Positions 1-64,000 of a DNA stretch of 64,000 bases are shown piece after piece (position 1 is the stretch's first letter; the number at the start of each line of letters is the position of its first letter). The stretch covers positions 22,020,001-22,084,000 of the forward strand of contig OX327697.1 of the NCBI GenBank assembly GCA_946807835.1, written 5' to 3'. A program made the position numbers and the translations under genes. This DNA comes from Ailanthus altissimus. Taxonomy: Eukaryota; Streptophyta; Magnoliopsida; Sapindales; Simaroubaceae. The notes beneath the pieces were generated by a model. It saw nothing but the letters and a program-made list of their open reading frames with translations, was not told the DNA's origin and ran no database searches.

Positions 1-2
1 TA

Positions 3-179
3 TCAATTCACCCCATCCTTGAATATTTATCATTATTGTTGTTTACTTGCTCCATGATATTTTATCCTGGACTTGGAGTTGCTTACAAATACAGACGAAA
101 TGGCAAACTCTTTTTCGGATATGGGTTGAATTATGAGGCATACTTCCTTCAAATAAATAAATATACTCAAAGTTATTGA
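3..179 (+). CDS. Possible 3'-terminal exon of an unrecognised gene (open at the window edge)
   Basis: An open frame of 58 codons runs in from the left edge and ends at TGA (177-179). The translation is hydrophobic at first (LLLFTCSMIFYPGLG) and then rich in Tyr, Gly and basic residues (VAYKYRRNGKLFFGYGLNYE). Its composition looks more protein-like than the surrounding AT-rich DNA. No start codon is needed if it continues upstream. I do not recognise the family. It could be a chance frame or a retrotransposon remnant. Confidence 0.25.
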   Translation, partial: SIHPILEYLSLLLFTCSMIFYPGLGVAYKYRRNGKLFFGYGLNYEAYFLQINKYTQSY

Positions 180-1447
180 CATTTCATTGCTTAATCAAGC
201 TAAGGGTGGAAATTTTTTTTTTGAAAAAATGGGTCTGAACCGATTTAATTTAATTTTTCTAAATAAAAAAAATTGATAGATCATATAAAATTAAAAAAAA
301 TAATAGCCGATTAATTTCAGTTAGTTTTATTAAAAACCAAAATCAAATTAGAAAATTAATTAAAGTGTAAAATTGTAATTTTTTAAGAATTTTTTTGCAT
401 ATGATCAGTGATCATAAATTGAACGGTGATAGTTGGACCTAAGAGAGTAGTAATCGGTGAGTAATACAATATTGTTGATAATTGATGGTTAGATAAAAAA
501 AATTAAAACAAGGGGTGGTTAAAAGGAGTTGTTTGATTTCGTGACTAATGACAAGTGTGGTTGGATTTTGATGGGTGGTGTATGAAGAGTATTTTGATAT
601 ATTTATTGATTAGTGGTAAAGGCTAAAACGACAAGATTGGCGCTGTGGAGTTCCCAACGGCGCTAAGTCATTTGACAATAATTTTGAATGGTTTTCGATA
701 ATCATTTAAGGCAGTGACAACAAAATTTGAATAACCGATCTTCTCTAACTTAAATGGTAGGTTGATCGGCGAAAATCACTTTTCTAATGTGGTAGTAAGC
801 GGTGATGATCGTGGTGTTGATTTAGTTAGCCCAATACTAAAAAAATAGAATAAAAAATAATTGATTCGATTTCACCTATAAAATCGGTTCATTTAGTTTT
901 TTATTATAAGAAAATCGAATAACCATAGTTTGATTTGGTTATGGTTGAAATTAGGCCAAACTGAATTGTGCACATACTTAAATCAAGTTATCTGATAAAA
1001 TTTATTTTGTTTTATTTGGTGGCGTATATTTTGTTTCCTTAATTTCTTCCGAATTAAATAAGGGTCTTTATTATTTATGACTACTTCTTAGATCGTTATT
1101 TTTTCCCTTGCTTTTAAGTTACAGTAGGATATCAATTACTCCCTAAATTAGATTTCTCATTCTTATAATTGTAAAGAATTTTCTTCTGCTCACCAAATGA
1201 AAGTAAGTTTTTAAAAATTAGATTTTCATTTTTTTTTTAAATTTAACATACTCCTGGTGAGTGTTACTAGCGAGCTATATTAATAGAGACAAAGAAATGA
1301 TTAAACTTTGATCATGTATGAGTACAGTCATACCATACAATACAATGAATAAATCGTTACATCATATAACACAATAATATGGGTTTCAAGACTGCTCATC
1401 CAAATCTCATTCATTCATTAATACGAAAAACAAAATTAAGAAAGAGA
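180..1447. other. AT-rich intergenic stretch, no gene seen
   Basis: No convincing coding frame, RNA gene or terminal-repeat structure is visible. The stretch is simple AT-rich DNA with some imperfect runs of A and T. Confidence 0.5.
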
Positions 1448-1452
1448 AATAC

Positions 1453-4266
1453 TGTAGTAACCAGTATCTATAACTGATAAGAATATATATTTATATACAT
1501 ATAAATATGCATATTTTATTTATATGTAGATGATACTTGATTTATATATTGTTATTAATAGTGTTTGTATAGCTTAAGGACATAATATTAGTATTGGGTT
1601 TATTTGTAAGACTTTAGATTTATTTTAGGGACCAAATTGTAATACTTTGAAAGTTTTGGGGGCAAATTCGTAAATATTAAAAATTAGCCTCTTAGTATAA
1701 AAATACACTTTTGAAACCCTAATTTACTCATTTTTTGGTTGAGCTATCCCTTTAGAGAGAGAGAAGAGAGAAACAGAGGGGAGAGAAAGAGAAGAAGAAG
1801 AAGAAGAAAAAGAAGAAGAAATTAGAATTTTGGATTTTAAGAGGTATATCACAATTATTTCTCAATTTATTGGTGTTAATTAAGTTAATTCCTTTAAGTT
1901 TTGATTGTCTGAAAATATGTATAATTGAGGATTTGATGTGTATTTCGTAAGATATTATAAGAATTGATGATGATCTATGTAGATAGTTTGATAAATCATG
2001 ATGAATTGTAGAATTTTTGCTTGATAGTCTATTGATCCAGGAATTTTATAAATTTTTGTGATTTGATTCTGGTTTTTAATTTTTAGTATATGAAATTAGA
2101 TATGTTGAGGATCATCTGAGACTTTGAATTGATTAAAAATTCCAGAAATTGAATTTGTAATGAATTTACCAAAATGACCCTAAAATTCTAAAAATTTCCT
2201 GTGTAAATAGTATGATATAGTGGTAAACAATTTTTCATCTGCTTAATGATCTTTAAAAATTAATAATTTATGGAATATGATAATTTTATATGTCTAATAT
2301 GATATACTTAGAATTGAGAATTTAGATCAATGTGGTTAAATTGTTATGATTTTCTAAAGAGTGTCAGCTCATTACAGTATTTGATTAACATATTTTTAAA
2401 GCTATAAGAATAAAATAGTTTTAAAATATTTTTGGTAGGGATTTTGAAGTGAAATATTTATCATGGATTGAAATATGTGTCAATAGTAATTCTGTGGTAG
2501 TTTTGTAATTTTTGAATTAGTATCTGATTTTATAAAATTATGAGACTGAATACTGTTCAGTAAATATTTTGATCCGTTGGATTTGATGGTGTTTATGAAA
2601 TGAAATGTGTAAGAATTATGATATAATATTCATATATAAGAAGGATATATGAGTTAAGAATGATATATTTTGATTTTGGAGTAGTTGGACATCATTTGAT
2701 ATATAAGAAAATTTTGTTAAGTGTAAGTGGTCAGAATGACAGGTTTTGAGAAGCCAAGTAATTAGACTAATTCAATGTGATAGGTGCAATATGTGTATTT
2801 TTGTAAGCTATTTAAAGTGTTTTATATGAATGTTGAGGCTTATAAAAGGATTAATCTCCATTGATAGGTTAAGGAGATTTAAGCCTTATAGTTGAAAGTG
2901 TTAAGAGGTAAATATACTAGACTTTTTACTGAAATCACAATAAACATAGTAATTGTTATGTATGATTTTGTAAATATAGTTAGGAATATGTTTATGTTAT
3001 GTCAAAGTATATTTTGATATGAAATGTGAAGACATGTGTTTATGAATGTGAGCATGGACATACATGACATATATGTATTTTTGAAAGTGAGTTTTCAAAG
3101 TGAAATGTGTTTAACAAAGAGAACTTTTGAAGTGTAATATGTTCATGAGAAATATTTTGTGTTTTGAGGATGCTTGAACTCACTGTTAACTTAGTAGGCA
3201 TTTTATGTGATTTGTGGCCTTTCCTTCGGGATTGGTATATATTATGTGTTCCGTATGTAGGAAGAATCCTATTGGTACCTAAAGGAAGAGTGAGTCATCA
3301 CATTCGTGTGGTGGCATATTGGTGCATGTGAGAGGACTCACCGATGATCAGGGTGAGGGTTTGGCTTTTACCTTCGGGCATGAGCATTATATATGTGTAA
3401 TTTAAAAACCTCACTTGTACTATTTCTCTCATACGGTATGTCACATACGAGTGACATTTGGCTTATTATGTGATATGTAAGTCCTAGTAAGTAGTAGTTG
3501 AGTGATGGTATTCCTATTATATGTTTTAAAAAAATGTGTAAGCGCTTACATGACATGTGATTTGATAAGATTATGATTTTAATTTATCACAACATATCAT
3601 ATGTATGCATTGCGTACATATATGTATTTGTATTTGATATATGAAAAACTAGTATGTTTATTGAGTTTTATATTCATTATAGTTTATGGTGATTTCAGGT
3701 AAATAAAGTACATGTGTGCTTAGCAGATTTGACAAGGCTTCTGCTGTTCCTTAGGTTCCCTAAGTTGTTAGGTTGTTGAGTGTTTCATTTGGGGACACGT
3801 AGGATAAGATATTTGATTTATCCATATTGAATTAATACTTATGTATTATTTTATTGTGTGTGATTAGATTTGGGCTAAGTTCCACCAAGTATGGTTATTG
3901 ATTGATTTTAAGTAAGAATTTGCAATGAATATATTCTGAGCTTCTGGTAACAAAGTTGTTACTAGTGACATAGTAGAGTGTTAATCTCTTAGAAAACTCT
4001 GCGTATCTCCGGTTTAGTAATTGTCCCAGTTATAATTCAATTGTTATAATTCTGAAAGAAATTGAAATAAATGTTTACATATTATCAATAGAAATTTATA
4101 TTTATATGTTATGGGTTAATTCTAGTGTTGAACTTACTACCAATTTTCTAAGGTTTCTATGTTGAATTAAAGTTTAAAATTTTATAAAAATTATTTATAA
4201 GTGCACATACATTGAATGAATGTAAGTGATGTCATGTGTTAGATCTTTTGGGTTTAGGGTGTGACA
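1453..4266 (+). mobile_element. Solo LTR, copy A (2,814 bp, TSD AATAC)
   Basis: The unit begins TGTAGTAACC and ends GGGTGTGACA, and is flanked by the 5-bp duplication AATAC (1448-1452 and 4267-4271). About nine in ten bases match a second copy at 5685-8498. A TATA-like TATAAAAAT at 1696, followed by a GA-rich leader (AAGAAGAAG runs near 1790-1820), gives the plus orientation. No primer-binding site follows the 3' end and no internal coding region is present, so it is a solo LTR left by LTR-LTR recombination. The length and the GTGTGACA end fit Ty3/gypsy chromoviruses of the Del/Tekay type (family knowledge, not proven). The short open frames inside it are not genes. Confidence 0.88.
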
Positions 4267-4271
4267 AATAC

Positions 4272-5679
4272 AATTGTAATGTGATTATCTGGCACCACTA
4301 CAAATTAAAGATTCTTAGAAAACCCTCATTAAACAAGTTTCTTGGTTCAAATATTTGATAAGGTTTATTAAATAGAGAAATATACACGAGTAACTCATTT
4401 AAAGAAGTCATAATCTTTTATAATAAAAAATTATTTGGCTAATCTTATTAGTCAATAAAATAATAAATAGACAATTATTATTGTTAATAATGTAACTAAA
4501 AAAATTTGTTGTTTGAATCACAAAAAAAAAAAGGTCTTATTCAAATACTAAAAGTAAACAATATAGTAGTAGTATATTGTGATAAAATAGAGAAAAAATA
4601 AAGTGTCAACAAAAAATATGATGAATTAAAGAAAAAAATAAAATAAAGGACAAAAAAGAAGACAAAGCCCAGAAGGGTCGCGCTCCATAACTTACGCAAG
4701 CAGTCGGGCACAGGACCTAGTTGTGCTCCATTCCTCACACTGCACGACCCAATCACAGGCAAAGTGCGGGCAAATTTTGGGTTTTGTCTTCTTTTTCATC
4801 TTCAATTTCATTCTTTTCACCAATTTTTTGAATTTTTTATTTCTCAAATGGTCTTCTTAATTTACAAATTTTAAAATGTCAATGTCCAAACACTCGTTTT
4901 ACTTGTTCTTAAATTTAAAATTTAAAATATATTATTTGAGTGAGTTTTAAAACAATATAATTGGAGAGAGGCGAAACATACTTTAAGAGTAAAATAATTT
5001 AAATTTAAACTTTATAATTATTAAAAATAATAATTACAAAAAATATAAATTTAAAATAAGGACTATTTGTATACATTTCTCTTTTAAATAAATATTACTG
5101 AATCACACATTTTTTTTAAAAGGACTTAAATAATAGTGGTTGGATGTAAGCCTTCATTGCTTTGTTGGTTCAATATGTTTTATGATGGTTTAGTTGAACC
5201 ATTATAGATATAATTTCTGTTTTAATTGTTTTATGCACCAAGTGAACCATCATGGTTCCAACCATTAAACCATAATGGTTTTACAGAACCGTTGTGGATC
5301 TTTTAATTAATTTTTTTTTCTTTTGTTTTCTAATACCTAAACTGTTGTGAATTGTCCTGGTTCAAGTGTAAACAATGGCGATTCAATTGAACTGTCATGG
5401 TTCAGGGTTTATCAATAATGGTTCATAGTAATAATGCTACATGTATAAATTAATCATATAAATTTATTTATACTACATGATGTGGCATATTATAATTAGA
5501 GAGATATATATAACAAAAAGAATAAATAATTAATGTGATAATAATTTAAACAATTTTATCATATTATGTCAAGTAGTATAAAAGAGTTTGTATAATTTAA
5601 TTTGTAAATGAAGTATTATTCGTATACAAGAGTACCTAAGTTACAGGTTTGAACTACTAATAGTATATTGATTCAAATT
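4272..5679. other. Spacer between the two solo LTRs, with dispersed short palindromes
   Basis: AT-rich and without a gene. From about 5190 to 5430 the motif GAACCAT/ATGGTTC recurs in both orientations, including the near-perfect palindrome GAACCATCATGGTTC. This looks like local repeat decay or a small foldback element without clear ends. A less AT-rich patch near 4680-4770 has no recognisable product. Confidence 0.45.
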
Positions 5680-5684
5680 AATAA

Positions 5685-8498
5685 TGTAGTAATCATTTAT
5701 TTAATATCGAAAAGAATAAATATTTATATATATATGTATAATATTTATATTTTATTTGTATGTAAATGATACTTAATTTATGTATTATTATTAGTATTGT
5801 TTGTATAGACTAAGGACATACTATTAATACTGGGTTTATTTGCAAGACTTTAGATTTATTTTAGGGACTAAATTATAATACTTTAAAAGTTTTGGAGGTT
5901 AATTCGTAAATACTAAAAATTAGCCTCTTAGTATAAAAATATACATTTGAAACCATAATTCACTCATTTTGGTCGAGCCACCTCTTTTAGAGTGAGAAAA
6001 GAGAGAAAGAAATGGGAGAGAAAGAGAAGAAGAAGAAGAAGAAAAAGAAGAAGAAAGTTGGAATTTAAGCTTTAAGAGGTATATTATAACCCTTTCTTAG
6101 TTTCTTGGTGTTAATTTAGTTAATTTCTTTAAGTTTTGATTTCTGAAATATGTGCAATTGAGGATTTGATGTGGATTTCGTAAAATATTGTGAGAATTGA
6201 TGATGATTATGTAGATAACTTGATAAATCATGATGAATTGTAAAATTTCTACTTGATAGTATCTTGATTCGAAAATTTTATAAATTGTTGCGCTTCGATT
6301 CTAGTTTTGTATTTTGATACTATGAAACTAGACATGTATAGAATCATATGAGACTTTGAATCGATTGAAAATTTCAGAAATTGAATTTTTAGTGACTTTT
6401 TTAAAATGACCTTGAAAATTTAAAAATTTCTTGTGTTAACAGTATGATATAGTGACAAATAATTTTTGATCTGCTGAATGATCTTAAGAAATTACTAATT
6501 TCTGAAAGATGATAAATTTATATGTCTAATATGATATATTCAAAATTGAGAATTTATATCAATGTGGTTAAATTGTTATGATTTTCTAAATCGTATTAGC
6601 TCATTGCAGTATTTAATTAACAGATTTTTAAAGTTATAGAATAAAATAGTTTTAAAATACTTTTGATAGGAATTTTGAAGTGAAATATTTATCATAAATT
6701 GAAATATGTGTCAAGAGTAATTCTGTGGTATTTTATAATTTTTGAGTTAATGTATGATTTTATAAAATTGGGAGATTGAATACTGTTCAGTAAATATATT
6801 GATCTCGCTAGAATAATAGTTTGAATTTGATGGTGTTTATGAAATGGATTATGTAAGAATTATGATATATTCTTCATACATAAGGAGTATATATGAGTTA
6901 AGAAAGATATATTCTGATTTTAGAGCAATTGGACATCATTTGATGTATAAGAAAATTTTGTTAAGTGTAAGTGGTCAAAATGACAAGTTTTGAGAAACCA
7001 AATAATTAGACCAATTTGATGTGATAAATGCAATATGTGTAATTTTGTAAGCTATTTAAAGTGTTTTGTGTGAATGTTGAGGCTTATGAAAGGATTAATC
7101 TCTATTGATAAGTTAAGAAAAATTAAGTCTTATAGCCGAAAGTGCTAAGAGGTAAATATACTAGACTTTTACTGAAATCACAATAAGCATAATAATTGTC
7201 TATGTAGGATTTTGTAAATGTGTTTAGAAATATGTTTATGTTATGCCAAAGTATATTTGATATGAAATGTGAAAGACATATGTTTATGAATGTGAGCATT
7301 GACATTGAGCATGGACATACATGTGTTTATGAAAGTGAGCTTTCAAAATGAAATGTATTTAATAAAAAAAGCTTTTGAAGTAAAAATGTCCATGAGATAC
7401 GTTTTGTGTTTTGAGGATACTTGAACTCACTATTTATTTAGTAGGCCCCTTATGTGATTTGTGGAGCCTTTATGTATGGCATATCCTTCGGGATTGGTAT
7501 ATGTTATGTGTTCCGTATGTAGGGAGGATCCTATTGGTACCTAAAGGAAGAGTGAATCATCACATTCGTGTGGTGACGTATTGATGCATGTGAGAGGACT
7601 CATCGATGATCAAGGTGAGGGTTTGGCTTTTACCTTCGGGTATGAGCATTATATATGTGTAATTTAAAACCTCACTTGTATTATTTCTCTTACACGGTAT
7701 GTCACCTACGAGTGACATTTGGCTCATTATGTGATATGTGATATGAAAGTCCTACTAAGTAGTAGTTGGTTGATGGTATTTCTATTATATATTTTGAAAG
7801 AATGTGTAAGCGCTTACCTGACATGTGATTTGATAAGATTATAATTTTGATTTATCACAGCATATCATACACATGCATTGTATACATATATGTATTTGTA
7901 TTTTGATATATGAAAAACTAGTATGCTTACTGAGTTTCGTACTTATTATAATTTATGGTGATTTTAGGTAAATAAAGCACATATGTGCTTAATTGATTTG
8001 GCAAGGCTTTTGCTGTCCCTTGAGTTCCCTAAGTTGCTAAGTGTTTCAATTGTGGACACATAGTTTAAGATATTTAATTTGTCCCTATTGAATAAATACT
8101 TATGTGTTATTTTATTAGGTATGGTTATATTTTGTTTATGTTTTGTCAAGTGTAATTATGGGTTGATTTTAAGTAAGAATTTGTAATGAATATATTTTGA
8201 GCTTTTGGTAATAAAGTTGCTATTGGTGACGTAGTAGAGTGTTAATCTCTGAGAAAACTCTGTGTATTTTCGATTTACTAATTGCCCTAGTCATAATTCA
8301 ATTGTTATAATTTTGAAAAAAATTAAAATAAATATTTAAATATTATCAATAAATGTTTATATTTATATTTTAAACATGAGACCAACCCGTAAATAAGAAT
8401 TTAAAAATATACTAGAAACATTAAGATTGTATATGTGCTCATTATTAAATGTATGTAAGTTATGTTGTGTGTCAGATTTTTAGGTCTGGAGTGTGATA
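5685..8498 (+). mobile_element. Solo LTR, copy B (2,814 bp, TSD AATAA)
   Basis: Same family as the copy at 1453-4266. It begins TGTAGTAATC and ends GGAGTGTGATA, a decayed CA terminus, and has the perfect 5-bp duplication AATAA (5680-5684 and 8499-8503). The TATA-like box lies at 5932 and the GA-rich leader at about 6000-6055, as in copy A. No internal region follows. The different target duplications show that this is an independent insertion and not a segmental duplication of copy A. Both copies being exactly 2,814 bp is probably coincidence, since they differ by several compensating indels. Confidence 0.88.
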
Positions 8499-8710
8499 AA
8501 TAATCACACGCACATACAAGTTCATTATCCACACAAATGCACACACACATATTCAAAGTTGATTTTACTAGTATACAATAATACCTACATAGAAGTTTAA
8601 AACTATTAATATTATGCTAATTTAGACCAACATGCACACACACACATACTCAAGTTCATTATCCATCCAATTAGTATAATGAAGATGCATACATACACTC
8701 GAATTTATTA

Positions 8711-9955
8711 GAAAAAATGTCATTTTCGTATATGGATTTATTGATATTACTAATATAGTCCTCCATGTTTTAATATATATTACATTAGTCTTTGCCGTTA
8801 TAAAATTATGTTAAAAAGTTGCTATACAAAGGTAAAATAATACTTTTAATCTTTTTCATTAAAACTACTAAAATGTTAATTTAAAAAGTAAAAAAAAAAA
8901 ACAGATTCATTAATTACATAATGACTAAAATAAAGTAAAATAAAAACAAAATAAAATTTTGAAAAATATAATAAAATGACACGTATTATAATATAATAAA
9001 TTAATGATGACACATATTATCATATAATTAGTTTATATTTTTAATAAATATATTTTTTAAGGAATACATATTTTTAAAAGTAAATTAATAATTATATATT
9101 TTTAATAATTATTTTTAATAAAAATACAAGTGTCATAATATGATTAGTTATAAATGACACATATTATTATGTAATAAATTTATATTTTTAATAAATATTT
9201 TAAAAATAAAATAAACAATAAATAATTAAAACATTTATTACTTACCGTCCCCAGAAAACGATGATTAGTCGACCACCGATCACAGTTTTCTAGCAACAAC
9301 AGGCACTAATAAAGGCCAAATTTTATATTATTAGATTTATTTTTTTTAATCTACACAATGATGGAGTCTTTTTTTACGAAAAAAAGCAAAAAATGGCCAA
9401 AAATAGTTGGAATTGGCGGTAGCCACCGCTGCCTGTCATCAAACAAAGGGGAAATGACTTGCACCGCACCCACTTATGGACAGGTCAGCTGCCAATCTAT
9501 CTATAGGTGGCCCCTCAGTTTGACGGCGAGTGGTGGTGGCCACCACCCCTCCATATCATTTTTTTTTTCTATGTTTTGGTCTTTTTTTGGGCTAAAAATG
9601 ACCTTACCATTGTGTATATCAAGAAAAATATAGTTTAATGATATAAAATTTAGCCTTTATTAGTGCCCCACCATCACCGAAACATGACAGGTCAATAGCT
9701 ATTTCTGGCTATAGTATCAATTTTGTTTTTAATTTATTTTTAAAAATAAATAGTAAAAATATAAACTAATTACATAATGGCACTTGTCATGATGATTGAT
9801 GGATATTTGACTAAAAAGTACTACGGTAAAAGTAGCAAAAAAATAACTATTTAATATAATTTTCTAACGACAGGGACTAATGTGGTACATATTAAAAAAA
9901 GAAAAACTTAATTAGTATATATAAATAAAATCAAGGACTAAAATGATATTTTCTC
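8711..9955. mobile_element. Foldback / long-TIR DNA element, about 1.25 kb
   Basis: The two ends are long imperfect inverted repeats. About 8711-8860 (from GAAAAAATGTCATTTT) pairs with about 9810-9955 (to AAAATGATATTTTCTC). Inner arms pair again: 9302-9360 (GGCACTAATAAAGG...CACAATG) with 9608-9667 (CATTGTG...CCTTTATTAGTGCC). The left arm contains extra copies of a TGACACATATTAT / TATATTTTTAATAAATAT segment (about 8977, 9010, 9150), so it is longer than the right. The core (9400-9550) is unusually GC-rich. No transposase and no clear target duplication is visible. A Mutator-like or other foldback MITE is likely. The 91-codon frame in the core is not supported as a gene. Confidence 0.6.
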
Positions 9956-10431
9956 TTTTTGTTTTTAATAATAAATGTAATTATCGATAAATTGAGGCTA
10001 AATCCAAAATAATTACAATTCTAAAAGAGAAAAAAGAAACAAAAGAAGATGTGATTACCCGTTTTAGATTAATAATATACTCGTGAGGTGGTATTATTAT
10101 AAATCACATAAACCAATAATTAATTATTGAGAAAATTAAATTTTTTTTAGACTAGATTTGGTAAGCCCACATGCTCAGAGGCTCAGAGGGCTCAAGAGCC
10201 CAAACTAATAAGGATTTGTTTACTAAGTGAGAGCAACAGCTTAGAAGAGGTCACTAGAGCTTAGGGGCAGTGAGTGGAGAACTACTTAAAGGAGATAGTT
10301 TAAGACTATTGAGGTCGAAGCTAGATTAGAGAGAGTTACTTAGGTCATGTCTAGGGCTATTGAGGTCAAAGCTAGGTTAGAGAGAGCTACCGAGGTCATG
10401 TTTAGGTTGGAGAGAGCTATTGAGTTGAAAA
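9956..10431. other. AT-rich spacer ending in degenerate tandem repeats
   Basis: No gene. From about 10290 to 10425 there are three imperfect copies of a 50-60-bp unit containing GCTATTGAGGTC, AAGCTAG and TTAGAGAGAGCTA. The unit runs up to the GAAAA target site of the neighbouring solo LTR, so the same repeat-bearing sequence may once have continued into the DNA now at 12757 and beyond. Confidence 0.4.
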
Positions 10432-12756
10432 TGTGAGTGATTTTAAACTTAGGGTGCATGCATGTGAGTTTGTGTCTATCATTCAAATATAATATACATA
10501 TCACATACATACATGCGCAACGGATGAACGGAATACAAATTACTGAATGATAAACATAAGTAAACATTACATATTATCTTATAAATGTAAAGTACATCAA
10601 GATTGAGTTATATTACCTTATCAAGTATTTGGTATTTGGTTGAACTAGAGTATTCGCCTTTGAAACAACCCATTCATAATTCTAGTTTCTCAACACAATG
10701 GGCTTGAGGAGAGCTTGAGAAAGCTAGAATAGCAGCTTTTCCAGCAAAGGATTCAACTCTTGAATCATTGTTTCTACCTTGTTATATAGGTGACCAAAAT
10801 AGAAGAAAAAATGGAAGAAAAAATAAAATAGTTGAGTTTTTGTTCTCTTAACACTTGAGAGAATTTTTCAACACTTAGCAAAATTCACTTCTCAATTTTT
10901 CATACCATACAACTCCTTGCACGAAATTATTATCATTAATTGAGCAACTAATTGCTCTTTTATTTATTTATTATTATCTTTCATTTTCTCACCTAATGGC
11001 AACCATTATGTTTGCCATTAATGTTTTGTTTATTACTATCTTTCATTTTCTCACCTAATGGCATTAATTATGTTTGCCATTAGTTTTTGTTTATTATTAT
11101 TAACAAAAAAAACTAAATAAAAAAAAAATAAAATGGAATATCATTTAAATGAACTTAGTCTTAATCTAGGCCAAATGAGAAAATACTTTCTCATCATTAA
11201 GAAACATCTTAAGGCATACCATTAACAAATGCCACCCATTACACTTATCTTATTATTTAATTAATATTAAAGAAATAATTTACTCATATTAAATCATGGT
11301 AGAAACACATGCCAATTTAAATAAAAAATTAATTTTTGATTTCAATTTAAATAATTATATTATTATTCAATAAATATTTTAATGAATAAAAATAATGATA
11401 TTATTTGTCCAACAAGTAAGGTCATTTTGGTAATTTCTAAATCAAACAATAATTGGCTCACATGCGCCATGTGTCAACATCTCATTGGTCAACAACTAAT
11501 TGTTAACTAATTGATGTACTTAACTCTTAAGTCTTGACACGTGTATAATCGGAGAGAAACCGAAGTAAATGTCCAGTCTGCTGAAATTTTTTGGATCGAA
11601 CTATTCAATCCATTACCCTGTCTTAGTGCACAACGAGTACACTTCGTATTGGGGGACTTTCTAGGTCCACTTCTTGTTTGTCAAACAGAACTATTCTGTG
11701 ATTCCGAGATCGATGCCCCATGCACATGTCACGAATATTACAAATCAGTGCAGTAGGCATACAAGTTGAGGTCACAGCGCATACGTATAATCCTTCCGCC
11801 AATCATATCCTGGAAGAGCAGAAATATAGATCACTACCGTCAAATCCTTATGTGCTCATCTGTAAACTTATCTCCATATAAGTATCTTAATAAATAATAT
11901 ATGCAAACACTTTTACAATATTGTTTAACACTATAGGAAACTTTTTTCTTGGGTTCATTGCTTATGGTCATAAGACTTTTTAAGATACAGTCTTTGAGGA
12001 TTTGGATATATATAACTTATCCATGTGAGCTGACGGATTTCATATCTGTATATATCGAACTCCATAAGCATCGGACCATACCCAGCGACACCCAACGGTC
12101 ACACTATAAAAAGTCTGTGACATGTGTGGAACTAAAGTATGATGGATCATTTACAAGTCCATCGTGGTACTCAGGTCAAAGGACCATGTATACTACTTAA
12201 CTTGAGAGGACCTTTCATTGACGGCTTAATGGGATGTCTATTGGGGTCCTAATTGAGCCTGTTTAGTATTCAGTCCTTACTGAACACCTGTATGCTATAC
12301 GAACTTCCAGTAAGCCCATGGTTAACTAAGAGCAACTATATAAACCATCTAGGTATAGTATACACTGGTCTATGTAAAAGGATTTCACCGATAGACCTGC
12401 ATCGGTGAATTAAAACCATGAGCATATAATTTAAGAATAGATTTATATAATAACATTTCTTAACACTTATTGCAACTATGTTATTACTAATGTATTCTCA
12501 GGTCTTTGTACCATTACAGACAAGATTCTAACTTTTAGACTTCATTGATTAATATAACATGATAACTCTTAGCATTGATCTAAACTTCTTTAGACTAAGT
12601 CTGCACCCTTTCAGATCACATAATGTCTGTAGTGTAATAAGCATTAAACAATTTTATAATAGTAATTAGTGATTTAATAAATAATAAACTGGATAAATAT
12701 TACAAAATAAAATATTCATACAACAATGGGATGGCATATGAGCACAAATCCTAACA
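10432..12756 (-). mobile_element. Solo LTR, minus strand (2,325 bp, TSD GAAAA)
   Basis: On the minus strand it begins TGTTAGGATTTGTGCTCAT (12756 downward) and ends ATCACTCACA at 10432. It is flanked by GAAAA on both sides (10427-10431 and 12757-12761). A minus-strand TATA-like TATATAAC lies near 10780, followed by a leader. CCGTTGCGCATG near the 3' end is typical of long plant copia LTRs. Two imperfect direct repeats of about 65 bp (10968-11030 and 11031-11097, each with TCTCACCTAATGGC) lie inside. No primer-binding site or internal region is present. The family is tentatively copia. The open frames at 11541-11756 and 11949-12200 are not genes. Confidence 0.72.
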
Positions 12757-14095
12757 GAAAAAACCTACAACATATTTCAGAGGTTGGGGGGGACTTAGGG
12801 TTCATAGGATGGTCAGTAGATGGTCTAAATTAGAATTAAGATTAATGAGTTGTCTAGAGGCTGTTATAACAAGTAGGATTTAGTAGAGCTCACTTGAACT
12901 GAACTCACAACTCAATATTACTACTACTAATAAGAAAATGTAATATAAAGATGTCAATACACGAATTTATATTGTTTAGCCCAAAGGCCTGCATCTACGG
13001 TAAAGTTCATTATCAAAATCCATTATACGAAGAAGATATTACAAGGCATAAATTACAATAAGAGTAATGTCACTCACGAGCTAGGATCTCCTATGTTCTT
13101 CCCCTCTTTGGACCCGCAGATGCCATTTCTAGTGTTTTGGTGGGTGTTTCCTTAGTAAGGATGAATGATTGAAGGTTTCCAAGTAGGTTTGTAGGGAAAC
13201 TCCTAGTATGAAATGAAGAGGAAGAGAGGAGAGTGAGTAAATATAGAAAAGTAGAGCTTCTCATCTATCATGTCTTGTGTTGTGAACTTCTCCCCCTTTC
13301 TCATGGAGAAAGTGAGGCATTTATAATAGGATAAACCTTAGAGGTGGAGGGAGCTAGTCTGAGATTACCCCTTAAGGGTGACATATGGCAGAACACTATT
13401 AGAGAACTGTTCCTATAATGAGAGATATTTTTGAGAACTTGCTCAAAGAGGTAAAAAGGTAATTAGAGCTCAACTGGTGCTTGGAGTACTAGGTGTCTCT
13501 TAACTTGTTATTTTTTTGAAGCTGTCAGCTTGAGTTGGTGAGACTTGAGGAGCATTGAGGGTTCGTCTGACTCTGTCCCTCTGAGCTCAACGGATTCAGT
13601 GTTGAACTGCTTAACTACCCCAAACAAAGTTTGTTTACTGTACCAGTAATGTTAATAGGAAACAAAGTCTTGGTTCTAGCTAACGTATCGCTTGCTCATT
13701 AAGTTTTTGAGAATTCTCTTATCTAAGATTATCCTTAAGTTAGATAACTAAGATACATGGCGTTTAGGTGCTTCTCTAATGGGTCCCGTTAATGACATAA
13801 TAAGACTTGAGTTGTGCTGACGTGTACGCTGCTAGTAGGTCAATGTTAATGTGGCATATGTCCAAACTCCCATGACATATCTTTTGACACTGCTATTAAG
13901 TGTCAACATATATCTTGATATAGGTCCCATTAGATGGGTTTCATGAGTTGAGTTATTGAGGTTCAAGTGTTCAGGCCTGAACTCAGTCTTATTGAAGTAG
14001 TTTGTTATGAATTGAGTTATTCAAAAGGTTTGCGCTGAGTACTAGACTGAGCTCTCTCGAATTGGGCTAAGTGTCACTGATCTTTATCTTCAACA
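12757..14095 (-). mobile_element. Probable LTR remnant of another copia element, minus strand
   Basis: On the minus strand the block begins TGTTGAAGATAAAG at 14095. Near 12980-13005 it contains CCGTAGATGCAGGCC followed by a GGGCTAAAC-type segment, a decayed form of the CCGTGGACGTAGGC motif found near the 3' end of several copia LTRs in this window. Its other end may have been separated by the solo LTR at 10432-12756 and continue at about 10150-10431. I could not find the far terminus or a target duplication, so the extent is uncertain. Confidence 0.4.
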
Positions 14096-15876
14096 TAAAT
14101 AAAAAATATATAAATATATATTAGGTGCCATAGAATTTTATAGCACAGAAAATAGAAATCTTGTGCTAACAATTAAGGGGACAAAGAATGCCCTAAATTC
14201 ATGAATTTAATTGGCTATCATTTGATTCACTCTTTAACAAATTAGAAGAGGAGGAAATTGCAATTAAGATATCTAATTGAATCAAAACATAAATTTAACG
14301 AGATCATATATAACTATTTAAGTTTTTCAAAAAAGACTATAACAATCAAAGATATCACAGAACAAAAAAAAAAAACCAATAATAAATTATACCCACCCAA
14401 ACAATCACGTTCTCATTAAATACCACATGGGTTTTCCATCGAGGTATAGCACACTGAAACAACGGGTCCTGTGAAAACTAAAATGTGTTGTCTCATGAAA
14501 TCATTAGCCATACTGACAAAAGATTTAGAGAACCAAAAGGGAAAAAAGATTGAGGGGGGAAAAAAGATCCAGATTCAAGAAAGAAAGAGGAAAAACAATT
14601 GGGAGAGAGAAGAAAAAATAGAAAGAGAGAAACAGATTCTTCTTGTAGTTATAATTTTTATTTAAAAAATAAGAAAGAAAAAAGACGGTGACACATTTAA
14701 AGTTTAGCTTAAAGGACAATAAAACTCGCATGCATTTTTTAAAAATTATCTAAAAAACTCTTTTTCTATTCATTGACTCTGTTAATTTAGATGCAAACAT
14801 GGGTAATATGATACTTTAATTTTTTTGAAATAGATATGGTATTATATCATCGGTTTGTTTTATTTTTTTGAATAAAAATGTTATAAAATAATAAAAGGTT
14901 TTTTTAAAAATCAAATACTAAAGTTGAACAATAGTTGGCCGCCGCCGTCACAGAGATGGTGACAAATTGATTAAAAAATAATACTATTAAATTTAAAATT
15001 ATATGATCAATGCGATAATAAAAAAATTTTCATCAAACAATTATTAAAAGACGGCTAAATAATGAGATAAAGGTGGTGATCATTATAACATTGTTGTTAA
15101 ATAGTGAAGCGTTATGGTGTGCTACCACAATTATTCTAATCATTGGCCACTAATCTTTTTAATAATTATTGCCATATAATATAAATTATGATTATTTGAT
15201 GGCGATGTTATAATAATCGCTACCTCTTATATCTTCTACTAATCCATTTTTATGAGAATATACTACAATTATATAGATAATGAAAATTTAAATTTTATGA
15301 TATCAATTTTTAGCCAACATGTCACCGTTGCTATCGCTAGTATTGGCAATGGTAATAGTGGCGGTGGCAATGTCGTTGCCACTATAACTGTCACCAATGG
15401 GGCTTCGTCTTCTTAACCATTGTGAGATAGGTAGGCTATAGATATAGTAGCAACTTCATAGCTTAGACCAAGTTGAGTTCTTTTAAGTCTTGTGTGGAGG
15501 GGAGGGACCGTTCCCACACCACTAGTTTAGTAATCCACCGAAAAAGGCAATGGAAACCAAGAGAAAATGAAGTTGTTCCATCCTTCTCAATTAGGGCCGC
15601 TCATTCATCAGTTCTAAATCAATCAGCCTTACACAAGTGCTCGATAAGCTAAGCCTATATGGAATGAGCTGATATATATATATAGGTGTTTCTCTCAATT
15701 TAAATTTTTAACTTAAAATTATGATTTAAATTTTTATTTATCGATCTCATATAATTTAAATAATATAAATTTGATAATATTAAATAATATTTTTGACTTT
15801 GAATTTACACGGTTATATTTCATGAAATTAATAAATTAAAAATTTAAGTAAAAAAATTGTTAAAGGAATCCTATCA
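14096..15876. other. AT-rich intergenic region, no gene seen
   Basis: No convincing coding sequence. A GA-rich block (14520-14640) produces overlapping open frames on both strands, which are composition artefacts. A small GC-richer patch (15325-15410) with repeated GGCAATG/GTGGC words has no recognisable product. Confidence 0.5.
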
Positions 15877-16592
15877 TGTAAGAATATTAATTAAAAATTA
15901 TTGAAATATAATTTGGAGATCAAGTTAAGTACGTAGCGTGCGCATGGATCAAAGACGAAAGTGAAAGGAGGCGAAAAATGAAGAAGGGTGCACCAGGCGC
16001 CAGCGCCGCGGCAACGAGGCATGGGAGCCGCGGTGCCCAGTCCAAAACCTGAGCGCTGTGGTGCCAGAAGGCCAGCGCCGCAGCGCTCAGCAGAAGCGCT
16101 CCAGTGCTGCAGCGATGAGAGTTCAGCGCCGCGGCACTGGAGATGGGAACAGTATCTCAAAATAAGGAAACTTCCTTATTTCGTCTCCCACTTGCTCCAG
16201 AACTCCCTAATACGACACCCACACGTATAGGATAAATCTAGATCATCCTAAAGCCTATATAAAGGCTATCAATTGGCTTGTAAACATATCTTGATAATCT
16301 TTATGATAAATAAGAGATCTTTGTAGTTCTTAGTTAAGAGAAAATCCTTAAAGTGTAAGAAAGAGTTTTCTTTGTGATCTTTCTTGTAAAAAGCTTTGTT
16401 AGTGTTTTGTGATTTATAATAAGAGAAGAGTATGATCTTGATCCGCCGTGGACGTAGACAAGTTACCGAACTACGTAATTCTTTATGTGTTCTTCTTCTA
16501 TCATTTTCTATTTTTATTTCTTAATAACTTGTTCTGTATTATTATATTACTTAAGTAAATTTTTTATTTGTTTGTGTGTTTCCGCTTCAACA
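15877..16592 (+). mobile_element. Solo LTR of the Tnt1-like copia family also found at 51953-52678
   Basis: It begins TGTAAGAATATTAATT and ends CGCTTCAACA. Its order of landmarks matches the reverse complement of the 5' LTR at 51953-52678: TTTGGAGATCAAG, a GC-rich segment of CAGCGCCGCGG-type words (15990-16140), a TATA region (CCTATATAAAGG near 16255) and CCGCCGTGGACGTAGAC (16452). It is 716 bp against 726 bp in the relative. No primer site follows, and the flanks (TATCA, TACCT) do not match, so the duplication has decayed or the LTR arose by inter-element recombination. Open frames on both strands in the GC-rich part are artefacts. Confidence 0.8.
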
Positions 16593-17639
16593 TACCTGAT
16601 ATATAAATATATAATACGTATTAAGATTTATTAAATGTAATACATGACATAACTGAATTTTTCAATTATCTAACAATATATAGGTTTCTTTATGTTTTTA
16701 AGTTTTTAGGTTTTAGAAAAATAATATTTAAGTTTCAAGTCTTAATAATTACATTTTTATAAATTTAAAAAAATAACTAAAATAAGTTAAAAGACAAAAA
16801 AAAAAACTTTTATTAAAGTATAAAATCAAAATGCACTAAAAAGATAAACATATTAAAAACAAAAAATAAACATCTATTAAATTTAATGAATTTAAATTTA
16901 AACAAAAAAGATTATCTGTATATCTTTAAAAAATGTATTTTCTCTCAGGAGAGTAAGTGATTAAAATAGAAAACAACAGGGGGGAAGTGGCAATTTTCCA
17001 TTATTATTATTGCTTTGTTAAATTATATGGAGGCAATATGAGATCTGTCTTCCCTATGGCAAAACTTTTGTGCCTCCGGCTAATTTCTATATTTTATTAT
17101 ATATAAATAATAAAATTTATATTCAAAACAAAAATACAACTCTAAGCACCTTTTGATATAAAAAATAACTGAATTTTTTTTTATACACAAATTTTACAAG
17201 GACTTACCCTATATATATGTCAGATGAGGAGGTGGGGGTCATTTCCACTCAATCTAGGAATGGTGGAATCCACCTCCTCACATCCACGGTCTCACCACAT
17301 TCTCCTTTAGATTTTATTACTTTTAGTTATATATTATATTGTTAAAGAAAAATTTATTAAGATAAAAGTTTGAACAAAATAAATCCAACTTTTCAATCTA
17401 TAATAGTATTGAACGTATTTAATATTATTTCAATTAAAACCTTATAATAAAATTCAATTAGATAAAGTTAGATTAAAGAAATAAAAAGTACAATATAAGT
17501 TTGTAACTGATACAGTTCTTCTCCTTAAGTAATATGCTTTCCTTATTAAATGTTTTCTCTCAAAATAACATTTATTACTTTATCTCAAAATGACATTCAT
17601 CAATTTGATAATTTATTGAGCCAACGTATACCAATTTTG
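16593..17639. other. AT-rich spacer, probably 3' flank or 3' LTR of the decayed minus-strand copia
   Basis: No gene seen. By position, the part just below 17640 should hold the polypurine tract and 3' LTR of the decayed copia, whose RNase H ends there, but I could not match it to a 5' LTR. A short GC-richer patch (17220-17300) is unexplained. Confidence 0.4.
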
Positions 17640-17752
17640 TAAATCAAATTTCAAAAGTTAATTGACAAAATTTTGATAAACAGATCTGTAAAATTATTAG
17701 TAGAGTGTATATGTTTAACATCATTCTTCTTACTTTACCGCAGCTTATGAGT
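17640..17752 (-). pseudogene. C-terminal end of copia RNase H, cut off by a solo LTR
   Basis: Read on the minus strand from 17752, the frame gives a short copia RNase H tail with the words HIHSTNNFTDLF and NLIYKIGIRWL, matching the conserved end of plant copia polyproteins. It continues directly from the TH at the break in the larger fragment starting at 18779, so the two were one reading frame before the LTR at 17753-18778 inserted. Stops and frameshifts make it non-functional. Confidence 0.75.
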
Positions 17753-18778
17753 TGTTGAAAAATTGGTGATTGAACAATTTTAATTGGACAAGAATTGAGA
17801 TGAATACCAAAGTGGAGAGTCACAAGAAGTTTAAAATGTGTGGGACACATATGGAGAAGTCTAGGACGTGTGGGACACGAAAGGGGAAGTAAAACGGGAC
17901 TCAAAGATGCGAAAGAAATGAAGAAAATCGCGAGGAGAGCTTCCAGCGCCGCAGTGCCCAGGACTGAGCGCCGCGGCGCTCCAGCGCTGGGTCATTAGCG
18001 CCGCAGCACTGGACGTGAGAAGGGCCAACGTCGAGGCGCCCAGAGACGAGCGCCGCGGCGCCATAACGCGTGGAAAAGTCCGTTTTGGCTCGGGATTTTA
18101 AGTTTTGGGAAGTTTTGAACTTCCAAAATAAGTGGACTCTTACTCCAACAAGGAATAGGGTTTGTAGGCACGAAATACACCATATATAAACACTTGTAAA
18201 TCCTTGTTTAAGATTAAGCATATAAGGTTTCAAGATGTAACCATAAGAGAGAATACAAGAGTTAAGTAGGCACTAAGTGCGTGGTGCACTAGGGTGTAAC
18301 CTTGGGGGTGTTTTCTTCTTTAGGTTTTTTGAGTGAATAAAAGAGAAACACCATAGATCCTTTTGGCTTAGATGCTCGGGCTATTCTTGTGTTTCTTGTA
18401 AAAATCTCTTATGAGGAGATACGAAGAGGTCTTAGGGAGTCATAATGATCAAGGGTAGATGCTTAGAGGTCTCTATGGGAGATACTAAGGGGTCTTGTGA
18501 GATCATTGATGATGTAAGAAGATACTTTGTGATCTATTTCAATGGGAAGAAGCTGGATCATGGATCTTCCGTGGACGTAGGCAATTTGGGCCGAATCACG
18601 TATATCTTGTGTCTTGTGATTGGTTTGTTTTCTTTATCTTTTATTGGTGTGTTAATCTTATGTGTTCTTGCTTATAGTGTGAGTTATGATTTTTCGCTGC
18701 GCAAAGGGTATCAAGGTTGTGGCTTAGTTGATACCATTGGGGTGTCAAATTGAAGTGCACGATTTGATATTCTCAACA
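17753..18778 (+). mobile_element. Solo LTR, copia type (1,026 bp, TSD TGAGT) inside a copia RNase H
   Basis: The termini are the perfect inverted pair TGTTGA...TCAACA, and the target duplication is TGAGT (17748-17752 and 18779-18783). A GC-rich block of GCGCCGCGGCGC words occupies 17945-18065. CACCATATATAAACAC near 18180 is a TATA region, and TCCGTGGACGTAGGC at 18569 is the conserved copia motif. No primer site follows. Both flanks are coding remnants of one copia RNase H on the opposite strand, which independently confirms the insertion. The open frame at 18445-18753 lies within the LTR and is not a gene. Confidence 0.9.
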
Positions 18779-19769
18779 TGAGTATATAAAAATTTTAAAG
18801 GAATATATTTAATTCTATCTCCTTCAATGTAACCGACTCTAACTTGAGCAATACAAATAGCATTATCTTTATATATTATTGTTAGAATATTTATAATATA
18901 AGGCATGTTACATGTGCTTTGAATGTAATGAATGATAAATCGCAACTAGATGTATTCTCAGCTTGCTTTATACGCTGCAAAAATCTCATATTTTTTTAGT
19001 CAAGAGGCCTAACAATAAGGGTACTTAATGGATGTGCTTTATCCATATTGAATTTTCTCAAATTCTTTTTTGTATAAATAAATTGATAGATAAAGATTCA
19101 ATTTGATTTGTGCTCAATCTACAGGCCAAAAAAATATTTTATCTCTCCAAATCTTTTATTTTAAATTTTTATTTTAAATATTTTATATAGGAGTTTTAAT
19201 CAGATTCATATCTTCACATATATATCCATAATAGAAAATCTAGAATATAACTTCTTTATAAATACTTATAAACATATTAGGTCATTAATGTATCCCTTAT
19301 CAAGTATTCACATAAGTAGTTGTATCATACGCACTCAGATTGTTTTAGTCTATGTGAAGATCTCTATACCTAGATTGAATACAAATTGCCATTACATACT
19401 TTAGGCATATTAAATCTTTTAAGGATTCAAATACCCAAGTTTTCTATACTATAGCCATAATTCATCAAAAGGTTCTATTTTCAAGGTTATATCTCTTCCA
19501 TATTTGAGGACGTTTAGAAAAATTATATTTTCCTCCATTGCTATCTTCTTTGCAACTTACATATTATGTTTCTTGTAAAAAAATGGTGCAACTGTTGCCT
19601 TCAAAATGAACAACATATCTATGTTATACTAGTTGTCCAATATTAAATAAATTTCGTTCCAAATTTAGAATAAGCAATAGATCAGATATATATTTGATTC
19701 TCACATTAATTTGAATCTCAATTGTGCATTTTTTTTTTTACTTTCATAAGAATACCATAACCTACCAAA

Positions 19770-20240
19770 GCACCATTACCCTTCTGTACTAAATATTCAT
19801 ATCTACAAAAATATCTTTATTATCAATCGTATAATTATTATATCAACTATTAAAAAATTGAACATTTTTTTTTGTTCAAAGACGCTTTGCCAAGCAAAAA
19901 AAAATAAAAATAAAAAAAAGTCCCTTTTCACCTTTTTTTTTCTTTAGCAAGATAACGACACTTGCATATTAATTGTTTTTAAATTTATCATCTTTTTGCA
20001 AGTTCCTAAATTAAGCACCATAACCCATCTTTATTAACTATTTATATTTAGACAAATATCTTATCACTAGTCATATAGTTACTATAACACTATTAAGAAA
20101 CCAAACTTTTTTTTTTGTTAAGAGGCATTTTAGCTAGCAAAAAAAAAAAAAAAACTCCATTCACCTTTTTCTTCTGCTGAACGCTTACCTATGGAATGTT
20201 TTTAAATTTACCATCTTTTTGCAAGAGTCCAAAATTTTGC
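19770..20240. repeat. Tandem duplication within the fossil copia gag/protease junction
   Basis: Two imperfect units (about 19770-20016 and 20017-20240) share the words CACCAT(T/A)ACCC, TTTTTTTTTTGTT..GAGGC or GACGC, a poly-A run, TTCACCTTTTT and TTTTTAAATTTA(T/C)CATCTTTTTGCAAG. On the minus strand the last words correspond to a zinc-knuckle-like segment (LQKDGKFKN), so the duplication multiplied part of gag. Confidence 0.55.
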
Positions 20241-21083
20241 AATTAAAATATTGAGGTTTTTTCTTACCAACAGTCTTTCTCTACATGATTACACTTTTTA
20301 CCAATATTTCGCTTTTGTTGTGATTGGACGCTTCTTCATCATAAATCTTCCTTTTCCTCTTTTATAATTTCCTCTTCATCTCCCCCATAATTTTTTCTTC
20401 TTCTTCTTCTCTCTTGTTTGTCACTTATAAAAGAGTATTTTTAGTTTAGATTAGACTAAAACACACTCTTAAAAGACTTTTTAGAGCAACACATCAATTT
20501 TAACTATCAAAAGATTTTAGAGAACATATAAGCTACTGTATTATAAATTCAAAAAGATCATTTGTCTCTTCTATCAGAAATAATTGGATTAAAATTTTTA
20601 AATAAACTAATAAGAATTTTTTGAACAATCTTTTTACTTTTAATATTTTTATTTAATTCACAAATTTTATAAATCTATCTATAAATTCTTACATAGTTTT
20701 ATTCTCCTTTAATTTTATATTTTCAAAATTTCTCCTAAGATCTTTAAGTTTAAAAGTCCTTTAAACTCCCTTTGAATTGGTCTATTAGAATATCTCATGC
20801 CTCTTTTACGTACTAATTATTCTGGAAAAAGGAGCACCTCTTTGTTGCTTCTCTTTTAAACATATTTTATGCTCTGTTGTCTAATCTCCTTTCGGGTCTT
20901 CTTTTGCTGATAGATTCTTCAATTTCTTCTTTTATTACATCTTCACACACAAAAAACTATAATTTTCTTAATAAAATACAAGAACATAGGATTGTTAAAT
21001 TACTGTATTTGATGAACATGAAGTTTTCATAGCATTGTATTTGATAAACTTGAATTTTCCATGGCGAGTCTGTTCTATCTTTA

Positions 21084-21095
21084 AATCTAATACCA
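21084..21095 (-). other. Decayed primer-binding site of the fossil copia
   Basis: On the minus strand this reads TGGTATTAGATT, a degraded match to the tRNA-iMet-complementary TGGTATCAGAGC. It lies 5 bp after a GCCAACA LTR terminus (TGTTGGC on plus at 21101) and just upstream of the gag start, as expected for the 5' LTR/internal boundary of this element. Confidence 0.55.
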
Positions 21096-21100
21096 CTTTA

Positions 21101-21989
21101 TGTTGGCTATTTTAGCATAAGCATGAGCCAAAAAAAAAAAAATGTAGGATGTGGAGGAATATAAATTTTTTTTAATTTCTCTTCAAAGACCCATCTAAAT
21201 AGATACTTTTGTCCTATCTAAATAGAATATAAATCTTAGAATAATTTAAATAAGATTAGGTCTCATAATATTAATTCTAATCAAAATCGAATTAATCAAC
21301 AAAGCAAGCCTTGAGAGAATTAACTTTTATCCCTTGATGCCTTTCTTTAACATCAGACGACAAATAAGATTTGTTTACTAAGATCCATCTTCTTGATTTA
21401 TCTTAATGACGACATATCACTTGAAGCTCTATATGAAAGCAAATGAGAATGATGTGTTGAGGGATTTAGAGCAAAATTTAAGATAGCTGTAAACAATTTT
21501 TATGCCAAAACCAGCACAATCGTTTTAGAATTGTTAGAAGCTTTTGGATGATTAATTGATTAGATTGATGTTTGGCAATCACCGAAGCAATTTCCTCCAA
21601 ATCTTCCATGGGGAAGAAAGGAGACAGTCAAAACGTAGAAAACAGCCAGAAAAGGGAGAAAGAAAAGAGAAGGAAAGAATACTAATTAAGAAAAGGCAAG
21701 AAAGAACAAGAAAAAGAAAATGCCTAAATTCTATGATTTTAATCATTTCTTGTTGATTTTTATAGCCCTACTGTTGAATTTTGTTGTTATTCTCTGCGAA
21801 GTAACCCAAAATTTATGATTTACTTAATTTTTTTACTGCCCAAATTTGCTCTAAATCTTGCTCATTGTATGTAAAATTTAACTTTACTTAATTTGATAAA
21901 TCCTAACCTTAGTTCCTCACGATTTTGAAGCGATTTTTTTTTCTAGCATAACACTTGACATACATGATCCCTTAATTAATTTTATGAGA
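21101..21989 (-). other. Presumed 5' LTR of the fossil copia and flanking AT-rich DNA
   Basis: It starts with TGTTGGC, the expected LTR edge next to the primer site. The outer edge is not identifiable. The segment around 21735-21825 (containing TATAGCCCTACTGTTGAATTTTG) recurs at 22483-22570, so LTR-derived pieces appear on both sides of the next copia fragment. Open frames here are composition artefacts. Confidence 0.35.
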
Positions 21990-22463
21990 GAACATCTTTA
22001 TAAATTATTATTGGAATATTTGTTATACAAGGCATGTTAATTGCAGTTATATGCATTTCTTGCTTCCTTCACGTGCAAGAATCTCAATTGTTTTTTGGTT
22101 AGGAGATTAATAATAAGGGTACTTAATAAATGTATTTTATTCATATTAATTTTTCTTAAAATCTTTTTAATTTAGATAAATTGATAGATAAAGATTTTAT
22201 TTGATTTGTACTCAATCTATCGGCCAAGACAATATTTTATCTTTTACAAGTCTTTCATTTGAAATTTTTTTTTTAAATATTTTATAATTTTTGGAGTTTT
22301 GATCAAATTCATATCATCCACATATACATTCATAATGAAAAATTTAGAACCTACTTCTTTAAAAATACAAACATATTAGGTCACTAATGTATTCTTTATC
22401 AAGTATTTGCTTAAGCAATTGTATCATATACGTTCAGATTGTTTGAGTCCATAGAAAAATCTA
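21990..22463 (-). pseudogene. Second copy of the decayed copia reverse transcriptase fragment
   Basis: It is homologous along its length to 18860-19365. On the minus strand it carries FYGLKQSE, then NVYVDDMNLIKTP with the YVDD catalytic motif of copia reverse transcriptase, then FIYQFI and a decayed MNKIHLLSTLI. Stops and frameshifts are frequent. It is a separate fragment of the same copia family as the fossil next to it. Confidence 0.7.
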
Positions 22464-23357
22464 ATATTAGTGTTCTAATTTCAACTTTGAATTTTAATCA
22501 TTGTTTGTTGATTCTTATAGCCCTACTATTAAATTTTGCTCGTTCTTCTTTGTGAAATAACCCAAATTCTCATTTTTTTGGGGTGTCCATATATCACACT
22601 TGGTCTCTTTTATAGTTTATAAATGAATATCTTCTAGGATAATCATTTATAAAATTAATTATTTATAAATTTATATTATAAATTTATAAGCACGTTTTTA
22701 TTCAACACTATTTTCAAGTTATAAAATAACATGTAGGTACAATACTATAATTTTAGTTATATATTATAATATTGTAACATAAAATAATTAGTAATATAAT
22801 TATAAATTATAAATTATTTATTAAAAAAATTTCAAAATAATTCTAAGATAATAAATTTACATCATTGTAGTTTAGTTAAATAGAGTTAATAGTACGTATG
22901 TTGATATCATATTCACAAAAAATATTAACACAAGTAAATATTAATCTTTGATTTAAGTGTCACTATTTATTAGATGCGGCAAGATAGACATTTTAACATA
23001 ATCAATAAAACTACTTATTAATACTAAATTAGTATTAATGAATATTGTATATTCAATGAAATTTTATTGCACCATAAATTAATTAACAAACTAATCAAAA
23101 TATTGAAAAAGTATGTTAAAAATAAAAATAAAAATTAAATATGGTATAATTTTGTTAATTAATTTAAAATCAAAATTAAAATATAGCATTTAATTTTGTT
23201 AATTAATTTAAAAATCAAAATCAAAATATAGCATGATTTTGTTAGTTAGTTGCAGCACGCGATGTGAAACATTTTTTAATTCAATTCCTCGTAAGAAAGA
23301 GTGGAGCCTCAAGAGTAAATATAATCCTGCCGCTTTGCTGGGCCTTGTAAATGCTCG
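22464..23357. other. AT-rich region upstream of the NAC gene
   Basis: No gene. It contains a short imperfect tandem repeat (about 23120-23235) of ATTTTGTTAATTAATTTAAAATCAAAAT-like segments. The upstream regulatory region of the NAC gene presumably lies in the right-hand part. Confidence 0.4.
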
Positions 23358-23365
23358 TATAAATA
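23358..23365 (+). promoter_or_regulatory. Candidate TATA box of the NAC gene
   Basis: TATAAATA lies 330 bp before the ATG. It is followed by a typical plant leader ending in a CT-rich run (TAGGGTTTCTCCATC, then CTTCATCTTC words, 23602-23650). Other TATA-like words (TATATAG near 23375) are also possible. Confidence 0.45.
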
Positions 23366-23687
23366 AACGTGCATATATAGAGTTCTGTATAGCGTATAAG
23401 TATAATTCAGGGTAAAGAAAGAAGTCATATTACTGAAGAAGGGTTTGATTTGATTGGTTTGCGGGTCATTAGTTACTACTTTGAGTGAAAGTAGAATTCA
23501 TTGCGTTTCGTAGCAGGATAAGTCCTTCATACGTTACATACATTATCAAATCCTATGGCTGAGGCCACAAGCTAAAGCTCGCATAAACAATAAGCTAACA
23601 GCTAGGGTTTCTCCATCTTCATCTTCATCTTCTTACGATATTCTTCTTTCTCCTCCGAATTCTACAGTTGTTTTAGTTCCAAAACAA

Positions 23688-23943
23688 ATGAGGAACATGG
23701 AGCAAGAGACGCAGTTCATAAATCGGTTTATTTCTTCTGTAAGCAATAACTTATCTGGGAAGAAAATGGAGCAAGTGAACTACTTGCATCCGTATTTGTT
23801 TCCTGTAGGGTATAGGTTCCGCCCTACTGATGAAGAGTTGGTGAATCATTACCTGATGAACCGAATCTTGAATCGATGCCAGGGGCCTGTCAACATCATG
23901 GTGTTGCCTAATATCTATACGCACAGTCCTCAGTATTTATCAG
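23688..23943 (+). CDS. NAC-domain transcription factor, exon 1 of 3
   Basis: This codes for residues 1-85 plus the first base of codon 86. Subdomain A of the NAC DNA-binding domain is clear at residues 39-60 (FPVGYRFRPTDEELVNHYL), the signature of this plant-specific family of nuclear transcription factors. The first ATG at 23688 was chosen; in-frame Met codons at 23697 and 23766 are alternatives. The exon ends TATCAG before GTAATT. With the acceptor at 41048 the frame closes exactly. Joined to exons 2 and 3 the protein is 300 residues. The motif after subdomain A (NIYTHSPQYLS) departs from the usual NAC pattern, so this is a divergent member. The intron that follows is 17.1 kb. Confidence 0.85.
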
Positions 23944-24000
23944 GTAATTAATTGATATTACTCACTATTATATATTACATGGTATTATTCACTTTTAGAT

Positions 24001-24186
24001 TATTAAAGAATAATTTTAAAATAAATTTTTTACATTCTCTTATTATATATATGTGTTATTAATGTAAAATATTATTTTTTTATATATGTTATTTTTTTTA
24101 TTTTATAATAAGGTTAGAGTTTATATAAAGACTCAATTGTACAATTTATATAAACAGTGAAATATATTCTCTTTATATTTGTTACA
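24001..24186 (+). repeat. 5' LTR of the Ale-like copia
   Basis: It begins TATTAAAGAATAATT and ends TTTGTTACA. It aligns with the 218-bp 3' LTR at 40785-41002 but lacks about 30 bp of the GGAATGATTC repeats near the start. The sharp divergence from its partner marks an old insertion. Confidence 0.75.
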
Positions 24187-24198
24187 TGGTATCAGAGC
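24187..24198 (+). other. Primer-binding site (tRNA-iMet) of the Ale-like copia
   Basis: TGGTATCAGAGC follows the LTR end directly. It is the standard complement of the initiator methionine tRNA 3' end used by plant copia elements. Confidence 0.85.
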
Positions 24199-24239
24199 TT
24201 TAATTTTTTCACTGTCATTTTATTTAGTTAGAGATTTGT

Positions 24240-25181
24240 CGAATTTTTTTTTCAAAACCCGACGGAATCCACTGGAATTTTTTGAAAAGTCGCCGAAAAA
24301 TTTTAAAATCTTACCGTTTTAGCCACCGCCCATCTCAGATTACTCAAAATCCTCTGGTTGTTTCAACGTCGTCGACGACGCGCCAATCCGAAGCTGAAAA
24401 CTGCTAGACGCGCCGCCGGAATACAACTACCGCCGGCCACCATCACTTCAGATCCCAGCTGTTCTGCGGCGACGTGACTGACACCACCCACACCAATATA
24501 ATCCTTAGTCACTGGCCGTTTCAATGCCATCGACGACGCGCCAATCTAAGGTCTGAAACCGTTGAACATGCCGCCGGTCACTTTCACTTCAAATTTTGGC
24601 CATTCTACGGCGACGTGACTGGTACCGCCTAGACCGAAAGAAACCCCATTCACCGGCTGTTCAAACAAAGTCGAGTTTATGTCAATCGGAGGTCGGAATA
24701 AGTCGGACGCGCCACCTGAAGTCACTGTTTCCTGTTAGGGGTCTGTTTGTAAATTTTTTAGTATTTCAAGGTCATATCGTAATTTTCTATTCCTTTGGGT
24801 CTTTTTTGAAATTTTCAATAATTTTGGGGCTATTTTACAATTATAATAATTTTTAGGGGTCATTTTATAATTTTTGAGAAATTTAGGGGCTACTTTGTAA
24901 TTATATTATTTTATAGGTAAATTTGTAATTATTTAAATTTAAAGGGTCAATTTATTATTATTGAAAGTTTTAGGGTCAACTTAGAATTAATATAAGTTTA
25001 GGGATTAAATTGTCATTAGTAAAAAAAAAGAAAAAAAAGAAGGGTTTTAGAATTTATAAATAAGTGTGGTACTTCTCAGTGTTATTCTGCTGGTTCTGCT
25101 CTATTTAGCCCATGCCACATATCTGGGCCATCTCAAGGTGTTGCTTTTATAGGACTTACTGTTACTCTTGTACAGGATAAT
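24240..25181 (+). repeat. Leader of the Ale-like copia with GC-rich and AT-rich tandem repeats
   Basis: From 24340 to 24715 three imperfect units of about 110-130 bp share the words TTTCAA, TCGACGACGCGCCAATC, CGCCGG and CGGCGACGTGACTG. From 24725 to 25020 a second, AT-rich repeat contains GGGTCATTTTGTAATTT-like words. Where gag should be, only short remnants before 25180 remain. The open frame at 24596-24856 is not a gene. Confidence 0.55.
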
Positions 25182-26866
25182 GTGAATTGTTCCCTTAATA
25201 ACTTTGAATATTTATTCCGTCTACTCTTTTCTAATTCTGGTAAACCCTTAATTTCTGCCTCTTTTAATTTTTTAGGTAAATCTTCTTGGTATTTCAACTT
25301 TGCATGTTGTAATCACATGACTTCTGATCCTACAATTTTCTCCTCTAAAACTCTTAATTCATATTTACCATCTATTTAAACTGCTAATGGTTCTCTCATG
25401 AAAGTTAACCATGTTGGTCAATTATCTTGTCATAATCTATCTGTATCTGACACTTTTTTTATTCCTAACCTTACATCAAACCTTTTGTCTGTTGGTCAAT
25501 TATGCGAACTTGGTCTTAATGTCTTGTTTACCGCTTCTGGTTGTTGTGTGCAGATCCAAAGACCGGTCGGACGCTTGGACAGGCAGCAAAGTTAGACGTC
25601 TGTATGAACTTATTTCTTTAGATCTATCATTTCTATATCCTTCGTCTGCAGCATCTACCTCTTCAGTGCCTTCATTACATCTTTGGCATTCTCGTTTGGG
25701 TCATGCGTTAGTCAATCGCATTCGATCTCTAGTATCCAGTGGTCATTTAGATATTGTTTCCGATAATAAAGATGATTGTTTTACATGTCCTTTATCTAAA
25801 CAACCAGCCTTACCTTTTGATAATAGTACTACTGTCTCTCATGCTCCATTTGATCTTGTACATTATGATATATAGGATCCTTCTCCAAATCCCATAATGG
25901 GAGGATCCAAATATTTTGTGATATTCGTTGATGACTATTCTCGGTATACTTGGTTGTTTCTTATGAAATAACGATCCGAATTTACTAAAATTTACCAAGA
26001 TTTTGCTCAGATGATTAAAACTCAGTTCTCATGTCCTATTAAGGTTTTCTGCATTGATAATGCTATGGAGTATAGAGATTTTGATTTTCTAAATCTTTTA
26101 CAGGAACACGGTACTATATGTCAAAGGTCTTATCCTGGTACATCTCAGCAAAATAAGAGAGCTAAACGTAAACACAGACACATTTTAGATACTACTCGTG
26201 CTCTTTTTATCTCTTCTTCTTGTCCTGAACGTTTTTGGGGAGAAGCTGCTTTAACCGCTATTTTTACCATTAATCGTATTTCTTCTCCTGTTATAGAGAA
26301 TAAGTCACCTTATGAGCGTTTTTATGGAACTCTACCTAATTACAAACTCCTCAAAGTATTTGGTTGTGTTTGTTTTGTCCTACTTCAAAAACATGAGCAC
26401 ATTAAACTCCAGTCACGTACTTGATTATGTTGCTTCTTGGGATACGGGATAAAACATAAAGGTTATAAGTGTTGGGATCTTATATCTAATCGTCTTCGTA
26501 TTTCTCGTCATGTAGTCTTTCTCGAGCATACAATGTTTTTCTCTGTATCTAACTTTAAAGCTGTGTCTCCTCCTATGTCACAATTTTTTACAGATAATTC
26601 TGTTGATCTTTTTCCCAATACTTTACCTACAGATATTTCTTCTGAGTTTCATACAGGTGAATCTGCTGAAACGACGCCTGCTTCTGAGCCTCCTACCTCG
26701 TCTGAAGGATCTGCTCTAAACATTCCTGAGGCCTCCTCTACTCTATCTCTTTGTCGTTCATCTCGGGTAAGAGAACTTCCTATCAAACTTCGTGATTATC
26801 ACTGTTTCTCTACTACCCTTTCTTTATATGAGCCTCAATCATATTCCGAGGCTAGTTCTAATCTTG
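25182..26866 (+). pseudogene. Copia pol, first half: protease, GAG-pre-integrase, integrase (broken)
   Basis: In order there are: a protease remnant (CNHMTSD near 25307, with the catalytic Asp-Ser-Gly region altered); ANGSLMKVNHVG and IPNLTSNLLSVGQL; the GAG-pre-integrase LHLWHSRLGHALVNRIRSL with CFTCPLSKQ (25676-25800); integrase IFVDDYSRYTWLF (25922) with the second Asp in IDNAMEY (26055); and the C-terminal part RVRELPIKLRDY (26765). The glutamate of the usual RAERKH motif is replaced by Lys (RAKRKH near 26160), and several stops and frameshifts occur, so the integrase is dead. It is cut at 26866/26871 by the gypsy insertion. Confidence 0.85.
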
Positions 26867-26871
26867 TTTGG
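26867..26871. repeat. Target-site duplication TTTGG, left
   Basis: TTTGG immediately precedes the 5' LTR. The identical pentamer follows the 3' LTR at 39284-39288. Removing the element and one copy rejoins the copia frame across the break (SSNLVW + QQAMTEELQSL), which is direct proof of insertion. Confidence 0.97.
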
Positions 26872-28427
26872 TGATGAACACATGAAAATGCATGTTGTTA
26901 AAAGATTCAATCACCATTTAATGTCACCAATTTTAGTATTTTCTGTATTTTTAGCTTGAAATAAAGTGTTCTCCTTAAATTGTGATTAATGAATGTTATT
27001 TGGATAGGTTTAGGTAAATTGGACATAACTCTCAATGTAGAAATCGAAATGAAGAAATTCTTGAACCTGGTGCAACATGACTCAATCTTACACAAATTTG
27101 AAGAATAGTGGAAAAGCCAAATCCAACATGTTATGGGCCAAAAATTGAGATACAACAGAATCGGACTACAACTCTTACCCAGCTTGACCCAACTCACGTA
27201 TTTGGACCGTATCTCCCAAAATACGTACTCAATTGGTATAATTCTTGAAGCTGTGAATTTCTGACTTAACTATCAACAACTCGTATGTTTATGGTAAAGT
27301 CCAAATCAGCCGTTATCATGGACCAAATCGCATTGCAAGTGGGTAGAATGGTTGTTGGCCGAATTCTGGTGTATCTTTGGAATTTTGCTCATATCTCATT
27401 GGATACTCATCCAATTTGCATGAAATCAGTGCCTATGGAAAGAAGAGTCAAAATTCTACAACTTTCATGTCGGCCGCAGAAGCTGAATTGATCATTTACA
27501 TTATCAAAAACGTGCTTCAAGTGGATACACGAGTTATTGACTTAAAATTATTGAAGATTGATGTCATCCATGACATATGTCCATTCTTTGCCTATATAAG
27601 GAGACCCTTAGGACGTTTTTAGAAGATAATTTTCTCTCTTCTTTTATTCTCATTAACATGTATTGTAATTTAGGCTAGAGTTCCTAGCAAGGCTAAGAGA
27701 TGAACTTTTATGTGTAGTAAATCTACTTCCATGCTTTGATTCGGTGTCAAGAGCTATAAATGTTGTAAGTTTGGTTTTGATTAAACTCTTATCTATTTTA
27801 TTTTCTATAATCCAGAAGTTATAATTCTCATGTCTCATATATGTTCAGTCATGCTTTTCTTATGTGATTCATGTTGATTTATAATTGTTACTGGTTATAT
27901 TGTTTTATATGTTAATCTTTTACTGCAGTATTGTCAATTTGATATATTGTCGATCTTGGATAACATGTAAGGGCAATAAATGTTTGATATTCAAGTTAAT
28001 CTTTTACTGCAATATTGTCAAAATGATATATTGTCGATCTTAGATAACTTGTATAAATAACATGATGTGTGTTAATGCTTGCAAAGAGTTTAACTAAATC
28101 AAATATGTGTGTTATCAAATGTGCTATATATTACATACCTTCCGATTGATTGTTTGGGATGTGAAACTTTCAGTTGAGTTATAAATATCGAATCAAAGTA
28201 TAGAGTAGATTTATAAAGCATAATTGTGATTCTCAAAGCCTTGCTTAAATCATCATAAGACATTTTCCTCAATTCATAGACAATTCTATCTCATCCGTTT
28301 AAATCAATTAACCCTTTGCTACTGCTTTAATATTTTACTTCACTAACCTATTTTGCCAAGAGCTTCCTCGTGGGATCGACACCTCAATCTATACTGCGAT
28401 AGCCGCGTTATATTTTGAGCGTAAACA
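26872..28427 (+). repeat. 5' LTR of the Athila-like element (1,556 bp)
   Basis: It begins TGATGAACACATG and ends GAGCGTAAACA. Compared line by line with 37728-39283, I see no substitution or indel. An internal 84-bp direct repeat (units starting at 27911 and 27995, TTAATCTTTTACTGCA) is present in both LTRs. Short open frames inside are repeated in both LTRs and are not genes. Confidence 0.95.
27593..27600 (+). promoter_or_regulatory. TATA box of the Athila-like LTR promoter
   Basis: TATATAAG within CCTATATAAGGAGACC is followed by a CT-rich stretch (TTTCTCTCTTCTTTTATTC). The position, about 720 bp into the LTR, suits the U3/R border. The same box in the 3' LTR (38449-38456) could drive read-out towards the NAC exons. 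Confidence 0.65.
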
Positions 28428-28433
28428 AAAATT

Positions 28434-28451
28434 TGGCGCCGTTGCCGGGGA
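28434..28451 (+). other. Primer-binding site (tRNA-Asp) of the Athila-like element
   Basis: TGGCGCCGTTGCCGGGGA begins 6 nt after the 5' LTR. It is the complement of the 3' end of plant tRNA-Asp, the primer characteristic of Athila/Tat elements. Confidence 0.9.
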
Positions 28452-28567
28452 AGCACACTAAGCGAAAGTCGGTTGCGATTATAAATACTAAAGTGGTAAC
28501 TTTGTATATTTTCTTTTCTTTGTAAACACTTAGTTTTATTTCCTTTGTTGTGATTTATTTATTATTC

Positions 28568-29083
28568 ATGGTTGGTTCTACCACCTAATTTATTTTGTTT
28601 TCTTTAGTTAATTTGTTATATTTTATATTATCTTAATGGCTGGTTTTGCCGCCTAACTTTGTTCACTTTCTTTAGTTTATTTATTGCACTTTTTTTTTAA
28701 TGGCTGGTTTTACCGCCTAACTTTGTTCACTTTCTTTTATTTATTTCTTGCACTTTATTTCTTTAGTTAATTTATTGTATTTTCTTTTTATTTTGTGGCT
28801 GGTTCTACCGCCTAACTTAGTTCCTTTATTTCGTATTGTACTCTATTTATTTATTGCACTTTTTTTTATTGTACTTTATTTTCATTTTCTTTTACATATT
28901 TATTGCAATTTATTTTTTTTAGTTAATATGTTGTATTTTCTTTTTATGGCCGGTTCTACCGCCTAACCTTTTATTTATTTACTTATTGTATTTTCTTTTT
29001 ATTATTTATTTATTGTACTTTTTTTTCGTACTTTATTTGTTTAGTTATTGTATTTATATTTTATGGTTGGTCTTACCACCTAA
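28568..29083 (+). repeat. Leader repeat array, six copies, five with a conserved micro-ORF
   Basis: Six copies of ATGG(C/T)(T/C)GGTTYTACCRCCTAA lie at 28568, 28636, 28700, 28795, 28946 and 29063, separated by T-rich spacers with TTTAGTTAATTTATTG-like words. All except the fourth (GTG at 28795) start with ATG and encode a six-residue peptide before TAA: MVGSTT, MAGFAA, MAGFTA, MAGSTA, MVGLTT. They precede the gag ATG at 29183, so they are upstream ORFs that a scanning ribosome would meet. A role in translation control is inference; simple minisatellite growth is the alternative. Confidence 0.7.
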
Positions 29084-29182
29084 CTTATTTCTATTTCTTG
29101 TTGTGTTTATTCCACTTCTTAATTTTCCTTAAGCATTTCTTTCCTTAAAAAAAAAAAAAAAAAAAAAAAAAAATTAGGATGT

Positions 29183-32100
29183 ATGCATCGACCTAGAGAC
29201 AAACGAGGAAGATTTGTGAGAGAACTAGAACTAGAACTAGAACCACTCCCACAATTTGTAAGTGAAGAGAATTCACCTTCTAGTTCATCTTGTAATTCTA
29301 ACACAATGAGCCAACACGAAGAAAACCCCGTTAGAACTCTAAAAGATTACTTGCATCCTACTCGCACAGCCACACCATCATGCATTATATTTCCACCTAA
29401 CATACCACATTCGGATTTTAAACCTGGAATGATACAACTTCTTCCCACTTTTCATGGTCTAGATAGTGAAAATCCTTATGTACATGTTAGGGAATTTGAA
29501 GAGGTAATTGCCACCTTCCATAGCCAACCTGAAGCCATAGACACTGTTAGGCTTAAATTTTTCCCTTTTTCTTTGAAAGACAAAGCAAAGAGTTGGCTAT
29601 ACTCTTTGAGGCCGAGGTCTATAGGAACTTGGGCAGAAATGACCCAAGCATTTTTCAATAAATACTTCCCACAACATAAAACTAATGGCCTGAAAAGACA
29701 AATTTCTTCATTCTCCCAAAAAGACAGTGAAACCTTATATCAAGCATGGGAAAGGTTTAAAGAGTTGCTAAATCTGTGCCCTCACCATGGGTATGAAAAT
29801 TGGCGCTTGGTTAGTTATTTCTATGAGGGACTCACAATTAGAGAGCGCCAATTTGTTGAGATGATGTGTAATGGGGAGTTCCTTCACAAAGATCCTGAGG
29901 AAGCCATAGAATTCCTTAATGACTTAGCAGAAAAAGCCCATACATGGACTGGACCTAGCATTGCTGAAAGCACAAATAGGTCACGACCCAATGGAGTTTT
30001 CCATCTTAAGGAAGAGGATAACCTCAAAGCCCAATTAGAGGTCTTAACTAGGGAGTTAGAGGCCTTGAAATCCAAGGATAGAAGGGTCACCCACACGGTT
30101 GCTAGAGTTGAGTCACACGATGTCTGTTTTGTCTGTGGAGGAGCAGAACACTTAGCTCAGGATTGCCCCACGTATAGTGAGATGAGAGGGATATATGAGG
30201 AACAATGTAATGCCCTAGGGATGTACAAGAAGCCTTATTCACCCTACTCTGAAACATATAATCCTAGCTGGAGAAACCACCCAAATTTCAGTTGGAAATC
30301 TGACCAACAAGCCAACAACCAATGGAAACAAGAACAACAAGCACCCAAGTCTTATGTTGCACCTCAATATAATGCACGACCAACTAGGAGTTCTTTAGAG
30401 GATACATTACAAGCATTTATGGAGGCACAAAGTAAGACTAATCAAAAATTTGAAACAATTCTTGCACAGGTGGTGGACGAAAACAAAGAAATTAAGAGTC
30501 AAATCACAAAGTTGACCAGTGCCTTAACTATACAAGAGCGAGGTAAGTTTCCATCTCAACCTCAATCCAATCCAAAAGGACAATTCATGGCACAAGCTTC
30601 TACTTCTGATGTTCAAAATCTCAAAGAAGTCAATGCCATTACTACTCGAAGTGGTAAGATTGTAAGTGAACCTACTCCTGAAATTAACACATCTACGAGT
30701 AGTAAAGACGCCCCCCTTGAAAAAGAGGCCACAATGGAAAAAGAGCCCGAAAGTAAGTTTTCAATCCCAGTGCCTTTTCCTCAAGCTCTTCGACCGGTTG
30801 GAAAAAATTCAGAAATTCAAGGTGAGATTTTGGAACATTTGAAACAAGTTAAAATTAATCTTCCCTTGTTACATTTGATTAAGCAGGTTCCAACTTATGC
30901 CAAAGTCATCAAGGATTTATGCACTATCAAAAGAAAACACCATGTGAAAAAAACTGCATTTTTGGCAGAACAGGTAAGTGCAGTGATTGAACAAAAGACA
31001 CCACCCAAGTATAAAGACCCAGGATGTCCCACAATCTCCTGCCAAATTGGGACACATGAGTTTGGTCAAGCTTTATTGGACTTAGGAGCAAGTGTAAATT
31101 TAATGCCTTATTCTATTTACTTGCAGTTGGGACTTGGTGAGATTAAACCAACATCTGTAGTCCTACAATTAGCTGACCGATCAATCAAGAAACCACGGGG
31201 AATAGTAGAAGATGTTTTGTTGCAAATTGACAAATTTTACTATCCTGTTGATTTTCTTGTTTTAGATACTCATTCTGTTGTTAACATGGAGTCAAAAATC
31301 CCTCTTATTTTGGGGAGACCTTTTCTAGCCACTGCTAACGCTCTTATTAATTGCAGAAATGGTCTAATGAAATTATCTTTTGGGAATATGACTCTTGAGG
31401 TGAACATTTTCAACATTGGCAAACAACCACGAGAAGAAGACGAGTGCTATCATTCATATATGATAGACACACTTGTAGCGGAGGAAGCTTATAAAAATCA
31501 TGGCTATGATTCTTCGAAAAACCTTCTCAATTTTGATTTTGAAGAATTGTATTATCCTGATGTAACAACTAATGTGTTTAGTATTTTTGACTCACAGGAT
31601 AAACGGACTCGATTTTGGCAGCCACACTTTGAAGAGTTGCCACGAGAGAGGGAGAGACCAAAACCATCAAACCTCGAGACACCACAAGTTGAGCTTTCTC
31701 CACTGCCCAAAGGTTTGAAACACGCATTCTTGGGACCAGGTGATACCTTTCCTATCATCATTTCTTCTGAACTTAGTGCTGAACAAGAGAAAAAATTGAT
31801 AAAATTGTTAAAAGAACATAAGTCTGCATTAGGTTGGACCATAGCTGATATTAAAGGTATTTCTCCATTGATATGCTCCCATAGAATTCATTTAGAGGAA
31901 GGTTCCCAACCTCGTAGAGACCCACAAAGAAGACTTAATCCAACAATGAAAGAAGTAGTGAAGAAAGAGGTCTTGAAACTATTAGATGCGGGTATAATCT
32001 ACCCAATTTCTGATAGTCAATGGGTAAGTCCAACTCAAGTAGTTCCTAAGAAATCTGGGGTTACTGTTGTTGAAAATGAGAATGGGATACCTGTTCCAAC

Positions 32101-34594
32101 TAGGGTAGTAAGTGGTTGGAGAATGTGTATTGATTATAGAAAGTTAAACACAGCCACTAGGAAAGACTATTTTCCATTGCCTTTTATCGACCAAATTTTA
32201 GAACGTGTAGCTGGACATCCTTTTTATTGCTTTCTTGATGGGTATTCAGGGTATTACCAGATTGAGATAGCTATAGAAGATCAAGAAAAAACTACTTTTA
32301 CATGCCCTTTTGGTACTTATGCTTTTCGTAGAATGCCATTTGGATTATGTAATGCACCAGCTACTTTCCAGCGTTGCATGTTGAGTATTTTCTCTGATAT
32401 GGTTGAAAAATGCATGGAAGTTTTTATGGATGATTTGACTATTTTTGGTAATTCTTTTGATTTATGCCTACTTAACTTGAAATCTGTTTTGAGTAGGTGT
32501 GAAGAAAAAGGACTTGTGCTAAATTGGGAGAAATGTCATTTCATGGTATCTTCAGGAATCGTTTTAGGGCACATTGTATCTGAAAGAGGGATAGAGGTTG
32601 ACAAGGCAAAAATTGAATTAATCTCTAAATTACCTACACCTAAAACGGTAAAAGATGTCCGATCCTTTCTTGGACACGCTGGATTTTACAGAAGGTTTAT
32701 ACAAAATTTTTCTGCCATATCTAGACCATTGTGTAACCTTTTGCTAAAAGATGCAGAATTTACATGGACACAAGAGTGTGAGGAGGCATTCCGAACACTC
32801 ATTGCCAAACTCACCACCGCTCCTATCATGCAATCACCGGATTGGAACCTCCCATTTGAAATTATGTGTGATGCAAGTAATTATGCTGTAGGAGCAGTTC
32901 TTGGGCAACGGAGGGAGGGAAAACCCTTTGTTGTTTATTATGCTAGTAGGACTTTGAATGATGCTCAAATGAATTACACTACTACTGAAAAAGAACTACT
33001 AGCTGTTGTTTTTGCCTTAGATAAATTTCGTTCTTATTTGATTGGTTCACCTATTGTTATTTTTACTGACCACGCAGCCCTTAAGTACCTTCTTTCTAAG
33101 AAGGATGCTAAAGCCCGTTTAATTAGGTGGATTCTTCTTTTGCAGGAATTTGATATAACCATCAAAGATAAGAAAGGCGTTGAAAATGTTGTTGCTGATC
33201 ATCTATCCCGCCTTGAGTTCACTGACTCTACTGATTTGCCACCCATTCGAGACGATTTTCCAGATGAACATCTTTTTGCTATAAGCCAAATACCTTGGTA
33301 TGCACATATCGTAAATTATTTGGTTTGTGGTGAACTTCCATCTGACTGGAGTGCACAAGATAAGCGTAAGTTCTTGGTTGAGGTACGTAACTTTTATTGG
33401 GATGATCCATATCTTTTCAAATACTGTCCTGACCAAATCATGAGACGTTGCATTCCTGAAAGTGAAGTTTCTAGTGTCTTAAATTTTTGCCATAGTGCTG
33501 CTTGCGGTGGCCATTTTTCTATGAAGAAGACAGCTGTGAAAATTTTACAGTGTGGTCTTTATTGGCCCACTTTGTTCAAAGACACTAATAATTTTTGTCG
33601 TTCCTGTGAAAGATGTCAAAAGTTAGGTGCTTTATCTCGAAGAAATATGATGCCTCTTAACCCTATTCTTGTTATCGAGATATTTGACTGTTGGGGTATT
33701 GATTTTATGGGTCCATTTCCTTCATCTTTTGGCTATCTTTACATCCTTTTAGCTGTTGACTATGTATCAAAATGGGTGGAGGCTGTAGCTTGTCGTACTA
33801 ATGATAATACAACTGTGGTAAAATTCTTAAAAGAAAATGTGTTATCTAGGTATGGTACGCCACGTGTCATCATTAGTGACCAAGGAACACATTTTTGTAA
33901 TCGTTCTTTTGAAGCTTTGATGCGCAGGTATGGTGTTCTTCACAAAGTTTCCACTGCATACCACCCACAGACAAATGGACAAGCCGAGCTAGCAAATAGA
34001 GAGGTTAAACAGATTTTGGAAAAGACGGTTAACCCGAATCGCAAAGATTGGTCCCTACGCCTTTCTGATGCATTATGGGCATATCGTACTGCATACAAAA
34101 CCATCTTAGGAATGTCCCCATACCGGCTTGTTTATGGGAAAGCTTGCCATTTACCTGTTGAGCTAGAACATAAAGCTTATTGGGCTGTCAAAGCCCTTAA
34201 CTTTGATTTGAATGCTGCAGGTCTCCAGAGAAAGTTACAATTGTCAGAAATAGAAGAGCTACGAAATGACGCATATGACAACTCCAGAATTTACAAAGCT
34301 AAAATGAAAGTAGCTCATGATAAACAGATCTCAAGGAAACACTTTGAGCCAAATCAACGGGTCTATCTTTATGATTCTCGATTGCATTTACACCCTGGAA
34401 AGTTGAGATCTCGATGGACTGGTCCATTTATGGTAAGACATGTTTTTCCTAATGGTGCTGTTGAAATAGAAGACCCCACTGATGGACGGACTTTCAAAGT
34501 GAATGGACAGCGGCTAAAAAGCTACGTGGAAAAGGTAAACGACTCTATGTACCTAGGCGAGATCCCTCTTGTGGATCCTGTCTATCGTGATTGA
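29183..34594 (+). CDS. gag-pol: Gag-Pol polyprotein of the Athila-like retrotransposon (1,803 aa, intact)
   Basis: This single frame makes the capsid protein and all enzymes for reverse transcription and integration. Gag (retrotransposon gag domain about residues 100-260) leads to a CCHC knuckle C315-x2-C318-x4-H323-x4-C328. The aspartic protease has D633-L-G-A-S. Reverse transcriptase carries FMDD at 1081-1084 and the [13 protein letters not shown] box. RNase H begins at CDAS with D1230 and has TEKELLAVV. Integrase has a zinc site (H1437, H1444, C1475, C1478) and a full D1507/D1566/E1602 triad, spaced D-x58-D-x35-E. There is no chromodomain. No stop or frameshift is present, which is unusual beside the ruined elements around it. 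The ATG at 29183 was chosen because the nearby ATG at 29179 meets a stop after five codons. A poly-A run lies just before the start. Confidence 0.95.
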
Positions 34595-34842
34595 TCAGGT
34601 TCAATCTATCTGTACCATATTTTATATTTTGTCTATACTTTATCTTTTGACTTTGTATTTTTGCTTTTATTTTCCTGCACATTTTATTTTACTTTATTTT
34701 CTTCTTTTTATTTTTTCTTCAGTGTGATTTTATTTCCCGGTCAAGTGGCGGATACGGTACTCCGTGACTATTAAAGTCGGTTTCTCAGTTCCCTAAAAAC
34801 TGTCCCTCAAACTGTGTATTCATCTCTTTTCTTTCTTTCAAA
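34595..34842 (+). promoter_or_regulatory. Pol-cargo spacer with a strong candidate splice acceptor
   Basis: A long pyrimidine run ends in TTTTTTCTTCAG (34711-34722), 120 bp before the ATG of the next gene. That is what a spliced subgenomic mRNA joining the leader to the downstream genes would need. No matching donor was identified with certainty. No coding sequence lies here. Confidence 0.4.
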
Positions 34843-35391
34843 ATGGATCGCATTCTTGCCAACCTTAAAAAACGTTTTCCTTCATTTCCTCAAAATGCTC
34901 TACTTAAGATTTACAAAGCACGGTGTGAAAGACTAAGGCTATTGATGTTGGGTAATATCCCTGTGGACCTTCGTTGGTTAATTGAAGCCAAGGTTCGGTT
35001 GTCCGGTGAGTTTGAAAATGATTTTGTTTCTCATATGCCTGGTCTTGGAAGAAGCTCTTATGCCAAAAGGCGACGAGCAAAAAGGTTACAAGTCTGTCAT
35101 AAATGTGCTCGATGGAATTGTAATCGGAGTTGTCGTTCTTTAGGATTCGTATCTAGAAATCGAGAAGATAAAATTCAGTTCATTAAGGATGGACTGAGTA
35201 AGGAGTCTTTGGATGATATCCTATTGACTCTTGAGACGCAACCCTGTGGGCTCGTGCAACGTGAACTTCTCGATTTATGGAACAAATTCAAAAATGAACA
35301 TCAACGGTATAGTCTCGGGAATCTGACTCTAAAAGACCCTGTTTGCCAATTTATAAGAAAATTGGATGGGAAGCCTATCCCCGACCCATAG
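34843..35391 (+). CDS. Small basic Cys-rich protein, resembling carlavirus nucleic-acid-binding proteins (182 aa)
   Basis: Seen: a 182-residue protein with an amphipathic N-terminal half (residues 1-60), then a basic patch (SSYAKRRRAKR, residues 71-81) leading straight into a four-Cys cluster C85-x2-C88-x4-C93-x3-C97 (CHKCARWNCNRSC), then QFIKDG (112-117) and a helical C-terminal third. Known: small Cys-rich proteins of carlaviruses pair an SxYAxRRRA-type basic motif with a zinc-binding Cys cluster in the same order. They bind nucleic acid, and several suppress RNA silencing. Inferred: this is a captured viral-type gene. The frame is intact inside a young element. It lies 248 bp after pol, ahead of LOG. 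The alternative is an independently evolved Athila accessory protein with a chance zinc motif. I am sure of the ORF, less so of the family. Confidence 0.6.
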   Translation: MDRILANLKKRFPSFPQNALLKIYKARCERLRLLMLGNIPVDLRWLIEAKVRLSGEFENDFVSHMPGLGRSSYAKRRRAKRLQVCHKCARWNCNRSCRSLGFVSRNREDKIQFIKDGLSKESLDDILLTLETQPCGLVQRELLDLWNKFKNEHQRYSLGNLTLKDPVCQFIRKLDGKPIPDP

Positions 35392-35646
35392 AGGGCGTTT
35401 AAGCCGTTACTGGACGTAAAACCAGAGGAAGATGTGAGCCACAATCACAACTACTTGTAAATACATGTGTTTTAATTTCAAACTTTATTTTATGAATAGT
35501 AGGGCTACTCATGTAGATGTCTTAAATTCAAATCTTTTTGTTCAATAATGCATGCGGGTCATTATGTTTAAATATTTGTGTTTTATTTTTAACTCTCTTT
35601 TGACAAACTGTCGGGTTACCATAATCATCGTTATCATTTGGCACTC
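35392..35646 (+). other. Spacer between the Cys-rich gene and LOG
   Basis: AT-rich and without a coding frame. It may hold the upstream control region for the LOG gene. No terminator or repeat is recognised. Confidence 0.4.
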
Positions 35647-35654
35647 TATAAATA
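35647..35654 (+). promoter_or_regulatory. Candidate TATA box of the transposon-borne LOG gene
   Basis: TATAAATA in a CTCTATAAATACAGC context lies 53 bp before the LOG ATG, which leaves room for a start site about 30 bp downstream and a short leader. Plant core promoters often have this sequence and spacing. It suggests the cargo gene may be transcribed by itself. Confidence 0.5.
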
Positions 35655-35706
35655 CAGCACCTCAGTTTCTTCATTTTCATATATTGAGATAAAGGTGAGA
35701 GTAGAT

Positions 35707-36354
35707 ATGGAGGAAACCCAAGTTCGACAATTTCGAAATATATGTGTATTTTGTGGATCTAGTCCTGGGGAGAGTAAAGTGTTCGTAGAAGCAGCAAACA
35801 ATCTAGGAAAAACATTAGCTGCAAGAAAAATTCATTTGATTTATGGAGGAGGTAGCCTTGGGCTAATGGGGTGTGTGTCAACAGCTGCACATTTAGGAGG
35901 AAGTCAAGTTTTAGGTATTATTCCTACAGCTTTGGCCGTGGGAAACCTGACTGGGAAAACAATAGGGGAAGAATTACAAGTCTCATCCATGCATGAACGT
36001 ATAGCCAGAATGCTTTGCAATGCAGACGCTTTTATTGCTTTACCAGGTGGTTTTGGTACTTTGGAAGAAATTTTTCAAATTGTCTCTTGGGCCCAACTGA
36101 ATATCCACCGAAAACCCATAGGTTTGTTGAATGTTAATAACTATTTTGATTGCTTACTTTGTTTTCTTGATCAAGCTGTGGAACAGAATTTTATTTCACA
36201 TTCGGCGCGACAGATCTTGGTTTCTGCTACTGAGGCGGATGAATTGATTAACAAATTACAGGCAGTTACCTACGAACCTGACCCAGCAATAACTCGGATC
36301 GATTGGTCAGTGGGCCTTAACAAGCGAAAATTGGATCTGACACTCCGTTTGTAA
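35707..36354 (+). CDS. LOG-like: LOG-type cytokinin riboside 5'-monophosphate phosphoribohydrolase (215 aa), retrotransposon cargo
   Basis: LOG enzymes remove ribose 5-phosphate from cytokinin nucleotides in one step, giving the active free bases (established). All family signatures are seen: the N-terminal VFCGSSPG (14-21), the phosphate loop YGGGSLGLMG (46-55), GIIP (70-73), MHERIARM with R98 (95-102), the hallmark PGGFGTLEE (113-121) with E121, and WAQLNIHRKPIGLLN (128-142). R98 and E121 are the expected active-site Arg and Glu. The 215-residue length is normal for plant LOG. It has no introns, whereas plant LOG genes have several, so capture from mRNA is likely. Some positions differ from typical plant LOG (SMHERI, NNYF), so capture is not recent although the element is. 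ATG 35707 was chosen because it matches family N-termini; the frame is open further upstream without ATG. Confidence 0.92.
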   Translation: MEETQVRQFRNICVFCGSSPGESKVFVEAANNLGKTLAARKIHLIYGGGSLGLMGCVSTAAHLGGSQVLGIIPTALAVGNLTGKTIGEELQVSSMHERIARMLCNADAFIALPGGFGTLEEIFQIVSWAQLNIHRKPIGLLNVNNYFDCLLCFLDQAVEQNFISHSARQILVSATEADELINKLQAVTYEPDPAITRIDWSVGLNKRKLDLTLRL

Positions 36355-37727
36355 ATTTTTCTTTTTATTTATTTATTTATCAGTACCATCATTTTAGTTT
36401 ATATTTGCTTAAGTGTCTCTCAGGTTTGTTTCTTTCAAATAACTGGCGTTTCAGGTAATGTCTCCTATACTTTATCTCTTTCTATTTAAACATTGAGGAC
36501 AATGTTTCATCTGGTTTGGGGGGAGGATAGTAGACATACGTTGCATTTTACAAAAAAAAAAAAAAAAAAAAAAAATTGTGGTCCGACATTTGATTAAAAT
36601 GGCAGAGTAAAGAGTTCATTCTTGAACTCTTGAGACGCATTCTAGGTCAAATTAGAATGGCAGAGTAAGGAGTTTTAGTACTAACTTTTGAAATGCATTT
36701 TAACTAACTTTTTGTTATTTTGTTTTATATTTCATGCATTGTCGTTTATTGCTTGTAGTCTTGGTAATTCTTGTATAAAGGAATTTGCTTTTCTGCCTAA
36801 GTATGATTTCAGAATTGTTTAGGTTGAGTCACTGTTTCTATCTAGGTTACTAAAGAATGACTTCCAAAATATTTTTGAGCACAATGCTAAGCCTTGTGGT
36901 AAGATGGATGATTCAATTTATATAGCCAAGAGAATTCCCATGTTTAAGTATATATTTTTCTAATCTCGCATATCTTTTGTGAGTAAGTGGAAAGGTTGAG
37001 AAAACAGCTTATGAACTTTCATTGATCCTTTGAATTGGTTAATTTTTGTTTAGAATGATATTATTTGAATTAAGGGATAAGTTGGTTACATTTGTGCATA
37101 ATATAATTTGGTGAGAAACATTTGTAATGCTTCCTTGTATTCTATAAAAAAAAAAAAAAAAAAAACACAAAAGTACAAAAAACAAGAAAAAAAAAAAAAA
37201 AAAAAAAGAAGCAATTCAGTTTAATAAAGTCTTCATTCAATTTTAGAAGACAAATACCTTGTAAAACAGTTTTCTCACCAAGTTATAATTGTATTATTCT
37301 CACAAGCCAATTAAAGTTCTAAAGTTGGCGTATGATATGAATAATTGATTTTTAAACAAATAATTTTCCTATCTTCGGATCAATGTTAGTTTATATGTCT
37401 GTCCTTAAAATTGACTTTTTCTTGAGTGCTTAACTGTTTTCCAACTCCATAAGAGAAGTCCTAACCTTTTAAACAGTCATACACCTGTGAGGATATGGAG
37501 TTGAGGCTTTTACTTGGATAAATTCTCAAGGCTATATCTATTGTGGTTTGTGGTTAGATGGTTATGGCTTAGTTCACACACACACAAATTATGGAAGTTG
37601 TAATTGAAAAAACCATGATAGCAACAGTGATCTCGAACTGACGTTTTGATTGAAGTGCTTAGGTAGTTTTGCATATTCTATTTACGCTTGAATTGCTAGA
37701 GACTAGCAATAAGCTGGTTGGGGGCTG
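36355..37727 (+). other. 3' non-coding region and polypurine tracts of the Athila-like element
   Basis: No gene. A motif ACATTGAGGACAATG followed by TTTGGGGGGAGG (36491-36526) resembles a conserved Athila/Tat segment and may be a second polypurine tract. Poly-A runs lie at 36551-36576 and 37145-37207. Two imperfect copies of about 61 bp (36595-36720, AATGGCAGAGTAA) are present. The tract next to the 3' LTR is GGTTGGGGGCTG (37716-37727). Confidence 0.6.
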
Positions 37728-39283
37728 TGATGAACACATGAAAATGCATGTTGTTAAAAGATTCAATCACCATTTAATGTCACCAATTTTAGTATTTTCT
37801 GTATTTTTAGCTTGAAATAAAGTGTTCTCCTTAAATTGTGATTAATGAATGTTATTTGGATAGGTTTAGGTAAATTGGACATAACTCTCAATGTAGAAAT
37901 CGAAATGAAGAAATTCTTGAACCTGGTGCAACATGACTCAATCTTACACAAATTTGAAGAATAGTGGAAAAGCCAAATCCAACATGTTATGGGCCAAAAA
38001 TTGAGATACAACAGAATCGGACTACAACTCTTACCCAGCTTGACCCAACTCACGTATTTGGACCGTATCTCCCAAAATACGTACTCAATTGGTATAATTC
38101 TTGAAGCTGTGAATTTCTGACTTAACTATCAACAACTCGTATGTTTATGGTAAAGTCCAAATCAGCCGTTATCATGGACCAAATCGCATTGCAAGTGGGT
38201 AGAATGGTTGTTGGCCGAATTCTGGTGTATCTTTGGAATTTTGCTCATATCTCATTGGATACTCATCCAATTTGCATGAAATCAGTGCCTATGGAAAGAA
38301 GAGTCAAAATTCTACAACTTTCATGTCGGCCGCAGAAGCTGAATTGATCATTTACATTATCAAAAACGTGCTTCAAGTGGATACACGAGTTATTGACTTA
38401 AAATTATTGAAGATTGATGTCATCCATGACATATGTCCATTCTTTGCCTATATAAGGAGACCCTTAGGACGTTTTTAGAAGATAATTTTCTCTCTTCTTT
38501 TATTCTCATTAACATGTATTGTAATTTAGGCTAGAGTTCCTAGCAAGGCTAAGAGATGAACTTTTATGTGTAGTAAATCTACTTCCATGCTTTGATTCGG
38601 TGTCAAGAGCTATAAATGTTGTAAGTTTGGTTTTGATTAAACTCTTATCTATTTTATTTTCTATAATCCAGAAGTTATAATTCTCATGTCTCATATATGT
38701 TCAGTCATGCTTTTCTTATGTGATTCATGTTGATTTATAATTGTTACTGGTTATATTGTTTTATATGTTAATCTTTTACTGCAGTATTGTCAATTTGATA
38801 TATTGTCGATCTTGGATAACATGTAAGGGCAATAAATGTTTGATATTCAAGTTAATCTTTTACTGCAATATTGTCAAAATGATATATTGTCGATCTTAGA
38901 TAACTTGTATAAATAACATGATGTGTGTTAATGCTTGCAAAGAGTTTAACTAAATCAAATATGTGTGTTATCAAATGTGCTATATATTACATACCTTCCG
39001 ATTGATTGTTTGGGATGTGAAACTTTCAGTTGAGTTATAAATATCGAATCAAAGTATAGAGTAGATTTATAAAGCATAATTGTGATTCTCAAAGCCTTGC
39101 TTAAATCATCATAAGACATTTTCCTCAATTCATAGACAATTCTATCTCATCCGTTTAAATCAATTAACCCTTTGCTACTGCTTTAATATTTTACTTCACT
39201 AACCTATTTTGCCAAGAGCTTCCTCGTGGGATCGACACCTCAATCTATACTGCGATAGCCGCGTTATATTTTGAGCGTAAACA
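37728..39283 (+). repeat. 3' LTR of the Athila-like element (1,556 bp)
   Basis: It is identical in length and, as far as I can read, in sequence to 26872-28427 (constant offset of 10,856). It is followed by the TTTGG duplication at 39284-39288. Its promoter points into the RT half of the copia and towards NAC exons 2 and 3. Confidence 0.95.
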
Positions 39284-39288
39284 TTTGG
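39284..39288. repeat. Target-site duplication TTTGG, right
   Basis: Matches 26867-26871. It is followed directly by the interrupted copia coding sequence (CAGCAAGCAATGACAG). Confidence 0.97.
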
Positions 39289-40770
39289 CAGCAAGCAATG
39301 ACAGAAGAATTGCAGTCCCTTGAGAAGTCACATACTTGGGATTTGTTACTCTTTCATCTAATAAAACTGTCATTGGATGCAAATGGGCATATAAGATCAA
39401 GACCAAATCTGATGGATTTATTGAGCGTTATAAAGCCCGCCTTGTTGCCAAAGGCTTTACCCAAGAATATGGAATAGATTATGAAGAAACTTTTTCCCCA
39501 GTTGCTAGACTTACTTCTGTTCGAAGTTTATTGGTTGTTGCTGCAGTTTGTGATTGGACATTATTTCAGATGGATGTTAAAAATGTTTTCCTCAATGGTG
39601 ATCTCACTGAAGAAGTGTATATGAAGCCTCCTCCCGGTTATCCACATCCTCCAGGCAAAGTTTGTAAACTTCGTCGTGCTCTGTATGGTCTTAAACAAGC
39701 TTCTCGTGCATGGTTTACAAAATTTAGTGGGACTATTCTTCAGCATGGTTTTCAGTTTAGTCCCTATGACTCAACTCTTTTTGTCCGCAAGACAGCACAA
39801 GGTTGTGTTCTCCTTCTTATCTATGTTGATGATATGATTATCACGGGTGATGATCTTCTTGGTATTTTCACTCTCAAGAACTTTTTTCAGCAACACTTTG
39901 AGATGAAAGATCTTGGCAATCTTAGTTATTTCCTTGGCTTTGAAGTATTATCCGACTCTATTGGGTATTATCTTTCTCAAGCTAAATATGCATCTGATCT
40001 ACTTGCTAAAGCTGGGTTGACAGACAGTAAGACTGCCTCCACTCCTCTAGAGCCTAATGCCAAACTTCTATCCTCTAATGGTACTATTCTCAATGATACT
40101 ATCTTATATCGTCAATTGGCTGATAGTTTGGTTTACCTTACAGTTACTCGCCCAGACATTGCTCATGCTGTTAATGTTGTCAGTCAGTTTATGGCCGTTC
40201 TTCGTACCTCTCATTATGTAGCAGTTCTTCATATTCTACGTTATCTCAAAGGTACACTTTTTCACGGTCTCTATTTTTCAGCTCACTCTCATTTTGTGTT
40301 ACGAGCTTATGCTGATGCATATTGGGCTGGTGATCCTACGGATCAACGATCAACTACTGAATTTTATCTTTTCTTGGGTGATTGTCTTCTTTCATGGAAA
40401 AGTAAGAAACAGACAGCCACTGCTCGCTCGAATACTGAAGCTGAATACTGTGCTCTTGCAGATATTACCCAAGAAATTGTCTGGCTCCGCTGGCTTCTTG
40501 AAGATATGAGTATTTCTCACACTAGAGCTGCACTTCTTTAATGTAACAATCAAAGTGCTTTCAAATTGCCCACAATGATGTATTTCATGAGCGGACTAAA
40601 CATATTGAAACAGATTATCACTTTGTTCGACAACACATTTCTCAAGGCACTATCATACTCCACTCCATCTCATCTGAGGAGCAATCTGCTGATATCTTTA
40701 CCAAATCTCTATTTCTGCGCCGTTTTCATGCTCTAATTTTTAAACTCAAACTTGTTTTCACTACGCCATC
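39289..40770 (+). pseudogene. Copia pol, second half: reverse transcriptase and RNase H (frameshifted)
   Basis: After a frameshift near 39345, a long frame to 40541 carries GCKWAYKIKTKSDG, ARLVAKGFTQ, QMDVKNVFLNGDL, LYGLKQASRAW and the catalytic YVDD (about 39823), then RNase H with SLVYLTVTRPDIAHAV and NTEAEYCAL. The last part of RNase H (AHNDVFHERTKHIE to IFTKSL) lies out of frame after 40541. The region is well preserved but broken in at least two places, so the copia could not move on its own. Confidence 0.88.
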
Positions 40771-40784
40771 TTGAGTTTGAGGGG

Positions 40785-41002
40785 TATTAAGGAATAATTC
40801 TGGAATGATTCTGGAACAATTTTGGAATGATTCCGGAATAATTCCTTTATACTTTTCTACTATATATACATATTATTAATGTAAAATATTATTTCTTTAT
40901 ATATGTTATTTTTCTATTTTGTAATAAGGTTATAGCTTATATAAAAGCTTCGTTGTACAATTTATATAAACAGTGAAATATATTCTTTTTACATTTGTTA
41001 CA
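40785..41002 (+). repeat. 3' LTR of the Ale-like copia (218 bp)
   Basis: Begins TATTAAGGAATAATTC, contains tandem GGAATGATTC(T/C)GGAA words and ends TTTGTTACA. It is preceded by the polypurine tract TTGAGGGG. It pairs with 24001-24186. Confidence 0.8.
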
Positions 41003-41048
41003 CAAGTAATTTATTAGATTAAGTTTTTTCAGGTGTGTTCTATTGCAG

Positions 41049-41329
41049 CTATTTTCCCAGGGCCACGAGGGAGAATCCTGTATTGCTTCTCAGATCTATG
41101 GCGCCAATTCAGAAATTGTCCGATCGCCAATAGTCAGAGCGATGGATATTGGAGGGATATGGGAAATGATATCATAATTGGAACTCAGGAAAATCCGATT
41201 GGATACAAGAAGACATTAGTCTACTATCAAAGGTCATCAAATGGTGAAGCAACAAAGACTAGTTGGATCTTGGATGAATATAGAATAGAGCCAAACAACC
41301 TTCCATTGGATGCTGCTCTTTTTATGCAG
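41049..41329 (+). CDS. NAC-domain transcription factor, exon 2 of 3
   Basis: This codes for residues 86-179, starting with the last two bases of a split codon. It holds NAC subdomains C and D: SDGYWRDMGND (116-126), the counterpart of the usual GYWKATG DNA-contact strand; then GYKKTLVYYQ (137-146) and SWILDEYRI (157-165). The central W-Y-F-F motif is replaced by ILYCFSDLW, another sign of divergence. The exon ends TATGCAG before GTACGT in phase 0. Loss of the conserved Lys in GYWK (here GYWR) is a conservative change. DNA binding is expected but not certain. Confidence 0.85.
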
Positions 41330-41410
41330 GTACGTGGGTCTTAAATTTCTGAATCTCTAATACATAATACTTCTTATTTCATTTTTTATTTGTTTTAAAT
41401 TCTTTTTCAG

Positions 41411-41776
41411 GGGATTAAGTGGGTTTTATGCAAGGTTTACAACAAAGAGCATATATTGGAGAACAATGATGAGTTTGCTTCGCTAATTCAAGAAACCTGT
41501 GCTGCTACTGATAATTTGGAGCCTTCAACGAAGAAAACGAAAATGAAAACTGAGGAGTGCAGTGCTGCTAATGAAGATAATAATTTGATCTCTGAGACTA
41601 AGAAAATGAACCCGGAAAGTAAAAGTGATGATGAGAGCAATTGTTGCTCGGCTCTATGTTTTCTATGCAAAAAACTTGGTGCGATGTGTTTGATCAACAA
41701 GCAGAAGCACAATAATACGATCGTATCAGATGATGATGAAGAGAAAGTTGCTTTGCTGAGAAGAGATCCTAAGTGA
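41411..41776 (+). CDS. NAC-domain transcription factor, exon 3 of 3
   Basis: This codes for residues 180-300, ending at TGA. The acceptor is TTTTTCAG at 41410 after an 81-bp intron. GIKWVLCKVYNK (180-191) is NAC subdomain E. The rest is an acidic, low-complexity tail (KKTKMKTEE, ESKSDDESNCC) with a Cys-rich insert (CCSALCFLCKKLGAMC), as expected for the variable activation region. No C-terminal membrane helix is clear, so it is not an obvious membrane-bound NAC. The frame is open from acceptor to stop, so the gene looks intact despite the intron load. Confidence 0.85.
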   Translation, partial: GIKWVLCKVYNKEHILENNDEFASLIQETCAATDNLEPSTKKTKMKTEECSAANEDNNLISETKKMNPESKSDDESNCCSALCFLCKKLGAMCLINKQKHNNTIVSDDDEEKVALLRRDPK

Positions 41777-42174
41777 TATTACGATACATTTCCCTTGGGT
41801 GTATGGCGGGGGCTTGATTAACTTTTGTCTATTTTGCATCTTTATAATTCCTTTTTATTTTGGCAGGGAAGAAGCGTTATAATTTCAAGTTGTTGATTAG
41901 TTAATCCAGTTATTACCTATATTTATGTTTCTTTCCCTCTTTTAAGTTACATTCAATCATGAAACTTTCTTCAATTAGTGATAAATGTGGTTTTGAATCT
42001 TAATTTTTTTTCTCTTCTTTTCCATCTATTTATATCTCTCTTGATGGAAAGGGAAGTTGAGATCAATACACTGAGAGAAGATCTACTATGGAAAGGGAAT
42101 TGGAGATCAAGAGATTGAGAGGAGTTAAAAAACAACAAATATTAGATTCTCTGTAATTGTGGCTTGTCATTGAA
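41777..42174. other. NAC 3' flank
   Basis: Presumed 3' UTR and downstream DNA of NAC, AT-rich. A short direct repeat (GAGATCAA with GAAGAT or AAGAGATT, 42055-42115) is present. No gene is seen. Confidence 0.4.
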
Positions 42175-42378
42175 TTGTATGAAATCAAAAAGTAAAAATT
42201 TAAACAATGTAAAGCTTTAAAAGATGAATCATTCACAATAAGAAACCTACGACCTCCATAACTCAAAAGAAAAAAATTGTATGAAATCAAAAACTAAAAA
42301 TTTAAACAATGTAAAGCTTTAAAAGATGAATCATTCACAATAAGAAACCTACGACCTCTACAACTCAAAAGAAAAAAA
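42175..42378. repeat. Tandem duplication, 2 x 102 bp
   Basis: The units 42175-42276 and 42277-42378 are nearly identical (start TTGTATGAAATCAAAAA, end CTCAAAAGAAAAAAA), with only a few differences such as AGTAAA/ACTAAA and CCATAA/ACAA. The near identity marks a recent event. It sits between NAC and the truncated copia LTR. Confidence 0.85.
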
Positions 42379-42387
42379 GAATGGATA

Positions 42388-42511
42388 AAACCAAAGACTA
42401 GATATATATGTACAACTTATCCTTAGTTATAAACTTATCTTTATCTTTAGAATTGTCGAATCAATCTCATTGAGTTAGTTAACTAACTTACTGTTGTTTG
42501 TCCTTTTAACA
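42388..42511 (-). repeat. Truncated 3' LTR of the outer copia
   Basis: On the minus strand it begins TGTTAAAAGGACAAAC directly after the polypurine tract and matches the 5' LTR (TGTTAGAGAAAC... at 55555). The distal half is missing; homology stops near 42388 close to the 102-bp duplication. Confidence 0.7.
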
Positions 42512-42530
42512 TCCCCTTTAAGCTAGAATG

Positions 42531-45500
42531 TGAAGAATAAACATTTTGTTCTTAAAATAATTGAATTTATGTCTTGCAAGTGGCTAGGTAAAGATATCAG
42601 CTATTTATTTTGTTGAGGGTTGATGTTGAATAAGAATCTCTTAGGTGGTTACTTTATCCCTGAAGAAATGGATGTCAATTTCGACATACTTTGTTCTTCT
42701 ATGATGAAATAGGTTTGCAGCTAATGCAGTTGCACTTGAGTTGTCACATAGAATAGTTGTAGATGTTGTTAATGTTACTTGCATTTTAGTGAACAAGGAT
42801 AACCAGCAGATTTCTGCTATGACATGAGTTAAGGCCTTGTACTCTAATTCACAATTAGATCTAGCTACCACACTCTACTTTTTAGATGACCAAGAGATCA
42901 AGTTGTGTCCAAGAAAGATATAGTATACTCCCATTGACTTTCTATTATATCACATTCTCAGTCAACATCATTATAAGCTGTTACGGTAGTTTGTCCTGAA
43001 TTAAATAGCAATAAGATATTATCTTTGATACTTTTGAGATATTTAAGCAGTCTCTTACAAACTTGCCAGTGAATAGTTGAAGGTGCTTCCATAAATTGAC
43101 TTAATTTATTGATTGCAAATGTAATTTTAAATCTTGTGATAGTAAGGTATTGTAGAGCATCAATGGTACTACAATATAATTTGAAATCTGAAAATGCATC
43201 TCATGTATCTTTATTGAGTTTTTAGCTGGTAATCATTGGGATAGTATAATTATTGGCTTAGGTAAGATTTGTTCTATGCAACAAATCATTGATATATTTT
43301 GATTGACATAGTTTCATGCCCGGAGTGTCTCTAATTACCTCTACTCCAAGAAAATAATGCAAAGGTCCAAAATCTTTCAATGTGACCTGCTGATTTAGAT
43401 CATTGATGACCTATTAAACAACTGTGAGGCTATTTCCTGTGACAAGAATGTCATCTACATAGACTAACACATAGGTAATATGAGTTTTCTTATTCTTAAT
43501 TAAAAGAGTAGGATCTGACTTAGCACTCATGAACTCCCATTGAAGTAGAGCTCCATTGAGTTTCTCAAACCAGACTCTAAGTGTCCGTTTTAGATCATAG
43601 AGGGCTTTCTTAAGCTTATAGCCATGAAGAGGTTTGTCGGAGTCTATGAATCCTTCTGGTTGGGGTATAAAGACTTTTTCTTGTAAGTCACCATGTAAAA
43701 ATGCATTATTTACATCTACATGTCTAACTTTCCATCTCTGCTTAATTGCCAGACTTACAATCACTCTGACACTATGTGTTTTGGCTATTGAACTGTAAGT
43801 CTCATAATAGTCTACTCCTAGAACTTGGTGAAAACCCTTTATCACCAATCTATCTTTGAATCTTTCAACTGAGCCATCTAGTTTATGCTTGACTTTAAAC
43901 ATCCATTTGTTACCAATGAGCTTATAATTCTTAGAGGAAGGAACTAAGTCCTAAGTATGATTTGCTATAAGAGTATTATATTCTATCTTCATAGCTTGGA
44001 ACCATCTGTCATCTGTGGTTGCATCATTTATAGAAGAAAGAGTATTAAAAACTGAATGGAAAATGACAATAGGATCTAATGGGATCATAGTTAAGAATGT
44101 TTTTGGTTTAAAGATGTCTGCCTTGGCTTTAGTAGTAATTGGATGTGAAGGTGCTAGAATATTTTTGGCCTGTGTTTGTGGGATTGTTGGTACCATGGAT
44201 GATGGTTTTGAGGTTTAAGTATTCACTTTGTCAGGAGAAAAGGAACGATTATTTTTCTCTGGTGATTGTTGGAAATCAGGAGGTTTTGAAGTAGTGAATG
44301 GTGTTCTTAGACTGTCTATCTCTGAAATTTGTTAGTGCTAATAAGCAAAGAAGTCTTATCTATGTGATGCACTACTTGAGGAAACAGTGACTGATATGAT
44401 GTGCTGTGATGAATTAAAAAAAACTTATTTCTAAAACTAGGATTAGATCTAAAAGGAAATTCTTGTTCATTAAAAATTACATTTCGAACTATGCAAACTC
44501 TTCTTGATTCACTCAAACATTTGTATCCATTGTGATTGTTACTATATCCTATAAAGACACACCTACTAGTTTTGAATTCTAGTTTAATATTGTTATAGGG
44601 TCTTAGGAAAGGATAACATACACATCCAAATACTTTTAAGAGCTTATAGTCAGGTTTGATTTGAAATAATCTTTGAAAGGGAGATAAGTAGTTTAAAACA
44701 ATGATAGGTAATTAAATTATGAGATATGTTGCTATTTCAATGGCTTCATACCTGATTTTTTTTGACATTTCAGCTTGTGACAATAGTGTCAATGTTTTTT
44801 TTTCTAGCAAGAGTCTATATTTTGTCTCAATTTTTCAATTTTGATGATGTGTATGTTGACAAGGATGTCTAAGGATGAAACCTTGTTGTTTAAGGTATTT
44901 ATGAAGTGGTTTAAATTCACTACCTTAATCAGATTGAATACATTTGATAAATCCATCAAATTATCTTTCAACTATGCTTTTGAACTTTAAAAACACAGAG
45001 GCTATTTCTGATTTTGTAGTTAAGGGATAAACCCAAGTATAACTAATAAAATCATTTAAGAAACTAATGTAGTATTTGTACCATTGTGCAAATTTTACAG
45101 CAACAGATCCCCACAAATCTTTGTGGATCAATTCTAAATGTTTATGAGTTTTGGACTATGAGACTCCATAGAGCAGCTTATGAGCCTTACCATACTGACA
45201 ATAGGAACAAAAATTTAGATTTGTATTCAAAGAATCTAGCTTTATATAATTGAAAACAAGAATGCTTTTACAATCTCTTACAACTTGCTTCAATACATTA
45301 TTCTTAGGATGGCCTAGTTTTATATGTAGCAAGTGGTAATTATTTTGCTGTTAATTTTTTGAATTTAAAATTAAGGCTGAGTTTGATCCTGTTTGAGTTG
45401 AGGATTCTTTATTGACTTCTTTATTTGTTTTAGCTAAAAGTGATAGATAATTGTAATAATCCTTAAGGTAAGAGGATTTCTTGCCCAGCACTTGGTAAAG

Positions 45501-45575
45501 CCAATTTATAACAAAGCCTTTAAGAAGAAACATTCCTTACTTCTTGTCCTTAATAAACCAATTTTTTTGAATATA
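42531..45575 (-). pseudogene. Outer copia pol: GAG-pre-integrase to RNase H (broken)
   Basis: Reading down the minus strand: KDKK, VLLKGFVINWLYQVLGK (near 45480), HIKLGHPKNNVLKQVV and FCSYCQYGKAHKLL (45330-45180) of the GAG-pre-integrase; integrase remnants (45180-44500) ending in SESRRVCIVRNVIFNE; reverse transcriptase with VDVNNAFLHGDL, LYDLKRTLRVWFEKLNGAL and the catalytic YVDD (43414-43902); then RNase H with VARSNCELEYKAL and ILCDNSSATALAANLFHHRRTK (42641-42871; the latter is quoted in part). Stops separate these pieces. Confidence 0.8.
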
Positions 45576-46151
45576 GTAAATAGCATAAATATTTATCTGT
45601 CTAAAAATAAATCATGAATAAATCTGATAATATATAATTAAATCATAAACTGTTGTATTAAAAATATATAATATTTATATAGTTATCTACTCACAAAATT
45701 GTGCTAATCTTGAATTGGATAGAGAATCTAGATCTACCAGCTATCGAAACTCCTCATATATCATAGGATGTAAAATTATTTTGTTAGTATCGAAATGTAT
45801 CATAAAAACTAAAGCATCAATATTCTAATTTCATGAAACTATTACCCACTAAATTACTGGATATAGATCTACAACCCAAACTCATTCCTTGTATTTCTCT
45901 TTTAATTTTCTCCTAGCCTTTTCCTTTTATTCTTTCTTTTCTTTCCCTTCCTCTCGACTTTCTTTCTCTCTTTTCCCTCTCCCTCATCTTCCGTTTCCAA
46001 TTCACTTATCTCATTCTCATTTCAAATGAAGCTAAACAAATTATATATATATATGAGACAGCCACCACTTAACCATTTTTATTTTTTATTTTATTCTCTC
46101 TCTTTTTTTTTTGCCATTAACCCATGTATAAAGCAAACCACGTGTATTATA
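45576..46151 (-). repeat. 3' LTR remnant of the nested gypsy
   Basis: Homologous to 53570-54160. It lacks the inner part equivalent to 53168-53568, where it abuts the outer copia coding sequence at a deletion junction near 45576. Confidence 0.7.
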
Positions 46152-46499
46152 ATTTCTCCCTCTTATAAGAATTTCTTCATCGAAGTTCATATATCTGTTT
46201 GAAACAAGTGCAAACACTAAACTGTCATCTGATTCTCACATTCCTAAATAGACTCTTTGATTGGATAATTTGTTCATAAGACTTTAATTAGAGGAATAAT
46301 CTTATTATGTAATACTTGCTTGTGGTAGTCAAATATCTGAATAAGCTCCTCATCATAAGTTAGGTTTGGCCTCAACTAAACTAGCTAAGTGTCTAGAATT
46401 TGAGAAGGATTAGATATATATCATAAGGCATAATATATTGAGAACTAAGTTTCCCTTATTTTCTAAAATGAATCACACTCTTCCATTAAGAGATTCGTA

Positions 46500-47990
46500 A
46501 GAGGGCTCAGTCACCTATTACAAACTTAAGTTGTCTGCGGCGTTTATCTATAAAAAAATTTTGTCTGTCTTGAGCTATTTTGAGTCTATCTCTAATAATA
46601 TTAATCTTCTTGCTAATGGCTTGGATAATTTCTGAACCCAACAGTTTTCTTTCTCCAACCTCATCCCAACAAACTGGAGTTCTACATTTTCTTCCATTTA
46701 AAGCCTTATATGGCATCATCTAGATACTAAACTGATAACTATTATTGTATGCAAACTCCATCAATGATAAATAATCGTCTCAGTTACCCTTAAGTTGCAA
46801 CACACACACTCAGAGTATATCATTTAATATCTAAATAATACTTTATAACTACCTATCTATCTGAGATGAAAAGCTATACTAAATTCAACTTAGTGCCCAA
46901 AGCCTTTTGTAAACTAGGCCAGAATCTATAAGCGAATTACGGATCTCTATCAGATACAATTGATACAAGAGTCCCATGCAACTGTACAATGTCACTCACA
47001 TATAAATGAACTAGCCCATCTAATGAGTACGAAACCTTACAAGATAAGAATTAAGCTAACTTAATTAATCGATCAACAATCACCAAAATACTATTATAAC
47101 CTCTCTGAGTACAAGAAAGATCAACAACAAAATTCATAGTGATATGTTCCAACTTTTACTCAGAAATTGAAAGCGACTGAGATAATTATACTAGTCTCTG
47201 ATAATCTGCTTTAACCCACTAACAAATTAGGTAGTGAGATACAAACTCTACAATCTCTTTTTTTATACTCTACCACCAATGATGTTCTCTTAGAGTACAA
47301 TTTATTTTTATGTTGCCAGGATGTATAATATAAGCTAAACTATGAGCTTCTTTTAAAATCCGCTTCTTTAACTCTGAGTTATTCGGAACACAAAATCTGT
47401 TACCAATAACTAATGTCCCATTATCTCTTAACAATAAATCAATCCGCATTCCATCCATTACTTCTTGCTTAAGTTTACCCAAATTAAGATCCTGATTATG
47501 CATTTCTTGAATCTGATTAATTAACATAGGCTTAACTTAAAAATGTGCTAAAAGCATCATTGTAAACAATAAATCCTTCAATCCTAGATGGAAGTAAATG
47601 AACTAAAGTTGAAGTCAATCTCTTAAAAATTATCTTCACATTCATCTTTGCACTTAAATTTTATATTATTTTATAGTCAACTTTATCAACAGTGCAGGAA
47701 TCTTAAAAAAATCTTTAAAAAACCTCTAGTGATAATCTGCTTGACCAAGGAAGCTTCTACCTTTTGTCACACTAGCTTATTGCTCTCAATTTACCATAGA
47801 TTTAATTTTATGAGGATCCATAAATTCCATCAACTAGTATCTTATGGCCTAAACATGCAACTTTATATAGCTAGAAATAACATTTGCTAAACTTAGCATA
47901 TAACTGTTTATTTAAAATCTAAAATACTATCTTCAAATGCGCTACATGCTTTTCTATACTCCGTGCTTATATAAGGATTTCATCAATAAA
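46500..47990 (-). pseudogene. Gypsy pol remnant: RT palm end and integrase
   Basis: From 47990 downward on the minus strand: VFIDEILI (the decayed F-x-DD catalytic motif), EKHVAHLKIV, KQLYAKFSKC and ACLGH of reverse transcriptase; then a gap where RNase H should be; then the integrase zinc region KEAHSLAYIIHPGNIKI and LREHHWW (47270-47400); and the C-terminal MMPYKALNGRKCRTPVCW, VGERKLLGSEI and AQDRQNFFIDKRRRQLKF (46507-46719). Multiple stops are present. The catalytic second Asp reads Glu here (IDE). Confidence 0.8.
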
Positions 47991-47995
47991 TACTA

Positions 47996-48180
47996 TGTTG
48001 AAGTAGAAGCACACAAACAAGTAATATCACCCAAACAAATAATGCAGAACAAGCAATTAAAGGAATAAAGAGAGAAAGGGTAGAAGAACAACACACAAAA
48101 AATTACGTGGTTTGGTAACTTGCCTACATCTATGGCGGATCAAGATCACACTCTTCTTATTATGAATCATAAGGCACTTA
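47996..48180 (-). repeat. Truncated 3' LTR of the Tnt1-like copia
   Basis: Matches the last 185 bp (R/U5 side) of the 5' LTR, including TACGTGGTTTGGTAACTTGCC with CTACATCTATGGCGG on plus. Homology breaks off at GGCACTTACA, after which RNase H coding sequence follows directly. U3 and the polypurine tract are deleted. Confidence 0.8.
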
Positions 48181-51100
48181 CATCCATGCCGACCTCTCGT
48201 AGAACTTCATGCTTGCTTACGTGTATGGCACTCTGATTGTCACAATATACACTGATATTCACATCTTTACCAGCCAATATCTTCGTACATATGCCTTTCA
48301 ACCACACGGCCTCCTTAATAGCTTCACCAATAGCTATGTACTCCGCCTTTGTGGTAGATAGTGCAATAACATATTATAGAATTAATCTCCAATATACATA
48401 GCCCGTCAACGATATTTTCTTGTCTAGATTACCTGCATAATCTGAGTCTACGTACCCTCTTACCATTTCACTGCTGTCCTCATCCCTCTTATACACCAAT
48501 CCGTGATTTGACGTCCCCTTGAGATATCTCAAAATCCACTTCACTGCAAGCCAACGATCCTTACCTGAATTTTCCACATATCTACTCACCACACTCACAG
48601 CCTGTGCTATGTCTAGTATTGTACAAATTATTACATACATGATGCTCCTCACAACGCTTGCATATGATACTTTACTCATCTGTAGTTTCTTCTCTTCGGA
48701 TGTCGGCGACTGTGCTGCTGAAAGTCTGAAATGCATGACCAAATAAGTAGAGACCACCTTTGCGTTGGACATACCAAACTTCTCTAGAATTTTAAATACA
48801 TATCGCTATTGGGACAAGAAGATAACATCTCTTCTTTCCCTCACAATATCCATACTCAATTTTTTTTTTGCTGCTCTCAAATCCTTCATTTTAAACTCGC
48901 CACTCAACTACTTCTTGAGCTTATGTATTTCTTCTATGTTCTTACATGCGATCAACATATCATTGACGTATAGAAGTAAATACATCATCCCATAACTTAT
49001 GTTCTTGAAGTACACGCATCCATCATACTTGCTCCTACTAAAGCCACAAGCCATCATAAACTCATCAAATCTACTATACCACTGGCTAAGTGATTGCTTT
49101 AACCTATATAATGACTTCTTTAGCAGACAAGTATGATCTTCTTTTTCGGGCTCCTCGAACCCTTGTGGATGTGCCATGTATATCGTCTCTTCAAGCTCTC
49201 TATGTAGAAAAGATATCTTTACATCCATTTGCTCTAGATGTAAATCAAAGTTTGTACACGTGACTAACAAAATTCTAATAGATGTGTGCTTGACGATTGG
49301 AGAGAATATCTCATAAAAATCAACTCCCTCTCTTTGAGTAAAATATTGTGCAACTAACTTAGCCTTGAATCTTGTAGGCTTTATCCCTGGTATCCCCTCC
49401 TTCACCTTATACTCCTATTTACACCCAACTAGTTTCTCTTGAGGTATCTCCACTAACTTTCAAGTACTATTCTTCCTAAGAGAACTAATCTCTTCTTCCA
49501 TAACTTGCTACCATTCTTTCTTGTTTTCACTCTCCATAACCTCACCATATGTCTTAGGCTCATCATACTTAAGAGTATAAGCATAATTAAAAGCATGAGC
49601 AACTAGATCTGCTTGTGCAGACCTGACTGGTGGGTTAATCGTTCTCCTTAGCCTGTCTCTAGCTAGCTGATACTTTTCAAGTTCTATATTAGGAGTCCTA
49701 GTCTTTCTTTGAGTGGACTTGGAGGAACTCATCTGTGTTATTGGTTCATCTTCAAGGATCTCCTTGTTAAAGTACTGATCTGAGGGCATATCAGATTTAC
49801 TCTCTGGTTCCACTTCAACTTCTATTGACTCGGGTGCTGAGTCTTCCTTGGTCACAGGTTCTTTTTTCTAATCTTTTTGGGAGATTTTTAGCATCGTCGT
49901 CTTATCGAACATCACGTCACAACTTATCATACTCCTTGGTGGTGTCAAGTCTTTACACCACGCCTTATATCCTTTCACTTCTTTGAGATATCCTATGAAT
50001 ACCCATTTGATAGCTCTAGGTTCCAACTTTCCCTCCTTAATATGTACAAAGGCAGGGCATCCAAATATTCTGAGGTGATTATACTTAGGAGAATTGCCAG
50101 ACTATTTCTCTCTGGCGTCTTAAATTCAATTGCTGAGGAGGGACTTCTATTAATCAAATAAGCTGCAGTCACTACAGCTTCTCCCTAAAATGCATTGGAT
50201 ATCCTTACATTGGTAAGCATGCATCTAACTCTTTCAAGTATGGTCTTATTCATCCTCTCAGCTACACCATTATACTGTGGTGTTAATATCACCATTCTAT
50301 GCCTTGTAATCCCATACTTGGTACAAAACCCATCAAACTCTCTATTGCAAAATTTGAAGCCGTTGTCAGTTCTCAACCTTTTCACCCTTTTTCCAGTCTG
50401 ATTCTTAACAAGAGTCCTCCAAGTCTTGAATTCATCAAACACTTGATCATTTCTCTTCAACACATAGACCCACAGCTTCTTTGAATAATCATAAATTAAA
50501 CTGAGAAAATACCTGGCATCACCACGAGTAGTTGTTTGAGCTGATCCTAAAGATCCGAGTGTATGTAGTCAAGAGTCCCCTTAGTCTTATGCTTGTCAGT
50601 ACTAAACCTCACCTTATGCATTTTCCCAAGTCCACAATACTCATAAAACTCTAAGGGCTGGAACTTATCCTCACCAAATGCCTTTTGACTAAATGACTCC
50701 TTTAGATTTCTCTCGCCTAGGTATGCCAGTATAAGATGCTACAACTTGGTTTGCATACTCTCATCATCTACAGAGAATAATGCAGAATCACTCACAACTT
50801 CACCCTTAAGTACATAAACGCCTTTGTGATTCTCTCCTCTCATTATCACCATGGAACATTTCAACACTCTCAAAACCCCTCTATCGATCCTGATGGAAAC
50901 CATTTGGTCTAAAGTCCATAGTGAGATCAAGTTTCTTTTGAGGTCAAGAGCATACCTAACATCTGTTAATTCTCTCACTCACCCATCATGTAGCCTAAGT
51001 TTAACACTACCAATTCCTATCATCTGACATGCAACATCATTACTTATTAACATCTTACCACTATTAATGGCCTAAAAATTTACAAACCAAGACTTGTGCG

Positions 51101-51921
51101 GGCACATGTGAAAAGTACAATCAGAATCAAGAACCCATTGTTCAGTGTTCTTACCATCAGCAACGACGAGTATTTCTGCCATGTCATAGCTATCATTATA
51201 GGCAAGCATAGCATTCGCTTTTTTCTTGTCTTATGCTCTTTTCTTAGGATAGTCCTTTATAAAGTGCCCATCTTTCTTACAATAATAGCACTTCTTAGGA
51301 GTTTTAGACTTCGATCTTGAGCTATTTTTTCTTCCATCTCTATATGAGGTCCTTCTTTTTACAGATAAATTTTTTGTATTGCCCTCAATCTGCTTCTCTA
51401 ATAACTTTGAGTTTAATGATGATTTCACATCACTCATCGTTAAACTCTCTTTGTCGTAGAGTAGTGTATCAACAAAGCTCTCATAACTCTTAAGGAGTGA
51501 ACTCAGCAGGATAATTGCTCTATCTTCATCTTTATATGATCTTCATCGACATTCCCTCTGACATAGACAACTGATACAACTTCTTTTTTATATGCAATCT
51601 ATTGGCCAACGATTTTTGCATATAAAGAGAGTTAAGCTTTTTCCAAAGACCTATTGTTGTCGTCTCAACTGCTACTTCCTTTAGTACTTCATCGCTCAAT
51701 GATAGAACGATTATGCTATGAGCTCTTTCTTGAATGTCCATTCTTTCTACTCCAGCTTTAGATAACTTTGGTGTCTTCTCTTCATCACTAGGTGGAGTTG
51801 CAGTCTCCTCTAATGTCGAGTCTAGCATTTGGCTCACCAACAATGCCTTTATCTTCATCTTTCACAAATTGAAGTCATTCGTACCATTGAATTTCTTTAC
51901 CTCATACTTGGGTGTGGCCAT
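48181..51921 (-). pseudogene. gag-pol of the Tnt1-like copia (multiple stops)
   Basis: On the minus strand: gag from ATG at 51921 (MATPKYEVKKFNGTNDFNL, then TGA where Trp is expected); UBN2-type gag with ERAHSIIVLSLSDEVL; a zinc knuckle CYYCKKDGHFIKDY with the last Cys changed; protease WVLDSDCTFHMCP, in which the Gly of the usual DSG is Asp; GAG-pre-integrase and integrase with RLRTDNGFKFCN and YNGVAERMNKTILERVR (50185-50463); reverse transcriptase QMDVKISFLHRELEE, LYRLKQSLSQW and YVNDM, in which YVDD has an Asn (48908-49405); and RNase H LRYLKGTSNHGLVY and GYVDSDYAGNLDK. Not functional. Confidence 0.85.
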
Positions 51922-51937
51922 GTCTGCTTAAAACCAA

Positions 51938-51949
51938 GCTCTGATACCA
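51938..51949 (-). other. Primer-binding site (tRNA-iMet) of the Tnt1-like copia
   Basis: TGGTATCAGAGC on the minus strand, 3 nt after the end of the 5' LTR (CTTCAACA) and just before the gag ATG. Confidence 0.9.
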
Positions 51950-51952
51950 GTT

Positions 51953-52678
51953 TGTTGAAGTGGATGTATACAAACAAGCAATATCACCCAAGTAAATAAT
52001 GCAGAACAAGCAATTAAAGGAATAAAGAGAGAAATGGTATAAAAAGAACACACACAAAATTATGTAGTTTGGCAACTTGCCTACGTCCACGGCGGATCAA
52101 GATCACACTCTTCTTATTATGAATCATAAAGCACTCACAAAGTATGCCTTTTACAAGAAAGATCACAAAGAAAACTCTTTCTTGCACTCTAAGAATTTTC
52201 TCTAACAAAGAACCACAAAGATTTCTTACTTGATCACTTAGATCTCTTGGGTTATCACAAAGATGTGTTTACAAGCCAATTGAGAGCCTTTATATAGGCT
52301 TAGGATATCCTAAGTTTACCCTAAATGTGTGGTAGTCATATTGGAGAGTCCTGAAGTAAGTGAGAGACGAAATAAGGAAGTCTCAAAATGAAAAATGTAT
52401 TTTCGCGCTCAATGCCTAGTCCCGCGTCGCTCAGCGCCCATCGCAACAATGCTGGTGCCCCTACCTGGGCACCGCGGTGCTGATCACCTGATGCCGTGGT
52501 GCTCAAGTACTGGTTTGGGCACAATGGCGCCCACTCCTAGTGGTCGTGGTGCTAGCGCCTGTCACCCTCTTTTTCGCTTTTCGCCTCTTTTCGCCACCGT
52601 CTTTGATCCTTACACACCTTATGCTCTTAGCTTGATCTCCAAATTAAATCTCTATAATTTTCAATCAATATTCTCACA
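51953..52678 (-). repeat. 5' LTR of the Tnt1-like copia (726 bp)
   Basis: On the minus strand it runs from TGTGAGAATATTG to CTTCAACA. It has a GC-rich U3 block (52418-52570 with GCGCC, CCGCGG and GGCGC words), a TATA region (CCTATATAAAGG near 52290) and CCGCCGTGGACGTAGGC near 52095. It is the same family as the solo LTR at 15877-16592. The open frame at 52395-52703 on plus is an artefact of the GC-rich block. Confidence 0.88.
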
Positions 52679-52683
52679 TACTA

Positions 52684-53160
52684 TAACAAATCAATCAAAA
52701 TAGGGATAAAACACTTAATTCATAAAATCCAAGAATGCAGTTAGAGCATTAGTAAACCCAAATAGCATTATGAAGGAAATTTTAGACATCAATATCTCTA
52801 ATCTTCAATTGATGATACCTTGACCGTAGATTAATTTTGAGAAGATTTTGCAGTCTATAACTGATCAAATAAATCATCAATATAAGAAAATGGATACTTA
52901 TTGATCATAATGACTTTATTTAGCTCCCGATAATTAATACATAGCCTCAATGTTTCATCCTTCTTTTTAATAAATAATATTGGTGTTCCCCATGACTGTA
53001 CACTAGGTTAATAAAGCCTTTATCTAACAATTCTTATAATTAAGTCTTCAATTCTTTTAACTCTGAGGAGTCCATTCTATATAGTGCTTTAGAGATAGGA
53101 GTTGTACCAGAAACCAAATCAATAACAAAATCAATCTCTCTATCTTGTGGAAATCATAAC
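52684..53160 (-). pseudogene. Gypsy reverse transcriptase, N-terminal half (broken)
   Basis: From 53160 down the minus strand, in several frames: RLIDFV-type words, [68 protein letters not shown], and then FGFTNA and TAFLDFMN before the break at 52683. This is the standard Del/Tekay RT order. It continues at 47990 beyond the Tnt1-like insertion. Confidence 0.8.
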
Positions 53161-53167
53161 AAAATAT

Positions 53168-54160
53168 GAATATGAAAACTAGAAGTGTAAGTTGTCATAA
53201 AATCTATTCAGAAGCTGAATATATATAACGTAGCTCTGTAAACATGTACTATATACATACTGAAAATCACACCATACTTATACCCGGAGAAAAGCTAGTT
53301 TAACCTAGCGGAGTAACTCACCCATAGGCAGAGCGGGGGATCTGAGCTGGTCTAACCTGGTGGAATGCTATATCGCTCGAGCTGAGCAAATAAACTGGTT
53401 TAACGCATGCGTAGAGAAACTACACTAAATGGCAGGGTACGCATATAGTGGTTCAAAAACTACTACTATATAATATCATGGAAACATAATTAGTATGAAA
53501 TAAATATTTTTATACTGAACGTAATTAGAAACTATACTAAAATAAATTCTACAATATTTTTTAATATTCTAATAGCATAAATATTTATCTGTCTAAAACT
53601 AAATCATGAATAAATCTAAAACAAATATAATTAAATCATAAACTGCTGTCATAAAATCTATTATGAAGCTCAATATACTTATATAGTTATCCACTCATAA
53701 AACTGTGCTAATCCTAAATTGGATCAAAAATCTAGAGTCTACTAGCTATCGGTACTCCTTCTTTATCATAAGGTGTAAAAATATATTATTAGTACCGATA
53801 TATATCATAAAAACTAAAACATTAATATTTTTCATAAAACTGTTACCCGCTAAATTACTGGATATAAATCTAACCACCCAAACTCATTCCCTGTATTTCT
53901 CTTAAATTTTCACCTAGCCTCTTCCTCTTTTTCTTTTTCTTTCCCTTCCTCTCGGCTTTCTTTCTTTATTCTTCTTCTTTCTCTCTTTTTTCCCCTTCTC
54001 TCCTCTTCTGTTTCCAATTTGCTTATCCCATTCTCATTTCAAATGAAGCCAATCAAATTATATATAGAGATGAGATGGCCACCGCTTGACAATTTCTATT
54101 TTCTATTTTATTCTTTTTTTTGTCACTAACCCCTGTATAAAGTAAATCGCGTGCATTACA
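53168..54160 (-). repeat. 5' LTR of the nested Del/Tekay-like gypsy
   Basis: On the minus strand it starts TGTAATGCACGCG at 54160. The portion 53570-54160 is shared with the 3' LTR remnant. The inner portion (53168-53568) has the landmark words of these LTRs (TATACCCGGAGAAAAGC, GGTTTAACGCATGCG on plus). No primer site is found at the inner edge, so the LTR/internal boundary and gag are lost. Confidence 0.65.
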
Positions 54161-54162
54161 CT

Positions 54163-55233
54163 ATGTACTAATTTTGGTCTCCAAAATCATCCATTGCAGT
54201 CATATAGGCTGTTGGTCTATTTTGATTTTTAGGCTGTGGACTAGTGTAGTTGTCATCAAATCTGTGCCAACATTTGTCTATGTGTGGCCTGCTTTGCCAT
54301 AAATCTGATTTGTTACAGGATTTGTTAAATTGTTACAGGATATATAGATCTTAAATTGTTACAGGATTTGTTATTGTAGGCATTTCTATCACCTAAAGGT
54401 GTGCCATGACCTCTTCGTTAATTGAAGTTTCCTTTGCCTGAATTATTTTTCCTCTGTTCATGTTGCTGAGTGTAATTTTGAGAATTGTTCCTTTGAGTAA
54501 TATTTGCTTGAATGTCAAGTGTTGTATGAGCAGAAATCTGATCAGTTCTGCTTTCATGATTAAGTAGCATTGCATACATTTCTTGCAGAAAGGGAAGTTC
54601 ATTTCTAGAGGTTATGTTGACTACTATAAAGTTAAAATCAGAAACAAATCTAGCTAATATTTATAAGATTAAATCATCTTCATTAACATGGCTTCTTATA
54701 GCAGCTAAGTGATCAGAAATGGATTTCATTTTAATGAAGAAATCACTTACATATAGTGCTCATTTCTTAGTTATTTGGAGTTGCATATGAAGTTGAAGGA
54801 TCCTAGCCTTTGATTGAGATGAAAAAAACCTTTCAATCATTGTCCATAACTCATATGATGTGACATAATTGATTATTGTTCTAAGTATGCTCTCTGTCAT
54901 TGTTGATAGTAACCAACTAAGCAATAATTGATCTTGTTCCATCTAGATGGTGTAATCTGGATTAGTTGTGGTTTCAACATTTTCTTTTTTAGCAATGGAA
55001 ATAAGAATAGCATCTAGTTTCTTTTTGGTACCATTGATGAAATTTTCGAGGTCGTGTCTTCAAATGGCTGGCAAGACCTAAGATTTCTAAATGAGATAGT
55101 TTTTTCGATCAAGTTTTAATAATGAGAAATTGTTGGCCAAAGTGATGATGTTAGTATGAGTGTTTGGTGATGTGTTCCCAATGTTTGTATTAGGAACAAC
55201 ATTGGATGTTGGAGACTTCTCGATGGTGGCCAT
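54163..55233 (-). pseudogene. gag of the outer copia (broken)
   Basis: On the minus strand from 55233: MATIEKSPTSN, LDRKNYLI then a stop where Trp is expected, LENFINGTKKKLDAI, MEQDQLLLSWLLSTMTESIL, SYELWTMIERFFSSQSKAR (54760-54960), and near the end a zinc-knuckle remnant KAGHT, KCWHRFDDNYT and MTAMDDFGDQN. These are standard copia gag (UBN2-like) features. Interrupted at 54160 by the gypsy LTR. Confidence 0.8.
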
Positions 55234-55250
55234 GGATAGAATCGACAACT

Positions 55251-55262
55251 GCTCTGATACCA
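55251..55262 (-). other. Primer-binding site (tRNA-iMet) of the outer copia
   Basis: TGGTATCAGAGC on the minus strand between the 5' LTR and the gag ATG at 55233. Confidence 0.88.
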
Positions 55263-55555
55263 AGATAGAAAATGAGATAATATATTGAAAGTTAATCTCT
55301 TGTATTAATACTTTCGTAAGTTATACATGTAATCTTTATATACAAATAATATACATAGATGATTATTTGTAGAGATAGGATTTTATCTTTATCTCTAATA
55401 CAAAAGACTAAATATATATGTACAGCTTATCCCTACTTATAAACTTATATTTATCTTTAGAATTTTTGAATCATCTCTTTGAGTTAGTTAACTAACTTAA
55501 CTAACTTACTGCTACTGTTGTTTGTCCTTCTTTCTTTGTATTAGTTTCTCTAACA
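55263..55555 (-). repeat. 5' LTR of the outer copia (about 290 bp)
   Basis: On the minus strand it begins TGTTAGAGAAAC at 55555 and ends near CATTTTCTATCT. The GTTAGTTAACTAACTTAACTAAC block is partly palindromic and is also present in the 3' LTR remnant (42388-42511). The inner boundary is uncertain by about 10 bp. Confidence 0.7.
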
Positions 55556-58500
55556 ATTTGAAAGTTGCCGAGCTTATAACCTGAAGCCTTACATATACCA
55601 CCACTTAATAGTAGTTCCAATAGAGGCTTAATGAAATGAAGATGCGATAATCCTTTTTTACCATACTTCAAACGTAGAGCTATGATTGAAAAGGAATGGA
55701 AATTGGAGAATAAACCTGTCTAGAAGAACTTGGGGAGCAAACTTGGCAAAAAGAGCTTTATGGGAAAGCTTAGTGAAAACAACTTAAAAAATAAGCATGT
55801 CTACACAATACAAAATTTGTCATTTTTGTCTTTGTTTTTATCTTTATTTGTTCATTAAGTTTTTTTTTTTTCCACAATAGCTAATTATCTCAGGGAAGAT
55901 AATTGGGCACATTTTAAGAACAAAAATAATATTAAAGAAAAGGGTAATTAGCTACTTTAAAAAAAAAAATAGAAACTTGATAGGTAAATCAAGATAAAAG
56001 TAAGGTTGGAAGTGAAGTTCCCTTAGAAAATAAGACTACGCTTATAAAATTGAGTTCAAAGTTTGTATCACAACTAATATGCTATTAATAAAAAAATTGA
56101 CATGTATTAGCCGATTGTTATTTTTTTCCATTATCATTAATATAATGTTAATTGTATAACATTAATCAAAGAATAAAACATCAAGTATCACATTAATTGA
56201 GATACAATTTGTTGTATTACAATTTTGTAAATAGCATTACTTATGTATAGAAGGTTGAAGAATTTGTATCTTGTGGTAATTGTTTGTTCACATTTTATTA
56301 AAATACAGATGTCTATGCTTAAGAACACATGTGTGTATTTATAGTTTTGCTTATTAATCTCTTAGTAGAGATTTTTAATGATTTTTTAAAAAGCAACTAT
56401 TTTAATCCTTTAAAATGGTCATCATGTTCACTTTTTAATTAAAATTTTATATTACTAAAAAGCTCATAAGATAATTTATAATTAAAGAAAAAATAACATA
56501 TTTAAATAAAATAACACCTTTACTTTTAGTCTTACTTTAATTTAATTTTTTAACATAATTTTTAACTAAAAAATTAAACGATACAAATAATGAAACTGTT
56601 TACCAGATTTTGAATTATCTTGGATCAACGAGTTAAATTTATAATCCTCTAGAAACAGTTGCTAAGTTTTTGATGAGTTGGGCTAGATTGACCACCTTAA
56701 ATGATCCCTCAGCTTTAGGAAGTTCATACAACCACAAATTGCATCAGGTCATGTCGTAATTTTTTCTGACGACAATCCTCCAATGCTTAAATCAATGAGC
56801 ATCTAAGGAAAAATAAAGAAGGTGAAAGAAAGTTTAAAGAGGTGTTTTAGGAATGTTGTGTGTTTGTTGGATTGAGAAAGTGTTGTTTATGTGTTAGAGA
56901 AAAACCTAGAAGAAAGAAACTGAAAATAGATATGGATTTTTGAATGTCAACAAAAGAAAAAGAACTATTTTCTTAGTCTTCTAGCTTCTTTTTTATAAGC
57001 GTGCATTAAAAGTCCCATTAGAATTAAGGCAAATCTGTATCTTCCTGATTTAAGCTCATCCCTAATTTATTTGAATTCAGTTTATAACAAAAGGTTATTA
57101 ACTTTCAAGATTCTCAAAGATATAGTTGATTGGTTGATTTTGAGATTGTAGGGATTGGATTAGTCAAAGGTCCAAGTTTAAAATTCTCTGGAGTGCTAGT
57201 AAGTCTTTGGTACTTAACAAAGACTAATGTGGTCAGCCTTAGGAGGAGCCTTACATATTTAGCTTGGCCAATACTAGTTGTTGAGGAGTGTCTATTAATG
57301 CTGAGAAATTTGAAATAAGGACCATAAGTGGATCCCAAAGTCATTCCCTTATTTACTATCAAACCCTTTCATTGGTGATAAGTTGAGGCTTATGATATTC
57401 TTATGATGGGCCTAACCTTGAACCACGGGTAAGGAGATCTCGAGATACCAAGGTTCAAAGATTATGGGTTGTGCTGATCCCTCTAAAGAATTGGCTTGGG
57501 CCTGAATTCTAAGAGAGAAAAAATGTCCTTCAGTTTTCAGTATTGACTTTTTGATACTAGAAAGTTTATGAGTTCTTGGTCTAAAGGTTTGTCCCTAGCA
57601 TTATCATCCTCGAGATGCTCCTTAAATATCCAAGTAAGAGGAATTCTTAGTCTTATTTGAGTAGAGTCCTTAAGAAATTAAGAACCTGGAACCATTTACT
57701 ATTCAAGTTTGAATTTCAAACTATCATGACATAAATTGTTGTTGCCCTTTGAAAACCACCCTTTTTGGTCTATTTTAACACTTTGCCATTTGAAGAGAGA
57801 AAAAAAAACCATATGCATTCCAAAGAGAAAAAGTACGTAGATTTATTGTAGCAATTTAATCTTTAATTTAATTGCTGATTTTATTTAAGCTCTATTCCTT
57901 TTGAGCATTTTGTAGCAACTCACAGTAAGTTCTTCTCTTTAACTGCATTTTTTTAACGAAAAAAGATTCTTTATTTTCTTAAAAAAATCCATTGCTTGGC
58001 ATAAATACTATTGTTGTGTAGTGTTGTGTTTTGGCTTTTAAGAGCATATTTGCACTTTTGGTATTACATCTTACTTTATTGCTTAAAGTAGTATTGTACT
58101 TGAACTTTTTATGAATTCTATTGCGTTCTGTTAACTATTCTCCAGTTAGGATGTCTGACCTTGCCTAAATTACACTTATCTCCTAAACCTTAGAAAGTCA
58201 ACCCATAGCCAAACAAGTTCTCATAGTACAAAAAATCATACTATTGTAGATGTTAGATTGGACTTTAATAATATGAAAGAATGAGAGGTCCCCTTAACTA
58301 GAAAAAATAGTTGGGCTAATAGGTTTAGGGAAAATTTAGCTTATTAGAGAGAAACCTTAAGATCCATTTGAGGAGTAGAGCCTGAGGTCATCATGGTTGA
58401 GATGAGGGATAAAGAGGAAGGGAATACTTGATCGAGGTGGTCTTACTAAGAGTTAAAAGGACCTCGAAAGCAAAGAGTAGGTCTTTGAGAATAATGATGG

Positions 58501-59466
58501 GGAGGAGGACCCCGAGCCCTCTTTGAGTTACGAGGAGTTACACAACGTCGAGCTAAATTACTTGTACGAGGAGTCTTCTACAACAAAAGAATATTAAAGC
58601 ACGTAAAGGCGCACTTCAACATTCCCACCTAACTTTGAAGGTCTCCCTTGTTGATGATTTTCCAAGCTGACCTGAGCCTATGGAGGTAACCTTCCACCTA
58701 AATTTCTTTGATCTCTGTCTTTGGTTACCTATACAGCATATTTATCAAAATGTTTACTCAAATAAGAATAACCTCTTGCCACTTGATCTTGAATTCTCAA
58801 AGGGTCTTGTCGGGGCTTTATATTGTATGGGTGAGAGTTGGTCAAATTGAGCATGCCTTTTAAAAAATGTGCTAGGTCCAACCTAGCCAAATATAAAGGT
58901 TTCTGCTACTTAGTCCACGAGATAAAAAAATCTTTGATGCAGACCAAGCAAGAGTTAGGACCATTGAGCAAAATACAACAAGTTGGGAGAACCTTTTGTC
59001 TGCAACATCTCTTCAACCTCAAATCTTAGTATAGCTTTACTAAATAACATGTTAGTTGCAAATCAGAGAAAGAGAAGTAAGTCTTGACACTTCTCATTCC
59101 CTTTTATCTAGTTTGACTTATTGTTTGTTTTTGTACTTGAAGAAATGCCAAGAAAGATACAGCAGGAGAAAGAGGTCTTGCAAAATAAGATAGGATCGAG
59201 AACATAGACAAAGCCCCAGAGAAGATAGGACATTCTTAATTTTTTTTTATGGGGAAGAGAGGGAAAGAAGAAAATATACACTAGGTGATGGAGGTGAAAA
59301 CTTGCCCCTAACACCTCTAGCAAGGACGACGGAGGACCGTCCAATGGAATATCTTTAAAGTACTCCCTCACGAGTGGATAACGGCAAGAGCATGGCTAGC
59401 CCCTAGGTCCCGTACTAGCTTTTCTGAGTGAGCCATTATCACATTCTCCTTAGGGTCTATCTCTGA
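55556..59466. other. Unidentified region, no gene recognised
   Basis: AT-rich to 58280. From 58300 to 59400 base composition rises, and short coding-like stretches appear in plus frames (for example NNDGEEDPEPSLSYEELHN near 58490 and RSNLAKYKGFCYLVHEIKK near 58880), broken by stops. This may be a decayed retrotransposon gag or a transposon-derived gene, but I do not recognise the family. None of the short open frames is supported as a gene. Confidence 0.35.
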
Positions 59467-59470
59467 TAAG

Positions 59471-60010
59471 TGTCACGCCCCAAATATTCTCAAGCAATTA
59501 CTCGAACATTTGATGCGCGACAAGACCACCATGGGAGTACTTAGTCCATTTTGTGTTAAATGGGCTAGAGCTTCTAGAAGGTCCAATGGAGTTGGGTTGA
59601 GGCCACATTATTGTGGTAGGTGGGAGAATAATCTAAAAAAGGCATATTCTTTGGGATATACTTTTGGTAGTTGGCATCCTTGAAATATTCCTTAGGATAT
59701 TCTCCTCTTTATATGTGGACCATTGGATTAGAGTTAATCCTAACCGTCCATTGTAAATAACTTTAGCTATAAATAGGTGGAGTTCTCATTTAAGAAACCA
59801 TCCTCCAAATACTCCAAATTATAGAAATACTCATAGCTTGTAATTCTATAGCTTTGTAATTCTCTCTTTAGTAATAATATACGAGATCATTCTCTCAAAT
59901 ACTTGGTGTGCTTCTTCTTCATCTCTTTCTTTCGGTAATTGGGTCTTGTAGGCTGCTTAGCACTTGAAGAGTGTCTAAGGCCGCGCGGTTCGAGAAATCA
60001 GTCTGTGACA
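59471..60010 (+). mobile_element. Solo LTR, gypsy type (540 bp, 4-bp TSD TAAG)
   Basis: The termini are the perfect inverted pair TGTCAC...GTGACA (start TGTCACGCCCC, end CAGTCTGTGACA). TAAG flanks both sides (59467-59470, 60011-60014). GCTATAAATAGG near 59767 is a TATA box. No primer site follows. The TGTCACGCCCC start fits small Ty3/gypsy chromovirus LTRs, an inference from the ends only. Confidence 0.78.
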
Positions 60011-60014
60011 TAAG

Positions 60015-62400
60015 GCTGGCATAATGGGTTAAGACACAAGTATTTGACACAAATTCGACATATTTTAAGCGAATATAGATAAAGTTAAATTAACACGATT
60101 AATAAACAAATCGAATTCTTGTTATCCATCTATTAATCATGTCGTATATGTGCTTGAACTATATGATTCGTAAATTTGTTTAAGACACATTACTATTTAA
60201 CAAATTAATTCGCGATTCTTTTAAAAATGAATTCGTATTTCTTTGTTTTAAGACCTGAATTAAATTATAAGATAAATAATATAAATTTAAAATTAAAACT
60301 TTTATAACTTATTTTACACAATGATTTTTTTTAAATTGTGTTTTAGAAGAATTTTATTATTAAATACATTAAATACCTAATTTTTGATGTAATTTTAAAT
60401 TTTATTAATTATGACTTAAATATATTTAATCGTATTAAAAAAATTCAATGTTTCATGTAAACGAAATGAATTTAATATTATTATTGTTTTAACGAATATA
60501 ATCATGAACAAATCAAATTGTATACAATCGTATAAACGAATTGAATTTGATCCATTTATTTAAATGTGTTTAATCTTGTCGTGTTGTGTAATTCGAATAT
60601 TAAATTAATCAAATTTATATTTAAGTGCCTGATCCGTTTACGTAAACAAATAGTATACGAATATGATAAAATTTTGTTAGTACCTTATATTGACACGACA
60701 TGAATACACGATTAATTTACATGAATTACTACTCTAATTTTAAAGGTCTTCTCAGATTAAGATCATTCTTATGATAGAGTTTGTTAATCAATATTGAACT
60801 TGTATATCTAGCATAAAAATAAAATTATAATGCAAGACTTGTAAATAAGACATAACTTTGTAAAAATAAAAAATTAAGATAAAAAGTTATAAATATATGA
60901 TAAAATATAAAAATAGTGACTTTATAGTCCAACATAAGATATATATATATATATAATCTAACATGTGTAAGTTAATATCAAATTAATAAATGACAAACAT
61001 TGTCGATAAAAAAAACCAAACCTTGCAAATGTAATATAAAATTAAATCAATATTTAACTTGTATATCTTACTAAAGAAAATAAAATTAATTTGTAAAACT
61101 TATAAATAAAATAACCATTATGAAGCATTGATAATTTTATGTATAAATTTGTATTACATAAATTGTGATATGCTTATTAGAGACCGTGGTCTTTATTTCA
61201 TGTTTTATTAATATCATTGAGACAAAATTTTACTTTTCTTAATATTGATTTTTAATTTTTATATTTTGAGTATTAACAATATTTTTTTTCTCTAAAAGAA
61301 ATCAAAATATATATTTAGAATGTAGTTTAATTTATGACTATTACAAACAATATTCTCGATAAATTTATGTTTCTCTCTAAATTTAATACATAACTGTTAT
61401 GCTTGTATGGTTATTATTTTAATATATGTTTTTGTTGATGAAAAATTTAATAAATTAAATTATTTAAAATTTTAATTGAAAGATATAACTTATTATTTTT
61501 AAATAGGAATTCCAAGTAATTTGTTACCAACATCTCTTTATAAAGATTTAAGGGAAGAGATTTTCACTATTTAATTCAAGGGAGAATAACAATAAAAATA
61601 AAATATTGATGTCATAAAACCTATGATGGCATTATGGAAATTTTCTTTTTTATTAGTTTTGTGAATCAAGAAAATTTTCAACACAACCTAAACTTAGCAC
61701 GAGTTTAAGAAAATTTTGAACTCAACTTAACTCATATCAATTATAAATCCAACCCAAATTATATGGTTTAAATAGCAGTGGAGTTGCATTAAGGCCCAAA
61801 AAGTTTTTAAATTAAATAATAAAATTTTACAATTTTACCTAATAAAATAAAAAAATTTATAATTTATCCCCTTATAATTTCAAGTTCATTACTAAAATTT
61901 TGATATAGTTAAACTCCAACTCCATAAAATAATTTACTTTTATATTTTACCTCCCGTATCCTTTAGATTCTGGTTTTGTCACTAAGTTTAGATAGATTTT
62001 ATTTGTCCAGTGGGTTATGAAAGTTTTATGTAACACTACATAATGATCTCAAGATGTCAATGAAATTTGCCCTACTTATAACTCAAGGATGTTTACAATA
62101 TTGGGTATGAATGCATGTTTAAAAGAGCTAAAATATTTATATTAATTTTATATATGAAATTTGCCTTTATTGTCTTTAATCCAATTTTCAGGCCAATTTA
62201 GTTCATATTATTAAATGTTTATTTTAATTTTGTATATGAAATGACAACTGTATGATATTTGCCCTTATCATATTTAACCCAATTTGAGGGACTAACTTGA
62301 CTTGTATTATTCGTTTTCACTATTTTTTGTAGACTCACATCTCACATGTCAATCCCTTATTGTAGTTTAAGATAAAATTTTTGAAGGCCCACATACAGAT
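60015..62400. other. AT-rich region with decayed repeats, no gene
   Basis: No coding frame. 60040-60730 has many TCGAATT, ACGATTAAT and GACACGACA words in both orientations, suggesting a decayed transposon. 60765-60860 is echoed at 61045-61115 (AACTTGTATATCT..., AAAACTTATAAATAA). 62130-62290 contains two imperfect copies of a unit with TTTATATTAATTTTATATATGAAA and TTGCCCTT. Ends are not definable. Confidence 0.4.
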
Positions 62401-64000
62401 AATAATATAAATAAGAATTTGCCCACATGTCAATAGCTACTATAATTGAGATTACATTGTTGATAATTATATCATCATATTTTCATATTTCTTATGTGTA
62501 AGCATAATTTGTATCATTTTTATTATTTGGAATTCTTGTACCTCTTTTGGGACTAATGTCTCTTCTATGACTTTTGTCTTTTTAAGAACATGTATCTCTT
62601 TAGGGAATTGTACTTTTTCAGAGACTTTTGTCTTTTCACAAATTTATGTCTCTTCAAGGATTTTTGTCTTTTCGGGGACTTATATCTCTTCGGGAACTTG
62701 TGTTTCTTCGGGAACTTGTGTCTCTTCAAGAACTTATGTCTCTTCAAGAACTTATGTCTCTTCAAAGACTATTAACTCTTCTGATGTTAGTGATTTAGAG
62801 AATGTGAATTTATTGACTCGAGCATAATTTTTAATAGGATTTTGATTTTTTTCTTTCGTGGAATAATATCTTTTAAACTAAGTGGTTTGTCACGTTTCTA
62901 GCATGCAACAGACAATTCATTGGCTACCTTTTAATTCGACTGTTCTACAAGAATAGTCACCCAGGTTTATATATTAGTAGCTAGTATATATGACTTAGTG
63001 ACTTTTGATGTATATATAAATACATATAGTAATTTATTTGTAATTCTTTGAAGATGATCAATCCTTCACACCTTATTTTTGTATTAATTTATGTGTGGAT
63101 CTAAATAAGATATAGTGGTCCTTTTTAAACAAAGCTAATGCCTTACTTGATGAGGCAATTTTCTTTCCTTTAATGATGAGAATATTATCTCATCGAAATG
63201 GCAATCAATAAATCATGCGGTTAATAGATCACCCATCAAATGTTCAAGATATCTTAGAATTGATGATGAATTAAAACCATCATAAATCCTCAAGCGATGT
63301 TGAGATCTTATTTTAGTATAGTGTATGGTGATATAACCGTTAAGGATTTTGCTAATCTATTTTTGTGTGAACATGTGGCACAAGATGTTCTACATTGATT
63401 CCCACTATTGACAATAGTCATTAAATATTTTAAATGTAAACTCATCAACATTATTTAAACAAATAATTTTAATACAGTAGAATGAAATTGTGCCTTCAAT
63501 CTAATGATATGTGTTAGCAGTCTGGAAAATATAATATTTTATATAGACAGTAAACAAATATGCCATTACCATACAGATGCATAAATTAAAACTATAAAAT
63601 AGAAAGAAAAAAAAGGTCCACTTTGATGAATGATTTTATCTATAAATATCTCATTGAATCTTTTATAAAAATGATGGAGATTCTAGACTAATCTTAAAAT
63701 GGATGGTCTAACAACAAGTTTAACTTGTGAGAGTGGTACAAAACTCTCATTAGATAGCATAATGTTCAAGTTGTTTAGTAGATGTCTATGAGTATTTTCA
63801 ATTATCCTACGCATCATAGTTGATCGTGAATGACCAATGCGGTTATGCTATAGCACAAATATTTTTGGATCACTGAATTTTTGGTTCATTACTGCATAGC
63901 TGTCAATTGAATAATACATACTATATTATGAGGTAGAAAGCTCTTCAAGTATGCATTTTTTTATTTGAGATGATGGAAGTAATGCAAATATATGTATTTT
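62401..64000 (-). pseudogene. Decayed copia pol: GAG-pre-integrase/integrase and linker (runs off the window)
   Basis: Down the minus strand from about 63960, in shifting frames: LWHNRIGH-like words, SIMMRRIIENTH and LLNNLNIMLSNESF (63870-63750); LSQVKLVVRPSILRL (63740-63690); LLTHIIRLKAQF (63520-63480); VEHLVPHVHT (63400); RLRIYDGFNSSSILRYLEHLMGDLL (63290-63220, quoted in part); CHFDE (63190); then a linker with the 18-bp minisatellite (62566-62775) and INYA-type words near 62490. This order is that of one plant copia lineage. It is full of stops. Confidence 0.65.
62566..62775. repeat. 18-bp minisatellite, about 11 copies
   Basis: The unit is ACTTATGTCTCTTCAAGA with increasing variation to the left (TTTTGTCTTTTCAGAG, TATATCTCTTCGGGA and similar). 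The rightmost three units are almost identical. On the minus strand a unit reads E-E-T-(stop or Q)-V-(L/P), an expanded acidic linker between integrase and reverse transcriptase of the surrounding copia fossil. The overlapping open frames on both strands are products of the repeat. Confidence 0.85.

Follow-up and report, generated by a model that had tools for sequence, protein, structure and literature searches.

A LOG-related gene with an EAR-type C-terminal tail inside a young gypsy retrotransposon of Ailanthus altissimus

The insertion and its genes

The window, a 64,000-nucleotide stretch of Ailanthus altissimus DNA, harbors a gypsy element that is nested in a copia element. Its two LTRs were found as a BLAST pair whose ends were then refined. 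They span positions 26872-28427 (5' LTR, + strand, TG...CA) and 37728-39283 (3' LTR, + strand), measure 1556 bp each and show zero differences. At the LTR boundaries the sequence reads TTTGG on either side (target site duplication, 26867-26871 and 39284-39288). When the flanks are joined with a single copy of this duplication, a reading frame continues through the junction in copia-like sequence, and the LOG-related gene described below therefore lies inside the insertion. A first-pass annotation of this locus had regarded the gene as cargo within a perfect TTTGG duplication and the insertion as young, and both descriptions held up. Assuming 7e-9 substitutions per site annually, the age of the insertion is bounded at less than about 0.14 million years because there are 0 differences in 1556 sites. 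The surrounding copia copy (26437-26871 and 39289-40541) looks decayed; its pol similarity soon shifts to another frame past the rejoined site. Each LTR contains a direct repeat of about 70 bp that is 86% identical (27901-28053 and 38757-38909), and the leader that precedes gag contains diverged tandem-like repeats (28599-29068).

The 5' LTR is followed by a primer-binding site, TGGCGCCGTTGCCGGGGA (28434-28451, + strand), which we take to be of the tRNA-Asp type, as in Athila. Gag-pol is encoded by a single open frame of 1803 aa (29183-34594, + strand), in which Retrotrans_gag, RVT_1, RNase H and integrase all scored above the Pfam cut-off, while Asp_protease_2 and a CCHC knuckle scored slightly below it. 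The domain order is gag, protease (the match below cut-off), reverse transcriptase, RNase H and integrase, with a single RNase H stretch; no chromodomain was matched in gag-pol by Pfam at E 0.01. Primer site and single RNase H would fit an Athila-like Ty3/gypsy element. A polypurine-tract-like sequence, GGTTGGGGGCTG (37716-37727, + strand), precedes the 3' LTR.

Two accessory reading frames follow pol. The first (34843-35391, + strand), located between pol and the LOG gene, encodes a carlavirus-type nucleic-acid-binding (NABP/CRP-like) protein of 182 aa that matched Viral_NABP (E 4.5e-8) and Carla_C4 (E 1.5e-6), each above the Pfam cut-off. Like the cysteine-rich/NABP proteins of carlaviruses it has both domains and, as judged from the family alignment, a basic stretch plus a Cys cluster; it differs from them in being encoded by a retrotransposon, where a suppressor role is only putative. 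At E ≤0.001, 540 of 655 candidates were relatives of this protein. Among the matches listed (120 of these 540), all 120 carry Carla_C4 in their precomputed annotation, and the named sources are Populus, Xanthoceras, Acer and Rhamnella. When 24 family members were rescanned with Pfam, Viral_NABP was recovered in 20 and Carla_C4 in 18 at E ≤0.001. Neither a single-protein search nor an alignment search found relatives in the viral contigs. The structure model of this protein was of low confidence (mean pLDDT 56.8) and did not enter a fold search.

The second frame (35707-36354, + strand) starts with ATG and encodes a LOG-related protein of 215 aa in an intact frame without intron, as the first-pass annotation had stated; LOG itself is a cytokinin riboside 5'-monophosphate phosphoribohydrolase. 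The protein matched Pfam Lysine_decarbox (E 8.7e-39), scored above the cut-off of NCBIfam TIGR00730 and has Arabidopsis At2g37210 (2a33) as its closest solved structure (E 3.9e-66). AlphaFold2 modeled it with a mean pLDDT of 87.3 and a confident core. A fold search with this model returned PDB 2a33, 1ydh and 5zbj, each with probability 1.00, at 52-55% identity to At2g37210 and At5g11950 in the fold alignments. GGGSLGLMG, R98 and PGGFGTLEE with E121 are all found, and the window protein combines the LOG fold with the PGGxGTxxE motif. Fold, catalytic pair and PGGxGTxEE are shared with the plant LOGs At2g37210 and At5g11950, whereas the replaced pocket Lys and Glu, the C-terminal LxLxLxL tail, the element-borne position and the missing intron set the window protein apart; host LOG genes generally have introns. 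The location between pol and the 3' LTR had been recognized from the start, but the carlavirus-type frame just upstream had been missed.

An octamer, TATAAATA (35647-35654, + strand), lies 52 bp ahead of the LOG start and might possibly serve as the gene's own promoter, a weak reading because 21 such octamers occur on the + strand of the window. The sole reading frame found from LOG to the 3' LTR is a short one of 54 aa on the minus strand.

Relatives with and without LOG

A related element without LOG at the corresponding place was encountered in L001, a 3330-bp contig with plant-type gypsy pol that is assigned to a Candidatus Nomurabacteria MAG, a record probably contaminated with plant DNA. 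Compared with the window, L001 shows 70% amino acid identity in the end of pol (530 residues) and 77% in the NABP frame. Both also share a conserved non-coding block, which in the window lies 3' of LOG (36449-36527, + strand) and comprises TTTCAGGTAAT..., CATTGAGGACAATG and a G-run. BLAST and reading of the sequence aligned L001 2533-2608 to window 36449-36523 at 75% nucleotide identity. The block begins about 1060 bp past the NABP frame, behind LOG, in the window but only about 190 bp past the NABP frame in L001. Since the block follows the NABP frame at this short distance, L001 has no LOG at that place, although one may lie past the contig end. L001 thus carries the NABP frame with no LOG at this place, and LOG is therefore an optional cargo of the element lineage. 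MAFFT, applied to L001 and the LOG region, had forced short chance matches inside LOG, and the placement described above was used instead. Eight LOG proteins searched against L001 gave short hits only. The best of these (13 residues, E 0.031, L001 2967-3005), a segment also touched by two other LOG queries, was taken as chance because similarity stops on both sides, a decayed remnant being possible. Within the block, a short inverted repeat, CATTGAGGACAATG, is followed by the G-run (window 36491-36527, L001 2576-2613), which is perhaps an internal polypurine tract, and TTTCAGGTAAT just upstream looks like a putative splice acceptor.

The NABP frames of window and L001 gave a dN/dS of 0.20 (NG86) or 0.09 (YN00), with identities of 0.80, 0.87 and 0.65 at the three codon positions; for pol, NG86 yielded no usable dS between the two. 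Third-position identity was 65% in the NABP frame (window 34843-35388 against L001 1799-2344) and 47% in pol, and the higher value in NABP could mean that lineages have exchanged the module or that it is under additional constraint.

A search with the window LOG returned 7923 relatives among 7999 scored candidates, and the best 120 of these together with the window copy were used as the element-type set. The host set consisted of the best 120 proteins from an Arabidopsis LOG profile search, its sampling being guided by similarity to LOG3 and LOG8. A length limit of 190-240 aa left 116 of the 121 element-type proteins and 102 of the 120 host proteins in the alignment. In FastTree, these 116 and 102 rows separate with support of 94 and 99. 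A smaller tree of hand-picked rows (35 element-type, 26 host) splits with support of 99/99 and in 100% of 200 bootstraps. Here P0101 and then P0103 are basal, and P0119, P0117 and P0051 sit on long branches. Added LOG5- and LOG7-like sequences group with the hosts.

A near-identical second copy exists: P0002 differs from the window LOG at 1 of 215 residues and P0122 from the NABP protein at 4 of 182, and their longest contigs are each 8723 bp. We find this equality convincing, while the equal longest contigs of P0094 and P0128 (4511) and of P0013 and P0235 (2128) are only suggestive. Equal longest contigs below 1500 bp were discarded as LOG and NABP pairs, being too short for both frames.

Could the clade instead represent a host LOG paralogue that was captured by an element only here or in a few species? 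The window copy is the sole LOG seen directly inside an element and the genomic context of most rows is not in view, so that their element-borne state is inferred. P0101 (Xanthoceras, four members), which lacks the tail described below, would also suit a host gene. Against this stands the dispersal of the copies. Reevesia pubescens accounts for 33 of the best 120 relatives, whose gene names span 16 chromosomes, and Diplodiscus trichospermus for 10, on 8 chromosomes; the Pterospermum cluster P0119 holds 327 member sequences. Further named sources among these 120 are Populus, Paulownia, Xanthoceras, Melia, Pterospermum and Primulina, many rows being without organism. The data support a clade of LOG-type proteins with many dispersed copies in at least two plants. 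According to the available part of one study (PMC9289625), gypsy consensus sequences from Citrus and poplar moreover contain a YgdH/LOG domain, and we consider a host paralogue very unlikely.

Catalytic pair, pocket and tail

The catalytic residues of CgLOG are Arg99 and Glu122, and Met96, His97, Lys100, Glu125 and Trp129 form its proposed prenyl pocket, inferred through superposition, with Lys100 also part of the adenine site (PMC4979012, as far as accessible). The element-type rows keep the catalytic pair: R98 in 110 of 116, E121 in 114 and both in 108, counts that are not independent because the rows are related to each other. T118 (116/116), E120 (112/116) and W128 (114/116) are likewise kept. 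Two pocket residues, by contrast, have been replaced. Among the 116 element-type rows, only 3 still have Lys99 and 2 still have Glu124, each of which is invariant in the hosts (102/102); in the window copy these positions are Ile99 and Gln124. Met95 is kept in 85 and His96 in 57 of the 116 rows. The window copy retains both as well as Trp128, leaving the proposed set of Met, His, Lys, Glu and Trp incomplete by its Lys and Glu. P0101 and P0103, the basal rows, still have both. The pocket is only part of the change: among the 105 sites that never vary in hosts, element-type rows retain 55 at ≥90% and 20 at ≤10%, many sites beyond the pocket being altered too.

A working cytokinin-activating LOG, whose free cytokinin would favor dividing or meristem cells that allow the element to spread, is possible but doubtful. 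Catalytic pair, PGGFGTLEE and LOG fold are all retained, and Met95, His96 and Trp128 of the pocket are in place in the window copy. On the cytokinin-specific equivalog model of NCBIfam, whose cut-off is 300 bits, the window LOG scored 117, within the range of six plant LOGs (116-136); since these miss the cut-off as well, we dropped the missed cut-off as evidence against a role in cytokinin activation. The point that tells against this explanation is the replacement of the host-invariant Lys99 in 113 and of Glu124 in 114 of 116 element-type rows. The first-pass annotation had seen a simple intact cytokinin-activating enzyme with all signature motifs. Its motifs were indeed present, but the replaced pocket residues, together with a tail foreign to 120 host LOGs, weaken the free-cytokinin reading.

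Is the catalytic site retained beyond expectation? Permutation gave an answer that depends on the choice of sites. Eight sites chosen after the counts were known are 97% kept (p 0.00065-0.00125). For the ten residues to which the accessible text of PMC4979012 assigns AMP binding or catalysis the value is 76% (p 0.20), for the phosphate, ribose and catalytic residues alone 84% (p 0.09) and for the Arg-Glu pair alone 97% (p 0.14). Retention exceeded chance only with our own sites and is therefore no proof of kept catalysis.

The C-terminus of the window protein reads KRKLDLTLRL (36322-36351, + strand), a basic patch followed by LxLxLxL, an EAR-type motif according to sequence and model. In the AlphaFold2 model the chain is disordered from residue 203 onward, as expected for a linear motif. 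The tail contains LxLxL, the mark of EAR-motif proteins, and an LxLxL-type EAR motif binds TPL (TOPLESS) in RBE, as the available text of PMC10942257 reports. LxLxL is a short motif. Within the last 14 residues it occurs in 96 of 116 element-type rows (at least 205 aa) and in none of 120 host rows. When the tail letters were shuffled, it appeared in a mean of 13.0 of 116 rows (maximum 23 over 500 rounds), and at the same place it occurs in 1 of 120 NABP rows. The 20 aligned rows that lack it are truncated in some cases and changed inside the motif in others. Where a row reaches them, tail residues are kept: K206 in 110 of 113, L211 in 102 of 105, L213 in 98 of 103 and L215 in 101 of 103. Of the two basal proteins, P0101 and P0103, only the latter has the tail.

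These leucines, whose retention ranges from 98 of 103 to 102 of 105 rows, would also suit a pseudoenzyme whose LOG core is merely a stable dimer scaffold carrying the EAR-type tail. The adenine-site Lys is replaced, and alanine substitutions in the AMP-binding and catalytic set of CgLOG almost completely abolish activity (PMC4979012, accessible part). The joint retention of R98 and E121 in 108 of 116 rows speaks against such a scaffold, weakly so, the published site list as a set being kept no better than chance. We judge this explanation improbable.

A passenger captured by chance and of no use to the element has the least probability among the explanations we weighed. The related element L001, without LOG at the corresponding place, is in its favor. 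It leaves unexplained a full-length clade across several plants with a common tail that shuffling does not reproduce, although protein collections list open frames by design. The first-pass annotation had named LOG-less relatives together with neutral decay of this copy as evidence against retention by selection: the former exist in the form of L001, the latter is not suggested by tail and catalytic pair. On these sequence patterns, selection in the element lineage has likely retained LOG.

Proposed roles and known systems

We tentatively favor the view that this LOG-type cargo gene, with its catalytic pair, altered pocket and basic LxLxLxL tail, encodes a nuclear accessory protein that would bind TOPLESS and whose substrate is possibly no longer a cytokinin precursor. 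Re-purposing of LOG appears likely. A plant LOG may have been captured by the element lineage, may then have gained the basic EAR-type tail and may subsequently have changed its base pocket (Lys, Glu); we propose this order because P0101 and P0103 retain the pocket and only P0103 of them has the tail. The basic patch would let the protein enter the nucleus, the tail would be predicted to bind the host co-repressor TOPLESS/TPR, and the enzyme would cleave a nucleotide monophosphate with changed substrate.

How might the element benefit? LOG and the carlavirus-type frame look like a host-directed accessory module with a putative function: acting together, their products might render the host cell more permissive for transcription and spread of the element. 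In the available text of one account, carlavirus proteins of the NABP type are termed silencing suppressors, and p12 of Chrysanthemum virus B is described as a transcription factor that induces hyperplasia (PMC12172455). A plant LTR lineage with a full two-gene host-manipulation module, in which a carlavirus-type silencing suppressor and a LOG-derived nuclear effector that binds TOPLESS and acts on a new nucleotide would open host cells to transposition, is rather unlikely at present. The dependence of the permutation on site choice and the NCBIfam control led us to lower this and the favored nuclear-protein reading and to raise the cytokinin and pseudoenzyme alternatives. If the module were real, host silencing and co-repressor pathways would be targets of virus-like effectors that transposons deploy; as some relatives have LOG and others lack it, the effector idea can be tested.

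Extra reading frames of unknown use are common in plant LTR elements; the two accessory frames described here have recognizable kinship and lead to clear predictions. Steinbauerova et al. 2011 reportedly described two Athila-like elements with similarity to LOGL4. The accessible part of PMC9289625, which cites that work, already places a LOG-related (YgdH/LOG) domain in gypsy elements of Citrus sinensis, C. clementina and Populus trichocarpa; these share with our element the gypsy type and the LOG-related domain. The part of that account available to us is without mention of a tail, pocket changes, a viral-type companion frame or a LOG-less relative, and of relatives in Reevesia, Diplodiscus, Xanthoceras, Melia, Paulownia and Primulina. 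New here are the tree separation, the kept catalytic pair with pocket replacement, the LxLxL tail, the carlavirus-type frame and the LOG-less relative. A search of mostly open-access literature found no report of an LTR element with a Viral_NABP or carlavirus-type domain.

In orchids, gypsy elements likewise carry an additional frame for a host-related enzyme, a 2-ODD RNA demethylase; it is a different enzyme whose activity was shown there, whereas activity of the window LOG is predicted (PMC9289625, accessible part). RBE and other LxLxL-type EAR repressors share LxLxL with the window tail, but RBE is a zinc-finger protein, whereas the window motif sits on an enzyme fold and its TOPLESS binding is predicted (PMC10942257, available text). 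A single-protein search of the viral contigs with LOG found no relative; an alignment search recovered 28 distant LOG-like loci on viral contigs (L002-L029) at 23-39% identity.
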